Shown here: piece after piece, positions 1 to 53,876 of the stretch
Layout of the letters: each line of letters opens with the position of its first letter
Position numbering within the stretch: position 1 is the first letter of the stretch
Assembly: GCA_003635185.1 (NCBI GenBank)
Contig: PYJA01000064.1
Location: 1 to 53,876 of the forward strand
From: Candidatus Poribacteria bacterium
GTDB taxonomy: Bacteria; Poribacteria; WGA-4E; WGA-3G
DNA length: 53,876 bases
Direction of reading: 5' to 3'
Made by a program: the position numbers and the translations under genes
Notes under the pieces: model-generated
Database searches by the model: none
Told to the model about the DNA's origin: nothing
What the model saw: the letters and a program-made list of their open reading frames with translations, nothing else

Positions 1-213
1 TTGATGGTTAGAAGGCTGTCCACGGTTTCGTGCTGTCGGGTTATCTCCCCAAGTCGGTTGAAAATCAAATGCTGTGCCTGTTTTCTCCCAATCGGTGAGG
101 TCACCTGTCTCAAAATCGTTGTTAAATGTTCGCGCGAAAGCGAAATTAACAGACATAATGACGAAGATCACGATCAGGAAGAAAATCATGAGTGAAAAAC
201 TATTTTTGTACAT
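1..213 (-). CDS. Secreted protein, N-terminal part (runs off left edge)
   Basis: Seventy-one codons are open from an ATG at 213 to the window edge. Residues 1-27 form a typical signal peptide: a short basic start, a long Phe/Ile/Val core and an A-F-A cleavage site. The mature part begins TFNNDFETGDLTDWEKTG and continues to a GQPSNHQ motif. I associate this type of sequence with large secreted carbohydrate-binding or LamG-like proteins of Poribacteria and Planctomycetes, but the family cannot be named from this piece. The gene's ribosome-binding site has been moved about 140 bases away by the MITE at 216-358, so its present translation is doubtful. Confidence 0.75.
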   Translation of the reverse strand, partial: MYKNSFSLMIFFLIVIFVIMSVNFAFARTFNNDFETGDLTDWEKTGTAFDFQPTWGDNPTARNRGQPSNHQ

Positions 214-215
214 CT

Positions 216-358
216 AACGTGAGTTTGATAATTAACAGGATGGGCGCGAATTGAGCAGAAAAAGTCAATATTTCGGTATTTTAACCCCCTAAATCCTCCT
301 TATCAAGGGGACTTTAAGAGGAAATGTGGTAGTCCGAACTATTTATCAAACTCACGTT
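216..358. mobile_element. 143-bp MITE with perfect 15-bp inverted ends
   Basis: The left end AACGTGAGTTTGATA (216-230) is the exact reverse complement of the right end (344-358). A 6-bp direct repeat ACATCT flanks the element (210-215 and 359-364), as expected for a target-site duplication. There is no coding sequence inside. Insertion fell exactly on the start codon of the secreted-protein gene at 213, so ATG is present in both copies of the duplication. The same AACGTGAGTTT end sequence reappears around the promoter at 10279-10352. Confidence 0.85.
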
Positions 359-370
359 ACATCTAACATA

Positions 371-377
371 TCTCCTT
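371..377 (-). promoter_or_regulatory. Shine-Dalgarno stranded by the MITE
   Basis: On the minus strand AAGGAGA lies 8 bases before an ATG (362-360) that sits in the right-hand target duplication. That ATG is followed at once by TAA inside the element. Before the insertion the same SD would have served the ATG now at 213. The SD position and the ATG-TAA are read directly; the loss of function is inferred. Confidence 0.7.
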
Positions 378-406
378 CTATTAAGTATAACTCAAGTTAC
401 CACCTT

Positions 407-462
407 GTAGCACAATCTGTTAGATTGTGCATATTAGTCCGCGAACTAACAGTTTGCGCTAC
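407..462. repeat. Palindromic intergenic repeat, family A
   Basis: Two adjoining palindromes, one centred on CACAATCTGTTAGATTGTG and one with GCGAACTAACAGTTTGCGC, are bounded by GTAG and CTAC. Related copies lie at 8874-8930, 27901-27956 and 50241-50296. Confidence 0.75.
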
Positions 463-484
463 AGAAGTGTCCCAATAATTATAT

Positions 485-513
485 AGGGTACCACATGTCT
501 TAAACAATGTCAA
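485..513 (-). promoter_or_regulatory. Candidate sigma70 promoter for the secreted-protein gene
   Basis: Minus strand: TTGACA (513-508), a 17-base spacer, then TACCCT (490-485). The -35 is perfect and the -10 is weak. It points at the gene starting at 213, and its transcript would pass through the family A repeat and the MITE. Confidence 0.45.
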
Positions 514-614
514 GGTTTTTGATAAATAAACCGATTAACCGTCTACATCCCCTTACCTAAAGGCAAGGACTTTGACAGGGGAGCGGTAAAGGCATCTATG
601 GTGGACGAAAAATG

Positions 615-1679
615 CTATTCTGTACCACGTGGATAAGAACCGAGAATTTTTACATCACGACACAGATCCTCAAGATGCTCAAGAACGGAATGGACATCAT
701 CATCGTCTACATGTCCGTCAATATCTGCATAAAAGATGTATTCCCACGGTTTCGTTCGGGAGGGAAGCGATTCTATATAACTTAGGTTTCGTTGATGTTT
801 GTTAAACACCCCCAAGACCTCATACAAAGCACCAACTTTATCTTTAATTGCAAAGAAGATAGAAGTGCGATCATGCCCGCTCTTGCCAACTATTTGGTCG
901 CCTATGACAAGAAACCGAGTCGTGTTTTTTGGCTCATCCATGATGGAATCTGCAACCACTGGTACTTCGTAGATTTCACTTGCCAATTTACTTGCGATTG
1001 CTGCGGTGTTTGGTTCATCCGCAGCGCGTTGTGCGGCATCAGAAGTACTGACAACTTCAACCTGTTCCACTGATTTCATAAACTTATTCAACCACAATCT
1101 ACACTGTGCAAAAGATTGTCTATGTGAGTAGATACATTGGATTTCAGCAAAATCTGACTTTGAAATAAGATGGTGTCTGATCGGTTGATAAATTTCAGCA
1201 CAGATATTCAAAGATGTGTGGAGGAAACGTTCTAAAACGTCCCTGACAGTGCCGTGCACTGAATTTTCCATTGCTACCACCCCAAAATCAGCGCGTCCTA
1301 TTTCAACTTCAGTAAAGATATCACTTTGCGGTGTAATAGGAATCATTTGAGCGGAAGGACCGAAAAATGAAAGACTTGCAGTGTGTCCAAAACTCCCTGA
1401 TGGCCCGAGGAAAGCGACTCTATTTGGGGTTTGCACGGCTCGTGAAGCAGCAAAAATTTCAGCCCAAATTTTGTCAATTGCATCTTCAGGATATATGCCG
1501 AGATTCTGCGTTTTTAGGCGATTAAGGATTTCGTATTCACGATGTGGCACATAGATTTCCGTACCTGCATCGGCTTTTATGGAGCCTATTTTTTGGGAAA
1601 TCTCTGCGCGTTCGTGAAGCAGCTTTAAAATCTGGTCATCTATACTATTGATTCGATCGCGTAATTCTTTTAATTTCAA
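615..1679 (-). CDS. pheA: Bifunctional chorismate mutase/prephenate dehydratase (P-protein)
   Basis: Makes phenylpyruvate from chorismate through prephenate in phenylalanine synthesis. At 354 aa it has the usual P-protein length. An AroQ-type chorismate mutase helix bundle (about 1-90) is followed by prephenate dehydratase (about 93-268, starting VAFLGPSGSFGHTA and including the TSDAAQ motif). A C-terminal ACT domain (about 278-350) carries GALYEVLGVF and IESLPSR, the sites for feedback by phenylalanine. The first codon is TTG, with AGGGGA about eight bases upstream. The gene stands alone, and no other aromatic amino-acid genes lie nearby. Confidence 0.95.
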   Translation of the reverse strand: MKLKELRDRINSIDDQILKLLHERAEISQKIGSIKADAGTEIYVPHREYEILNRLKTQNLGIYPEDAIDKIWAEIFAASRAVQTPNRVAFLGPSGSFGHTASLSFFGPSAQMIPITPQSDIFTEVEIGRADFGVVAMENSVHGTVRDVLERFLHTSLNICAEIYQPIRHHLISKSDFAEIQCIYSHRQSFAQCRLWLNKFMKSVEQVEVVSTSDAAQRAADEPNTAAIASKLASEIYEVPVVADSIMDEPKNTTRFLVIGDQIVGKSGHDRTSIFFAIKDKVGALYEVLGVFNKHQRNLSYIESLPSRTKPWEYIFYADIDGHVDDDDVHSVLEHLEDLCRDVKILGSYPRGTE

Positions 1680-1958
1680 AGAAATTATCCCCTATGAAAC
1701 GTTGAAAGTGAGTCGCGCATTATAACGTTATTGCGCAGTGTGAAGTAGGTCGGGTAAAGCTTGTGAAATCCGACAAATACCAAACGCATATTTGGCGTTG
1801 ATTTGGACATGTTGGGACTGAACACTATTTTCAAAACTTGCTTGAGCTATTCCTGTGATTTCCTTGTGAACCCGCAAGGTTTACCGTGAAACCTTAATTT
1901 TGTCGAGTTTCCTTTGCTCTACCCGATGGATGCACTGCGATTGCATGGAAAATGATAT
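1680..1958. other. Intergenic stretch without a gene
   Basis: No coding frame is supported here. It contains diverged palindromic matter: TCGGGTAAAGC near 1747 faces GCTCTACCCGA near 1915 as imperfect inverted ends of a possible small repeat of about 190 bp. No promoter for pheA was recognised with confidence. Confidence 0.4.
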
Positions 1959-2204
1959 TTAACTATTCAACTTTTTCATGGCAGCAATCATCTCATCATC
2001 TGAGGGATTATTTTTTACCATATCAACAAATTCCTCAGCAGATATGTTATGTTCCTCCAGGAACATTTTGTCTTGCGGTCACGGATATATGTATTCACCG
2101 ATAATGCCTTGCAGTTTCGCGTTCGCTTTATCACTAATTCTGGCGAGCCAAGGAATGCCACCGATAATCATATCCCTATGACGTGGTTTCCAATCAAGAG
2201 ACAT
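1959..2204 (-). CDS. DUF5069-type small protein with in-frame UGA (candidate selenoprotein)
   Basis: The ATG at 2204 is preceded by an excellent AGGAGGTGA. The frame reads 41 residues including GGIPWLAR, then UGA at 2081-2079. It continues in the same frame for 39 more residues (PQDKMFLEEH, then ISAEEFVDMVKNNPSDDE) to TAA. I match this to DUF5069 from memory; that family has GEY-x-Y-x-C-P-x-D here, so the UGA sits at the Cys of that motif (residue 42). A hairpin of bacterial SECIS type begins 12 bases after the UGA. With UGA read as Sec the product is 81 aa. The alternative is a recent nonsense mutation in a pseudogene. The protein's function is unknown. Confidence 0.7.
2049..2066 (-). promoter_or_regulatory. 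SECIS-like hairpin after the UGA of the DUF5069 gene
   Basis: On the minus strand ATGTTCC, loop TGGA, GGAACAT forms a perfect 7-bp stem. The apical loop starts 20 bases after the UGA (19 bases between) and has G as its second base. Bacterial SECIS rules as I know them ask for a UGA-to-loop distance of about 16-37 bases, a short loop, and G among its first two bases. All three are met. Confidence 0.6.
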
Positions 2205-2397
2205 CTGTTTCACCTCCTCTCTATAATCGTAGCGTTTACATGTCTTGTTATACTATTTCTAAAAAATGAGACTTCATTATGAGATTATCGGTTCAAGCAG
2301 AGCTGAAAATGTAAGAGGCGCAATGAATTGCGCGACTACAACGCGTTTTTTGTTAATGAAAGGTGATCAATTAGAAATGGTATTATAAATTCCTTGA

Positions 2398-5300
2398 TTA
2401 CTCTTGTGTGCTTTCTTGAAGTTGTTTCAAGGTTTGCTCTAAGAGCCCAATATTTCGTCCGTATTCTGCCCAATTGCCGTTGCGTTGTGCATTTTGTGCG
2501 CTATTGTAGTAGGTGTTCGCCTGTTCAATTAGCCCGCGCAATGATGTTGCGGTATCTGGGAGTTCAGTTGCTTCAAGTGTGTCATCGACTGCAATTGTAG
2601 GTTCACTTGACAATCCTATTCTTCTTAAAAACATCTCTCTAAGCGCTTCATCAAGGGTTTCACCCCAGACAACATGTAGGTTGTCGTTCTCTTCATAGGC
2701 GACAACGACGCGGCGTAGTTCAGGAATTGCGGTTGCCTCATCTTCAGACTGAATATAAATTGGCTCAACATAGAGAAGTGCATTGTTCATGGGCATAATT
2801 AACAAATTACCCCGCAGCACACGTGTCCCTTGTGTATTCCATAAACTGATTTGCTGTGAAATTTCAGGTTTTTGGCTAATAAAGTTTTCAACCTGCATCG
2901 GCCCGGATACCAATTCCTGTTTCGGAAATCGGTAGACAAGGAGTTGGCCGTATTGCGGTAAATCACAGCGGGCGGCGAGCCATGCAATTAGATTCGGTTT
3001 ATTCCGTGGCGTAAACGGCAGCATCAACATAAATTCAGCCTTTTCTTCCCCAGGGAGCCTGAGAACAACATAGTAAGGTTCAACGGGTTGTACATTCCCC
3101 GGTAAACTTTTTTCTACTAAAGTTTGTGGGGTAAGCGGACTGGTTTGCTGAGGTGTAGCAACTTGTCTTGTTTGTGTGTCTGTATTGTCGTACAGTTCTG
3201 TGCCGATTTCCCATTGGTCTTCGCCGGCATAGAATGTGATCGGGTCTTTCATGTGATAATCTTGATAGACACGGGATTGGATAAGGAACATCGTAGTCGG
3301 ATAACGGATGTGTGCTTTTAATTCAGCTGGCATCTCATCAAAAGTTTTGAAAAGGCTTGGGAAAATCTTGCGATAGCATTCAGCAATCGGATCGCGTTCC
3401 TGTTCAATGAGGTAAAAATTAACTGTGCCATCGTAAGCATCAACAACGACCTTGACAGAATTGCGAATGTAATTTCCCCACGGTTCTCCGCCACTTTGAC
3501 TCACACCTCCCGGTTGTCTTCTCCGTTTGATAAACTCTTCCATTGAAACGGCATAAGGGTATCGGTGCGTGATCGTATAAGCATCAATTATCCAAACGAG
3601 TTTGCCATCATGAATAACAGCATAAGGATCCCCATCGTATCGCAAGAAAGGCGCGATTTTATGAATCCGCTTTTTAATATTTCGATCGTAAAGCACCTTA
3701 CTTGTAGATGTAATTTCACCCGGTAGAACAAACTTAATTTCATTACTAAACTTGAGCATGTAGACAAGTTTACGCCAGAAAGAGGAGAGTACTACACCCC
3801 CTTTACCTTGATAAGCGTAGTCCACATACTGTTGACCTTCTTGCGGATAATCGAACTCAAGTTTTAATTCAGTGCGTTCTGGATGTACAATGACGTACCT
3901 GTCGGTGCGTTCCCCGTAGTAAATACGAGGTCCGGGTTCCGTGTTAAACCTATTTGGCCATTGCGATTCATATTCAATGGGCGGTAATCCTCTGATGTAC
4001 ATATTAGGGTTACCGTTCTCAATTTCGTTCACAGGACTGACAACAGCTCCGTAACCGTGTGTATAAGTATAGGTCTGCTTATACCAATCATTTTTGACAG
4101 CATCGGGGAGTTCATTGATGTTTAGTTCACGTGCGGATAGCATTACCTGCTGAATGTTGTCATTGACAGTGTATCTATCAATGTCTACATCATAGAAATC
4201 GTACTGTGAACGTAATTCTTGCAGTTGTCGAAAAATTCTACGTATCGGTCGCCAATCCCAGAGACGAATGCTGTTAATAACAGGTTCGTTTTCGGGGCTT
4301 GTTATGTCAGTATAAGAAAGTTTCTCTGTAATCGGATATTCCTCTTCGGTTACCTTGTTATTCTCTAAACCGTAAGCATGGAGCGTTGCTTTGATGTTAT
4401 AGTTAATATACTTCTGCTCTAATACCTGTTTGTTAGGTTCAACACGCCATGTCTGTATAAGTTTTGGATACAATTGCCCAAGAAAACCAGCAATTATGAA
4501 CACGACAAACGCGCCAAAAGCAAAAGTGTTGCGCCGCAGGAAGATGCTAAGAATAAAAACAGTAGCACACAAAGCGGTGATAACCAACATAATCCATAGA
4601 ACGGGGAGACGTGCATTCATTGCAGCATATCCACCACCGCCTCGCACAACATCATTTGAGGTATGCAGCAAGTCAAACATGACAAAGCGATAGTTCCAAG
4701 CGCGAAATAAAAGCGTCAACCCTATAAGTGTGAACAGATGCGCTTTCACCCGGGCAGGCGGTTGAAAGCGAAGTTGGTTTGTTTCACCTGTAATTAATCC
4801 ATGGAAAAAGTAGATAATTACTGCAAAAATTGTCACCAACATGAAAATACCAAACAGTGTACCAATAATATATCGTTCCATTGGCATTTTGAAAACATAA
4901 TAGGCGACATCCTTATCAAAAATTGGGTCACGTGCAAGTGATGTAAAATACGCTTTTTGTCCGCTCTCTATCTGAATTTCAGTATCTAAGCGGAGACCTG
5001 AAGGGGTCGTAAAAAAAGCACTTTGTTCTTTGTCTATCTGAATTTGCGTGTCCAAACGCATAGCGTTTTCTTGGATATCAATAATTTTCGCTGTCTGAAC
5101 CTGTTGATCGAGATGAATTTGGACTGTGTCTCCAACTTGAATTTGCTTTGTATCTAATTCGGATCGGGCAACAGGAATTGCATTGGAATTGAATGATTCT
5201 TCAGCGTTTAGGGTGATAGGTGTTCTGGTAGCATCAAGAAGATTAACGACTTTAGCGGTTTGGGTTTCCTCACCGATATGAACGGTTACCTCATCATCAA

Positions 5301-5808
5301 TTTGTATGTTCTTTGCCTCAAGTTCTAATGTTGAAACAGGAATGGCAGTTGAGTTGAGACTGTCCTCTACGGCGATAGGTGTAGCGGACTGGAAGTTCAG
5401 ATCGTCAGCGTGAGTATATCGCAACCAGGTTTCCCATCGGGCGGTCGCTGAGTATCCCATTAAGATGCTAAAGAGGATTGAGAGCACCAGGAGTCCGCCG
5501 TAAATCGTCTTTCGCGTGTCTGTTTGTCCACCAGTAAATTCAGTGCCTCCCATGAAAGCAGGACTGAGATGTGCTGGCGTGAACCGATAGACAATGTAGA
5601 GATTTACCAAGAGAATAGCAAGGTAGGCAACTCCAACGATTATACCAAAGAAGATTTTTGTTGTAAGAATTTTGATATAAACATTGTCGTATTGCACCAT
5701 GTCAAACCATAAATAATCGGGATAAATATTAACCCAAGCGGCAAAAATCCCACCGAGAACCGCTAAAATTCCAATAATAATAATAAAACGTTTTACCCGT
5801 GATTCCAT
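2398..5808 (-). CDS. UPF0182 family integral membrane protein with a repeat insertion
   Basis: At 1136 aa it is longer than most UPF0182 (COG1615) members, which run around 900-1000. Strongly hydrophobic helices occur at about 8-28, 52-75, 103-122, 315-340, 358-375, 405-425 and 432-450. A large soluble C-terminal region follows, with family-like stretches such as YTHGYGAVVSPVNE and TMFLIQSRVYQDYHM. Residues about 145-293, just before the family's DPIF-x-KD segment, are extra. They hold two repeats of about 55 residues (151-205 and 206-261) plus a shorter third piece. AAGGAG precedes the ATG. Its role is unknown; the extra part probably faces outside the membrane. Confidence 0.88.
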   Translation of the reverse strand: MESRVKRFIIIIGILAVLGGIFAAWVNIYPDYLWFDMVQYDNVYIKILTTKIFFGIIVGVAYLAILLVNLYIVYRFTPAHLSPAFMGGTEFTGGQTDTRKTIYGGLLVLSILFSILMGYSATARWETWLRYTHADDLNFQSATPIAVEDSLNSTAIPVSTLELEAKNIQIDDEVTVHIGEETQTAKVVNLLDATRTPITLNAEESFNSNAIPVARSELDTKQIQVGDTVQIHLDQQVQTAKIIDIQENAMRLDTQIQIDKEQSAFFTTPSGLRLDTEIQIESGQKAYFTSLARDPIFDKDVAYYVFKMPMERYIIGTLFGIFMLVTIFAVIIYFFHGLITGETNQLRFQPPARVKAHLFTLIGLTLLFRAWNYRFVMFDLLHTSNDVVRGGGGYAAMNARLPVLWIMLVITALCATVFILSIFLRRNTFAFGAFVVFIIAGFLGQLYPKLIQTWRVEPNKQVLEQKYINYNIKATLHAYGLENNKVTEEEYPITEKLSYTDITSPENEPVINSIRLWDWRPIRRIFRQLQELRSQYDFYDVDIDRYTVNDNIQQVMLSARELNINELPDAVKNDWYKQTYTYTHGYGAVVSPVNEIENGNPNMYIRGLPPIEYESQWPNRFNTEPGPRIYYGERTDRYVIVHPERTELKLEFDYPQEGQQYVDYAYQGKGGVVLSSFWRKLVYMLKFSNEIKFVLPGEITSTSKVLYDRNIKKRIHKIAPFLRYDGDPYAVIHDGKLVWIIDAYTITHRYPYAVSMEEFIKRRRQPGGVSQSGGEPWGNYIRNSVKVVVDAYDGTVNFYLIEQERDPIAECYRKIFPSLFKTFDEMPAELKAHIRYPTTMFLIQSRVYQDYHMKDPITFYAGEDQWEIGTELYDNTDTQTRQVATPQQTSPLTPQTLVEKSLPGNVQPVEPYYVVLRLPGEEKAEFMLMLPFTPRNKPNLIAWLAARCDLPQYGQLLVYRFPKQELVSGPMQVENFISQKPEISQQISLWNTQGTRVLRGNLLIMPMNNALLYVEPIYIQSEDEATAIPELRRVVVAYEENDNLHVVWGETLDEALREMFLRRIGLSSEPTIAVDDTLEATELPDTATSLRGLIEQANTYYNSAQNAQRNGNWAEYGRNIGLLEQTLKQLQESTQE

Positions 5809-5887
5809 TTTTTCTCCTTGTATCTAAATAGTGTATTTTTAGTGTCTATCTTGCATTGTGTTATATGCAAGAACTGCGTTGCGTTCC

Positions 5888-8800
5888 CTAAAACGCTTGT
5901 CCCAAACCAAATTGATATTTGAAACCCGGTTTGATGCTTGCTAAATCTGTGTGCCGCGCTGCTGCAAAATCTATTGAAAATAGACCGAGCCGGAGTCTAA
6001 GTCCGACACCTACGGATCCTTTTATATCTGCAAGACGGATGCGGTTGCCATCGCGCCGAAATGCTTGGAAAGGGTTATCGGAACCGTACTGCCGATCTGA
6101 CCAAGTGCCGCCGAAATCTGCAAAAAGGATACCACCGATGCCACCGATTGACCAACGAATCGGCCATCCAAAATAGAGGGCATCTATGAACGGAATGCGG
6201 AGTTCAACGCTGAACAGACCGACACGAGAACCAACAAAATCCTCATAGTTATATCCACGGAGTGTATCAATTCCGCCGAGATAAAATAGAGATTTGTCAG
6301 TGCCAAAACTACCACCAAGCAGCAATCGGGTAGCAATCGTGGAGCGTCTCCCTAAACCTAAATAATTTCGGAAATCAAAAATGGCATTTGTGAGCGCTAA
6401 CTGACTACCAATAGCCGGGAATGAACGTTCAATTTGAACGCGGTAACGCGTGCCTCTATACGGTGCCCATTCTCTCCACATCGTGTTGTCACCAACAAAA
6501 GCGATAGAACCGAGTGCGATCAGTCCGCGTTCATAAAAGTTAAATGGCTCGCTTGTTTGAAAATTATAGGAAAATGGCTCCGTATACATTGAAAACCGAA
6601 GGTCTAACCGGCGATACCGATCAAATGGATAAGTGAGATAGCCGCCAGCACCTGTAACACGTTGTAAAATTCCGCGCTGATTTCGAACCGAACCAAACCG
6701 ATGGTATTGATGGTAGTTGTAAACTGCTGCACCAACATCGGCGCGATGCGTCAAAAACCCATACTGTGCAATAAAATCGGGAATGAGATATCCACCAGAT
6801 TGGTTAATCACACCCACTTCAACGCGATGATTTCCTAACATATCGCTTGCACTCATTTGAATTTGGCTACGGAGTAGACCATCTGCACCATAACTAAATT
6901 GCGGGAAAATAGCGTCAAAGCGGAAAGAAGATCTTGTGCTATACTTTCGTTTAGCAATTCTATAGTTTGGTTCAGAGGTGTCGGTGTCTAAAACGATGGA
7001 AACCGGTTGTGCTTCTAATGGAATAGTCTCAATTTTTTCGTCAAGTATTTTTGTGGATTCCATGATGCAAATATCATATTTGCCGTTTTGATATGCACTA
7101 AACAATAGCTGTTTTCCATCCGGCGAAAAACTCGGATTAAAACAGCCCGTTATAAAGTTAGTGAGCCGTGTCGTTTCCATATTCGTAATATGGAGTTTGT
7201 ATGCGTCAAATACCCCTGCCCGATCAGCACAAAACAGCACAGATTCACCATCAGACATCCATACGGGACTGATAGCGTTTGAAGAGTTGTCTGTAAGTAT
7301 TTGTTGGGTTCGTTGGTCAATATCAATTAACACGAGCCTATTCTTACGTTCTCGTTCTGATGCGTAAATGATTACGTTTTTTGTTGGATGCCAAGATGGG
7401 TGGGTATCGTTAAAGGAGTCCTGAGTTAATCTGTTGATCGTTTCGGTTTCTAAATCAAGCGTATAAAGATCTGTTTGGCCTTCCTTTAAGGCAGAAAAAA
7501 CAATACGTTTGCCGGTACCATCATAATTAGGGGAAGTGGCAGTATCAAAATCCAATTTAATGTAGTGTGTCAATTTATGTGTAAGGACATTGACTTCAAA
7601 TAGGTAGTTAGCATTGTGGTGTTTGCCGATAAACACGATATGATCACCATCTGGTGCCCAGGTAAGGCTTTGGTCAAATCCGCTGGAATCGGTTCGGATT
7701 TCCTCGTATTTATTACGGAAAAAACGTTTCGTAATCCGATCCAGTTTTTCCCCAGTTTTTGCGGACATGAGGACGATTTCCAAAAATCCGTCATTACCAG
7801 TAATATAAGCGATTATATCACCACTGGGTGACCATACGGGTTTAATATTATGAGAGAATCTCGCTTTTTCAGTCAGTATCTTAGCAGCGATGCTGGGGAG
7901 TTCCATATTCTGAATTAATGGCCAGTAACGTTTACGCACCATCTGCTGCCACTCTTTATCAAAATCAGCGAGACTTTTTCCCAAGACATTTTTAAAAACC
8001 ATGTCTATATTTTTTGTTCTACTTTGCCTTAAGCCTTGCAGAATCTCAGCGATTTTTTCACGTCCATAAGTTTGTACAAGGTAACCGACAGCTAACTGCC
8101 CCATCTTATATCCGAGGTAAGGTGAACTTAGTCGATTAAAGTTCTGCAATTCTGTTAGAGGTGCAATATTATTGTTGATACTTGCATCTCTTAAGACCAT
8201 CTCACCGATAGCATCGTTATCCTCAGCAAAATAATCCGCCATTCCTTCCATAAACCATATAGGCGGAGAATAGAGAAACTCCCCACTATAGATCCTTGCA
8301 TGAGGTTTCTGGTAAAGAATGTCGTATTGAAAGATGTGAATGAGTTCATGGTAAATAACCTCGCGGAAAGCCTCAAGTGATCCTGTAAAGGGTATGACAA
8401 TGCGATGTTTAAAGAGTTCTGCAAAACCCCCAATACCTTCATGTAACTCCTGAAGTATGATGTTGGTTTCTTGAAAATCTTTATGCGATTTGTAAAGGAT
8501 GAGTGGCGTTCTACTTTCAAGTTCGTGTTCAAAGTCTTCGCTGTGTTTGTCGTAAGCGTCTTCCGCGATGGCAGCCATTACCGGTACAAGTTTCGCCTCG
8601 CTTGGGTAGTAGTGAATGTCAAAATGTTCTGTTCGATGGATGTGCCAATCAAAACGTTGGCCAGTAATTTTGTTTTTTCCAAAACCTTGTGCCAACACAC
8701 TTGATGAAATAAGCACCGTGAGACAAAAACAGAGGAAAAAGCGCATAATTTGGGTATCAGCGGATGTCCTCTTTGCTGTGAGTTTTTTTTGAGTGTTCAT
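5888..8800 (-). CDS. Peptidase MA-like / TolB propeller / outer-membrane barrel fusion
   Basis: From the ATG at 8800 (AAAGGA just upstream) the protein is 970 aa; an in-frame ATG at 8902 exists but lacks this context. A signal peptide ends near residue 38 (SSVLAQG). Residues about 48-300 are a peptidase-MA-like zinc domain with HELIH at 151-155 and a downstream E in WFMEGMADYF. Residues about 345-620 contain WD40/PD40 TolB-type blades such as KPVWSPSGDIIAYI and FNPSFSPDGKQLLFSA. The C-terminal part, about 690-970, is a BamA/Omp85-type beta barrel (LGGIDTLRGYNYEDFVGSRV). An outer-membrane protein with a periplasmic protease and propeller is likely; substrates are unknown. It lies with two lipoprotein genes. 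Confidence 0.85.
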   Translation of the reverse strand: MNTQKKLTAKRTSADTQIMRFFLCFCLTVLISSSVLAQGFGKNKITGQRFDWHIHRTEHFDIHYYPSEAKLVPVMAAIAEDAYDKHSEDFEHELESRTPLILYKSHKDFQETNIILQELHEGIGGFAELFKHRIVIPFTGSLEAFREVIYHELIHIFQYDILYQKPHARIYSGEFLYSPPIWFMEGMADYFAEDNDAIGEMVLRDASINNNIAPLTELQNFNRLSSPYLGYKMGQLAVGYLVQTYGREKIAEILQGLRQSRTKNIDMVFKNVLGKSLADFDKEWQQMVRKRYWPLIQNMELPSIAAKILTEKARFSHNIKPVWSPSGDIIAYITGNDGFLEIVLMSAKTGEKLDRITKRFFRNKYEEIRTDSSGFDQSLTWAPDGDHIVFIGKHHNANYLFEVNVLTHKLTHYIKLDFDTATSPNYDGTGKRIVFSALKEGQTDLYTLDLETETINRLTQDSFNDTHPSWHPTKNVIIYASERERKNRLVLIDIDQRTQQILTDNSSNAISPVWMSDGESVLFCADRAGVFDAYKLHITNMETTRLTNFITGCFNPSFSPDGKQLLFSAYQNGKYDICIMESTKILDEKIETIPLEAQPVSIVLDTDTSEPNYRIAKRKYSTRSSFRFDAIFPQFSYGADGLLRSQIQMSASDMLGNHRVEVGVINQSGGYLIPDFIAQYGFLTHRADVGAAVYNYHQYHRFGSVRNQRGILQRVTGAGGYLTYPFDRYRRLDLRFSMYTEPFSYNFQTSEPFNFYERGLIALGSIAFVGDNTMWREWAPYRGTRYRVQIERSFPAIGSQLALTNAIFDFRNYLGLGRRSTIATRLLLGGSFGTDKSLFYLGGIDTLRGYNYEDFVGSRVGLFSVELRIPFIDALYFGWPIRWSIGGIGGILFADFGGTWSDRQYGSDNPFQAFRRDGNRIRLADIKGSVGVGLRLRLGLFSIDFAAARHTDLASIKPGFKYQFGLGQAF

Positions 8801-8873
8801 CAGTTTTCCTTTGTATGATTGTTCCATCAAGAATTTTGGATTTAAGATTAACGTAAGCTCAGTCCAAGTCTGT

Positions 8874-8930
8874 GTAGTGCAAACTGTTAGTTTGCCTTCC
8901 ACAGATGCACAAACTAAAGGTTTGTGCTAC
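8874..8930. repeat. Palindromic intergenic repeat, family A
   Basis: GTAGTGC with GCAAACTGTTAGTTTGC, then CACAAACTAAAGGTTTGTG and a closing CTAC. It sits between the barrel-fusion gene and the upstream lipoprotein gene, inside the putative operon. Confidence 0.7.
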
Positions 8931-8945
8931 AAAATACAAAAGTAT

Positions 8946-9701
8946 TTACCGCATCAGGAATCGGTCCTCTTGTTCATAGTGTGGTGAGATGTCGCGTGTA
9001 AATTCAGCGGCAGCGCGTTTACTAAGTTCTCTAAGCGTGGCTTCTTGCGGTGCCATCTGCGAAAAGACAAAGGAGCCTATACTGTGTGCCTCCGCGGTGC
9101 TTTGCTGATATGCTTCATCCCAGATAATTTTTTCGGTGTCAACATCAATTATCATAATACGAAGTGAGAGTAGATATCTTTTCTGCATATAGTCCTGATA
9201 ATCCATGACATAACGTTGTTGACGCGCTGAGTAGCGTTCACCGTAGTAGCGTGCTGGTTGGGTATCTGTATAGAATCGGTAACTTCCAACAATGATACCT
9301 TTGACTTCAAAATAGTGACCTAACTCGCTCAAGCGCTCGGTGTCTGAAAGCAATTCTTCTTCAATAACTTCTCCAGTCATAATCCGTGCAGTTTCCTGTT
9401 TGTCTACGACCTCAAAATGTTTTTGCCGTGCCAAACTGCTTCTTAGGAGTGCAGCAATTTCGGTTCCTATTTCAATAGGTAATTCACCCAACTTAGCAGA
9501 ACTTTTTTCGCTGACAAAAGGCAGCACGGCAAAGTTTGAATAAGTATTAATGTCAATTTCAGATTGGACTTTAACTGGTATGGAAACGCGTGTCACCTTA
9601 TTCCCGCAGGCACTCAAGAAGAGGAGTCCCATAACCAACATGCAGGTTATCTTAGGTTGCGTATAGGATTGTAAAATGAAAGATTTTATTTTTTTCTGCA
9701 T
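8946..9701 (-). CDS. CsgG/LpoB-like lipoprotein
   Basis: 251 aa. A lipoprotein signal peptide has the lipobox L-S-A-C near residue 32. The body opens with NFAVLPFVSE, and residues about 75-130 (GTEIAALLRSSLARQKHFEVVDK) fit the fold of CsgG, LpoB and related lipoproteins in which a small outer-membrane subunit recognises partners. The C-terminal third has LRIMIIDVDTEKIIWDEAY, typical of the same group. It lies 16 bases after the TPR lipoprotein gene and before the barrel fusion, which suggests an outer-membrane assembly. Assignment rests on sequence style, not on a catalytic motif. Confidence 0.65.
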   Translation of the reverse strand: MQKKIKSFILQSYTQPKITCMLVMGLLFLSACGNKVTRVSIPVKVQSEIDINTYSNFAVLPFVSEKSSAKLGELPIEIGTEIAALLRSSLARQKHFEVVDKQETARIMTGEVIEEELLSDTERLSELGHYFEVKGIIVGSYRFYTDTQPARYYGERYSARQQRYVMDYQDYMQKRYLLSLRIMIIDVDTEKIIWDEAYQQSTAEAHSIGSFVFSQMAPQEATLRELSKRAAAEFTRDISPHYEQEDRFLMR

Positions 9702-9717
9702 CAGAATAGTCCCAAAG

Positions 9718-10116
9718 TTAATTTTCTACAAGTTCTTCCGAGGATTCAGGTTGTGTTTCTTCGCTGTCAACTCCGCTTCGCCGTATGTGTAGGCGGCATC
9801 TCCGGTAATTGATGCGGTAATATTTACTATCAGGATCAAGTTCGGTTGCGCGTTGATATGCGGATACTGCCTCAGCTATCTTGCCTAAAGCCTCATAACC
9901 GACTCCAAGGTTGTTGTGTGCGCCAGCGTTATCTGGGTCTATGGACACAGCTTGCTGCCAGCGAAAAATTGCCTCATTCCAAAGCCCCGCCTGTGCCGCT
10001 TTTATGGCAAACTGATTATAATCTTCTACACGGGTCACGTCGTGTGACGCACACCCAATCAAGATTAAAAGGACGAAAACAGAAGCTAACTGGATTCTGG
10101 TATATTTTTGTTGCAT
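9718..10116 (-). CDS. TPR-repeat lipoprotein
   Basis: 132 aa from the ATG at 10116. AAGGATGG lies about 9-10 bases upstream, which favours this ATG over the GTG/ATG codons nearer the site. The signal peptide has lipobox L-I-G-C. Two to three tetratricopeptide repeats follow (AGLWNEAIFRWQQAVSIDPD, then GAHNNLGVGYEALGKIAEA and AVSAYQRATELDPD). The C-terminus is acidic and low in complexity. It is likely a scaffold lipoprotein in the envelope group that starts here. Confidence 0.8.
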   Translation of the reverse strand: MQQKYTRIQLASVFVLLILIGCASHDVTRVEDYNQFAIKAAQAGLWNEAIFRWQQAVSIDPDNAGAHNNLGVGYEALGKIAEAVSAYQRATELDPDSKYYRINYRRCRLHIRRSGVDSEETQPESSEELVEN

Positions 10117-10141
10117 ATTTCTAACCATCCTTGTAAACTCA

Positions 10142-10171
10142 ATTTTACTACAAATCTATTTATAATGTCAA
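10142..10171 (-). promoter_or_regulatory. Candidate sigma70 promoter for the envelope gene group
   Basis: Minus strand: TTGACA (10171-10166), an 18-base spacer, TAAAAT (10147-10142). The start of transcription would fall only about 20 bases before the ATG at 10116. Confidence 0.5.
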
Positions 10172-10278
10172 GGAAATGTGGGGATAAGGGCAGAGTCATT
10201 CAATTTTCCATTTTTGATGCAAAAAATAAATAGACACTTTGGCGCATGATGGAGACACAAACACACCTATATTTTTTG

Positions 10279-10352
10279 AAACTCACGTTCTTATAAAACA
10301 CCGTAATTGCAGTTGACATCCACACTGTTTTCCTATAAAATAACGTGAGTTT
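10279..10352. repeat. Inverted repeat enclosing a promoter
   Basis: AAACTCACGTT (10279-10289) and AACGTGAGTTT (10342-10352) are perfect inverse 11-mers matching the ends of the MITE at 216-358, but facing the other way. About 60 bases of the enclosed sequence are nearly repeated at 12522-12585. Apart from this and the two promoters, the 10117-10433 gap shows nothing. Confidence 0.65.
10313..10341 (+). promoter_or_regulatory. Sigma70 promoter upstream of the DNA methyltransferase
   Basis: TTGACA (10313-10318), exactly 17 bases, TAAAAT (10336-10341). It points at the methyltransferase gene at 10434. A near copy with the same spacing drives acs at 12557-12585. Confidence 0.7.
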
Positions 10353-10433
10353 AAAAAAGAATTCAATATTGAATGTTGTGTGTCATCTACATTCATCTTA
10401 GCATGGAAACCAAACACGAATTTAGAAAGAATA

Positions 10434-11726
10434 ATGGATAACATTACGCAAATTATCAATGACTTTGGCGAAAATATTGTTCAGGTAGATGGTGATATTC
10501 CTGTCGACTTGCCAGCTAAGGATGGCGACAGGTTTCTGTTTATCAGTCACGACCAAAGTTTGCTAACACACGGCTTGCACAAATACCCCGCTAAGTTTTT
10601 CCCCGAATTACCGCGTTGGCTTATCAAACGGTATTCTCAGGAACGTGACCAAATCCTGGACCCATTTGCAGGTAGCGGCACTACAAATGTTGAGGCACTC
10701 CTTTCAAATCGCAATTCTGTTGGAATAGATGTTGACCCATTTTCCCGATTCATTTCAAAAGTGAAAGTAACCCCATTGCCAGAAACGGAACTCAAGTCTG
10801 CGCAAAAATCGCTTTTGGAAGCTATCCTCAATTACGATTCTTCGCAGGTTACCGAATCCGACTTACCCAATTTTCCTTATAGAGATAACTGGTTTAACGC
10901 AGAAATCCTCCATGAGTTGACCTATTTAAGAAAACATATCCAACAACTCAATGCTGATGATAAAATCAAAGACTTCTTCAAAGTTTGTCTTTCATCTATT
11001 ATCCGTTCAGTATCTAACGCCGATGATAATTGTACCCGCACAGTGATTCGGAAGAAACTAAACAAAAGAGTAAAGCCTTCAGATGCGTTGAATCGATTCT
11101 CAAAAACAGTTCTCACGAAAGTGCCTAAAATGGTTGCGTTTTCTGAAAACTACCCTTCCGACATTACTGTTGATTTTCCTGAGGACATGGATGCAAGGAA
11201 TATTAAGTATGCAGAAGATCATTTCGATCTCGCGGTAACCTCTCCACCGTATGTCAATGCCGTTGACTATCCGAGAACCCACCAATTGGAGATGTATTGG
11301 CTCGGTTTCGCACAAGCTTCCTTAACTGCTTTGAAGAAACAGAATGTTGGTACGGAGAGTGTATCTGCCAGCAATTACAAAGATAGACACGAAATCGGTG
11401 TGCCAGAGGCAGATAAGGTTATGACTAACATCTTTGAAGTGGATCCGAGACGTGCTTACATCGCCTTTAAATACCTTGACGATATGCGAAAAAACCTCAT
11501 TGAAGTTTACAAGGTATTGTGTAAAGGCGGCAGATATATTGTTGTCGTAGGCAATAATCGTATCCGCGGACAGTTATTTGAGAATTGGAAGTATCTCATG
11601 CCGATTGCTGAAGAAATTGGATTTGAAGTAGAAACCTATTTCGGTTCGGAGATTATCAAACATTTCATAAAACTGCCGAGAGAGGAACGGATCAATACCG
11701 ATTGGACTTTAGTTCTAAAGAAATAA
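10434..11726 (+). CDS. DNA methyltransferase, amino-type (N6-adenine or N4-cytosine)
   Basis: 430 aa from the ATG at 10434; a GTG at 10380 would add 18 residues but has no SD. SAM-binding motif I is DPFAGSGTTNVEALL (about 78-92) and catalytic motif IV is TSPPYVNAVDY (about 263). This is the TSPPY form of amino-methyltransferases. It probably methylates exocyclic amino groups in a specific site. A late segment (YKVLCKGGRYIVVVGNN) is typical of the fold. No cognate endonuclease is seen; a fragment resembling hsdS and an antitoxin-like gene follow. It could be an orphan enzyme or a remnant of a restriction system. Confidence 0.82.
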   Translation: MDNITQIINDFGENIVQVDGDIPVDLPAKDGDRFLFISHDQSLLTHGLHKYPAKFFPELPRWLIKRYSQERDQILDPFAGSGTTNVEALLSNRNSVGIDVDPFSRFISKVKVTPLPETELKSAQKSLLEAILNYDSSQVTESDLPNFPYRDNWFNAEILHELTYLRKHIQQLNADDKIKDFFKVCLSSIIRSVSNADDNCTRTVIRKKLNKRVKPSDALNRFSKTVLTKVPKMVAFSENYPSDITVDFPEDMDARNIKYAEDHFDLAVTSPPYVNAVDYPRTHQLEMYWLGFAQASLTALKKQNVGTESVSASNYKDRHEIGVPEADKVMTNIFEVDPRRAYIAFKYLDDMRKNLIEVYKVLCKGGRYIVVVGNNRIRGQLFENWKYLMPIAEEIGFEVETYFGSEIIKHFIKLPREERINTDWTLVLKK

Positions 11727-11738
11727 ATGGACATGTTC

Positions 11739-11804
11739 ACCCCTCGGTAGGCGAGGTTTCCTAACCTCGCTAATGTAAAGGTAATTATGGATTCTACTAT
11801 AATT
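11739..11804. repeat. Intergenic repeat, family B
   Basis: GGTAGGCGAGGTTTCC with TAACCTCGC forms a palindrome, followed by a tail ending TTCTACTATAATT. Copies are at 14705-14814, 51530-51600 and (split by a MITE) near 21175/21318. Confidence 0.65.
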
Positions 11805-11830
11805 CCACCCTGACACAAAAGCAAATTAAT

Positions 11831-12058
11831 CGGGATGTAGGTGGGTCAGCCATTCTCCATTGGAGACCAGATCAAGTAGCGGGAACAGTTATCCCCATTC
11901 TGCACCAAGAAAAGCAAGCTGAAACCCTACGGAAAGTCATCGAATCCTTTAACCTACGCAAGCACGCTAAAGACCTTCTGGTATGTGCTAAACGCGCTGT
12001 GGAAATCGCTATTGAACAAGATGAACAAACCGCTATTAACTGGTTGGAATCTGTTTGA
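11831..12058 (+). pseudogene. C-terminal fragment resembling type I restriction specificity subunit
   Basis: An open frame of 75 codons without a start reads VGGSAILHWRPDQVAGTVIP, then FNLRKHAKDLLVCAKRAVEI and ends NWLESV before TGA. I recognise this as the C-terminal end of HsdS-like proteins or fused methylase-specificity proteins. The rest of the gene is missing, replaced upstream by a family B repeat. It overlaps the 3' end of the opposing antitoxin-like gene by 23 bases. Confidence 0.55.
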
Positions 12059-12386
12059 CAGGTGATAGATGCTTAGCGTGTGTCCCTTCAATCACCAGAC
12101 GACTCTTAAGCATCTTCAGCAGAGAGCTGAACGTATCTAACAATTGTGTAGCATCCTCATTAGAGAGCATATTTAAAAGCGTTTCAGTATCAATACCAGT
12201 TCGTTTGCAAATTTCAACAACTCCACCTTGCGATTCTATAAAGACCCGAAGCTCCTTCAGGAAGAAGGGCAAATCGCCATCAGCAAGGTATTCCTCCAAT
12301 GTCAATTCAAGCAAGTCAATCGCAGACTCCTGATCATTAGCAAGTCTTCTAATTCGATACTCGTGCCAGTTCCCCATTTCTCTCAT
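12036..12386 (-). CDS. HigA-like addiction-module antitoxin (COG3636 type), HTH protein
   Basis: 116 aa from the ATG at 12386, chosen because AGGA lies eight bases upstream. The layout matches COG3636 antidotes: an acidic N-terminal helix region (ESAIDLLELTLEEYLADGD), then FFLKELRVFIESQGG and a helix-turn-helix (VVEICKRTGIDTETLLNMLSN). Such proteins usually bind DNA and neutralise a RelE/HigB-type toxin encoded just upstream. No toxin gene is visible between it and acs, so it may be a solitary regulator or the residue of a broken module. Confidence 0.6.
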   Translation of the reverse strand: MREMGNWHEYRIRRLANDQESAIDLLELTLEEYLADGDLPFFLKELRVFIESQGGVVEICKRTGIDTETLLNMLSNEDATQLLDTFSSLLKMLKSRLVIEGTHAKHLSPVKQIPTS

Positions 12387-12556
12387 TGAAGTATTCCTAT
12401 TTGCAATCGTTCTATACCCGCTGTGCAATGAAAGTAAGCAGTTCGTAGATTGGTAATTATACTTCGTTTTCTATTAAAAACGCAAGGTGTATTTGCAATC
12501 TCGGAATTGCTCAGAGTCATTAAACTCACATTCTTATAAAATATCCCTAATTGCAG

Positions 12557-12585
12557 TTGACATGCTCACTGTTTTCCTATAAAAT
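12557..12585 (+). promoter_or_regulatory. Sigma70 promoter of acs
   Basis: TTGACA (12557-12562), 17 bases, TAAAAT (12580-12585). It is embedded in a block of about 64 bases nearly identical to 10280-10341, including TTCTTATAAAA upstream and CACTGTTTTCCTATAAAAT across the -10. Confidence 0.75.
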
Positions 12586-12653
12586 ATGTCCAATACAACT
12601 TGTAGAGGCGTTTTGAGAACCGCAGATTGATTTTAGAGGAGATGAAAATATAA

Positions 12654-14597
12654 ATGGCTAACAATATTTTTCCACCGATGGAGACTGCCTATCCGATCAG
12701 TGATGCTCACGTCAACAGCTTAGAAGCGTATCAGGCACGATATGCAGAATCAATTCAAAACCCGGAAGGTTTTTGGGCAACAATTGCTGAACGGTTGACG
12801 TGGTATCAAAAATGGGACACGGTTCAGGATTACGATTTTGTCAAAGCACAGATAAAATGGTTTGAAGGCGGCACATTAAACGCATGTTATAACTGTCTTG
12901 ATCGGCACGTGGAAGCAGGGCATGGCGATGAAACAGCGGTTATCTGGGAAGGCAACGACCCTTCCGAAGATAAGACATATAGTTTTAGTGAACTGCTTGC
13001 AGAGGTCAAAAAGTTTGCAAATGTGTTGAGAGCGCAAGGTATTAAAAAAGGCGACCGTGTCTGTATCTACTTGCAGATGGTGCCGGAATTGGCAATTGCA
13101 ATGTTGGCATGTGCAAGGATTGGTGCGGTTCATTCCATTGTTTTCGGTGCGTTTTCAGCCGAATCACTACGAGATCGGATTAACGATTCTGCTTGCAAAC
13201 TGTTGATAACACAAGACACAGCAATGCGCGGTGCCCGAAGTGACATCCCAATGAAAGCAAATGCCGATGCTGCAGTAACAGATTGTCCGTCTATTGAAAA
13301 GGTTGTTGTCGTGAAACGCACGGGTGATGCGGTTGATTTTGACGCATCGCGCGATGTTTGGTGGCACGAAGCAATGGAAACAGCCGATGCCGAATGTGAA
13401 CCTGAAGTGATGAATGCTGAAGACCCGCTTTTTATTCTTTATACCTCCGGTTCAACAGGAAAACCGAAAGGTGTTTTACATACCACAGGCGGTTATCTGG
13501 TGTATACCTCTTATACACATCAGCAAATTTTTGACTACCATGAAGGTGATGTATATTGGTGTACTGCTGATATAGGCTGGATTACTGGACACTCTTATAT
13601 TATTTACGGACCACTTGCAAATCGTGCAATTACCGTGATGTTTGAAGGTGTACCGAACTACCCCGATTTTGGGCGATTTTGGCAAGTCGTTGAAAAACAT
13701 AAAATCAATCTATTTTATACTGCTCCCACTGCCCTGCGTGCCTTAATGAAGGAGGGGGACACATGGGTAGAGAAATATGATAGGTCTACGCTCCGATTGC
13801 TTGGTACAGTCGGTGAACCGATTAAAGAACCGGAATGGTTGTGGTATTATAACATTGTTGGAGACAAACGGTGTCCGATTGTTGATACATGGTGGCAGAC
13901 TGAGACTGGGGGAATTCTAATTACACCGTTACCCGCCGCAACGCCACTGAAACCCGGCTCCGCAACGTTCCCATTCTTTGGCATTGAACCTGTGATATTA
14001 GATGAAGAAGGAAACGAAGTGGAAGGCAATCCTGCAACCGGTTATCTCTGCATTAAAACAGCGTGGCCCGGCATCATGCGCACAGTGTATGGCGACCATG
14101 AGCGTTTTATTGATGTCTATTTTAGTAGGTTCCCTGGCTATTATATGACAGGTGATGGCGTGCTGCGTGATGAAGATGGATATTACTGGATTACTGGTCG
14201 TGTAGACGATGTGCTGAATGTCTCTGGACATAGGTTAGGTACTGCTGAGGTTGAAGGTGCAATCGGGCAACATGATGCTGTTGCAGAAGCTGCAGTTGTC
14301 GGATACCCACACGATATTAAAGGGCAAGGTATCTATGCTTATGTCACACTTATGACGGGTGAATCCGCGTCAGATGATGTGACAACAGGCATCAAACAGG
14401 CGGTGCGACAACATATTGGCCCCATCGCAACACCAGATAAGATACAGTTTACGCCTGCTTTACCAAAAACCCGATCAGGTAAAATCATGCGGCGCATTCT
14501 CCGTAAAATAGCAGAAGGCGATATATCTGATCTCGGTGACACTTCAACGCTTGCTGATCCAACAGTGGTTGACGCATTGGTTGAAGGCAGACAATAA
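12654..14597 (+). CDS. acs: Acetyl-CoA synthetase, AMP-forming
   Basis: Activates acetate to acetyl-CoA through acetyl-AMP. It is 647 aa, the normal length. The adenylate-forming core motifs are all present: [11 protein letters not shown] (P-loop like), [30 protein letters not shown] and the hinge with [13 protein letters not shown]. The C-terminal [11 protein letters not shown] carries the lysine that is the usual acetylation switch. AGGAG lies about 14 bases before the ATG and a strong promoter is at 12557. It appears monocistronic. Confidence 0.97.
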
Positions 14598-14704
14598 AGT
14601 TGATTATATAGTAAAGCATATAATTACTTGGACATTTCTGAGCATCAACCTGTTAGGTTGTGCAGAAACGGAACACAACCTAAATGAAGATTAAAAAATA
14701 AATT

Positions 14705-14814
14705 GGGTAATGTGGCGAGGTTAGGAAACCTCGCCAGCAGAGATGTACACCTGCTGCTGGCAAGGTTTCCTAACCTTGCCAATGTCCAGGGAATTGCGGA
14801 TTTTACTATAATTT
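14705..14814. repeat. Two opposed family B repeats
   Basis: GGCGAGGTTAGGAAACCTCGCC (14714-14735) and GGCAAGGTTTCCTAACCTTGCC (14759-14780) are joined head to head. The block GTAATGTGGC before the first mirrors GCCAATGTCC after the second. It fills most of the gap between acs and the next gene. Confidence 0.65.
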
Positions 14815-14864
14815 CATAGGGGCAGGTCGCTGTGCCTGCCCAATTGCATGAATGAGGGACACTT

Positions 14865-15359
14865 GTGGCATCAGCACAAAAAATAGTAGATGCATTGAAA
14901 AAACAGAATATCACCCATGCCATTGGGGTGCCAGATAATGGCAGCGCACGGATTTATGAGTTATTGCGTGAAGAACCGGAGATTGAGGTCATCACGGTAA
15001 CTCGTGAAGGTGAGGCATTCGCTATTGCCGCAGGGTTGTTTGTCGGCGGCAAAAAACCTGTAATTATCATTCAAAATACGGGTTTCTTGGAATCTGGCGA
15101 TGCAATCCGGGGCACTGTTATAAATATGCAAGTGCCTGTTGTCGTATTCATTGGATATCGCGGTTATCACAATCGAGATGCAGAAGGTAAATGGGTTGAC
15201 TCTGTTGCTGCGTTCCTTGAACCGACACTTAAAGCATGGAACTTGCCCTATAAGATGTTAGAAACAGACGTTGATATTGGAAATATTGATTGGGCGTATA
15301 GCGAGGCTGCGGAAACTTCTTTGCCCGCAGCGGTGCTACTCATAGGACATGCGAAATAA
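14865..15359 (+). CDS. ThDP-binding PYR-domain protein, sulfopyruvate decarboxylase alpha-like
   Basis: 164 aa beginning at GTG, with GAGGG five bases upstream. It matches the N-terminal pyrimidine-binding domain of thiamine diphosphate enzymes and is closest in size and style to ComD or phosphonopyruvate decarboxylase alpha. GVPDNGSARIYELL opens the domain, and VTREGEAFAIAAG holds the Glu that activates ThDP. The PP-domain partner needed for a complete active site is not adjacent, since moeA follows after 67 bases. Either the beta subunit is elsewhere or this is a non-catalytic relative. Confidence 0.75.
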   Translation: MASAQKIVDALKKQNITHAIGVPDNGSARIYELLREEPEIEVITVTREGEAFAIAAGLFVGGKKPVIIIQNTGFLESGDAIRGTVINMQVPVVVFIGYRGYHNRDAEGKWVDSVAAFLEPTLKAWNLPYKMLETDVDIGNIDWAYSEAAETSLPAAVLLIGHAK

Positions 15360-15426
15360 CAACAAAGGATCGGCATAACAAACACCGTGAATTTATCAAA
15401 CTGAAAACTCAACTGGAGCGAATTAA

Positions 15427-16629
15427 ATGTTAAGTGTTGAAGAAGCGCGTCAACAGATGTTAGACACTATCCCTGTTTTACCAACAGAAAAACGAGGTAT
15501 TCTCGACTGTGCGGGGTATGTTCTCGCTGAAGCACTGCATGCTACTGAAAATATCCCACCGTTTGACAATTCTGCAATGGATGGTTTTGCTGTCCGTTCA
15601 ACAGACGTAAAGGACACATCTAAAGAGAATCCTACCGTGCTTTCAGTTGTTGAAACTATTGCTGCAGGATATGCACCCGAAAAACATGTTTCCTCTGGAC
15701 AAGCAGCACGGATTATGACGGGGGCGATGATGCCTAATGGTGCAGATGCAGTCGTTATGCAGGAAGTAACCGAGCTTGTTGATGATAAGGTCAAAATCTT
15801 TGAAAGCGTTGAGGAAAACGAAAATGTCCGTTTTATTGGTGAGAGCGTTAAGCAAGGTGATTGTGTCATGTCTCCAGGGAAACTGCTTCGGCCGCCAGAA
15901 GTATCAATGCTTGCTTCACTTAATTGTGCTGAAGTAACAGTATTTCGGAAACCAACAGTAGCCGTTGTATCTACAGGTGATGAACTTACGCCACTCGGTG
16001 AACCGCTCATGCCGGGAAAAATTCGGGATAGCAATCGATACGGTATGTACGCACAGGTTCAGAACGCTGGCGGCACTCCAATTGATATGGGCATCGCTCC
16101 TGACGATGAAGCTGAAACGGAGCGTATCTTCCGGGAATCTTTGACAAAAGCAGACGCGCTGATTACAAGCGGTGGCGTTTCGGTTGGTGAACACGATGTG
16201 GTGAAAAACGTCTTGACGAAATTGGGCAAGATGAATTTTTGGCGTGTGGCAATGAAGCCGGGCAAACCGCAGGCTTACGGCATTATAGACGGAAAACCGA
16301 TTTTTGGACTCCCCGGTAATCCAGTATCTTCACTTGTTGTGTTTGAGCTTTTCGTACGTCCCGCTCTCCTGAAAATGGCGGGTCACACCGACCTATTACG
16401 TCCTATCTTCAAAGCTACCTTAGCAGCAGATGTTACGAACAAAGATGGGCGCGTAAATTATATGCGTGCGATTCTTACAGAGCAAGATGGACAATACATT
16501 GCTAAAACAACCGGACCGCAAGGTTCTGGTATTCTACATTCCCTTGTATTAGCAAATGGATTGATTACGATTCCATCCGGTGTAATCTTACATGCAGGTG
16601 AAACAGTTGATGCTCAATTTCTGGACTGA
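15427..16629 (+). CDS. moeA: Molybdopterin molybdenumtransferase
   Basis: Inserts molybdate into adenylated molybdopterin to finish the molybdenum cofactor. It is 400 aa, normal for MoeA. Motifs in order are PPFDNSAMDGFAVR (about 40), RPPEVSMLASLN, VVSTGDELTPLGEPL, SGGVSVGEHDVV and FGLPGNPVSS, with a C-terminal domain IV. It stands apart from other cofactor genes. The hydrolase gene starts 11 bases after it, suggesting co-transcription. Confidence 0.95.
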   Translation: MLSVEEARQQMLDTIPVLPTEKRGILDCAGYVLAEALHATENIPPFDNSAMDGFAVRSTDVKDTSKENPTVLSVVETIAAGYAPEKHVSSGQAARIMTGAMMPNGADAVVMQEVTELVDDKVKIFESVEENENVRFIGESVKQGDCVMSPGKLLRPPEVSMLASLNCAEVTVFRKPTVAVVSTGDELTPLGEPLMPGKIRDSNRYGMYAQVQNAGGTPIDMGIAPDDEAETERIFRESLTKADALITSGGVSVGEHDVVKNVLTKLGKMNFWRVAMKPGKPQAYGIIDGKPIFGLPGNPVSSLVVFELFVRPALLKMAGHTDLLRPIFKATLAADVTNKDGRVNYMRAILTEQDGQYIAKTTGPQGSGILHSLVLANGLITIPSGVILHAGETVDAQFLD

Positions 16630-16640
16630 ACAAGGCTGCT

Positions 16641-17390
16641 ATGGCAAGCGCAACAACCCTTACCACAGATTGGGGAGAGATGGCTTACTTGGATACTGGT
16701 GGTTCAGGTAAGCCTTTGTTTTTCTTGCATGGGACAGGATGTGATTCAGCGGATTGGACATCTGTAACTGAGAAATTACCACAGAACCAACGTTTGATTA
16801 CGTTTGATTTTCGTGGACATGGGCAGAGTAGCGTACCGACCAAACCTTTTACATTAGCTAACCTTGCTGATGATATTCTATTCCTTGTCAATTCAATCGG
16901 GATTCAGGAAGTAATACTCGTTGGGCATAGCCTTGGTGGTATGGTTGCAATGGAAGTGGCAAAACGTTTATCTTGTGTTGCTGGGCTTGTTTTGCTTGAA
17001 GGATGGACGAGTCTTTCATCTGCTGGCAGTGCCTTTGATACAGGGAGATTTTACGGTGCGCTCTCCCAAACAGAAAGGACAAGTATTCAGCAGAAAGCTG
17101 AAAAGACACGGAAACGCTTTAGACCGAATGTCTGGGAAAATTTTTGGACATCTGTCCAAGATTTCGACGCTTATGTTTATCTTGAACAGTCATGCATTCC
17201 TATCTATGAGGTATTTGGTGAGATGGGTAGGAATGAATTGACGGAGCAGAAGTTACGCATCCCACCTAATCCCAATATTGAGGTAATATGGGTACCTAAT
17301 GCAGGACACTATTTGCCGCACGAATGTCCAGCAGAGGTGGCTGAAATCTGCATTAAATTTGTGGATACATTTCATAATTGTTCCAATTAG
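16641..17390 (+). CDS. Alpha/beta-fold hydrolase
   Basis: 249 aa. The oxyanion region is FFLHGTGCDSADW, the nucleophile elbow is GHSLGGMVA (Ser near 97) and the catalytic His is in PNAGHYLPHE near the C-terminus. It belongs to the broad hydrolase family of esterases and C-C hydrolases; the substrate cannot be told. It begins 11 bases after moeA. Its stop TAG (17388-17390) overlaps the TAA of the convergent rhodanese gene, leaving no spacer. Confidence 0.88.
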   Translation: MASATTLTTDWGEMAYLDTGGSGKPLFFLHGTGCDSADWTSVTEKLPQNQRLITFDFRGHGQSSVPTKPFTLANLADDILFLVNSIGIQEVILVGHSLGGMVAMEVAKRLSCVAGLVLLEGWTSLSSAGSAFDTGRFYGALSQTERTSIQQKAEKTRKRFRPNVWENFWTSVQDFDAYVYLEQSCIPIYEVFGEMGRNELTEQKLRIPPNPNIEVIWVPNAGHYLPHECPAEVAEICIKFVDTFHNCSN

Positions 17391-18223
17391 CTTTCCTCAG
17401 GAATTTCAACCGGCAAATCCAGCCGGTCTCCCCACTCTTTCCAAGACCCAATGTAGTTACTCACTTTCGTATAACCGATAAGCCGCAACGCCAAATAGGT
17501 TTGGGAAGAACGGTACCCACCCTGTCAGTAGCACATTACCTGTTTTTCCGGTGTGATGCCTGCTGCAGCATACATCTCTCGGAGTTTATCAGCAGGTTTG
17601 AATGCACCAGTTTCATCAAGGTTGTTGATCCATTCTATATGAATTGAACTTGGAATTGCACCTGCGCGTTCTGCGCGGGCGACTCTACCGTAGTGTTCAT
17701 CATCTGTGCGTGTGTCCAAAGAAATAAAATTTTCTTGGTTTAGTGAGGCATGAATCACATCCGCATCCATGTGCGTTTCATGCTTTGCTTCTATCGGAAA
17801 TTCCGATACGTTGGGGGGTACAACGCCTTCTGTACTGACCGGTCCGTCTGCTGCTACCCATGCTTTATATCCGCCATCTAACACACGGGTCTTGGAATGT
17901 CCCAAACACTCGCAAAACCAGAGACCGCGAGATGCCTTCGTCCCTGAAATGTTCTCATACCATATAATTGTTTTAGTGTGATCAAGCCCCCTTTGTTGGA
18001 ACAGGTAAGCGATCATCCACATAAAAGTATCAAACATCTCTTTCCGAGTGTTGATGAGGCTTAAGCCGAACAGATCAAGGTGAAGTGCCCCTGGAATATG
18101 TCCGCTTATATATTCATGCGTTGGACGCGTATCAACGATACAAAACGATTCATCATTAAGATTGCTTTTCAAATCCTCAACTGAAATTACGAGTTGAGGA
18201 TTCACGTAACCTTTGTACGCCAT
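17387..18223 (-). CDS. Two-domain rhodanese with UGA at the catalytic codon (candidate selenoprotein)
   Basis: Thiosulfate/mercaptopyruvate sulfurtransferase family. The frame from the ATG at 18223 meets UGA at 17527-17525, then continues 45 codons to TAA at 17387. Read through, it is 278 aa, the normal family size. Domain 1 (about 8-145) contains VDTRPTHEYISGHIPGALHL and an inactive loop GTKASRG. Domain 2 (about 160-278) has DTRTDDEHYG and the active loop reading M-C-Y-[UGA]-Q-G-G-Y-R-S-S, so UGA replaces the catalytic Cys at residue 233. The post-UGA part (TYLALRLIGYTKVSNYIGSW) is fully family-like. The MATE gene is one base upstream. A frame ending at UGA would lack the active site. Confidence 0.88.
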
Positions 18224-18224
18224 T

Positions 18225-19613
18225 TCAAACTACCTTTCTGGTAGGATTTTTACTACCATTTTTAATAATCTTTATTGTTTTCCATCTGCCGGTGCGGTAC
18301 CAAAGCCACATGGCGGCACCTTGTACCACATTTGAAAGCGCGATTCCGATCCAAACCCCTTTTAATCCGATAAAGTGTGATAATAGAATAACAAGTCCCA
18401 AGCCTACTCCCATCTGGGCAGCGAGCGTGATAATCATCGGTGAAAAGGTATCACCAGCACCGTTGAGTGCCTTGCCCAACACTAAAGAAAACGCTATAAA
18501 TCCAAATGTGAGCGACAGAAACTGGAGGTAAACGGATCCAATTTTTATAACTTCTGCGTCATTAGAGAAAATTCGAATAAATATCTGCGGAAAGATGAGA
18601 AATAGTGTACCAATACCCGCCATGACCGTTGTGCCTAATATATTTCCCATCCGGGTTGATTTTTCTGCTCTTTCTATCTGGTTCGCGCCTAAATTCTGCC
18701 CGACCACAGGGGCAACAGCATTCGCAATGCCAAAACCGGGGTTCATAACGAATATTCGGAGGCGCATGCAAACCGTATAGGCAGCAACTACATTTTTACC
18801 GTAAGGCCCTAGGACCCAAAGGAAACCGAGACGAGATAAATGTCGCCAGAACCCTTGCATAGAACTATAAACGCCTAACCTTAAAATGTCAAGCATTTCT
18901 ACAAGGTCTGCGCGAAATTGTACGTTTCGTAACGATATTGGCGCGCGTCCACTGAAACACAGAAAAAGTAGAATAATGACACCGACTCCTCTGCCGATGA
19001 GCGTTGCATACGCTGAACCTGCAACACCTAATTTCGGGAATTTCCAAAGTCCAAAGATTAACAGCGGATCAAGGACAATGTTAATTGTTGTGGACAAAAT
19101 TAACACAACCATCGGTGTGACGGCATCGCCGCCTGCCCGGAAGATTGAACCGAGCGTCATTGACAAAAACATTGTGCTGATACCGACAAGTATTATTTGC
19201 ATATAAGTTGTGCCGAGTTGTATCACATCCGAGTCTGTTATTCGGACAGCACCTAAACCGAATTCAACCAAAGGATAACCAACAATACCGATACCGATAG
19301 CAAAGAAAAAGGCAAGTAGGATAGCCTGCATCGCCACGTATCCGGCTTGGGCGTGATTCCTTGCGCCAAGATACTGCGCCACCATAATCCCCGCGCCTGT
19401 TGAGATACCGAGAGAAAAAACTGCAATTAACCGGAGCAAATTACCACTCACGCCAACGGCTGCGATTGCAGCAGGTCCTAATCTGCCAACAAAAATCATG
19501 TCAACGATATTGAACGCGTCTTGAAGAATATAGCCAAACGTTATCGGCACTGCAAGTTGTAACAGATGATGGAGAAGATTACCTTGAGTTAAATCACCCT
19601 GTGTTTTACTCAT
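18225..19613 (-). CDS. MATE-family multidrug/toxin efflux transporter
   Basis: 462 aa with twelve predicted membrane helices in two halves. The N-terminal half shows AVPITFGYILQDAFNIVDMI and FVGRLGPAAIAAVGVSGN, the second LNGAGDTFSPMIITL, all typical of the NorM/DinF group. It probably exports cationic or organic compounds using a Na+ or H+ gradient. Its UGA stop is separated by one base from the ATG of the rhodanese gene, so the two are a transcriptional pair. Confidence 0.92.
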   Translation of the reverse strand: MSKTQGDLTQGNLLHHLLQLAVPITFGYILQDAFNIVDMIFVGRLGPAAIAAVGVSGNLLRLIAVFSLGISTGAGIMVAQYLGARNHAQAGYVAMQAILLAFFFAIGIGIVGYPLVEFGLGAVRITDSDVIQLGTTYMQIILVGISTMFLSMTLGSIFRAGGDAVTPMVVLILSTTINIVLDPLLIFGLWKFPKLGVAGSAYATLIGRGVGVIILLFLCFSGRAPISLRNVQFRADLVEMLDILRLGVYSSMQGFWRHLSRLGFLWVLGPYGKNVVAAYTVCMRLRIFVMNPGFGIANAVAPVVGQNLGANQIERAEKSTRMGNILGTTVMAGIGTLFLIFPQIFIRIFSNDAEVIKIGSVYLQFLSLTFGFIAFSLVLGKALNGAGDTFSPMIITLAAQMGVGLGLVILLSHFIGLKGVWIGIALSNVVQGAAMWLWYRTGRWKTIKIIKNGSKNPTRKVV

Positions 19614-19762
19614 TCATATCCTTACTGCTATGCTATAGGCGATTTCCTTGCCACCGCTACCGCTCCTAACTTTGGTGATCTAAATTTACCCTTGAATTTA
19701 AAAAGCGATTGATTTATACTCAAACAAAACACACAATCTTAAAAAAAGAGGTGAATCATATA

Positions 19763-20578
19763 GTGAGAGTATTGATTATGTCCGATATGGAAGGCGTAAG
19801 CGGCATCGTTGTGTGGGATCAGGTTGATGGTGGTGCTGCAATGTTTGAAGAGGGCAGACTTCTCTACACTGAAGAAATTAACGCTGCTGTACGCGGTGCT
19901 AAAGCCGCTGGCGCAACGGAGATCGTCGTTGTGGATTGCCACGGTGCCGGACAAGGCTGGACATTTAATTCGCTTATCCCAGACAAAATACATCCAGATT
20001 GTGAATGGGTAGCACATCATGGATGGGGACGGTTTGACGACATGTGGAAAGATGGATGTGACGCGTGTTTGCTCATCGGGATGCATGCCCGAAGTGGCAC
20101 CCCCGATGGTGTGTTGTGTCATACTATTTCTACCGTTCGATACCGGAATCTTTGGTTCAATGACGATCTCGTTGGAGAAACCGGCGTAAACGCGGCACTC
20201 AACGGACACTATGGTGTTCCTATCGCTCTTGTTACAGGCGATACAGCAGTGTGTAGAGAAGCCAAAGAACTGCTCGGGGATAACTTGCCGACAGTAGCTG
20301 TTAAGAAAGGACTCAGTCGATACAGCGCAAGACATATCCCGCCCGTACGTGCCCGCCAGATGATAGAAGATGCCGCTAAAGACGCGCTTTCGGATTTAAC
20401 AAAGGTGCGACCTTATGTACCTGCTCATCCCACAACAATCAAAATTGAAGTCTCAAGTGTAGATAAACTTGCAGACTTCAAAGGACGACCCGGCGTTGAA
20501 ATAACAGGACCCGTCACCGCTGAGAGCCGTGCAAAAGATTGGATGACAGCGTGGAACCAGTTCTGGCCTTTCGTCTAA
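19763..20578 (+). CDS. M55 family D-aminopeptidase (DppA-like)
   Basis: 271 aa from the GTG at 19763, eight bases after AGAGGTGA; this start aligns the family's first strand VRVLIMSDMEGVSG with the protein start. Metal ligands are expected in SDMEG, in DCHGAG and in the two His-rich loops (AHHGWGRFD and LIGMHARSG). VNAALNGHYGVPIALVTGD is another family block. DppA enzymes cleave D-amino acid dipeptides, often in peptide or cell-wall scavenging. No peptide transporter lies beside it. Confidence 0.9.
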   Translation: MRVLIMSDMEGVSGIVVWDQVDGGAAMFEEGRLLYTEEINAAVRGAKAAGATEIVVVDCHGAGQGWTFNSLIPDKIHPDCEWVAHHGWGRFDDMWKDGCDACLLIGMHARSGTPDGVLCHTISTVRYRNLWFNDDLVGETGVNAALNGHYGVPIALVTGDTAVCREAKELLGDNLPTVAVKKGLSRYSARHIPPVRARQMIEDAAKDALSDLTKVRPYVPAHPTTIKIEVSSVDKLADFKGRPGVEITGPVTAESRAKDWMTAWNQFWPFV

Positions 20579-20618
20579 GATTTCCTCTCTTATCACCGAA
20601 TTTAAAATTTCTCACTTT

Positions 20619-20647
20619 GGTAGGCGCGATTTCAAATCGCGCCTACC
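20619..20647. repeat. Perfect palindrome, repeat family C
   Basis: Arms of 14 bases (GGTAGGCGCGATTT and its complement) surround one C. It lies between the converging DppA-like and glyoxalase genes and may act as a bidirectional transcription stop, though no T tract follows. A related palindrome with a GGCGCG core is inside the element at 24218-24309. Confidence 0.7.
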
Positions 20648-20669
20648 AGAGCAGATAATCATATCCGTT

Positions 20670-21092
20670 TTAAGATTCTTCAAGAACATCAAGCGGATCC
20701 TCTGAAGCATCTTTGCGTTCCAACAGTTCAACCTCGTATCCATCTGGATCGGTGATAAAAGCCATCTTCATTCCACCGGAGGTAAACTGCTTGCGCCATT
20801 CATCCGGCCAAATCTCCAATCCTGCTTTCTCCAAGCCATCGCAAAATTCGACAATATCGGGAACACCAATAGCGAAATGCATCAAGTCTTCCTGTACCTG
20901 TAGTTCAAAATCGGGTGAATAGGTTAACTCCAAAGTGTGTGCATTGCCCGGAAGTTCAAGATGCACGATTTGGTTGCCCGCAGGGGATTTATCGCTGCGA
21001 CTCAAAACTTTGAACCCCAGATGGTCACAATACCATTTAATAGAATGATCAAGGTCGCTGACGCGAACCCGTGTATGTAAAAACAGTGCCAT
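20670..21092 (-). CDS. Glyoxalase I / lactoylglutathione lyase-like protein
   Basis: 140 aa, a vicinal oxygen chelate fold with two beta-alpha-beta-beta-beta modules. HTRVRVSDLDHSIKWYCDHL opens module one, with the first His ligand. VHLELPGNAHTLELTY carries an acidic ligand, MHFAIGVPDI opens module two, and ITDPDGYEVELLER has the final Glu. It may detoxify methylglyoxal or act on another substrate of the superfamily. AGGAG precedes the ATG. Confidence 0.85.
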   Translation of the reverse strand: MALFLHTRVRVSDLDHSIKWYCDHLGFKVLSRSDKSPAGNQIVHLELPGNAHTLELTYSPDFELQVQEDLMHFAIGVPDIVEFCDGLEKAGLEIWPDEWRKQFTSGGMKMAFITDPDGYEVELLERKDASEDPLDVLEES

Positions 21093-21185
21093 GTCTGTCT
21101 CCTATTTATTTTGATGTATAAAGGTCAAGTTGCTACATAGTAGCACAAACTTCATGAAGTTTAAGAAAATATTTCGGTAATGTGG

Positions 21186-21317
21186 CTAGTGTTTAGTCAA
21201 GTGCTAATTGATGAGTCTTGAAAGTAGGCGGGAATCGGAGTTCCCTCCTACCATAAGCAGTCCACTGGTAGGAGCGATCTCCGAATCGCGACCTATAATA
21301 TGTTGACAAAGCACTAG
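21186..21317. mobile_element. MITE-like element inserted in a family B repeat
   Basis: Ends CTAGTGTTTAGTCAA (21186-21200) and TTGACAAAGCACTAG (21303-21317) are inverted with two mismatches. On both sides the interrupted sequence matches family B as at 14705 (TAATGTGGC before, TTAGGAAACC after), so CTAG looks like a duplicated target. Inside is a further palindrome (GGTAGGAGCGATCTCCGAATC region). Confidence 0.65.
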
Positions 21318-21587
21318 ATTAGGAAACCTTGCCAGCAGTGGGGTATCCATGCCTTGTGCGGATGGAAAATTACCGAATTAATAAATTAATCTTCATCCAG
21401 TTTGTGTCATAAGGGCGCAAACTGGAGAAGTGGACGTTACGAAACCCTGCGAAAAATGAATTATTCTCTATTAAAAGTGGTATCTGCATATCTAAAATTT
21501 GTAGATAGCAACTTATACCAAATTAACAGGATTTATCTTCTTTTATTAAAGTCAAGTGCGGTTAGGAAACTGCACCTACTACGGCAT
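21318..21587. other. Repeat-rich intergenic sequence after the alpha operon
   Basis: No gene is supported. It holds the right part of a family B repeat, a diverged family A piece near 21400-21440, an end-like copy (ATACCAAATTAACAGG, about 21514) of the element at 24218-24309, and a palindrome GTGCGGTTAGGAAACTGCAC (21555-21575) downstream of rplQ. That last palindrome may help end the alpha operon. Confidence 0.5.
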
Positions 21588-21995
21588 TTATGAAACAAGT
21601 TGAATGTAAGCCATTTGCGCACCATCGCCGCGCCTCAATTCACCCCGGATAATGCGGGTATAACCACCATTTCTATCTTGATATCGAGGGGCTATATCCT
21701 CAAAGAGTTTTTGAAGGATAGCGTGCTTTTGCATTATTGCCCCCGATTCACCTCGACGTGGGGTATGATGTAGGTTTGCTCCGTATAAGAGCCTTGCGGC
21801 GCGTCGGCGCGTATGCAAAGTGTCCTGTTTCGCGAGGGTAATGAGTTTCTCTGCGACGCGCCTAAGTTCCTTGCATTTGGGTAAGGTTGTCCGAATTTGT
21901 TCGTGTTCAAATAGCGCGGTGGCTTGGTTACGGAAAAGAGCGTTTCGGTGGCTTGTGGTACGCCCTAATTTTCTGCCACGTTTTCTATGACGCAT
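21588..21995 (-). CDS. rplQ: Large-subunit ribosomal protein bL17
   Basis: 135 aa, of usual size. It begins [20 protein letters not shown], the signature of L17, followed by [19 protein letters not shown]. The ATG overlaps the rpoA stop by one base (TAATG), so the two are translationally coupled. It is the last gene of the alpha operon and of the whole supercluster. Confidence 0.97.
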
Positions 21996-22990
21996 TATAC
22001 TTGTTCCTCCTCATCCGTGTCGGTATCCTCGTCGTCCTCTAAATCCATGCCAAGGGTCAAACCCATGTTAGCGAGTTGGTCTTTGATTTCATTCAGAGAA
22101 GTTCTACCGAAATTTTTGTATTCTAACATCTCTTTTTCATTTTTGGAGACAAGTTCACGGATAGTTTTGATATTTGCAGTTTCAAGGCAGTTACCAGCTC
22201 GAACTGAAAGTTCAAGGTCAGCGACAGGTTTAGAGAGATACCTGTTTCTCAACTCCTTCGCTTCATCAAATATAGGTTCCGGTTCTATGTAGCTTTCATC
22301 GAATTCAGTAAAGATATCAAGTTGACTCCGTAAAATATCTGCAGCTTGTGTAATTGCCTGTTTTGGCGTGATACTGCCATCTGTCCAGATTTCGAGATTG
22401 AGTTGATCGAAATTTGTCATGTCCTCAACCCGAGTTTCACTTACCGAGAAGTTCACTTTTTCGACAGGCGAAAATTTGGCATCAACCGGAATCCATCCGA
22501 TGGGTAGTTTAGGGTCTCTATGTTCTTCTGCAAGTGAATAACCGCGTCCCGTTTGCACCTGAATTTCCATATCAATTCCCTGACATGCATCAAGTGTTGC
22601 GATATGTTGGTCGGGGTTAATAATTTCAACGAGTGAATTGGGACGAATATCTGCTGCTGTCAATTCGCCTGATCCACTTGCGTTAAGCTCCAATGTCATC
22701 GGTTCGTCCTGTAGCAGTCGGAATCGAATTGCCTTGAGATTGAGAATTATCTGTACCACATCTTCAAGAATCCCTGGAATAGTTGAATATTCATGCTTGA
22801 CCTGATCAATTTGAATGGTAGTAATAGCGGCTCCTTTAATCGAGGAGAGAAGTACTCGGCGAAGCGAGTTACCCAGCGTAGTGCCGAATCCTCGTTCAAG
22901 CGGTTCTGCGGTGTACTTTGCATAATTGGGTTGTAAGGTTTCGGTATCGGCTACCAGACGTTCGGGCATTGTTAAACGCAATCTATCCAT
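21995..22990 (-). CDS. rpoA: RNA polymerase alpha subunit
   Basis: 331 aa. The N-terminal domain (about 1-235) carries [20 protein letters not shown], the dimerisation and assembly segment. After a linker rich in acidic residues, the C-terminal domain (about 255-320) contains [20 protein letters not shown] and the helix-hairpin-helix that contacts UP elements and activators. The C-terminus ends in an unusually acidic run of Asp and Glu. It sits in standard order between rpsD and rplQ. Confidence 0.98.
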
Positions 22991-23160
22991 CGATTTTCTC
23001 CTATCGGCTTAAGTTGTTTTATAAACGGAGTCAGACAAGTTTTGGTCCAGAAACAACTTTTTGTCCACAGATGTTGTCCGTGGAAGCGAAGTAACTTTTG
23101 GGAACAGTGCATGTTGTTTTCTGCGGTATGGACTCGTTTGAGAGGCGAATTTATTAGATT

Positions 23161-23793
23161 TTACCTGGAATACAATTCAATAATTAGTTGTGTATCCAAC
23201 TCTGCTGCAATATGCTCCACAATTGGGGCACCTTGTACTCTACCTTCCGGTTTATCAGCATCAATTTCAAGCCATTCTGGTGCACCCCGTTGCTTTGAGA
23301 ATTCTAACGCTTCTTGAATCATGATGTTTTCGCGACTTCTTTCGCGTGGCGTGATAACATCCCCGACTTCAACCAGATAGGAAGGGATATTGACGCGCTT
23401 CCCATTCACAGTGAAGTGATTGTGCTTCACCAGTTGTCGGGCTTGTTTGCGTGATGTCGCGAATCCTAATCGATAAACAACATTGTCTAAGCGGCGTTCA
23501 AGAAAGGCTATTAAATTCTCACCAGTGATACCGGTTTGGCGTGCTGCTTTAAAATAGTAGTTGCGAAACTGCTTCTCAAAAACGCCATAGATTCGCTTTG
23601 CTTTTTGTTTCGTGCGTAATTGCCGTCGAAACTCGCCACGGGCGCGTGTAGGTGGTTTTTGCCCATGGTCACCAGGTGGATAACTTCGTCGTTCAAAAGA
23701 ACATTTCGGCCCGATACACCTACGTCCTTTTAGAAAAAGTTTCTCGCCCTCTCGACGACATAATTTACAGACAGAACCTAAATATCTACTCAT
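23161..23793 (-). CDS. rpsD: Small-subunit ribosomal protein uS4, zinc-binding form
   Basis: 210 aa. The N-terminus has CKLC at 9-12 and two later Cys (RRCIGPKC), which form the zinc site of the C+ type S4. The S4 RNA-binding domain follows ([20 protein letters not shown]). S4 binds 16S rRNA early and in many bacteria represses the alpha operon. A 170-base spacer of no recognised content separates it from rpoA. Confidence 0.97.
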
Positions 23794-23806
23794 GTGTCTC
23801 CTTAGT

Positions 23807-24178
23807 TTACACTCGTCGTCTTTTCGGGGGACGACACCCGTTGTGTGGAATAGGTGTCATGTCCTTCATTAAAGTAATTTCTAAGCCGGCAGCGGCGAGC
23901 GCGCGAATAGACGATTCCCGCCCTGATCCCGGCCCTTTCACTCTCACTTCAACCCGTTTCATACCGTGTTCCATGGCTCTTCTGGCACATGCTTCGGCAG
24001 TTTGTTGTGCAGCAAAAGGGGTTGACTTGCGCGAACCGGGGAACGTCATCCCTGCGCTTGCCCAAGCAACCGTATTACCGTTAGGATCAGTGATTGTTAC
24101 AATTGTATTATTGAATGTAGCCTGGATATGGGCAATGCCCTCCGGCACATTTTTTCGTTCCCGTCTTCGTGAACGCAA
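23807..24178 (-). CDS. rpsK: Small-subunit ribosomal protein uS11
   Basis: 123 aa. The core [20 protein letters not shown] and the C-terminal [15 protein letters not shown], which lines the mRNA exit channel, are both intact. It ends 13 bases before rpsD. Upstream, a 339-base gap filled with repeats separates it from rpsM, which is unusual for this operon. Confidence 0.97.
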
Positions 24179-24217
24179 ACTGTTTCTCCTTTACAAATAT
24201 ATTTTGAATTGAATTCT

Positions 24218-24309
24218 AATACTAAATTAACAAGATTTATCTTGTTTTCTTGGCATTAGGCGCGTTTACAAAACGCGCCTACCGAGAAGAATCGCGTTAA
24301 TTTGGTATA
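24218..24309. mobile_element. 92-bp MITE-like element between rpsM and rpsK
   Basis: AATACTAAATTAAC (24218-24231) faces GTTAATTTGGTATA (24296-24309), an inverted pair with 12 of 14 matches. The interior contains the palindrome TAGGCGCGTTTACAAAACGC and a diverged AACAAGATTTATCTTGTT. A single end of the same kind lies near 21514. Confidence 0.6.
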
Positions 24310-24370
24310 AGTGGGTGTCCGTGAAGACACCTCAGACATATAGTAAAACCTACAATTATTGGGACACTTC

Positions 24371-24400
24371 TGTCCCACAAACTAAAAGTTTGTGGGACAA
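24371..24400. repeat. Palindrome in the rpsM-rpsK gap
   Basis: GTCCCACAAACT and its complement form a hairpin with an AAA centre, a diverged relative of repeat family A. The rest of the gap up to rpsM at 24518 holds no gene. A readable frame on the minus strand from 24717 is only the other-frame shadow of rpsM. Confidence 0.55.
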
Positions 24401-24517
24401 CTTCTATTGTCCGTTCTGTTTCCAAAACGCTTCTTACCCAAGAATCCAAATAACAGCAAATCCGCAATGATTGTTTCTTGTGAAAAGAAATCGCATTGAT
24501 GCGGACCGTTGGACAAA

Positions 24518-24913
24518 TCAACCGGCTTTGCGGGCTGTTTCTTTGAGTTTTCGACCAACAGAGATCGTACGGGCTTTACCTTTTCGTGTGCGAGCATTTG
24601 TATTTGTGCGTTGTCCACGCACAGGTAGCTGCCTTCGGTGGCGGAGTCCACGATAACTGTTAATATCCATAAGCCGTTTGATGTTCTGGTCGACTTCGCG
24701 GCGTAAGTCACCTTCAACCTTATATTCTTCAGTGATTTTATCTCGCAGTTGGCTGACTTCGTTTTCAGCTAAAGCATCGACCTTTTTGGCTGGGTCAATA
24801 TTAAGATCAGTGACGATCTTTGATGCAGTCCAACGCCCAATGCCGTAGATGGCTGTCAACGCAATATCAATCCGTTTATTGCGAGGTAAATCAACGCCTG
24901 CTATACGTGCCAT
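24518..24913 (-). CDS. rpsM: Small-subunit ribosomal protein uS13
   Basis: 131 aa. It starts [15 protein letters not shown], has the helix-hairpin-helix stretch [14 protein letters not shown], and ends in a basic tail after [15 protein letters not shown] that reaches the P-site tRNA. It lies 27 bases after rpmJ, the standard neighbour. Confidence 0.97.
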
Positions 24914-24940
24914 AGTTTTCTCCTTATAGGTGGAATGAGA

Positions 24941-25057
24941 TTATCCCTGTCGTTGTTTGTGCTTCGGATTTGAAGGACAAATAACACGGACAATTCCTTT
25001 TCTCTTAACAATCTTGCAACGGTTACACATTTTTTTGACAGATGGTCGGACTTTCAT
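24941..25057 (-). CDS. rpmJ: Large-subunit ribosomal protein bL36, zinc-binding form
   Basis: 38 aa, a gene short enough to be missed by length filters. [15 protein letters not shown] is diagnostic, with the zinc ligands in C-x-x-C, a third Cys in VICPSNPKH and the final His. It lies between secY and rpsM. infA and adk/map, often found here, are absent. Confidence 0.96.
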
Positions 25058-25091
25058 AGTTTTCCTTTCAATTTGTTTGCAATAAGTGCTG

Positions 25092-26453
25092 TTATCTTCT
25101 TGAGCGTCCTTTTAAACGTCTATCTTTTAAGAATCCATCATAATGGCGCATCGTTAAGTAAGATTCAATTTGGGACACAGTATCCAGGACAACGCCAACA
25201 ACAATCAAAACGGAGGCACCTTCAACCATACCGCCAACACCAAGCCAGCTGGTGATAGAAATGGGAATTACGGCAATGGCGGCGAGGAACAGAGCACCAG
25301 GGAGTGTGATACGGGTTAGCGTTGTGTTGATATAATCTGCTGTCTGTTTTCCAGGACGAAGCCCGGGGATAAAACCGCCGTATTTCTGTAAATCCTCTGC
25401 CATTTGAACGGGGTTAATTTGGACTGCTGTGTAGAAATAGGTAAATCCTATGATTAACAAGGCATAAGTAGAAAGATATACAAAGCCCGGACTTCCCGGA
25501 TCCATCCAACCTGCCAAAATACCAACCCATGTCTGATCTTGTGGCAACAAGTTGATAAGCACCCCTGGGAACGTCATCAACGTAATAGCGAAGATAATCG
25601 GAATCATTCCTGCGGTATTGACGCGCAACGGTAGATGCATTGCGCGTCCACCAAACACTTTCCCACCCCGTATCTGTTTACCGTATTGCACGGGAATTTT
25701 GCGAACAGAAAGATGGATAAAGATTGTGCCTGCCACAGCGATTATAACGAGAGCAAGTAATGCGGAGAGTTGTGCAAGTCCAAAACCTCGATCACTAAAC
25801 AACTTGCCGGATACTTCAAATACTCCGGTAGGGAAGGCTGCCATAATACCGACAGTGATAATTATTGAGATTCCTTGTCCGATACCGCGTTCGGTAATTT
25901 GTTCCCCGAGCCACATCACAAAAGCGGTGCCAGCTGTCAGTGTTAAGACCGCTAAGGCATGCCACCAGATGGTCGGATTGTTGACTATAGCACCAGCACC
26001 ACCCCCAATTAGCTGCCCCGGGTTTCTCAACAAAACTGTAATCATTATACCTTGAACAATACTGAGTAGGACCGTGCCGTAACGGGTGTACTGGGTGATT
26101 TTCTTGCGCCCATCCGGTTCTTTAGAGAGCTTTTCAAGGGATGGAACAATGACAGCAAGCAGCTGCATAATAATTGACGCACTGATATAGGGTTGAATAC
26201 CGAGTGCAAAAATCGTCATCTGACTAAATGCCCCACCAGAGAAGACGTTAATCAACGCGATAACGTTTCCCACAGGATTTGGATCGTCGGGATCCCCCTT
26301 GAGCTGATCAATAAACGCTTCAAGTGCTCCATCATCAAGCCCTGGAAGCGTAATGTGTGCCCCAAGGCGGTAAACAATCAGAAGTAGCACAGTAAAAATA
26401 ATGCGCTTGCGTAATTCAGGAATTTTAAAAGCGTTTTGAATTGGCTTAATCAC
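25092..26453 (-). CDS. secY: Protein translocase channel subunit SecY
   Basis: 453 aa with ten membrane helices. [17 protein letters not shown] marks the plug region, [17 protein letters not shown] is helix 2, and [15 protein letters not shown] is the conserved cytosolic loop that touches SecA and ribosomes. It begins with GTG immediately after the rplO stop, so its SD (GAGGTGA) lies within the last codons of rplO and translation is coupled. Confidence 0.97.
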
Positions 26454-26900
26454 TTAAATCACCTCGGCTGTGCCGCCTTTCGCTTCAATTTTTTCAATGG
26501 CTGATTTTGAGAAGCGATGTGCGCGCACGTTCAGTCGTTTTTCCAATTCACCGTCGCCAAGTATTTTAATGAGCGCGTTTTTCCGTTTGATGATGCCAAC
26601 TTCGCGGAGGAGTTCAGGATTCACCTCAACCTCCTCTTCAAATAGATTAAGGGTTTTTATGTTGATGACATCGTACGTTAAACGTTTGTGTGCGATTCTT
26701 CGGGGACCACGTTTTGGGACGCGCCTAACTAACGGCATCTGTCCGCCTTCAAACCATGCGGGGATTGACCCGCCCGAGCGCGATTTCTGTCCTTTATGTC
26801 CACGCCCACAAGTGCCGCCGTACCCTGATCCTCTACCACGACCAACACGTTTTCGTTTACGAGTTGAGCCAGGAGCAGGTTTGAGTTCGTTGAGTTTCAT
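26454..26900 (-). CDS. rplO: Large-subunit ribosomal protein uL15
   Basis: 148 aa. It starts with [20 protein letters not shown], followed by the glycine/arginine-rich extended arm typical of L15. The C-terminal globular domain ends [19 protein letters not shown]. It lies 35 bases after rpsE, and the rpmD gene usually found between them is missing. Confidence 0.97.
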
Positions 26901-26935
26901 TGAATCTATTGTTCCTTAGATATAACTGAGCAGCC

Positions 26936-27466
26936 TCAGTCGTTAGATTTTGTAGGTCGTTTATGTAAGAGTTCTTCAACTGTTTTGCCTCGAATCCGTG
27001 CAACTTCGTTGACATCCTTGAGGTTTCTCAAGCCGATCATCGTTGCTTCAGCGATATTCTTGACATTTCTTGAAGAGAGACATTTTGTAAGTGCATCGCG
27101 AACACCTGCGTATTCCAAAATTGCACGCGTAGCATGCCCAGCAATGATACCGGTGCCAGGGCGGGCCGGTTTAAGCAAGACTTTAGCAGATTTGAATTCA
27201 CTGATAATTTCATGCGGAAGTGTGCCATCAACCAAAGGGACACGTATCAGGTTTTTCTTCGCATCCGCAATACTTTTTCCTACTGCACCAGCAATTTCAC
27301 TTGCACTACCAAAACCGATTCCAACAATGCCATCTCGATTGCCGACAACAGAGAGGGTATTAAAACTCGGAGTTCTCCTCCCTTTACCGACACGCATGAC
27401 CCGATTTATGGCAATGGGTCGCTCTTCAAATTCAAAATCGTCAGGATTGATTTTCTCTTTTTGCAA
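26936..27466 (-). CDS. rpsE: Small-subunit ribosomal protein uS5
   Basis: 176 aa. The double-stranded RNA-binding domain shows INRVMRVGKGRRTPSFNTLS. The second domain carries PARPGTGIIAGHATRAILE. S5 contributes to decoding accuracy at the 30S shoulder. The order rplR-rpsE is standard. Confidence 0.97.
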   Translation of the reverse strand: MQKEKINPDDFEFEERPIAINRVMRVGKGRRTPSFNTLSVVGNRDGIVGIGFGSASEIAGAVGKSIADAKKNLIRVPLVDGTLPHEIISEFKSAKVLLKPARPGTGIIAGHATRAILEYAGVRDALTKCLSSRNVKNIAEATMIGLRNLKDVNEVARIRGKTVEELLHKRPTKSND

Positions 27467-27499
27467 AAAAGCCTCCTCTCAAGGGATGAGCATGGACTA

Positions 27500-27859
27500 T
27501 TAAAACTTAAGCCCGCCTTCCCTTGCAGCTTCAGCGAGGGCTTTGACCCGACCATGATAAAGATAACCGCCGCGGTCGAAGATAACTCCCTCAATCTGAT
27601 GTTCCTTTGCCTTTTGTGCGATGAGCTGACCAACGCTTTGAGCAACCTGGACCTTCCCCCCCTCAGAGGTATTTCCTTTTAATTCAGGGGATAAACTGGA
27701 AGCATGTGCAAGCGTTTTGCCATTCTCATCATCAATTATTTGGGCATAAATATGTTTTAAACTTCTATTGACAGAGAGCCGAGGGCGTTGACTCGTGCCG
27801 CTAATCTTGCGGCGAACTCTTTTCTTTCGGCGGAGATGGCTCATCTGTTTTCTTTTCAT
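27500..27859 (-). CDS. rplR: Large-subunit ribosomal protein uL18
   Basis: 119 aa from the ATG at 27859. The frame is open further upstream, but this start gives the normal L18 length. The basic N-terminus ([14 protein letters not shown] at 6-19) leads into [20 protein letters not shown] and ends [11 protein letters not shown]18 anchors 5S rRNA. A family A repeat sits between it and rplF. Confidence 0.95.
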
Positions 27860-27900
27860 CTTTTCCAACGGATTTCCTCCGGCAGCTAAATCTTTTTTAA

Positions 27901-27956
27901 AGTAGCACAATCTGTTAGATTGTGCCTGTGAATGCGCAAACTGGAAGTGGACGCTA
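27901..27956. repeat. Family A repeat inside the spc operon
   Basis: TAGCACAATCTGTTAGATTGTG is followed by a partial second palindrome (GCGCAAACTGG) and a closing GCTAC. It occupies the rplF-rplR spacer, so it would be transcribed within a ribosomal protein mRNA. Confidence 0.65.
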
Positions 27957-27974
27957 CAAAAATGTCACTATAAA

Positions 27975-28541
27975 TTAGCCTGCAACCTTTCCTTCTTTGT
28001 CGCGGACCCGCTCACCATCGTAACGTATACCTTTACAAGGTTTATAGACTTCAGGTTTTTTAACTTGACGTATAGAAGCTGCAACTTGCCCGACAACTTG
28101 TTTATCGATTCCACTCACTACAATAGGTATGTGTGCCTGACCGTCTATATTCTCTGGCGGTTCAACAGTCAATGTGATTCCTTCTGGTGGCGTGAAAGTT
28201 ACAGAATGTGAATACCCAACATCAAGCGTCAAAATATTCTGACGATTAACCTCGGCACGATAACCTGTACCTACGACGCGCAATTTTTTCTCAAAGCCTT
28301 CCGAAACACCGGTCACCATGTTCGCAATCAGGCTGCGTGCTAAACCGTGCAACGCTTTTTGCTGTTTCTCATCGTTCGAACGTGTGATGTTTATAACGTT
28401 CTCTTCTATATTTGCATCAATTCCTTGTGGGATAATCCAATTCAATGAGCCTTTAGGTCCCTCTATCTCTATCTCACTGTTGTTGAAAGCGACTTTCACA
28501 GAACTCGGAATTGGAATCGGAATTTGTCCAATGCGTGACAT
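27975..28541 (-). CDS. rplF: Large-subunit ribosomal protein uL6
   Basis: 188 aa. It starts MSRIGQIPIPIPSSVKVAF. The C-terminal domain has PEVYKPCKGIRYDGERVRDK, which contacts the sarcin-ricin loop. It is complete and a little longer than the common 175-180 aa. It lies between rpsH and rplR in standard order. Confidence 0.97.
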   Translation of the reverse strand: MSRIGQIPIPIPSSVKVAFNNSEIEIEGPKGSLNWIIPQGIDANIEENVINITRSNDEKQQKALHGLARSLIANMVTGVSEGFEKKLRVVGTGYRAEVNRQNILTLDVGYSHSVTFTPPEGITLTVEPPENIDGQAHIPIVVSGIDKQVVGQVAASIRQVKKPEVYKPCKGIRYDGERVRDKEGKVAG

Positions 28542-28601
28542 TCTATTTCTCCAATTAAATTTTGAACTTGCAAGGACGCTATGAAGTACGCAGTACTTTA
28601 A

Positions 28602-29003
28602 TTACCAAACATAGCAAAGGATTTCGCCACCGATTTTGGCACGTCTACACTCTATTGAGGTTTTGACTCCTTGCGATGTTGAAAGAATCGCAATCCCCAA
28701 GTCACCAAAAACGCGTGGTACCTTGTCTGACTTTGTGTAAACGCGTCTTCCGGGTTTGCTGATTCGCTTCAGATTGGTAATAGCTTTTTCTTTATTATTT
28801 GCGCCGTATTTCAGGTAGATACGTATAATCCCCTGTTTCCCGTCCTCAATTAAACGATAGTTTCGGACAAAACCTTCTTCAGACAAGATACGGGCAATCT
28901 CTAATTTTACCTTAGATGCTGACACCTCAACGCGCTCATGCCCAGCCATATTAGCATTCCGTATCCGCGTCAACATATCTGCGATCGGGTCAGTCATTGA
29001 CAT
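28602..29003 (-). CDS. rpsH: Small-subunit ribosomal protein uS8
   Basis: 133 aa. [20 protein letters not shown] at the start and [19 protein letters not shown] near the C-terminus are diagnostic. S8 binds the central domain of 16S rRNA and commonly represses the spc operon. It lies 15 bases after rpsN. Confidence 0.97.
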
Positions 29004-29018
29004 TAAAAAATCTCCTTC

Positions 29019-29204
29019 TTACCAACTTGCCTTTCTTACACCGGGAATTTTCCCCGCTCGCGCAAACAGGCGAAAGCAGATACGACATAATTCAAACTTA
29101 CGCAGATACCCCCGCGCCCGGCCACAATTTTTGCAGCGGCTATATTTCCGCGTCCGAAAACGAGGGGTCTTTTTATTTCTGGCAATCCATGATTTACTTG
29201 CCAA
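29019..29204 (-). CDS. rpsZ: Small-subunit ribosomal protein uS14, type Z (zinc-binding)
   Basis: 61 aa, the short zinc form rather than the 100-aa form. The ribbon ligands are CKNC and CRIC, and the C-terminus ends [14 protein letters not shown] as in the family. It lies between rplE and rpsH. With the zinc forms of S4 and L36, it shows a zinc-replete ribosome set. Confidence 0.96.
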
Positions 29205-29260
29205 CTTAACTACTCCTTTGATTGTAACTTATTCGTACTAACTTGAAAAAACATAACGTG

Positions 29261-29824
29261 TTACTGACGAAAAGGCATGCCGAATTCACGTAATAGTGCC
29301 CGTGCTTCTTCATCACTTGAGGCAGTTGTCACAACTGTTACATTCATACCGCGGATATCATTCACGTTGTCATAGTCAATTTCCGGGAAGATGAGTTGCT
29401 CTGTTAAACCCAACGAGTAATTTCCACGTCCATCAAAAGCGTCGGGGGAGACACCGCGAAAATCTCGGATCTGAGGTAACACAACGTTAATCAAGCGGTT
29501 AAGAAATTCATACATTCTATTCTGCCGAAGTGTGACTTTACACCCGATTGCATCACCAGGGGTACGCGACATCTTTGACGGACCTCTGATTTTAAAGGCA
29601 GAGATAGACTTCTTCGCCCGCGTGATAATTGCGCGCTGCCCAGCAATAAGCGTCAACTCTTCAACAGCATCTTCGAGTGCTTTCGGGTTTTCCTTCGCTT
29701 CGCCGACCCCAATATTTAACGCAATTTTTTCCAACTTTGGAATCTGCATTACATTTTTGTAACTAAACTCTTTCTGCAATGCGGGGATAACTTCTGTTTG
29801 ATAAAAAGTTTTAAATTGGCTCAT
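29261..29824 (-). CDS. rplE: Large-subunit ribosomal protein uL5
   Basis: 187 aa from the ATG at 29824; a TTG one codon earlier is also in frame. [18 protein letters not shown] and the C-terminal [18 protein letters not shown] are typical. L5 binds 5S rRNA and contacts the P-site tRNA. The gap to rplX is 96 bases without visible features. Confidence 0.97.
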
Positions 29825-29920
29825 CAACCTTGTATCCTATAGCGTAATGGTTGCATAGTTGATCTTAAACAAAGACGACAGAATAAGTCGCTGATTGATA
29901 TTATCAATGTTCATATCAAT

Positions 29921-30154
29921 CTATCTTTCAACCTTTTTCAAGTTAGAGATATGAATCGTACCCTCACGTTCAACAACGCCACCTTGTCCCGTTTGATTTG
30001 GGCGCAAATGGCATTTTATAAAATGGATACCTTCAACTACAGCTCTATTTTTCTTTGGAAAAATCTCTAACACAACACCTTGCTTGCCTCGGTCTTGACC
30101 GCTCAAGACCAACACTAAATCATCTTTTTTGATATGCAGCTTTTTCTTAGACAT
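29921..30154 (-). CDS. rplX: Large-subunit ribosomal protein uL24, short form
   Basis: 77 aa against the usual 100 or so. The KOW domain is complete (KDDLVLVLSGQDRGKQGVVL), and the protein ends directly after ISNLKKVER with a TAG. About 25 C-terminal residues found in many L24 proteins are missing. The stop is TAG, and no continuation of the family sequence is seen behind it. L24 starts 50S assembly. Confidence 0.93.
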   Translation of the reverse strand: MSKKKLHIKKDDLVLVLSGQDRGKQGVVLEIFPKKNRAVVEGIHFIKCHLRPNQTGQGGVVEREGTIHISNLKKVER

Positions 30155-30165
30155 AATTTATCCTC

Positions 30166-30543
30166 CTAAATCACCTCAGGAGCGAGTGAAACAATTTTAG
30201 TGAACTTTTTTTCTCGGAGTTCACGAGCAACCGGTCCAAAAATGCGTGTTCCCATTGGATCATTATCGGGATCATCGGGTTTAAGGAGAACTGCTGCGTT
30301 TTGATCAAACTTGATATAAGAACCGTCTGAACGGCGATATTCTTTAGCTGTACGGACAACAACAGCGCGAACTACTTGCCCTGCTGTGACCTGTGTATTT
30401 GGTGCTGCCTCTTTAATACTGGCTACAATTATATCACCGACCCGTGCATAACGTCGTCGGGTACCCCCGAGTACGCTAATGCACATTAGATTTCTGGCAC
30501 CTGTATTATCGGCGCAGGTTAATCGCGTATAATTTTGAACCAT
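30166..30543 (-). CDS. rplN: Large-subunit ribosomal protein uL14
   Basis: 125 aa. [20 protein letters not shown] at the start and [20 protein letters not shown] at the end are diagnostic. It lies 11 bases before rplX and 19 after rpsQ in the standard order. Confidence 0.97.
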
Positions 30544-30562
30544 TGCCGTCCCTTCCTTCCAC

Positions 30563-30859
30563 TTAATCAGTAGCAGCCTGTGCTGCTGATATTATAGATT
30601 GCACCCGCCATCGTTTACGCTTACTCAACGGGCGGCTTTCAACCACCTGTACAACATCGCCTACTTTACAATTATTCTGTTCGTCGTGTGCCAGGATCTT
30701 TTTTGTTGAGCGCACAACTTTTTTGTAAAGCGGGTGTTGATAACTCCGAACAATCGCTACGTTGACAGTTTTTTCCATTCGGTCACCGACAACCGTACCG
30801 ATTCGGATTTTTCGGTGTCTTCGTTTATCCACGTTCAATTTATCCTTATTCTTGGACAT
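30563..30859 (-). CDS. rpsQ: Small-subunit ribosomal protein uS17
   Basis: 98 aa. The OB-fold core shows [18 protein letters not shown] and [20 protein letters not shown]. It has a basic N-terminal extension of about 15 residues. A 95-base spacer separates it from rpmC. Confidence 0.96.
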
Positions 30860-30954
30860 TGGTATAAGGCATTTTTCTTCTAAACACTTTTCTGATTCCG
30901 AACAGATGTGTGTATAGTTGAAACAGCCCCAACGATATTGTCCTATCTCAATTC

Positions 30955-31155
30955 TTAATCTTGAGATTCTAATTCTCGAGCGCGTAGCACAGTTTTCACA
31001 CGAGCAATATCTCTCCGAATTTTCCCGGGGAGACTTGTGTCTTCTAACTGCCCTAAGATACCTCGGGTTCTTTGGTTAAAAAGATTCTCTTTAAGAGATT
31101 CTAATTCGTTTTCCAATTCTTGAGTTGAACTGGTTTGTAACTCATGAGCTTTCAT
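30955..31155 (-). CDS. rpmC: Large-subunit ribosomal protein uL29
   Basis: 66 aa, a two-helix protein at the exit tunnel rim. It begins MKAHELQTSSTQELENEL and ends with the family block IRRDIARVKTVLRAREL. Three bases separate it from the rplP stop. Confidence 0.95.
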   Translation of the reverse strand: MKAHELQTSSTQELENELESLKENLFNQRTRGILGQLEDTSLPGKIRRDIARVKTVLRARELESQD

Positions 31156-31158
31156 ATA

Positions 31159-31572
31159 TTACACCTCATCCCGCGCGACAAATTTCGTCTTAATAGGAAA
31201 TTTGTGAGCTGCACGTTCCATCGCTCCTTTGGCATCTTCGCGGGAAACACCACTTAATTCATATATGATTCGCCCAGGTTTAACAACGGCGACCCAAAAT
31301 TCTGGAGCCCCTTTTCCGCCGCCCATCCGCGTTTCAGCAGGTTTTTTACTAACGGGCTTGTGAGGAAATATCTTGATCCAGATTTTTCCACCGCGACGGA
31401 CGTGTCGTGTAATGGCAACTCGTCCGGATTCAATTTGGTTGCTTGTTATCCAGCCGGCTTCCATTGCTTGTAACCCGTATTCGCCGAAGTTGATCTGTGA
31501 ACCGCTGCGCGGTTTTCCTCTACGTTTTCCACGGTGCACCTTCCGATGCATCACCCGTTTCGGCATTAACAT
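31159..31572 (-). CDS. rplP: Large-subunit ribosomal protein uL16
   Basis: 137 aa from the ATG at 31572, eight bases after AAGGAG; an ATG two codons earlier is too close to it. [20 protein letters not shown] and [20 protein letters not shown] are diagnostic. L16 lies near the A-site and completes the peptidyl-transferase centre. Confidence 0.97.
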
Positions 31573-31627
31573 TTGCATTACTCCTTAAATCAGTTTGTAA
31601 ACACACGCGCAAAGTAATCGCATTGGT

Positions 31628-32479
31628 TTAATTATCTTCCCGCCTGTCGTTTTGTCTTTGCTGTCTCCGTCTACCCCGTTGTCTGCCCGTGGTAGTGCGG
31701 TTATTCCGCTGCCGATTTCCAGATCGTTGATCTCCCGTATTACTTTGTCTACCACTGCCCGTATTGCTTTGTCTACCACTGCCCGTATTGCTTTGTCTAC
31801 CACTCTGTTGACGGCGGGAGCGAGTACTTGATTCCTCACTTAACGCTTCTGGTACACCGAGGATTTCACCTTTGAAAATCCAAGTTTTAACACCGATTTT
31901 CCCATAAGTTGTATTAGCTTCAGTGAACCCATAGTCAACGTTGGCTCTGAGCGTATGCAACGGCACTCGTCCTTCAAGACTGGATTCGGAACGGGCTATC
32001 TCTTTACCGTCAAGCCTACCGCTGACCATAATTTTAACGCCTTGCGCTCCAGCTTGCATGGCATCAGCGATTTTGCGGCGCATAGCCTGCTTAAAACTGA
32101 TGCGGCGTTCAATTTGGGTTGCAACAGCTTCAGCGAGGAGTTGGGCATCAAGTTCTGGAACTTTTATTTCCATAACCTCAATTTTTACTGGGCGCCCAAT
32201 AAGTTTCTCAAGTTCCGCTTTTAATCTTTCTGCATCTACTCCTCGACGCCCGATCACAATACCGGGCCTCGCGGTATGTATATAAATGGTGCATTTTTCA
32301 GCAACACGTTCAACTTCGATTCGCGAAACCCCAGCACGTTCTAACTGTTCTTTGATATATCGCTGAATCTGAAAATCTTCATGTAGCCATTTCGCATAAT
32401 CGCGATCACTATACCACTTTGAATCCCACGTCTCAATTATTCCTAAGCGTAACCCACGCGGGTGAGTTTTTTGTCCCAC
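31628..32479 (-). CDS. rpsC: Small-subunit ribosomal protein uS3 with a long repetitive tail
   Basis: 283 aa; typical S3 is about 210-240. It has MGQKTHPRGLRLGIIETWDS, the KH domain with RPGIVIGRRGVDAERLK, and the C-terminal S3 domain ending near GEILGVPEAL (about residue 215). The last roughly 65 residues are low in complexity and rich in Arg, Gln, Asn and Gly, with three copies of an 8-residue SGRQSNTG-type unit encoded by 24-bp DNA repeats. The tail would lie on the solvent side at the mRNA entry. Confidence 0.95.
   Translation of the reverse strand: MGQKTHPRGLRLGIIETWDSKWYSDRDYAKWLHEDFQIQRYIKEQLERAGVSRIEVERVAEKCTIYIHTARPGIVIGRRGVDAERLKAELEKLIGRPVKIEVMEIKVPELDAQLLAEAVATQIERRISFKQAMRRKIADAMQAGAQGVKIMVSGRLDGKEIARSESSLEGRVPLHTLRANVDYGFTEANTTYGKIGVKTWIFKGEILGVPEALSEESSTRSRRQQSGRQSNTGSGRQSNTGSGRQSNTGDQRSGNRQRNNRTTTGRQRGRRRQQRQNDRREDN
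31734..31805. repeat. Three tandem 24-bp repeats in the rpsC 3' end
   Basis: The unit CCCGTATTGCTTTGTCTACC plus ACTG is repeated at 31734, 31758 and 31782 with one or two changes. Being a multiple of three it keeps the frame and can expand or shrink by slippage. Confidence 0.9.
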
Positions 32480-32539
32480 ATAAACCTCCTGTTGGACACT
32501 ACCCTATATATTATTTCGGAGGACATGTTGTGGTATTGA

Positions 32540-32893
32540 TTACTCACCATCATCTTCACTCTCCTCATCCACGACAACAGTGATATGGCTTTGACGTTTA
32601 AAAATTCGATTTGCCATACCTCGTGCGCGGGGGCGTATCCATTTACGTGTAATTCCTTCATCAACACGGATCTCTTTAACGTACAAATTAGCGACTTCTA
32701 CTGCAGGCTCCTGGTATTGGATGTTCGCTGCAGCAGATTGAATCAGCTTATAAATTATTGGTGCTGCTGCTTTATGTGTAAAGAGCAGTTGATTCAACGC
32801 ATCGTCAACATATTGATTCCTAACTAAGTCGGCAACAAGACGCGCTTTTCGCGGTGCTACCGAAGCGTTCCGAATCTTTGCCCTTCCTTCCAT
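32540..32893 (-). CDS. rplV: Large-subunit ribosomal protein uL22
   Basis: 117 aa. NASVAPRKARLVADLVRNQ at the start and PRARGMANRIFKRQSHITVV near the end are diagnostic, with the latter forming the loop that lines the exit tunnel. It ends in an acidic tail (EESEDDGE). Confidence 0.97.
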   Translation of the reverse strand: MEGRAKIRNASVAPRKARLVADLVRNQYVDDALNQLLFTHKAAAPIIYKLIQSAAANIQYQEPAVEVANLYVKEIRVDEGITRKWIRPRARGMANRIFKRQSHITVVVDEESEDDGE

Positions 32894-33029
32894 TAGTTTC
32901 TCCTAACAAAACTTTAGACACAAACTTGTGTGCAATGTTTTGCTTTGTATTATTTATAACAATGTATCAGATAGTAAGTGCGTCTAATGTCAGAAGCACT
33001 CAATTTACAATATGAATATAATATAAAAA

Positions 33030-33302
33030 TTATCTTCTCGTTGAACCGCCTGCGTGAGAACGAAAGGTCCGAGTCGGCGCAAATTCCCCGAGTTTATGAC
33101 CAACCATATTTTCTGTGATATATACAGGAAAAAACTTCTTTCCGTTATGAATCGCGACGGTATGCCCAACAAATTCTGGTGTAATAGTGGAACTTCGTGC
33201 CCACGTGCGAATCACACGTTTGCTACCAGATTGCTCCATTTCTGCTATGTGCTTAGCGAGTTTTGCGTCAACATAAGGACCTTTTTTAATAGAACGCGGC
33301 AT
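33030..33302 (-). CDS. rpsS: Small-subunit ribosomal protein uS19
   Basis: 90 aa from the ATG at 33302, with AAAGGAGAG upstream; a TTG one codon earlier is unlikely. [19 protein letters not shown] and [19 protein letters not shown] are diagnostic. A 136-base spacer with no visible feature separates it from rplV. Confidence 0.97.
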
Positions 33303-33356
33303 CAATTCTCTCCTTTTAACTTTACCTGTGTATGAGAAGGATAAGTGTGAAAACCA

Positions 33357-34172
33357 TTATTTACGCCTTCCCATAATATACTGACCAGATTTCTTTTTTG
33401 GGTTTCGCGTCTTATACCCTTTCGTCGGCACCCCCCAAGGTGTAACAGGATGTCTACCACCGGAACTTTTGCCTTCACCACCGCCATGTGGATGGTCAAC
33501 TGGATTCATTGCAACACCTCGAACCTTTGGGCGTTTTCCTAACCATCTTGAACGACCCGCTTTACCGATAACAATAGTCGTAACATTTCCAACTTGCCCG
33601 AGAGTTGCCATGGCATTTACGGGGACAAGCCTCACTTCACCCGAAGGCAGACGAATTCGGGCATATTTACCTTCACGATCAACCAACTGTGCTGCGCTAC
33701 CCGCACTACGGACGAGTTGCCCACCTTTCCCCGGCTTCATCTCTATATTATGGACTGAAGAACCCAACGGGATATTCTCAAGAGGTAAAGCATTTCCGAC
33801 TTTGATTTCTGCGTCCGGTCCAGATGTAACACTGTCGCCAACTCGAAGGCCAACCGGGGCAAGGATATACCGCTTTTCACCGTCCGCGTAGTGAAGCAAG
33901 GCAATATGTGCAGAACGGTTCGGATCATATTCAATTGCTGCAACCTTTGCGGGAATACCGAATTTATCTCGTTTAAAATCAATAACGCGATATCGGCGTT
34001 TGTGTCCGCCGCCCCGCCGCCGCACTGTTATACGGCCATTATTATTGCGCCCGGCTTTTTGTTTGCCGCCCTTGACAAGTGATTTCTCTGGCTTCTGGCG
34101 CGTAATTTCTTCAAATGTATACCCAGTCATGAACCGACGACTCGGTGTGATAGGTTTATATGTTTTTGCCAC
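33357..34172 (-). CDS. rplB: Large-subunit ribosomal protein uL2
   Basis: 271 aa. The RNA-binding OB domain and SH3 domain are complete, and the C-terminal stretch [20 protein letters not shown] contains the conserved His needed for peptidyl-transferase activity. It sits between rplW and rpsS. Confidence 0.98.
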
Positions 34173-34251
34173 TCTTAATTCCTCTTGTTAAACATTCTTT
34201 CATGAAACCTTGTGATTCGCACGCGGCACTACACATGCACGAAAACAGAAT

Positions 34252-34551
34252 TTAGATATTTTCAAAGATTGATATCCGAATACCTTCTTCCACGGTAATA
34301 ATAGCTTTTTTCCAATGGGGGCGTCGTCCGCGTTGATAACGGTTCATTCTCCCTTTGATTTTGCCCTGTACTTGCATCGTGTGGACATTCAGGATATTCC
34401 CTTTAAGGTCAAACAATTCCTCAGCAGCACGGCGAATATCTTTTTTCGTTGCGTCTCGACTGACAACAAACGAGTACTTATTACTCTCCCGGAGGAATGT
34501 GCTTTTTTCTGTAATGTGAGGTCTTAAAATAATTGAATATTTATCTTTCAT
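34252..34551 (-). CDS. rplW: Large-subunit ribosomal protein uL23
   Basis: 99 aa from the ATG at 34551, four bases after rplD; the frame is open upstream but that part is the shadow of rplD. MKDKYSIILRPHITEKSTFL and QGKIKGRMNRYQRGRRPHWK are diagnostic. L23 is the docking site for SRP and trigger factor. Confidence 0.96.
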   Translation of the reverse strand: MKDKYSIILRPHITEKSTFLRESNKYSFVVSRDATKKDIRRAAEELFDLKGNILNVHTMQVQGKIKGRMNRYQRGRRPHWKKAIITVEEGIRISIFENI

Positions 34552-34555
34552 AAGA

Positions 34556-35191
34556 TTAACCTTCGGAACGGACGAATTTCGCTTCCAATTTTTCTGCGGC
34601 ACGCTCAGTAATAACAAGTTTGTCATGCCACAACACTTCGTATATATTAAGCATATCCCAGGTACAACTATTAACCTGTGGAATATTCCGTAGGGAAAGA
34701 TAGATATTTGGGTTGTGTTCACCGAGAACGAACAGCACCTTTCCCTCTAAGTTCAATGCGTTCAGGACTGACACAATCTCTTTTGTTCGCGGACGTTCAA
34801 GTGTGAAATCTTCAATTAGGACACACTGTTCATTTTGAAACCGATCAGCAAGGGCACTTTTTAAACCGAGCCGACGGACCTGCTTAGGGGTGTGCTGACG
34901 ATAACTGCGAGGTTTCGGACCAAATGCGACACCACCGTGTACTCGAATTGGGGATCCTGCATCACCTACACGCGCTCTACCAGTTCCCTTTTGGCGGTAC
35001 AATTTCCTACCGCTTCCGGTGACTTCACTCCGACTTTTCGCTGAAGCAGTACCACGCCTCTGGTTAGCAAGATATGCCACCACGCATTGGTGTACCACAG
35101 CTGTATTTACCTCAGCATGTGTAAATGAGTCTGCAAGGTCTTTTTCGCGAAGCACCTCTCCTGAACGATTGTGTACATTTAAAGTTGCCAT
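34556..35191 (-). CDS. rplD: Large-subunit ribosomal protein uL4
   Basis: 211 aa. RQKGTGRARVGDAGSPIRVH and GGVAFGPKPRSYRQ form the long loop that reaches the exit tunnel. The globular part is VLREKDLADSFTH and later regions. L4 in many bacteria represses the S10 operon by acting on its leader. Confidence 0.97.
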   Translation of the reverse strand: MATLNVHNRSGEVLREKDLADSFTHAEVNTAVVHQCVVAYLANQRRGTASAKSRSEVTGSGRKLYRQKGTGRARVGDAGSPIRVHGGVAFGPKPRSYRQHTPKQVRRLGLKSALADRFQNEQCVLIEDFTLERPRTKEIVSVLNALNLEGKVLFVLGEHNPNIYLSLRNIPQVNSCTWDMLNIYEVLWHDKLVITERAAEKLEAKFVRSEG

Positions 35192-35288
35192 ATCTTTTTG
35201 TATATTCTCCGATGTCTAAACTTGGCATGAATTACCCCTGCTATCCTCTCGGAGGTGCTGGGGTAGAACATTCAAATTATTCACCAAG

Positions 35289-35945
35289 TTAACTCTCTGT
35301 AATGTTCGTTTCAGAAGCCTTAACAGCTTTCCTAATTAGAAGGAATCCATTTGGTGGTCCTGGGATTGATCCTTTAACAACCAACAAATTCCGCTCAGCG
35401 TCGGCTTGGATAACCTGTAAATTTTGGACAGTGTGTCGTTTGGCACCGTAGCGCCCCGGCATTTTCTTTCCTTTAAAAACACGGGAAGGCGTAGCACTTG
35501 CACCGATAGACCCCGGACGACGTAGGTCTTGCTCACCACCGTGGCTCTTCCTACCGCCTTTAAATCCCCAACGTTTCACAACACCAGTGAATCCGTGTCC
35601 TTTTGAAGTACCAGTTACATCTACGAGTTCACCTTCTGAAAACAGACTTGCATCAACAGTATCACCCACTGCTACCCCTTCAAGACTTTCTACGCGAAAC
35701 TCGCGTAGCACTTGTGTGGGGGGGACATCTGCTTTAGCAAAATGCCCTCGGATGGGACTGTTGAACTTGTTTTCTTTTCGTTTGCCAAACCCCAACTGAA
35801 CTGCCTGATAACCGTCCCGTTCCTGTGTTTTCACTTGAACAATTGGACATGGACCGGCTTCAATCACAGTAACCGGAACAGCCTGTCCAGACTCTTGAAA
35901 GATTTGGGTCATCCCTACTTTTCTGCCGATAATTCCGCTAATCAT
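35289..35945 (-). CDS. rplC: Large-subunit ribosomal protein uL3
   Basis: 218 aa. It starts MISGIIGRKVGMTQIFQESG. The central finger GFKGGRKSHGGEQDLRRPGS and KKMPGRYGAKRHTVQNLQVI reach the peptidyl-transferase centre. It is complete, 12 bases after rpsJ. Confidence 0.97.
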   Translation of the reverse strand: MISGIIGRKVGMTQIFQESGQAVPVTVIEAGPCPIVQVKTQERDGYQAVQLGFGKRKENKFNSPIRGHFAKADVPPTQVLREFRVESLEGVAVGDTVDASLFSEGELVDVTGTSKGHGFTGVVKRWGFKGGRKSHGGEQDLRRPGSIGASATPSRVFKGKKMPGRYGAKRHTVQNLQVIQADAERNLLVVKGSIPGPPNGFLLIRKAVKASETNITES

Positions 35946-35957
35946 CTCCTACCTCCC

Positions 35958-36269
35958 TTAGAGTAATGTGATTTTGACATCAACCCCGGCGGGGAGATCG
36001 AGCCGCATCAGCGCATCAACTGTCTTCGGGGCAGTTTCCAGAATATCCAATAACCGCTTGTGGATCCGCATCTCAAACTGTTCTCGCGATTTTTTGTCCT
36101 TGAACGTTGAACGTTGAACAGTATAGATGTGTTTCTTTGTCGGCAACGGGATCGGCCCGGAGACTCTCGCCTGCGTTTGTTTCGCGGTGACCGCAATTTG
36201 CTTTGCAGACTGATCAAGTAAACGGTGATCGAACGCTTTGAGTCTAATACGTATTTTTTGATTGTCCAT
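35958..36269 (-). CDS. rpsJ: Small-subunit ribosomal protein uS10
   Basis: 103 aa. [19 protein letters not shown] and [19 protein letters not shown] are diagnostic. S10 also pairs with NusB in antitermination. It is the first gene of the S10 operon and is preceded by a structured leader after tuf. Confidence 0.97.
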
Positions 36270-36327
36270 CTCTTGGTTCCTTCTTTGAAAAGTAACGATG
36301 CGTCCCCTTGTGGTTTATATTTATCAA

Positions 36328-36394
36328 GTTTCTTGTCGAAACGTCTTAGCTAATTCAACTATTGTCCTATTAGCAGGACATCCCGACAAGAAAC
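36328..36394 (-). promoter_or_regulatory. Nested inverted repeats between tuf and rpsJ
   Basis: Outer arms GTTTCTTGTCG (36328-36338) and CGACAAGAAAC (36384-36394) are perfect over 11 bases. An inner hairpin TGTCCT, ATTAGC, AGGACA spans 36363-36380. It lies in the 180-base tuf-rpsJ spacer and could be a terminator, processing site or S10-operon leader control. No T tract follows on the minus strand. Confidence 0.55.
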
Positions 36395-36449
36395 ATAAAC
36401 GCTTTGTTTGCTTAATAACCGAGGAACGGATCCTACAAAGGCCTCCGCG

Positions 36450-37649
36450 TTACTCAAGGATCTTAGAGACAACGCCAGCACCGATAGTGTGTCCACCTTC
36501 ACGGATAGCGAATCGAAGTTGTTCTTCCATTGCGATCGGTTTCGACAGCTCAACAGTAATCTGCGCGTTGTCACCCGGCATAATCATTTCAATACCTTCA
36601 GCCAGATTCATCTCACCGGTAACATCCGTTGTCCGGAAATAAAATTGCGGACGATACCCACTAAAGAACGGATTCCAGCGTCCACCTTCCTCTTTTGTCA
36701 AGATATATGCCTCAGCTTCAAATTTGGTGTGGGGCATAACTGTTCCGGGAACCGCTAAGACCTGTCCGCGTTCAACATCATCTCGATCAATGCCTCGAAG
36801 TAGTGCGCCGATGTTGTCGCCTGCTCTGCCTTCATCAAGGAATTTATTAAACATCTCAACACCAGTGACAACTGTATCTGTGGTGTCGCGAAGTCCAACG
36901 ATTTCCACGGTATTTCCGACTTCAACGATACCCCGCTCTACACGACCAGTAACAACAGTGCCACGTCCGCTGATGGTAAAGATATCTTCAATCGGCATCA
37001 AGAAAGGTTTTTCTGTATCTCGAACCGGTTGTGGAATAAACTCATCAACAGATGCCATGAGATCGAGAATTGGTTTACATGCGTCACTGGTTGGGTCACC
37101 AGCAGATTCCATTGCTTCAAGAGCAGAACCTGAAATGATTGGCGTATCGTCACCGGGAAATTCATATTCGGTCAACAATTCGCGGACTTCCAGATCAACT
37201 AACTCAAGCAGTTCCTCGTCATCCACCATGTCTGCTTTATTGAGAAAGACAACCAAGGATGGAACGTTCACCTGCCTTGCCAGTAGCACGTGTTCACGTG
37301 TCTGCGGCATAGGACCGTCGGCTGCGGAAACAACCAAAATGGCACCGTCCATCTGAGCAGCACCCGTAATCATATTTTTGATATAGTCTGCGTGCCCAGG
37401 ACAGTCAACGTGCGCATAGTGCCGATTTTCTGTCTCGTATTCAACGTGAGCGGTGTTAATCGTAATACCACGTTCTTTTTCCTCGGGTGCCTTGTCAATG
37501 TCCTCATAAGTCATGACATAGTCTTTGTCAGCGAGTTTTGATAAAACCATAGTAATTGCTGCTGTAAGCGTGGTTTTACCATGGTCAACGTGGCCAATAG
37601 TACCAATATTAACGTGTGGCTTTGTCCTTTCAAAAGCTTGCTTTGCCAT
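36450..37649 (-). CDS. tuf: Elongation factor Tu
   Basis: 399 aa. Delivers aminoacyl-tRNA to the ribosome with GTP. G1 is [10 protein letters not shown]3 [12 protein letters not shown]4 NKADMVDD, and G5 includes SGSALEA. Domains 2 and 3 are complete, ending in [10 protein letters not shown]. It lies between fusA and rpsJ as in the classic str operon. Confidence 0.98.
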
Positions 37650-37724
37650 TTCTGTTCAAACTCCAATTATAGGTTATATATAAAGGGTTTTCATATCGCT
37701 AAACCCGAGTTGTATTTCTGTTCT

Positions 37725-37750
37725 GATATGCGCGCTTAATAGGCGCGCAA
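37725..37750. repeat. GC-rich hairpin between fusA and tuf
   Basis: TGCGCGC, a TTAATAG loop and GCGCGCA form a perfect 7-bp stem within the 179-base fusA-tuf spacer. It resembles the cores of repeat family C. No T tract follows, so it is more likely a repeat or processing site than a terminator. Confidence 0.45.
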
Positions 37751-37828
37751 CGTGTCTCACTGTGTCCAAATGTTTTCGGACGTTCATTATAACCGAACAA
37801 TTATTTCTTAATCGTTCGGGCATGCCAT

Positions 37829-39940
37829 TTATTTTTTTGATGCCGTGTTTGAGATCAAATCCTCCGCAACGCTCGCTGGGACCTCTCTATAATGACCAAA
37901 TTCCATAGAATAGTTTGCGCGTCCTTGTGTCAGCGAACGGAGTGCCTTAACGTAACCAAACATCTCAGAGAGTGGCACATCTACCCGAACTACTTGAATA
38001 CGGGATTTTGCATGCATCTCTGTGTCTCTAATATGAGCACGCCGAGAATTAAGATCACCAATTACTTTCCCAAGGTACTCATCAGGGACTATCACCTCAA
38101 CTTCCATGATCGGTTCAAGTAGGACCGAACCTGCCTGTTTTGCAGCTTCTTTGAACGCCATTGAGCCGGCAATTGAAAATGCCATCTCTGACGAGTCTAC
38201 TTGATGGAAAGAGCCATCTACCAGACGAACACCGACATCCACGACAGGATAACCGGCTAAAGTGCCAACATTCATCGCATTTTCGATGCCTTTTTGAACT
38301 GCTGGGACGTATTCTTGCGGGATAACACCACCTTTAGTCGCATCCGTAAATTCAAACCCAGCTCCTTTGTCAAGTGGTGTAACTTCAATAACAACATGTC
38401 CGAACTGTCCCTTGCCACCGGACTGTCGGACAAATCTACCTTCCACCTTCACAGGTTTAAGCAGTGTTTCACGATACGCCACTTCAGGCGACCCTACATT
38501 GGCAGAAACGTTAAACTCTCGCACTAACCTATCCACAATGATTTCCAGGTGAAGCTCACCCATACCAGATAGGAGTGTTTGCCCTGTGTCTGGGTCTTGA
38601 TGAATTTTGAAAGTCGGATCTTCCTCAGCCAATTTTGAGAGAGCAAGATTCAATTTATCAATATCTGATTGTGAACGCGGCTCAACTGCCACCGACATAA
38701 CAGGTAACGGAAATACCATCGTTTCTAAAGTGATCGGTGCTTTAGGATCGCAGATAGTGTCACCAGTACTTAAATTTTTCAATCCAATCGCTGCAACGAT
38801 GTCACCAGCACTAACGGATTGATGTTCTTCCCGTTTGTTAGCGTGCATCTGCATCAATCTGCCGATACGTTCGTATTTTTCAGTGTTGCTGTTGTAAACA
38901 GTATCACCTTTGTTCAAAATCCCAGAGTAAACACGGAGATAGGTAAGTTTTCCAACGTGCGGATCAGTGGTAATTTTGAATGCAAGCGCACAGAATGGTG
39001 CGTCCTTGTCTGCGGAACGAGTTTCTTCCGCCTCGGTTTTAGGGTTAAACCCATTGAACGATTTAACATCTGTCGGAGCGGGCAGATAAGAGACAATACC
39101 ATCTAAAAGCGGTTGGACACCTTTGTTTTTTAATGCGCTTCCACAAAGCACTGGCACAACTTTGCTACTGAGAACCGCTTGCCTCAACCCAGTTTTAATT
39201 TCTTCGGGCGTAATCTCAACACCATCAATGTATTTCTCACAAAGTTCATCGTCCCATTCTGCGACTGCCGCAAACAATCTATCTCTATATTCATGCACCA
39301 TTTCTTCCATCTCTGTAGGAATGTCGGTTTCATGAATGACAGCACCGAGACTACCTTCGTCCCACAACTGTCCTTTCATTGAAATGAGATCAACAATTCC
39401 TCTGAATTGTTCAGCCGACCCAATTGGCAGCTGAATAGGTACGGCTGTTGTGCCTAAGCGCTCGCCCATCATTTCAACGGTTCGGAAAAAGTCTGCGCCG
39501 GTTCTATCCATCTTATTAATATAAGCAATGCGAGGAATTTCATATTTGTCGGCTTGCCGCCAAACAGTTTCCGATTGCGGTTCAACACCCCCAACTGCAC
39601 AGAATACGGCAACAGCCCCATCCAACACTCTCAGTGAACGTTCAACTTCAACTGTAAAGTCAATATGTCCTGGCGTATCAATGATATTAATATGGTGTTC
39701 TTTCCAGTTACAGGTAGTTGCTGCAGCGGTAATCGTAATGCCGCGTTCCTGTTCCTGCACCATCCAATCCATTGTGGTCGTGCCATCGTCAACCTCACCG
39801 ATCCGATAAACTCTACCTGTATAATATAGTATCCGTTCGGTTACAGTTGTTTTGCCCGCGTCAATGTGGGCCATAATACCGATGTTTCGTGTATGTGATA
39901 GGGCTGACCGGCGTGGTCCCCTCTGATTTTTTCCCGACAC
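37829..39940 (-). CDS. fusA: Elongation factor G
   Basis: 703 aa. Drives translocation with GTP. It starts with GTG. G1 is [16 protein letters not shown]3 [15 protein letters not shown], and G4 NKMD. Domains II-V are complete, including the domain IV and V region ([20 protein letters not shown]). The length is close to the bacterial norm. It lies between rpsG and tuf. Confidence 0.98.
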
Positions 39941-40033
39941 AGTTTAATAACTCCCTGCTTATTTAGTCTCTATAATATCGTCGTACAATTTTCTCGTGTT
40001 GTCTTTATATGTTATTTTACAAATATAATCTGA

Positions 40034-40504
40034 TTACCATCTATAATGTGCAAAGGCTCTATTCGCTTCCGCCATCCGGTGTTGTTCCTGCTTCTTACGA
40101 ATTGCTTCACCTTCATTTTGCGATGCATCCAAAAGTTCACCTGCTAACCGTGCAGGCATCCCTTTTTCGCCTCGGTTTCGGGCTGATTGGATAATCCAGT
40201 TAATTGCTAATGTTGTTCGCCTTTCAGCTTTTACATCAACCGGCACTTGATAAGTTTGACTTCCAACGCGCCGTGGACGGATTTCCAGCACGGGTTTTAC
40301 GTTATTAATAGCCGTACGAAACACGGAAAAACCTTCCTCTTCCGTTCGATCCTCAATAATCTTAAAGCTGGTGTACACAATTCGTTGTGCAGTGCCTTTT
40401 TTACCATCCCACATGAGATGGTTAATGAATTTTGAAACTAATTTGCTGTTATGAACAGCATCAGGACTTACGTCCCGCTTTGCGACGTTTCCACGCCTCG
40501 GCAT
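40034..40504 (-). CDS. rpsG: Small-subunit ribosomal protein uS7
   Basis: 156 aa. MPRRGNVAKRDVSPDAVHNS, then EIRPRRVGSQTYQVPVDVKA are diagnostic. S7 starts assembly of the 30S head. GGAGG precedes the ATG. It is second in the str operon. Confidence 0.97.
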   Translation of the reverse strand: MPRRGNVAKRDVSPDAVHNSKLVSKFINHLMWDGKKGTAQRIVYTSFKIIEDRTEEEGFSVFRTAINNVKPVLEIRPRRVGSQTYQVPVDVKAERRTTLAINWIIQSARNRGEKGMPARLAGELLDASQNEGEAIRKKQEQHRMAEANRAFAHYRW

Positions 40505-40576
40505 GTATCATTCCTCCAGAGAATCACAAGTATAACTCACTCTCTTACCAATGTTAGAATCTATCATATTTTCTAA

Positions 40577-40951
40577 TTAACCGGGTTTCCGTGCCCCATA
40601 TTTAGAACGACCCTGACGACGGTTTTCAACACCTGCTGTATCTAATTTACCACGTACAATGTGGTACCGCACATTCGATAAATCCTTGACTCGCCCGCCT
40701 CTGACTAACACAACTGAGTGCTCCTGCAAATTATGGTCAATACCTGGGATATAGCAGGTTGCCTCATCAGAAGAAGAGGTAAACCGGACACGTGCCACCT
40801 TCCGTAAAGCTGAGTTCGGTTTGTTTGGCGTTACCGTTTTCACCTGTAAGCAGATACCTCTGCGTTGTGGACACTGCTGCAGAATGGGTGACTTCGTCTT
40901 TTTGCGATATTTTTTGCGCGGTTTTTTGATTAACTGATTAATTGTTGGCAT
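40577..40951 (-). CDS. rpsL: Small-subunit ribosomal protein uS12
   Basis: 124 aa from the ATG at 40951, seven bases after GAGG; a GTG two codons earlier is in frame but poorly placed. It has [20 protein letters not shown], the decoding-site loop [17 protein letters not shown] and the loop with [20 protein letters not shown]. In these loops the two lysine positions linked to streptomycin resistance appear normal. It is the first gene of the str operon. Confidence 0.97.
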
Positions 40952-40981
40952 CTCCACACCTCAACTTATAGACAAAAGAAA

Positions 40982-40998
40982 AAGCCCTCACAGGGCTT
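40982..40998 (-). terminator. Attenuator-like intrinsic terminator in the rpsL leader
   Basis: Minus strand: AAGCCCT, loop GTG, AGGGCTT, then TTTCTTTTG. A perfect 7-bp stem and T-rich tail lie about 110 bases after the predicted start of transcription and about 30 before rpsL. It could attenuate the str operon and also stop read-through from nagA. Confidence 0.65.
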
Positions 40999-41113
40999 AG
41001 GATTCAACTGAACACATTAACGTTGCTCTGAAAAACGACGTCAGACTGCTTCCAAATTGAATGCCTCCTGTGTTTTTTCGGACAAAACTTAACTATAACA
41101 CTACAAAACTATA

Positions 41114-41142
41114 ATTATAATATGGTTTCTGGCGTTTGTCAA
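41114..41142 (-). promoter_or_regulatory. Consensus sigma70 promoter of the str operon
   Basis: Minus strand: TTGACA (41142-41137), exactly 17 bases, TATAAT (41119-41114). Both boxes are perfect. It lies 163 bases before rpsL, with an A+T-rich tract upstream that could act as an UP element. Confidence 0.9.
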
Positions 41143-41199
41143 GTTAATTTAGAAAAATTATGTAAATTATTAGTAATTTATTGCGAAATTGCTGTTTTT

Positions 41200-42438
41200 T
41201 TATAATTTAATCACTTTTCCGCGCAGAATTACGTTCTGAACGTTTAAATTTTCATCAACAATAACTATATCCGCGGCTTTGTCCGGGGCAATTGAACCGA
41301 CGTGATCATCAACACCAAAATTTTGTGCAGGTGTTAATGTCGCCATCGTCAAAGCATCTTCTAAAGAAAATCCCCATGCTATAACATTACGAACACCATC
41401 CATAAGGGTGATAATTGCGCCTGCAAGTCTTTCTGTAGGTTTACCGACATCTAACCACATTGCACCGTTTTTTATGTATTTTGGGGTATGGGTATCTTCA
41501 TGTGTTGTTCCGTTGAGCCGATAGGCATTGTGTTCTGCTTCGTAAACAGCGTCTTTTTGCCATTCTTCTGCTGAAAGTCCCGCGTGTTCAGTGCAATCTG
41601 TAATCAATCCAACGCCTGAAATTCCTTTATACTGAATTAAGTGCTTACCCCAAAAAGGGTTAACGTGGTGTTCGTCAACTATCAATTCAGCGTGGACGTT
41701 GGGGTGCGCGAAAACTGCTTCAAGTGCGCCGAGGTCACGGTGGTGCATGCCGCTCATACCGTTATAGGTGTGTGTAGCACGCGTCACGCCTGCATCAATA
41801 GCGTCCATCGCTTGTTGGTACGTAGCATTTGTGTGCCCCATTGCGATAATGATGTCGTTATAGGCATCTGCCTTGTATTCAGCGAGATGTTTAATAAACT
41901 GCAAATTCTCATCGTTTTCTGGGGCAACAGAAATTACTTTTAAGGTGCCATCGGAGGCTGCCCACATTGCGTGGAATTCCTCAAAGTTTGGGGGTGTAAT
42001 GTATTTGGCGTTTTGTGCGCCATTTTTTGCGAGACTGCCGAATTTTCCTTCAACGTAGGACCCGATAATCCTTGCGCCGTCTGCTATCGGTTGGTCAACG
42101 ACCTGTGCAATTGCTTCTAAAGATGCGTTTATCTGCTCCATGCTCCCGGAGGAAATACCTACGACTAACGAAGTAACACCGTTAACAGCGTGTGCTCGAG
42201 CAATTGTTTCAATGTCCTCAACTTTACCTGTCATGCTGTCGTAGCCGCCGCCGCCGTGGATCAACCCATCAATCAGTCCGGGAAGGACAAGACACCCTGC
42301 AGCATCAATGACTCCCTCTGAAGGTGGAAGCTGTTCTTTTGTTATTGTTGAAATTGTATCACCGTGAATGACGATATTGCCCGGACCGTAATGTGCCGGA
42401 GTATAGATGTCGCCATTCACAATCGTTAGTGTTTCCAT
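41200..42438 (-). CDS. nagA: N-acetylglucosamine-6-phosphate deacetylase
   Basis: 412 aa. An amidohydrolase that converts GlcNAc-6-P to glucosamine-6-P in amino-sugar and cell-wall recycling. LPGLIDGLIHGGGGYDSMTG opens the barrel, IGSYVEGKFGSLAKNGAQN matches the family's E-G-P/K-F region, AMGHTNATYQQ has a metal His, and THTYNGMSGMHHRDLG and ELIVDEHHVNP carry others. The final D is in LITDCTEH. It follows the ThuA-like gene by 19 bases and is the last of a long operon. No nagB is seen. Confidence 0.9.
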   Translation of the reverse strand: METLTIVNGDIYTPAHYGPGNIVIHGDTISTITKEQLPPSEGVIDAAGCLVLPGLIDGLIHGGGGYDSMTGKVEDIETIARAHAVNGVTSLVVGISSGSMEQINASLEAIAQVVDQPIADGARIIGSYVEGKFGSLAKNGAQNAKYITPPNFEEFHAMWAASDGTLKVISVAPENDENLQFIKHLAEYKADAYNDIIIAMGHTNATYQQAMDAIDAGVTRATHTYNGMSGMHHRDLGALEAVFAHPNVHAELIVDEHHVNPFWGKHLIQYKGISGVGLITDCTEHAGLSAEEWQKDAVYEAEHNAYRLNGTTHEDTHTPKYIKNGAMWLDVGKPTERLAGAIITLMDGVRNVIAWGFSLEDALTMATLTPAQNFGVDDHVGSIAPDKAADIVIVDENLNVQNVILRGKVIKL

Positions 42439-42457
42439 GTCTCCAAAAATCTCTTCT

Positions 42458-43102
42458 CTAAATTTGTTTTGATACCCAAAGAATGCTTTGGGCGAGAAAC
42501 TGCAAAAACGGTTCTAATTCAAAATCCTTTTGATGCCCTAAAGAAGTATAACAGATACGCCCACCATTACGCAAACGCGTCCATGCCACTGGCTCCGAAT
42601 GTTCGTCCGTGTGTCCCATCAGTAGCACAGAAGTATCGTCACGAAGCGATGGATTTTTGTAAAGACTGCCATAACTTTCAAATCTTGGAATGCCGTTTAG
42701 AATTGGATGTTCTGTTGCTACGGTTTCTAATTGAACGGTGGGACCGTGCCCGTAATGACCTTGATAATCCCCACCCAATACAGTCTTGTCAAATTCCAAC
42801 CAGTTCTGATACGCATGGCTTGCTGTCCTAACACCCACAAGCGGTCTGCCTTGTTCGCAATACGTTTGAAATTGTCTGAGCGATTCTCCTGCTGTATTGA
42901 GACGACGCGTAAATACTAACAAGACATCTGTATCATCTAATACTGCTAAGGATGGATCATCATCCTCTGAATCGTAGACGATCAAATTTGCTTGTATCGG
43001 ATAATTTTTCTCAACAAAGGATTTAAAGATATTTAATGAAGTTTCGGAATCGTATTCAAACGAACCCGAAAGCATGCACAAGTTTAGCACAGATTTCCCC
43101 AT
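42458..43102 (-). CDS. ThuA-like domain protein
   Basis: 214 aa with a class I glutamine-amidotransferase-like fold. VLLVFTRRLNTAGESLRQFQ, then GRPLVGVRTASHAYQNWLEF and GGDYQGHYGHGP match ThuA-like proteins that are abundant in Planctomycetes and Poribacteria. The usual activity is unknown; sugar metabolism is suspected from trehalose utilisation clusters. It lies between folA (15 bases) and nagA. Confidence 0.8.
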   Translation of the reverse strand: MGKSVLNLCMLSGSFEYDSETSLNIFKSFVEKNYPIQANLIVYDSEDDDPSLAVLDDTDVLLVFTRRLNTAGESLRQFQTYCEQGRPLVGVRTASHAYQNWLEFDKTVLGGDYQGHYGHGPTVQLETVATEHPILNGIPRFESYGSLYKNPSLRDDTSVLLMGHTDEHSEPVAWTRLRNGGRICYTSLGHQKDFELEPFLQFLAQSILWVSKQI

Positions 43103-43117
43103 AATAAAATATCAATC

Positions 43118-43621
43118 CTATCTCTTTTCTAAAAACAGAAAACTGTAGGGATATGGATTTTTCTCGTCTGCTTCACAGTCAATCCGTTTCACTTCTTCCC
43201 ACTCATTCCAATCAAATTCAGGAAAATAGACATCTCCTTCAAATGTGGCGTGAATTTGCGTGAGGTAGAGTCTACTTGCATGTGATAAAAATGCCGCGTA
43301 GATAGGTGCGCCACCACAGATCATAAGTTCCGCCCCGTAGCGTTCAGAAAGTGTCTCCGCAATTTTAATAACATCTTCAACTGAGTGTGCCACGATACAC
43401 CCTTCGGGTGCTTTATAATCACGGTTGCGTGTGAGGATGATGTTTTGCCTTTTTGCCAACGGACGGGGTAGTGTTTCAAAGGTTTTGCGCCCCATCACGA
43501 CAGGTTTGCCGATTGTCATGTCACGAAAGTGGCGGAGGTCAGCAGGTAAACGCCAAGGGATGTGCGGTCCGTTGCCGATAAGTCTATTTTTATCTATGGC
43601 GGCAATCATTGAGATTCGCAC
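43118..43621 (-). CDS. folA: Dihydrofolate reductase
   Basis: 167 aa. Reduces dihydrofolate with NADPH, which regenerates the cofactor used by ThyA. ISMIAAIDKNRLIGNGPHIP and WRLPADLRHFRDMTIGKPVV include the substrate-binding acidic residue region; VMGRKTFETL binds NADPH, and MICGGAPIYAAFL is the C-terminal cofactor loop. It lies in one operon with thyA but separated from it by three lipoprotein genes. Confidence 0.96.
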   Translation of the reverse strand: MRISMIAAIDKNRLIGNGPHIPWRLPADLRHFRDMTIGKPVVMGRKTFETLPRPLAKRQNIILTRNRDYKAPEGCIVAHSVEDVIKIAETLSERYGAELMICGGAPIYAAFLSHASRLYLTQIHATFEGDVYFPEFDWNEWEEVKRIDCEADEKNPYPYSFLFLEKR

Positions 43622-43663
43622 TGTTTATATACTCCTACGACTTACCAAGACAGCAAAACTGTT

Positions 43664-44383
43664 TTACCTATCCATTTTCTGATTAGAAGTAATCTTATAA
43701 TGCCAAGTCCAACCCAATTCATCATTACTTTTACTTTGGCTTAGCGAACTACTGCTGTAAGTTTCATGCTGTCCATAATATTTATCAATGAGAAAACTTT
43801 GTTTTTCCTTATTATTAAACACTAAATTATAGTGCAATTTACCATCAATAGTTTTAAATGAAGCCGTGTTTCCTTTATTATTTGGGTTTTTTGCGTATCG
43901 TTTTGTAAGGTCTTGAAAAGTCAAATTACCGAGACCTGTATTCTTAATTGAGTAATGGATTACAAGCCAATTACTTGTCCGAAAGATGGCAAATTTCTCA
44001 CGTTCTTTTATGTTTGATGAAATTCTGACTGTTCCTATAGGCGGGTTAAACACACTCTGAGAAACTTCCTCATCGGTAAAATGCAAAAGTGCCAATCCAT
44101 TTACCCTATTTGCTCCCCTAAATTTAAGGTTCTCGTTGAGGTTATCATGTTGGAATGGAAACGATAAACTCTGTTTTTCTATTCCTCTACCCCTATTAAA
44201 CTCTAAGTTCACCTGTTCGGACTCAAGTTGTGCATCGACTATTTTCCAATTATTAGGAATACGAAGTCGAATTGTACAATATTCATTGCTGCAAGTGGAT
44301 CCATCATAACTTATATGTTGTTCAGCTGTACAACTAATAAACAACAGTAAGAAACTGAAGATGTAAATTATTCGGGTTTTCAT
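43664..44383 (-). CDS. Putative lipoprotein, tandem family member 1
   Basis: 239 aa. A signal peptide with lipobox F-I-S-C is followed by two beta-rich modules. Module 1 has LEFNRGRGIEKQSLSFPF, then FRGANRVNGLALLHFTDEEV. Module 2 has FRTSNWLVIHYSIKN and HYNLVFNNKEKQSF. The same order of blocks occurs in the two genes upstream, although overall identity is low, so the three appear to be diverged duplicates. No known family recognised. It lies between the second lipoprotein gene and folA. Confidence 0.7.
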   Translation of the reverse strand: MKTRIIYIFSFLLLFISCTAEQHISYDGSTCSNEYCTIRLRIPNNWKIVDAQLESEQVNLEFNRGRGIEKQSLSFPFQHDNLNENLKFRGANRVNGLALLHFTDEEVSQSVFNPPIGTVRISSNIKEREKFAIFRTSNWLVIHYSIKNTGLGNLTFQDLTKRYAKNPNNKGNTASFKTIDGKLHYNLVFNNKEKQSFLIDKYYGQHETYSSSSLSQSKSNDELGWTWHYKITSNQKMDR

Positions 44384-44416
44384 TATGTTCTCTGAATTTG
44401 ACGCAGGAAATAGATA

Positions 44417-45220
44417 TTAACGGTCTCTCAAAAAGGGTTGGTTAGTTGGACGACTTTTCTGTGGGGCAGCCCTTATGACTTCGTTTTTCTTTGGAACAAC
44501 CTTCAAGTCTACAATAAAAATACCTTCACCTAATTTTTTCTGATCCACGACTTCAAATGTTTCATGAGGTTGCAGGTCCTTAAGTTGAAAACTCAAACTC
44601 TGACTTGGCATATCCGGATCGTCAGTTTTTATACTTAAAACCCTATGTCCTTCTGCATCATTTTCCACATTTTCAAATGTTGTGCTGCTGTGCCTGACTT
44701 CAAAACTAACCCCAAAATTAGAAATTTCCCAAGACGTTTCTTTCTCGATTGGAAGAAGACAGTAAACCATGATCTTGTCTCCAACACGGAACGCTCCGGA
44801 ATTTTTGAAAGTTCCAAGTTTTTTACGGATACCTTTTATCTCCCAACCCGACCAGTTAAACCACGTCGACACGTTTTTGGGTATAGGAGAGGACACAGTT
44901 AAATGGACAACACCGTACCCGCTTATTCTATCTGTTCCGTGAATTTTTAGGGTCTCATTGGTTTCAATTATTGGGAATCTAGCTTTCTCTCCGATTGAGG
45001 TTACGCGTTTCTCAATCCTTTTACCGGTATTGATATCTACATGTAATTCCGTGTTGTCAAGTATAGCATCAACAATCTTGGAAGAATCTTCCATAGCTAA
45101 AAAGACCAAAAGCGTATCATTAATCCTACATATTTTGTAACCGGGTGTGGGTTTCCCACATCCACTTAGGACTATCGCGAGGCTTATGAAGAGTGTTATT
45201 AGACCTTTTATCTTGGTCAT
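44417..45220 (-). CDS. Putative lipoprotein, tandem family member 2
   Basis: 267 aa from the ATG at 45220, which has AGGGTGA five bases upstream; a GTG three codons earlier is in frame. Lipobox L-S-G-C. Blocks match member 1: DINTGKRIEKRVTSI, then IHGTDRISGYGVVHLTVSSP and, in module 2, AFRVGDKIMVYCLLP and SQSLSFQLKDLQPHETFEVV. The C-terminus adds a basic tail. Function unknown. Confidence 0.7.
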   Translation of the reverse strand: MTKIKGLITLFISLAIVLSGCGKPTPGYKICRINDTLLVFLAMEDSSKIVDAILDNTELHVDINTGKRIEKRVTSIGEKARFPIIETNETLKIHGTDRISGYGVVHLTVSSPIPKNVSTWFNWSGWEIKGIRKKLGTFKNSGAFRVGDKIMVYCLLPIEKETSWEISNFGVSFEVRHSSTTFENVENDAEGHRVLSIKTDDPDMPSQSLSFQLKDLQPHETFEVVDQKKLGEGIFIVDLKVVPKKNEVIRAAPQKSRPTNQPFLRDR

Positions 45221-45240
45221 TGAATTCACCCTAATGATAT

Positions 45241-45957
45241 TTAGTTTACAGAAGTTATTTGAAAAATAGAACCCATGATTAGTCTTGATCCTAAAAGCAG
45301 ACTTATACCATTGTTTTGAACTTTTTCATTGGCATTTACGACTTTTCCAAGTGGAAAACTGTGTTTAATTATATGTATGCCTGTATTAAATTCCACATTA
45401 AACATATTGTTAGTGAAATCGAATAGGTCTATTGGAACATCGGGGATTTGCTTGAAGTCAATGTCCTTAGGTTGAACAGCCAAAACAAGAGATAACTTGT
45501 TTTCACTTCGGAAAGCTCTAAACTTCATGCGATCCCCGGTCTCTGTCGTATAATTTTTAGCTATGACATGTCCTGATGGAAAGTGTTGGGGTTGTGGCTG
45601 CTTTACGATTGTCTTTTCGAACTGAAGAATAACCGTGTCTTCTACTTTTCCAATACCCGTAAGCAACAAGTTTTCGGGCGCTCCAGCAAGTTCTATAGAA
45701 TCATTACCTGTCTGCATGACATTATTCGCAATTTCAACAGTAGTGGTTTTAATTCCGCGTTTGGTTTGATTAATTTCTATGTTGAGTCCCATGGTAGTGG
45801 TTTCAACATTTATGGATTCAACTTGACTCTGCATTATCAAATATACCGACATTAAGTTGCCGTGCCCGAAAGCAGCTACATCAGCAAAAGGTTTGATATC
45901 TGTCGGTTCGCAGCTTGTAAGCGAAATTGCAATAAATATCGTGAAGATTATCCGCAT
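45241..45957 (-). CDS. Putative lipoprotein, tandem family member 3
   Basis: 238 aa. Lipobox L-T-S-C. Matching blocks: IEINQTKRGIKTTTVEI, then LAGAPENLLLTGIGKVEDTV and ILQFEKTIV. Module 2 has FRSENKLSLVLAVQP and FNVEFNTGIHIIKHSFPL. The ATG is 11 bases after thyA, and GGAAG precedes it. This tight spacing links the lipoproteins to the thymidylate genes. Confidence 0.7.
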   Translation of the reverse strand: MRIIFTIFIAISLTSCEPTDIKPFADVAAFGHGNLMSVYLIMQSQVESINVETTTMGLNIEINQTKRGIKTTTVEIANNVMQTGNDSIELAGAPENLLLTGIGKVEDTVILQFEKTIVKQPQPQHFPSGHVIAKNYTTETGDRMKFRAFRSENKLSLVLAVQPKDIDFKQIPDVPIDLFDFTNNMFNVEFNTGIHIIKHSFPLGKVVNANEKVQNNGISLLLGSRLIMGSIFQITSVN

Positions 45958-45968
45958 CTTCCTTCTTC

Positions 45969-46766
45969 TTAGACAATCATTTTGGCACGAATCGCATCGT
46001 GATGCTGATAGTTCTGTAACTTCAAATCTTGGATTTTGAAATTGTCAATTGAGGTCACATCGGTGTTTAGGACAAGTTCCGGCAGTGGGTAGGGTTGTCG
46101 TTGGAGTTGTGTTTTGACTTGATCAAAATGCGCGTGGTAGATATGTGCATCTCCCAAAACATGGATAAATTCACTCGGTTGAAGACCCGTTATCTGAGCT
46201 ACCATAGATAGCAGTAACGAGTAGGATGCAATATTAAAAGGAACACCAAGGAACATATCACAACTACGTTGATACATCTGCAACGACAATTTGCCATCTG
46301 CTACAAAGAATTGAAAAAACATGTGGCACGGTGCCAATGCCATTTGGTCTAACTCACCTGGATTCCAAGCGGTAACAATATGCCTGCGACTATGTGGATT
46401 CACCTTGAGTTGTTCAATGACCTCTGCCAGCTGATCAATTCTACCGTTTTCTTTGCGCCATCGGCGCCATTGAACACCGTAAATACATCCAAGTGCGCCC
46501 TCACGGCCCCACGCGGCAGCGTTTGCATTCCATATCTGTGTGCCAAGTTTCTGAAATTGTTTGACGTGATCGTAACCGCGCAGAAAACCGAGAAGCTCCG
46601 CTTTGACTGATCGGAAAGCAAGTTTTTTTGTGGTTACTGCAGGAAACCCATCTTCCAAATTGTATCGCATCTGCATGCCAAAGAGGGCGCGTGTTTTTCC
46701 GTTTCTACCCTCACGGTCAACACCGGCATCTAATATCTGTTGAAGTCCTTCAAGATACTGTTTCAT
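45969..46766 (-). CDS. thyA: Thymidylate synthase
   Basis: 265 aa. Methylates dUMP to dTMP with methylene-tetrahydrofolate. The nucleophile is in LAPCHMFFQFF (Cys near 147), then QRSCDMFLGVPFNIASYSLL with the dUMP-binding residues, and HVLGDAHIYHAHFDQV. The C-terminus ends in AKMIV close to the usual AV. dut upstream supplies dUMP, and folA downstream recycles the folate. Confidence 0.97.
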   Translation of the reverse strand: MKQYLEGLQQILDAGVDREGRNGKTRALFGMQMRYNLEDGFPAVTTKKLAFRSVKAELLGFLRGYDHVKQFQKLGTQIWNANAAAWGREGALGCIYGVQWRRWRKENGRIDQLAEVIEQLKVNPHSRRHIVTAWNPGELDQMALAPCHMFFQFFVADGKLSLQMYQRSCDMFLGVPFNIASYSLLLSMVAQITGLQPSEFIHVLGDAHIYHAHFDQVKTQLQRQPYPLPELVLNTDVTSIDNFKIQDLKLQNYQHHDAIRAKMIV

Positions 46767-46833
46767 ATTAACTACTAAAGCTCCCTTAATAATAATGATG
46801 TGTATCCTATAAAACGCAATTGGAGCATTAAAG

Positions 46834-47265
46834 TTACTTATCTGTACTGCCGAAACCTCCGCGAGAGGGTGCGTTCATTTGATCTTCCTCATTCCATTCT
46901 GCTGTCCCTACACGCACAAAAATCGCTTGTGCAATCCGACTGCCTCTTTCTATCGTCACTGGTTCATCGGTGAAGTTGTATACCTGAATTTTTAGTTCAT
47001 CTTCTTCACCGCAATAATCATTATCAATGATACCTAAACCTTGTGCCATCATCAAACCGATTTTGCGTGGTGTGCTGCTGCGCATACATATCATCAGCAT
47101 GTAGCCGGGGGGTGTTTCTACAATAATGTTCGCTGGAATTAAGGCAATTTCTTGTGGCGCAATTTCAGCTGATTCACGACAGAGCAGATCAAATCCGACA
47201 GAACCATCAGTTTCATATTTCGGCAGCGGCAAGGATTTATCAACCCGTTTGATTTTTACCTCCAT
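46834..47265 (-). CDS. dut: dUTP diphosphatase
   Basis: 143 aa from the ATG at 47265, which shares one base with the stop of the SMP-30 gene (TAATG). Motif 1 is GSVGFDLLC, motif 2 is RSSTPRKIGL, motif 3 GIIDNDYCGEEDELK, motif 4 RIAQAIF and motif 5 RGGFGST. The fourth base of motif 2 varies from the common RSGLA form. It hydrolyses dUTP to dUMP for ThyA and keeps uracil out of DNA. Confidence 0.93.
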   Translation of the reverse strand: MEVKIKRVDKSLPLPKYETDGSVGFDLLCRESAEIAPQEIALIPANIIVETPPGYMLMICMRSSTPRKIGLMMAQGLGIIDNDYCGEEDELKIQVYNFTDEPVTIERGSRIAQAIFVRVGTAEWNEEDQMNAPSRGGFGSTDK

Positions 47266-48149
47266 TACGACACCGCTATCCCTTCTACTTTGCATTCTAT
47301 GCGATAGACAGATGTGCTTGCCGTAATAAAAAGACTTTTCCAATAATCACCGCCCCATGCCAAATTTGCACAGCGTTCGGGAACAAGAATGATGCCAAGA
47401 TGTGTCCCGTCTGGTGCGAATATCCAAATCCCGTTCGGCCCTGTTAGATAGACATTTCCTTGCACATCTACCTTCATGCCATCCGGCACGCCGTTATCCC
47501 CTTTTTCTTCAGCAAAAACACGGCCATTTGCGATTGTGCCATCAGGTTGCACATCAAAGGCGCGCACATGCATCCGTTTGGTGTCGTTAATATAAAGGAT
47601 GGACTCATCGGGTGAAAAGCAGATACCGTTGGGCCTATCAAAATCATCAACAAGCAGTGTCAACGTTGCGCCATCAGGCGACAAACGGTAGACGCCCTGA
47701 AAATCAAGTTCCTTTTCCGATACAGCACCACCCCGTGCGGATAACCCGTACGGCGGATCGGTAAAATAGATGCTCCGATCTGATTTGACAACGATATCGT
47801 TTGGGCTGTTTAGGCGTTTGCCTTCATAATGCGAAGCAATCGTGAGTACATCTCCATCCGCTGTTGTTCGGGATACTCTACGGTTTGCATGCTCACACGC
47901 AATCAGGTGTCCGCCTCTATCGTAAGTTAAGCCGTTTGACTTTCCAGAAGGGTCTCTGAAAACAGTCATACCGGACTCTGCATCCCATCGCCGTATTTTG
48001 TTTGCAGGAATATCGCTAAAAAGCAGATACCTGCCGATAGAATGCCAGAGGGGCCCCTCGGTAAATTGGCATCCGGTAGCCAATTGTTCTACAGTTGCTT
48101 CTGAATCGACTAAATCTAATAGACGTGAATCACGTACATCAAGTGCCAT
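47265..48149 (-). CDS. SMP-30/gluconolactonase family protein
   Basis: 294 aa from the ATG at 48149, preceded by AAAGGA. A six-bladed propeller with the metal ligands in FTEGPLWH (Glu), LNSPNDIVVKSDRSIYFTDP (Asn) and VPDGMKVDVQGNVYLTGP (Asp). DRPNGICFSPDESILYINDT is another blade. It probably hydrolyses a sugar lactone. It is the first gene of the operon that leads into dut and thyA, an odd pairing. Confidence 0.92.
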   Translation of the reverse strand: MALDVRDSRLLDLVDSEATVEQLATGCQFTEGPLWHSIGRYLLFSDIPANKIRRWDAESGMTVFRDPSGKSNGLTYDRGGHLIACEHANRRVSRTTADGDVLTIASHYEGKRLNSPNDIVVKSDRSIYFTDPPYGLSARGGAVSEKELDFQGVYRLSPDGATLTLLVDDFDRPNGICFSPDESILYINDTKRMHVRAFDVQPDGTIANGRVFAEEKGDNGVPDGMKVDVQGNVYLTGPNGIWIFAPDGTHLGIILVPERCANLAWGGDYWKSLFITASTSVYRIECKVEGIAVS

Positions 48150-48254
48150 AATTTTCCTTTTAATCTCCTTGACATGCATTTCTATTCATGATAACATTAA
48201 TATAATTGCGTAATAGATACACTTTAAAGGTTTTGAACTGATTAGGAATATAAA

Positions 48255-48328
<74 letters not shown>

Positions 48329-48349
48329 ACATTATAAATAAGTTTTAAT

Positions 48350-48378
48350 AGTGTAACAAATTCGGATATTTTTGTCAA
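48350..48378 (-). promoter_or_regulatory. Sigma70 promoter of the tRNA-Arg gene
   Basis: Minus strand: TTGACA (48378-48373), 17 bases, TACACT (48355-48350), about 22 bases before the 5' end of the tRNA. Confidence 0.75.
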
Positions 48379-48410
48379 GTATTTTGTATAAAGCACGGAG
48401 GAATCTCAGT

Positions 48411-49505
48411 ATGAAACGTATATTTCAGCAACTCTCAATCGGTAGTAAATGTAAACGTCTATTGTCATTAGCCGGGATTGTCTTATTTCTATTAACTTTT
48501 GTTCCCGATGTGGTAGAAAGTCGCCGCGGTTTCGGTGGGGGGCGCAGTTTTGGTCGTAGCTTTAGTCGCAGCTTTAGCAGAAGTTCAAGTCGTAGTTACA
48601 GCCGCAGTTCAAAGAGTTATAGCAGACCGAAAAGTTCTACGCCAACACGCAGTTCGCGAAGTACAAGCAGCAGCTACGGAAGTCGGACATCAAGAACCAC
48701 TTCCACACGTGCCAGCACAACAGCACGTCAGAAACAGACTGCCACAACCCGTGCTAAGACGACAAACACAACGTCAACTCGCGGTAGCACGGCTACGCGT
48801 AGTCAACAGCGGCAAACCACGGCACAGAACCGAAAACAGGTGCGGCAACTTAAATCGGAAAACCGCAGCTTGAAACGTCAGGTCACAAGAGCTAACCGCC
48901 AAACAGCCACAGCTCGTAGGCAACAGCGTTCAACTATTACAGTTAACAACTTCGGTGGTTACTATCCGATGGGCGGATATTCAATGTATAGCCTCACGGC
49001 ATCCATGGCGTTTAATAATCTGATGTTCGGTATCTATTTCCACGACTATTACAACCATGCGATTCGCCATAGTTATTTGTGGCACTACCATCATCGGGAT
49101 TATGATCGGTCACATTGGAGTAAAGAAAAGCAGGAAGAGTACGAGTTTTATAAAGAGTACTATGAGAGCCAAGGCGTTGAACCGAACCCGAATTACGTAG
49201 ATCCTGGCACAAATAAGGATGAGAATTATGTCGCAAGTTATGTAGAAGAGAATCCAGATAAGTTTTATGGGGATGATGTTGAAGTTGTCACGGTTGAAGA
49301 ACTACCCGATGAAGAAGCTCTGAAACAGGAACTTCTTGCATCTGCCGAAACGACGAATGTAACGACGAATACACAGCGCGCCCCACCGCAAAAGGTTATT
49401 GTGGAAAAGAGAACTTCAGGCGCGACGTGGTTCCTTCTTATATTTGGAAGTCTCCTCGTTGTTGGTGTGATTATGCTTGTGATGTACAATAAAGGTTACT
49501 TTTAG
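48411..49505 (+). CDS. Ser/Arg-rich membrane-anchored protein of unknown function
   Basis: 364 aa from the ATG at 48411 (GGAGGAA eight bases upstream). A hydrophobic segment at about 19-36 is a signal peptide or anchor. Residues about 40-165 are an extreme Ser/Arg/Thr-rich tract with RS, RSYSR and TTSTRAS repeats and a short coiled-coil part (QVRQLKSENRSLKRQVTRAN). Then comes a Tyr/His-rich region (HDYYNHAIRHSYLWHYHHRD), an acidic region, and a C-terminal helix (ATWFLLIFGSLLVVGVIML). Family not recognised. The next gene starts eight bases later. Confidence 0.75.
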   Translation: MKRIFQQLSIGSKCKRLLSLAGIVLFLLTFVPDVVESRRGFGGGRSFGRSFSRSFSRSSSRSYSRSSKSYSRPKSSTPTRSSRSTSSSYGSRTSRTTSTRASTTARQKQTATTRAKTTNTTSTRGSTATRSQQRQTTAQNRKQVRQLKSENRSLKRQVTRANRQTATARRQQRSTITVNNFGGYYPMGGYSMYSLTASMAFNNLMFGIYFHDYYNHAIRHSYLWHYHHRDYDRSHWSKEKQEEYEFYKEYYESQGVEPNPNYVDPGTNKDENYVASYVEENPDKFYGDDVEVVTVEELPDEEALKQELLASAETTNVTTNTQRAPPQKVIVEKRTSGATWFLLIFGSLLVVGVIMLVMYNKGYF

Positions 49506-49513
49506 GTGGTTGC

Positions 49514-50137
49514 ATGGCACTATTCGGTAGAAAAGACGGGAAATCTCTATTTAGCAGACAAAAAGAGGATGCGGATAAAAAGCCGCAACGGCATGAATTA
49601 GTTGACATCCCGATCAACAGTATCATTGAACTTTCTGACATTACGACATACGAGGAGACAGATAATACCTCACATGCTTATACGCTCGCCACGCGAAAAA
49701 AATATGAAGGCGATGGTCTCCTCCGATATATGTATCATGTCCGAGATGTAGAGGGAGAGATTGTAGTCGGGGTTGACCACATCGCTGGCACAAAGGATGA
49801 GTACGAAATCTCACGCTGGATTGTTGATGGTGAACAAGAACTTGGCGATCCGTTGCCAGATGAGATGACGCTCCACTATACTGACCCTGATAATGAGGAC
49901 GCGGAAATCGTTGTTGTATATAATCGACAAGAGATTGTCTCGGCAAAACTCACCGTTACCAATGCACAGGGAAAAGAGGAATTTGCGGCAGAACTGCATG
50001 AATACATCAACGATGATGATGGACTGATGTCTATTGAACTCTGTGGTGATTGGCTGACCTTTTATGTTGGTTTTCTCATATCAAGTTCTGACGTTGAAAT
50101 TTATCCTGCCACTGTGAATGAACAGGTACGTGGTTAA
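49514..50137 (+). CDS. Uncharacterised cytosolic protein partner of the Ser/Arg-rich protein
   Basis: 207 aa, no signal peptide. A basic N-terminus (MALFGRKDGKSLFSRQKED) is followed by an acidic beta-rich body. Blocks such as LRYMYHVRDVEGEIVVGVD and ADELHEYINDDD-like stretches point to a compact domain but no family was recognised. It lies eight bases behind the membrane protein and is surely in the same operon; the two may act together at the membrane. Confidence 0.7.
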   Translation: MALFGRKDGKSLFSRQKEDADKKPQRHELVDIPINSIIELSDITTYEETDNTSHAYTLATRKKYEGDGLLRYMYHVRDVEGEIVVGVDHIAGTKDEYEISRWIVDGEQELGDPLPDEMTLHYTDPDNEDAEIVVVYNRQEIVSAKLTVTNAQGKEEFAAELHEYINDDDGLMSIELCGDWLTFYVGFLISSSDVEIYPATVNEQVRG

Positions 50138-50161
50138 AATATAGAAATTAGTGATTAAATA

Positions 50162-50313
50162 ACCCAAGTTGCTACCTATAAGTTTTAGACATGGAAACAC
50201 CGTCTTTAATGAAAAACATGCTGATAATTAGCCAATATTTGTAGCGCAAACTGTCAGTTTGCGCACTTGCAGGCACAATCTAACAGATTGTGCTACAGAG
50301 TGGCAACTTGAGT
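50162..50313. repeat. MITE-like element with a family A core
   Basis: ACCCAAGTTGCTAC (50162-50175) and GTGGCAACTTGAGT (50300-50313) are inverted with 12 of 14 matches. A family A double palindrome lies at 50241-50296. The copy at 407-462 has the same CTCAAGTTACCAC flank, so this longer unit may be the mobile form. It fills the gap before the Gfo/Idh gene. Confidence 0.65.
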
Positions 50314-50332
50314 ATTAAATAGGAGAATTAGA

Positions 50333-51445
50333 ATGTCTAACACAACCCCGTTGCGAACTGTGATTGTTGGATGCGGTATGATTGCAGCAGGCGGTTATCA
50401 ACCGCGGTGCCAAGCATACCCGAATCAGATTGAATTGGTTGGCTACTATGACCAAGACGAAGCGCGCGCATCCGCACTTGCAGAAAGGGGTGGTGGAAAA
50501 GTTTATCCATCACTTGAAGCTGTCCTAAATGACCCCAATGTGGAAGCGATTGTAAATCTGACTATCCATATTTCACACTATCCTATATCATTGGCAGCAC
50601 TAAAAGCAGGTAAGCATGTCTATTCTGAGAAACCGATTTCTATTAAGACCGATGAAGCGAACGAACTTGTAGAGACAGCAGAAGCTAAAGGCTTAAAACT
50701 GGCATGTGCTCCATCGGCAATACTCGGTTATGTGCAACAAAATGTTTGGAAACGTATTCGCGATGGAGAGATAGGGGCCGTAATTTCTGCGCTTGGCAAC
50801 TTCGGTGGTCCCTTGGAACATTGGCATCCAAATGCGGATGCGTTTTTAATGCACGCGGGCCCCTTCCGAGATGTTGCACCTTATCCTTTAACTGCAATGA
50901 CGACAATGATTGGTCCAGTCAAAACAGTTCACGGTTTTGCGAGGGTAGCTGTGCCTAAGCGAGTATTGACTCAAGGTCCCCGTCAAGGCACTGCGTTTGA
51001 GGTGGCTGAGAAGGATCATGGGTTCGCTGTACTTGAGTTTGATGTGCCACAAGCAGGCGGAGCACACGGTTTTATATATCACAGTTTTACCGTAACGTCC
51101 CAGATTCCGCCTTATGAGATACATGGCACAAACGGAGGCTTTTCAATTCAGGCTCATGATGATGGGCGAGGTATCAAGAAATTTACACCGCAATCAGGTT
51201 GGCAAGATGAACCTTCCCCGTCGAAAGCGTTTACCGGTTTAGATTGGGGAAAAGGTGTAGCCGATTTTGCGGATGCGATCAGAAACAACCGCATCCCAAG
51301 ATGCAACGGCGCGCAAGCGCGGCATGTTTTAGAAGTTTGTGAAAGGGTGATTGAATCGTCAGATTTAGGAAAACCTGTTGATGTATTAAGCCGATTTCCC
51401 GCACCACAAACTGTCGGTGAAGTAGCTCCGTGGGAAACGAGCTAA
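50333..51445 (+). CDS. Gfo/Idh/MocA family NAD(P)-dependent oxidoreductase
   Basis: 370 aa. The Rossmann motif is VIVGCGMIAAGGYQPRC, then YYDQDEARASALAERGG, and the family block EKPISIKTDEANELVETAEA with the conserved Lys. The substrate-binding domain covers about 125-350. It oxidises or reduces a sugar or cyclitol with NAD(P); the exact substrate cannot be told. It appears monocistronic. Confidence 0.92.
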   Translation: MSNTTPLRTVIVGCGMIAAGGYQPRCQAYPNQIELVGYYDQDEARASALAERGGGKVYPSLEAVLNDPNVEAIVNLTIHISHYPISLAALKAGKHVYSEKPISIKTDEANELVETAEAKGLKLACAPSAILGYVQQNVWKRIRDGEIGAVISALGNFGGPLEHWHPNADAFLMHAGPFRDVAPYPLTAMTTMIGPVKTVHGFARVAVPKRVLTQGPRQGTAFEVAEKDHGFAVLEFDVPQAGGAHGFIYHSFTVTSQIPPYEIHGTNGGFSIQAHDDGRGIKKFTPQSGWQDEPSPSKAFTGLDWGKGVADFADAIRNNRIPRCNGAQARHVLEVCERVIESSDLGKPVDVLSRFPAPQTVGEVAPWETS

Positions 51446-51475
51446 GGCGAGGTTCGGAAGAAATCAACGGTATGA

Positions 51476-51510
51476 ATCATGGCGAATACACGTATGGTAT
51501 TCGCTATGAT
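51476..51510 (+). terminator. Hairpin after the Gfo/Idh gene
   Basis: ATCATGGCGAATAC and GTATTCGCTATGAT pair over 14 bases with one G-T and a 7-base loop. It lies 31 bases behind the stop. It has no T tract, so it may be a repeat or an mRNA-end stabiliser instead. Confidence 0.4.
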
Positions 51511-51529
51511 TCCCCGCCTCGCCAGCGCG

Positions 51530-51600
51530 ATGGTGTCAGGATTGTTGTTCGTTTACATTGGCGAGGTTCGGAAACCTTGCCAGCACGTAGGATTTTACTA
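51530..51600. repeat. Intergenic repeat, family B
   Basis: CATTGGCGAGGTTCGG with AAACCTTGCC and the tail GGATTTTACTATGAA match family B at 11739 and 14705. A loose GGCGAGGTTCGG also lies at 51447. Confidence 0.55.
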
Positions 51601-51605
51601 TGAAC

Positions 51606-51948
51606 TCATAGTGAGTAACATCTAAGAATTGTTAAAAGTCCCCCGAAAGTTCGCTCTACTTTATATCGTTCTTTGTCCATATCTTTTCTAAACCACCGGA
51701 ACTTATGAGCGATAGCGATAGGTTCTTTAGCATTCCGTTTGTTTCGGATAAATCACTGGGACCAGACCTTGTTCTTTGATAAGCTTGTGATTCAACTTGG
51801 AATCAAAACCGGAATCCAGCGTTAGAGCGGAACCATCAAGTTCCATGCCAATGTGATTGCTAAAGGAGATGAATTCTGTCAATACCTCAGGCAAAATCGT
51901 CAGGGTGTTAAAGATTTGTCCGAAAAACCAAAAACTAAATAACCCTGA
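51606..51948 (-). pseudogene. IS5/IS4-type transposase remnant, frameshifted
   Basis: The minus strand reads ILPEVLTEFISFSNHIGMEL, DGSALTLDSGFDSKLNHKLI and KEQGLVPVI in one frame. An extra A in the run at 51742-51744 shifts it to continue NKRNAKEPIAIAHKFRWF and KERYKVERTFGGLLT. The catalytic-type Asp block and the closing R-x-E-R-T-F-G-G part are IS5-like. The N-terminal part is lost, and the remnant abuts mutY. Confidence 0.7.
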
Positions 51949-51960
51949 TTATAATGTCTA

Positions 51961-53046
51961 ATGCTTAAACAACATGTTTCAAAATCACAACCTGAATTCC
52001 GTGATGCATTACTGGCATGGTTCAAAAAGTATCAGCGGACAATGCCGTGGCGTGGCCTTCATGATCCATACCTTATTTGGGTTTCTGAGGTGATGCTCCA
52101 GCAGACGCAAGTCAAAAAGGTTGTAGCGTATTATGAGAGATTTATCAAGCGATTTCCAGATGTTCAGCAACTTGCAGATGCGCCTCTTCAAGATGTACTG
52201 AAGCTATGGGAAGGGTTAGGATACTATGCACGAGCGCGGAATCTACATAAAGCTGCGCAGTGTGTTGTAGATGAATTTGATGGAGAGATACCGAGGGACT
52301 ATGCTACTTTTAAGAAATTACCAGGCGTAGGAGATTATAGCGCTGCAGCGGTACAAAGTATTGCATTTAATGCCCCGTACGCTGCCGTTGACGGCAACAT
52401 CAAACGCGTGTTAGCACGCCTCTACCTAATAGATACACCTATCAACGAGACTTCATCAGCAAAATTATTTCAGCAAAAAGCAGACGATCTTTTAGATCAG
52501 GAAGAACCCGGACTATTCAATCAAGCCATGATGGAATTGGGCGCAACTGTCTGTCGTCCCCAATCTCCTACCTGTCTTGCTTGTCCTGTGAACCAATTTT
52601 GTAAGGCATTCCACGCAGCCTGTCAAGATAAATTTCCGCGTCGGATAAAAACAGCGAAAGTTCCCGAACATCACATCGCTGCAGGTGTAATCTATAAAGA
52701 ATCAAAAGTTTTAATCGTGCAGCGACCACTTAACGGACTGCTCGGTGGACTTTGGGAATTCCCCAACGAACAGATCGGTGAAAGCGAAACTGCTGAACAA
52801 GCATGTATCCGTTGCATTACTGATATAGTCAACCTTTCTGTTACCAATTTAAAGTCCCTCACCCGCGTTAGACATGCATTCACCCATTTCAAAATAGTCG
52901 TAGATGTTTTTGAATGCGAATATCAGTCAGGTGAGGTCGTTCTGAATGGTCCAATAGATGCAAAATGGGTTGAGGTGGCTGCGCTGCAGGATTATCCGCT
53001 CCCGCGTGCTACCCATAAATTTTTGGATAAGCTGAATCACACCTGA
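51961..53046 (+). CDS. mutY: A/G-specific adenine DNA glycosylase
   Basis: 361 aa. Removes adenine mispaired with 8-oxoguanine. MPWRGLHDPYLIWVSEVMLQ carries the catalytic Glu, LPGVGDYSAAAV is the helix-hairpin-helix, and VDGNIKRVLAR holds the catalytic Asp. The 4Fe-4S ligands are in CRPQSPTCLACPVNQFC. The C-terminal NUDIX-like domain (about 235-350) recognises 8-oxoG. No clear SD is visible before the ATG, since the IS remnant reaches almost to it. Confidence 0.95.
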   Translation: MLKQHVSKSQPEFRDALLAWFKKYQRTMPWRGLHDPYLIWVSEVMLQQTQVKKVVAYYERFIKRFPDVQQLADAPLQDVLKLWEGLGYYARARNLHKAAQCVVDEFDGEIPRDYATFKKLPGVGDYSAAAVQSIAFNAPYAAVDGNIKRVLARLYLIDTPINETSSAKLFQQKADDLLDQEEPGLFNQAMMELGATVCRPQSPTCLACPVNQFCKAFHAACQDKFPRRIKTAKVPEHHIAAGVIYKESKVLIVQRPLNGLLGGLWEFPNEQIGESETAEQACIRCITDIVNLSVTNLKSLTRVRHAFTHFKIVVDVFECEYQSGEVVLNGPIDAKWVEVAALQDYPLPRATHKFLDKLNHT

Positions 53047-53083
53047 TTTGCTGCCCAAATTCTGAAGGGAATTAACTAACAAT

Positions 53084-53103
53084 CCCAAGCATTTATGCTT
53101 GGG
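53084..53103 (+). terminator. Hairpin between mutY and tnpB
   Basis: CCCAAGCA, loop TTTA, TGCTTGGG is a perfect 8-bp stem. It may end mutY, but there is no T tract. It could equally be the left-end hairpin recognised by a Y1 transposase in an IS200/IS605 element. Confidence 0.5.
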
Positions 53104-53114
53104 TCCAAAAACGT

Positions 53115-53144
53115 TTGACATTCGGAGATTTTTTGTGGTATACT
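53115..53144 (+). promoter_or_regulatory. Sigma70 promoter of tnpB
   Basis: TTGACA (53115-53120), 18 bases, TATACT (53139-53144), directly before the structured leader. Confidence 0.7.
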
Positions 53145-53151
53145 TATAGGA

Positions 53152-53205
53152 CTGACTCCGTGACGGATTTGTTAGGTCCGTCACACCACTAACAATGGGA
53201 GTCAG
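53152..53205 (+). ncRNA. Structured leader with possible pseudoknot upstream of tnpB
   Basis: One 16-base strand (53152-53167) pairs in two perfect 8-bp helices: CTGACTCC with 53198-53205 and GTGACGGA with 53177-53184. The apical loop contains TTGTTAG (53169-53175), which is complementary over 7 bases to CTAACAA (53189-53195) in the 13-base bulge between the two 3' arms, so a pseudoknot is possible. It would begin just after the predicted start of transcription. Its role is unknown. Confidence 0.6.
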
Positions 53206-53224
53206 AAACCCAGAGGAGTCAGAT

Positions 53225-53876
53225 ATGTCCTTCAAAACCCATAAAATCGCATTAGCGCCAACATTTAGAGAAAGACGCTGGTTTGCTTCTCAATGTGGGT
53301 ATGCTCGATTTGCCTATAATCATGCTTTATCCGATTTTAAGGCAGGCTTAGAGAATGATAGCTTTCAATCGTGGCAAATGCTAAATGTCAATTTCAATAA
53401 GACGAAAAAACGTTATGATTGGACACGTTCACAAGATCAAAGAGCTGCGTTATATGCTATCAAGCATCTGGGTCAAGGTATTGCGAATTGGGTATCCAAG
53501 CGTGCGAAGTTTCCAAGATTCAAGGGGCGTGGACATAAGCAAAGTTACACAACAGACGAACAATCCGTGCGAGTCCAAGGCAAGCGTATCAAGTTGCCGA
53601 AAATCGGATGGATAAAAATGCGTGAAGCGTTGCGTTTTGTTGGCAAGATAATCAAGGTTACGATCTCAAGAACAGCCCATCGTTGGTTTGTATCTATCAC
53701 CGTGGAAACAGAGGACACCGGACTTGTTGACACCTCAACACACCCTGTTATCGGTATAGATGTTGGCATTAATACACTGGCCACCTTGAGTGATGGCACG
53801 CAATATGATAATCCGAGACCGCTAAAACGCTATGAGCGCAAGCTCAGGCGGGAACAACGTAAGTTAAGTCGCAAAG
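53225..53876 (+). CDS. tnpB: TnpB-like RNA-guided nuclease (IS200/IS605 OrfB), N-terminal part
   Basis: The frame is open from the ATG at 53225 to the right edge (217 codons). AGAGGAG lies before the ATG. The N-terminus THKIALAPTFRERRWFASQC and YARFAYNHAL match TnpB. The WED-like part has RFKGRG and IKLPKIGWIKMREALRF. The RuvC-I motif GIDVGINTLATLSDG (catalytic Asp) is followed by the arginine-rich bridge helix (YERKLRREQRKLSRK). RuvC-II, the zinc finger and RuvC-III lie outside the window. TnpB uses an omega RNA usually encoded at its 3' end. No TnpA is seen upstream. Confidence 0.92.
   Translation, partial: MSFKTHKIALAPTFRERRWFASQCGYARFAYNHALSDFKAGLENDSFQSWQMLNVNFNKTKKRYDWTRSQDQRAALYAIKHLGQGIANWVSKRAKFPRFKGRGHKQSYTTDEQSVRVQGKRIKLPKIGWIKMREALRFVGKIIKVTISRTAHRWFVSITVETEDTGLVDTSTHPVIGIDVGINTLATLSDGTQYDNPRPLKRYERKLRREQRKLSRK

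Follow-up and report, generated by a model that had tools for sequence, protein, structure and literature searches.

An apparently undescribed family of predicted selenoproteins, DUF5069, in Poribacteria and other bacterial phyla

A small DUF5069 gene on the minus strand of a 53,876-nucleotide stretch of Poribacteria DNA (the whole of which is referred to here as the window) very probably encodes a genuine selenoprotein, a reading to which we assign a probability of about 0.96 on the strength of sequence comparison. The comparison, made across several phyla, shows a recoded UGA codon at a site that is otherwise Cys, a predicted hairpin downstream of it that is constrained at the RNA level, and the machinery for selenocysteine (Sec) in the lineage. 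The source genome (G000) is a Candidatus Poribacteria MAG of 4.57 Mb that is 81.7% complete; marine sponges are a known habitat of the uncultured Poribacteria. The DUF5069 proteins would thus be an apparently undescribed selenoprotein family that lies outside the usual thioredoxin fold and occurs in several bacterial phyla. UGA genes of this type are easily annotated as truncated, or overlooked, and the finding gives a testable handle on DUF5069. The features of the window that bear on the argument are as follows.

615..1679, minus strand: chorismate mutase / prephenate dehydratase gene, downstream neighbour (Pfam PF00800, PF01817, PF01842)
1959..2204, minus strand: DUF5069 gene, predicted selenoprotein; 81 codons and a TAA stop, with Sec as residue 42 in the motif GEYIYPUPQD
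2049..2066, minus strand: SECIS-like hairpin; 7-bp stem of 2066-2060 with 2055-2049, UGGA loop at 2059-2056
2079..2081 (2081-2079), minus strand: in-frame UGA, codon 42, predicted to be read as selenocysteine from the alternation of TGA and Cys across rows
2211..2217 (2217-2211), minus strand: Shine-Dalgarno sequence GGAGGTG, assigned from the sequence
2398..5808, minus strand (co-oriented): gene for a UPF0182 protein, upstream neighbour (Pfam PF03699)
17387..18223 (18223-17387), minus strand: rhodanese, the second UGA gene (PF00581, two matched stretches)

The DUF5069 gene begins with ATG at 2204-2202, is coding from 2204 to 1962 and ends with TAA at 1961-1959; reading 1959-2204 on the plus strand yields an unrelated frame, which was rejected. 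The first-pass annotation, made from this DNA by itself and naming no strand, had described a strong Shine-Dalgarno sequence, a UGA at codon 42 with an intact frame after it, and a 7-bp stem with a TGGA loop starting 12 nt past the UGA, with a UGA-to-loop distance of 19 nt and a G as the second loop base. All of these are present on the minus strand, the stem and loop at 2066-2049, and the third loop base is a G as well. The assignment to DUF5069 likewise proved sound, since the protein (scored with Cys substituted for the UGA residue) matches PF16798 with E=3.9e-14 and 53.4 bits, well over the gathering score of 27. The window contains the 12-nt core of the hairpin at a single place, and none of 100 shuffles contains it at all. 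With both strands counted, the window has 2035 TGAs, and six of them, the DUF5069 one included, are followed by a 7-bp stem without mismatch whose first two loop bases include a G; the hairpin fold has a z-score of -2.11, with 10 of 200 shuffles folding equally well. Because of these chance stems and this z-score, the hairpin in a single sequence is suggestive only, and it is the comparative data that decide.

The UGA is conserved to an extent that can be followed through three phyla. Among the Poribacteria the gene was found in 77 of the 84 genomes searched (in G061 as a partial gene only), and 71 of the 77 have the UGA; the six genes that lack TGA all belong to family f5 and have TGC or TGT at the site. 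In a smaller set of 59 Poribacteria genomes, 57 match, with 50 UGA and six Cys forms, the remaining match (G052) being a weak one to a paralogue that was therefore counted as neither form. Latescibacterota, the phylum of locus L144 (some records in our set bear the name Handelsmanbacteria and one MAG that of Gemmatimonas), have the gene in 43 of 64 genomes, 36 of them with TGA and seven with Cys, and the gene is present in 34 of 301 sampled genomes of Chloroflexota, three with TGA; the 13 Chloroflexota loci without TGA that were read have Cys at the site. Of 248 relatives found among genome records, the best 80 include 65 with Poribacteria in the title, the first 64 listed among them. When copies of one sequence are counted once, 145 nucleotide rows reduce to 90 distinct ones, of which 69 have TGA and 21 a Cys codon at the site, with no other codon seen. 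The in-frame UGA therefore aligns with the Cys of homologues, as the first pass had stated; all TGAs read occupy this same Cys position, and a set of 62 loci has U or C only, so that relatives with neither residue number 0 of 90 distinct rows and 0 of these 62 loci.

The hairpin is conserved along with the UGA. Of the 69 distinct Poribacteria rows, 68 have its core, TTCCTGGAGGAA, starting 15 nt past the UGA. In the remaining row, L069, the distance is 18 nt, since an extra codon shifts the hairpin by 3 nt, and the stem is retained through paired changes. The core is identical in all 69 Poribacteria and in 33 of 36 distinct Latescibacterota UGA rows (it is altered in L222-L224), and it is found in none of the 30 distinct Cys-form rows. 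For the Phe Leu Glu Glu of codons 48-51, 68 of 68 Poribacteria rows use TTC CTG GAG GAA. At 55 comparison codons, which lie outside 46-52 and have a main residue other than Met or Trp that is kept in at least 70% of rows, the majority codon averages 0.66, and one of these 55 is likewise invariant. Synonymous divergence tells the same story, with pS at 0.031 in the core, a count that includes L069 as misaligned by its extra codon, versus 0.61-0.67 in the other regions compared.

Pairing was scored in 51 distinct 24-base segments, in which 91.0% of the stem cells are paired. The covariation score is 0.284, a value attained by none of 500 shuffles (0.080) and by no slid version (0 to 0.116); two other measures, of pairs with two-sided changes and of further pair types, do not exceed shuffles. 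Because the rows had been lined up by TTCCTGGA ahead of the count, the core offers no independent test, and the three outer pairs do. Going outward from the TTCC arm, the first pair is G-C in 41 segments, C-G in nine and A-U in one, and is never broken; the next pair outward is U-A in 22, A-U in 15, G-U in five and G-C in three, and broken in six; and the outermost pair is formed in 26 of 51 and broken in 25 of 51. Comparison thus shows the predicted hairpin to be under RNA-level constraint, and the SECIS-like element proposed in the first pass has gained support from the constancy of the core, the covariation of the outer pairs and the absence of the core from Cys rows. The hairpin stands directly after the UGA and has a G in a small apical loop, features expected of a bacterial SECIS; the loop-G rule was applied by description, following the wording of PMC1088965. 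The three Chloroflexota UGA genes (L204, L205 and L206) have a different candidate hairpin, GCUC-GGU-GAGC, which was picked out by eye. A gathering-level Rfam scan of the window gave only a tRNA and nothing that overlaps the gene, and a permissive scan of 1900-2300 gave two matches (E 7 and 8.8) that fall far below gathering.

Sec machinery accompanies the UGA form, with SelA found in all three phyla. The 50 Poribacteria UGA genomes have SelA in 45, SelB over the curated cut-off in 47 and tRNA-Sec (counted at 70 bits or more) in 45, which answers the suggestion, made in the first pass, that co-occurrence with Sec genes be checked. All three are missing in just two of the 50, G000 itself (81.7% complete) and G010 (73%). 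The absence of SelB, which had been named as evidence against the selenoprotein reading, is thus literally the case in the MAG of the window, which gave no SelA and in which neither SelB nor tRNA-Sec passed the cut-off, and does not hold for the lineage; we ascribe the missing machinery in G000 to the incompleteness of that genome. G004, which encodes a DUF5069 protein with no residue different from that of the window, has SelA, SelB and tRNA-Sec, and ARAGORN called tRNA-SeC (tca) in five of the five tRNA-Sec loci tried. Two genomes of family f6, which have neither the gene nor SelA/SelB, gave tRNA-Sec matches of 47-50 bits that only just attain the cut-off and are taken for chance. SelA was detected in all 36 Latescibacterota UGA genomes (in G136 as a fragment below the cut-off), in six of seven Cys-form genomes and in four of 21 that lack the gene, and in Chloroflexota it was detected in three of three UGA genomes and in 12 of the 13 Cys-form genomes tested, these form-wise counts for the two phyla coming from 80 genomes. 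Five of six Poribacteria Cys-form genomes have SelA as well. Cys-form genomes therefore also retain Sec machinery, and the machinery alone does not predict the UGA form. In the window, SelB-profile matches below the SelB cut-off lie at 36450-37649 and 37829-39940 on the minus strand, in genes that we take to encode EF-Tu- and EF-G-like elongation factors, and a tRNA-Arg (CCG) at 48254-48329 (minus strand) is the sole tRNA found.

It might be supposed that the UGA results from a mistake in sequencing or assembly, or that the gene is decaying and has newly acquired a nonsense mutation, and the lack of detectable Sec machinery in the MAG of the window would suit such a view. The same UGA is nevertheless found in 71 Poribacteria, 36 Latescibacterota and three Chloroflexota genomes, and this conservation already refutes error or decay, to which we attach next to no probability. 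Selection on the protein points the same way: pooled pairwise pN/pS among the 69 Poribacteria rows takes the value 0.128 for the part before the UGA, 0.210 for the part after it and 0.233 for the part beyond the hairpin, so that, judged from these ratios, purifying selection acts on the sequence past the UGA. In every one of the 69 distinct rows a single internal UGA is followed by open frame up to a terminal stop, an SD-like motif stands at most 20 nt upstream in all 69, and the further disabling mutations expected of a decaying gene were not seen in any of them. The somewhat higher ratio beyond the hairpin than before the UGA could be held to favor the UGA as a true stop, with the first 41 residues as the functional product. 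Against this, the later part is constrained and aligns with the Cys forms, and the synonymous sites of the hairpin are frozen, which leaves termination at codon 42 with the same negligible probability as error or decay. Hardly more credible is the proposal that a reassigned or suppressor tRNA reads the UGA as Cys, Trp or Gly. Cys is indeed the alternative residue at the site. The terminal stops of the 69 rows, however, are TAG in 36, TAA in 30 and TGA in three (a TGA past codon 55 being taken as terminal), and these three genes, with a terminal TGA besides the internal UGA, indicate that UGA appears still to be a stop; moreover, tRNA-SeC, SelA and SelB occur in the lineage, and reassignment offers no obvious role for the conserved hairpin downstream.

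The selenoprotein reading, which is accordingly preferred for the UGA, would work as follows. When the ribosome arrives at UGA codon 42 of the DUF5069 mRNA, the hairpin 12 nt downstream would be bound by SelB carrying Sec-tRNA(Sec), and the UGA would be recoded as selenocysteine. The product would be a single-domain protein of 81 residues that contains one Sec and lacks Cys elsewhere. In UGA at a family Cys, a hairpin with a loop G and Sec machinery in the lineage, the gene resembles the SECIS-dependent selenoproteins known from bacteria. An AlphaFold model of the window protein (pLDDT 88.7, pTM 0.76) has four helices, with Sec42 directly before helix 43-51. Foldseek returned a single PDB match with E below 0.001, namely 3OMD from Leptospirillum rubarum (TM 0.84, E 3.1e-4), the other nine rows having E of 4.3 or more; 3OMD is titled 'unknown function' and is the sole solved DUF5069 structure that we found. 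The profile match over the gathering score and this superposition both place the window protein with PF16798, which includes 3OMD. It differs from 3OMD, and from a 139-residue form in L271, in that these have Cys at the site whereas the window protein has Sec in a short single domain. Neither a thioredoxin-like fold nor a UxxC/CxxU partner was found in the window protein by Foldseek on the model and by motif check. None of the 69 Poribacteria rows and none of the three Chloroflexota rows has a further Cys, the motif being UxxD; 15 of 36 Latescibacterota rows lack another Cys and 21 of 36 have one, at one of two places. With no other Cys and a UxxD motif, the likeliest chemistry would be a single-residue selenol center, acting in redox or as a nucleophile and dependent on an outside thiol reductant such as a glutaredoxin/thioredoxin system. 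We give roughly even odds to a redox role for DUF5069, for which we draw on a gene neighbour in one family and on general knowledge of selenoproteins. A larger paralogue is encoded at L268:882-2165 (minus strand) on G000 C124, with 427 residues and three DUF5069-like repeats, none of which has Cys at the Sec position.

The gene neighbour in question, upstream and on the same strand, is a glutaredoxin-thioredoxin reductase fusion whose end is separated from the ATG by 24-32 nt in the three Poribacteria loci of family f3 (L066, L067 and L068, which are the same as L140, L141 and L137; Pfam was run on one of the three). In the window the prephenate dehydratase gene is co-oriented with the DUF5069 gene across a gap of about 280 nt. 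That gene lies downstream in 73, and the UPF0182 gene upstream in 65, of the 85 Poribacteria loci examined, and the two appear to be neighbours only. Outside the Poribacteria, an ORF of about 350 residues that resembles a kinase stands just upstream of the Cys or the Sec form in 28 of 47 loci, made up of 12 of 15 (L143-L147 and L149-L158), the three Chloroflexota UGA loci, 12 of 28 Latescibacterota UGA loci, and L235; its carriers include L204-L206, L216-L221 and L143-L147. Six of these ORFs have invariant Lys, Glu, Asp and Asn, and weak profile matches lead to corramycin phosphotransferase and to a putative fructosamine-3-kinase; no Pfam family exceeds the cut-off in the five tested. A model made from a six-row alignment has an APH-kinase fold (pLDDT 83.8), and Foldseek of the model gives query TM values of 0.26-0.54 at 8-20% identity among the 50 rows shown. 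A literature search linking fructosamine-3-kinase, redox and selenoproteins gave nothing on bacteria, as judged from its listing.

These neighbours and the distribution of SelA bear on two other proposals for what DUF5069 does. One is that it serves as a redox partner or regulator of the upstream kinase in other phyla, as its frequent position next to that ORF and the fold match to APH-type kinases might suggest; the ORF, however, adjoins the gene in none of the 85 Poribacteria loci (the upstream sequence being short in some) and is missing in 16 of 28 Latescibacterota UGA loci, and we consider a kinase partnership improbable. A slightly poorer prospect still is that DUF5069 handles selenium, as a carrier or donor for Sec synthesis, and so is tied to the Sec trait even as a Cys form. 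It is true that SelA occurs in 42 of 43 Latescibacterota genomes with the gene versus four of 21 without, and in 33 of 34 versus 211 of 267 of the 301 Chloroflexota genomes. Phylogeny and genome size are both confounders of this association, Chloroflexota commonly have SelA in any case, and no sel gene is present among the identified neighbour ORFs of the partially annotated loci; the Chloroflexota association is in fact too confounded for us to claim a service of DUF5069 to the Sec trait.

A tree of 81 rows, made with the Sec/Cys column masked and after dropping rows that were short or more than 95% identical to a kept row, separates Poribacteria (94/80) and Latescibacterota (99/89) each from all other rows by a branch and unites the two (100/95). 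The alignment is short (84 columns) and many forks are left open; the Sec/Cys trait changes at least four times on the tree. The hairpin common to Poribacteria and Latescibacterota fits a Sec-bearing ancestor with later changes to Cys, and the different candidate hairpin of the Chloroflexota fits a separate gain, so that Sec was possibly gained independently there. Putting these strands together, one may tentatively picture DUF5069 as founding a class of selenoenzymes without the thioredoxin fold, small and helical with a single UxxD Sec, in which Sec was present in the ancestor of the Poribacteria and Latescibacterota genes, was lost to Cys in some lineages and was regained in Chloroflexota with another hairpin, and whose partners are glutaredoxin/thioredoxin reductase or, elsewhere, an APH-fold kinase; the class would help to explain the Sec machinery of sponge symbionts. 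As a whole this picture is possible, and on balance rather doubtful.

The family also appears to be new as a selenoprotein, within a kind (selenoproteins) that is itself well known. Our literature search found no mention of DUF5069 and no report of a Poribacteria selenoprotein, the Poribacteria selenocysteine passages that came up being concerned with other matters; a search for structure 3OMD gave nothing relevant, judged by titles. PF16798 is not among the 119 prokaryotic families in the PMC13188914 (2026) selenoprotein table, and relative to the families tabulated there DUF5069 is set apart by the lack of a thioredoxin fold and of UxxC/CxxU. An NCBIfam scan (E up to 1) found no match for the window protein, and for a Cys-form relative there was one sub-threshold match (E 0.083), to a peptidylprolyl isomerase model. 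An ocean survey of 2008 (PMC2398784) includes a 'hypothetical protein GOS_A' with two sequences that are not displayed in its text, and DUF5069 may be the same as GOS_A. The claim of the first pass that the family is undescribed holds within the literature, the 119-family table and the NCBIfam models searched.

The second UGA-at-Cys gene, cited earlier in support of the first, is real and lies on the minus strand as well. Its UGA, at 17527-17525 (minus strand), is in the motif CYUQGGYR, at what is presumably the active-site Cys position of rhodanese. Among 58 genomes 47 match, with TGA in 44 of the 47; the three without TGA belong to family f3. The UGA is constant, and in the 30 loci read we found no single shared hairpin. 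Rhodanese-like selenoproteins of UxxG and UxxS forms appear in the PMC13188914 table, with which the window gene agrees in having UGA at the active-site Cys; it is thus a candidate of an already known selenoprotein kind rather than a novelty. According to a metagenome study (PMC5649159), SelA/SelB are present in most sponge symbiont bins and not in most of their relatives, and the DUF5069 gene and the rhodanese would be two concrete uses for this machinery.
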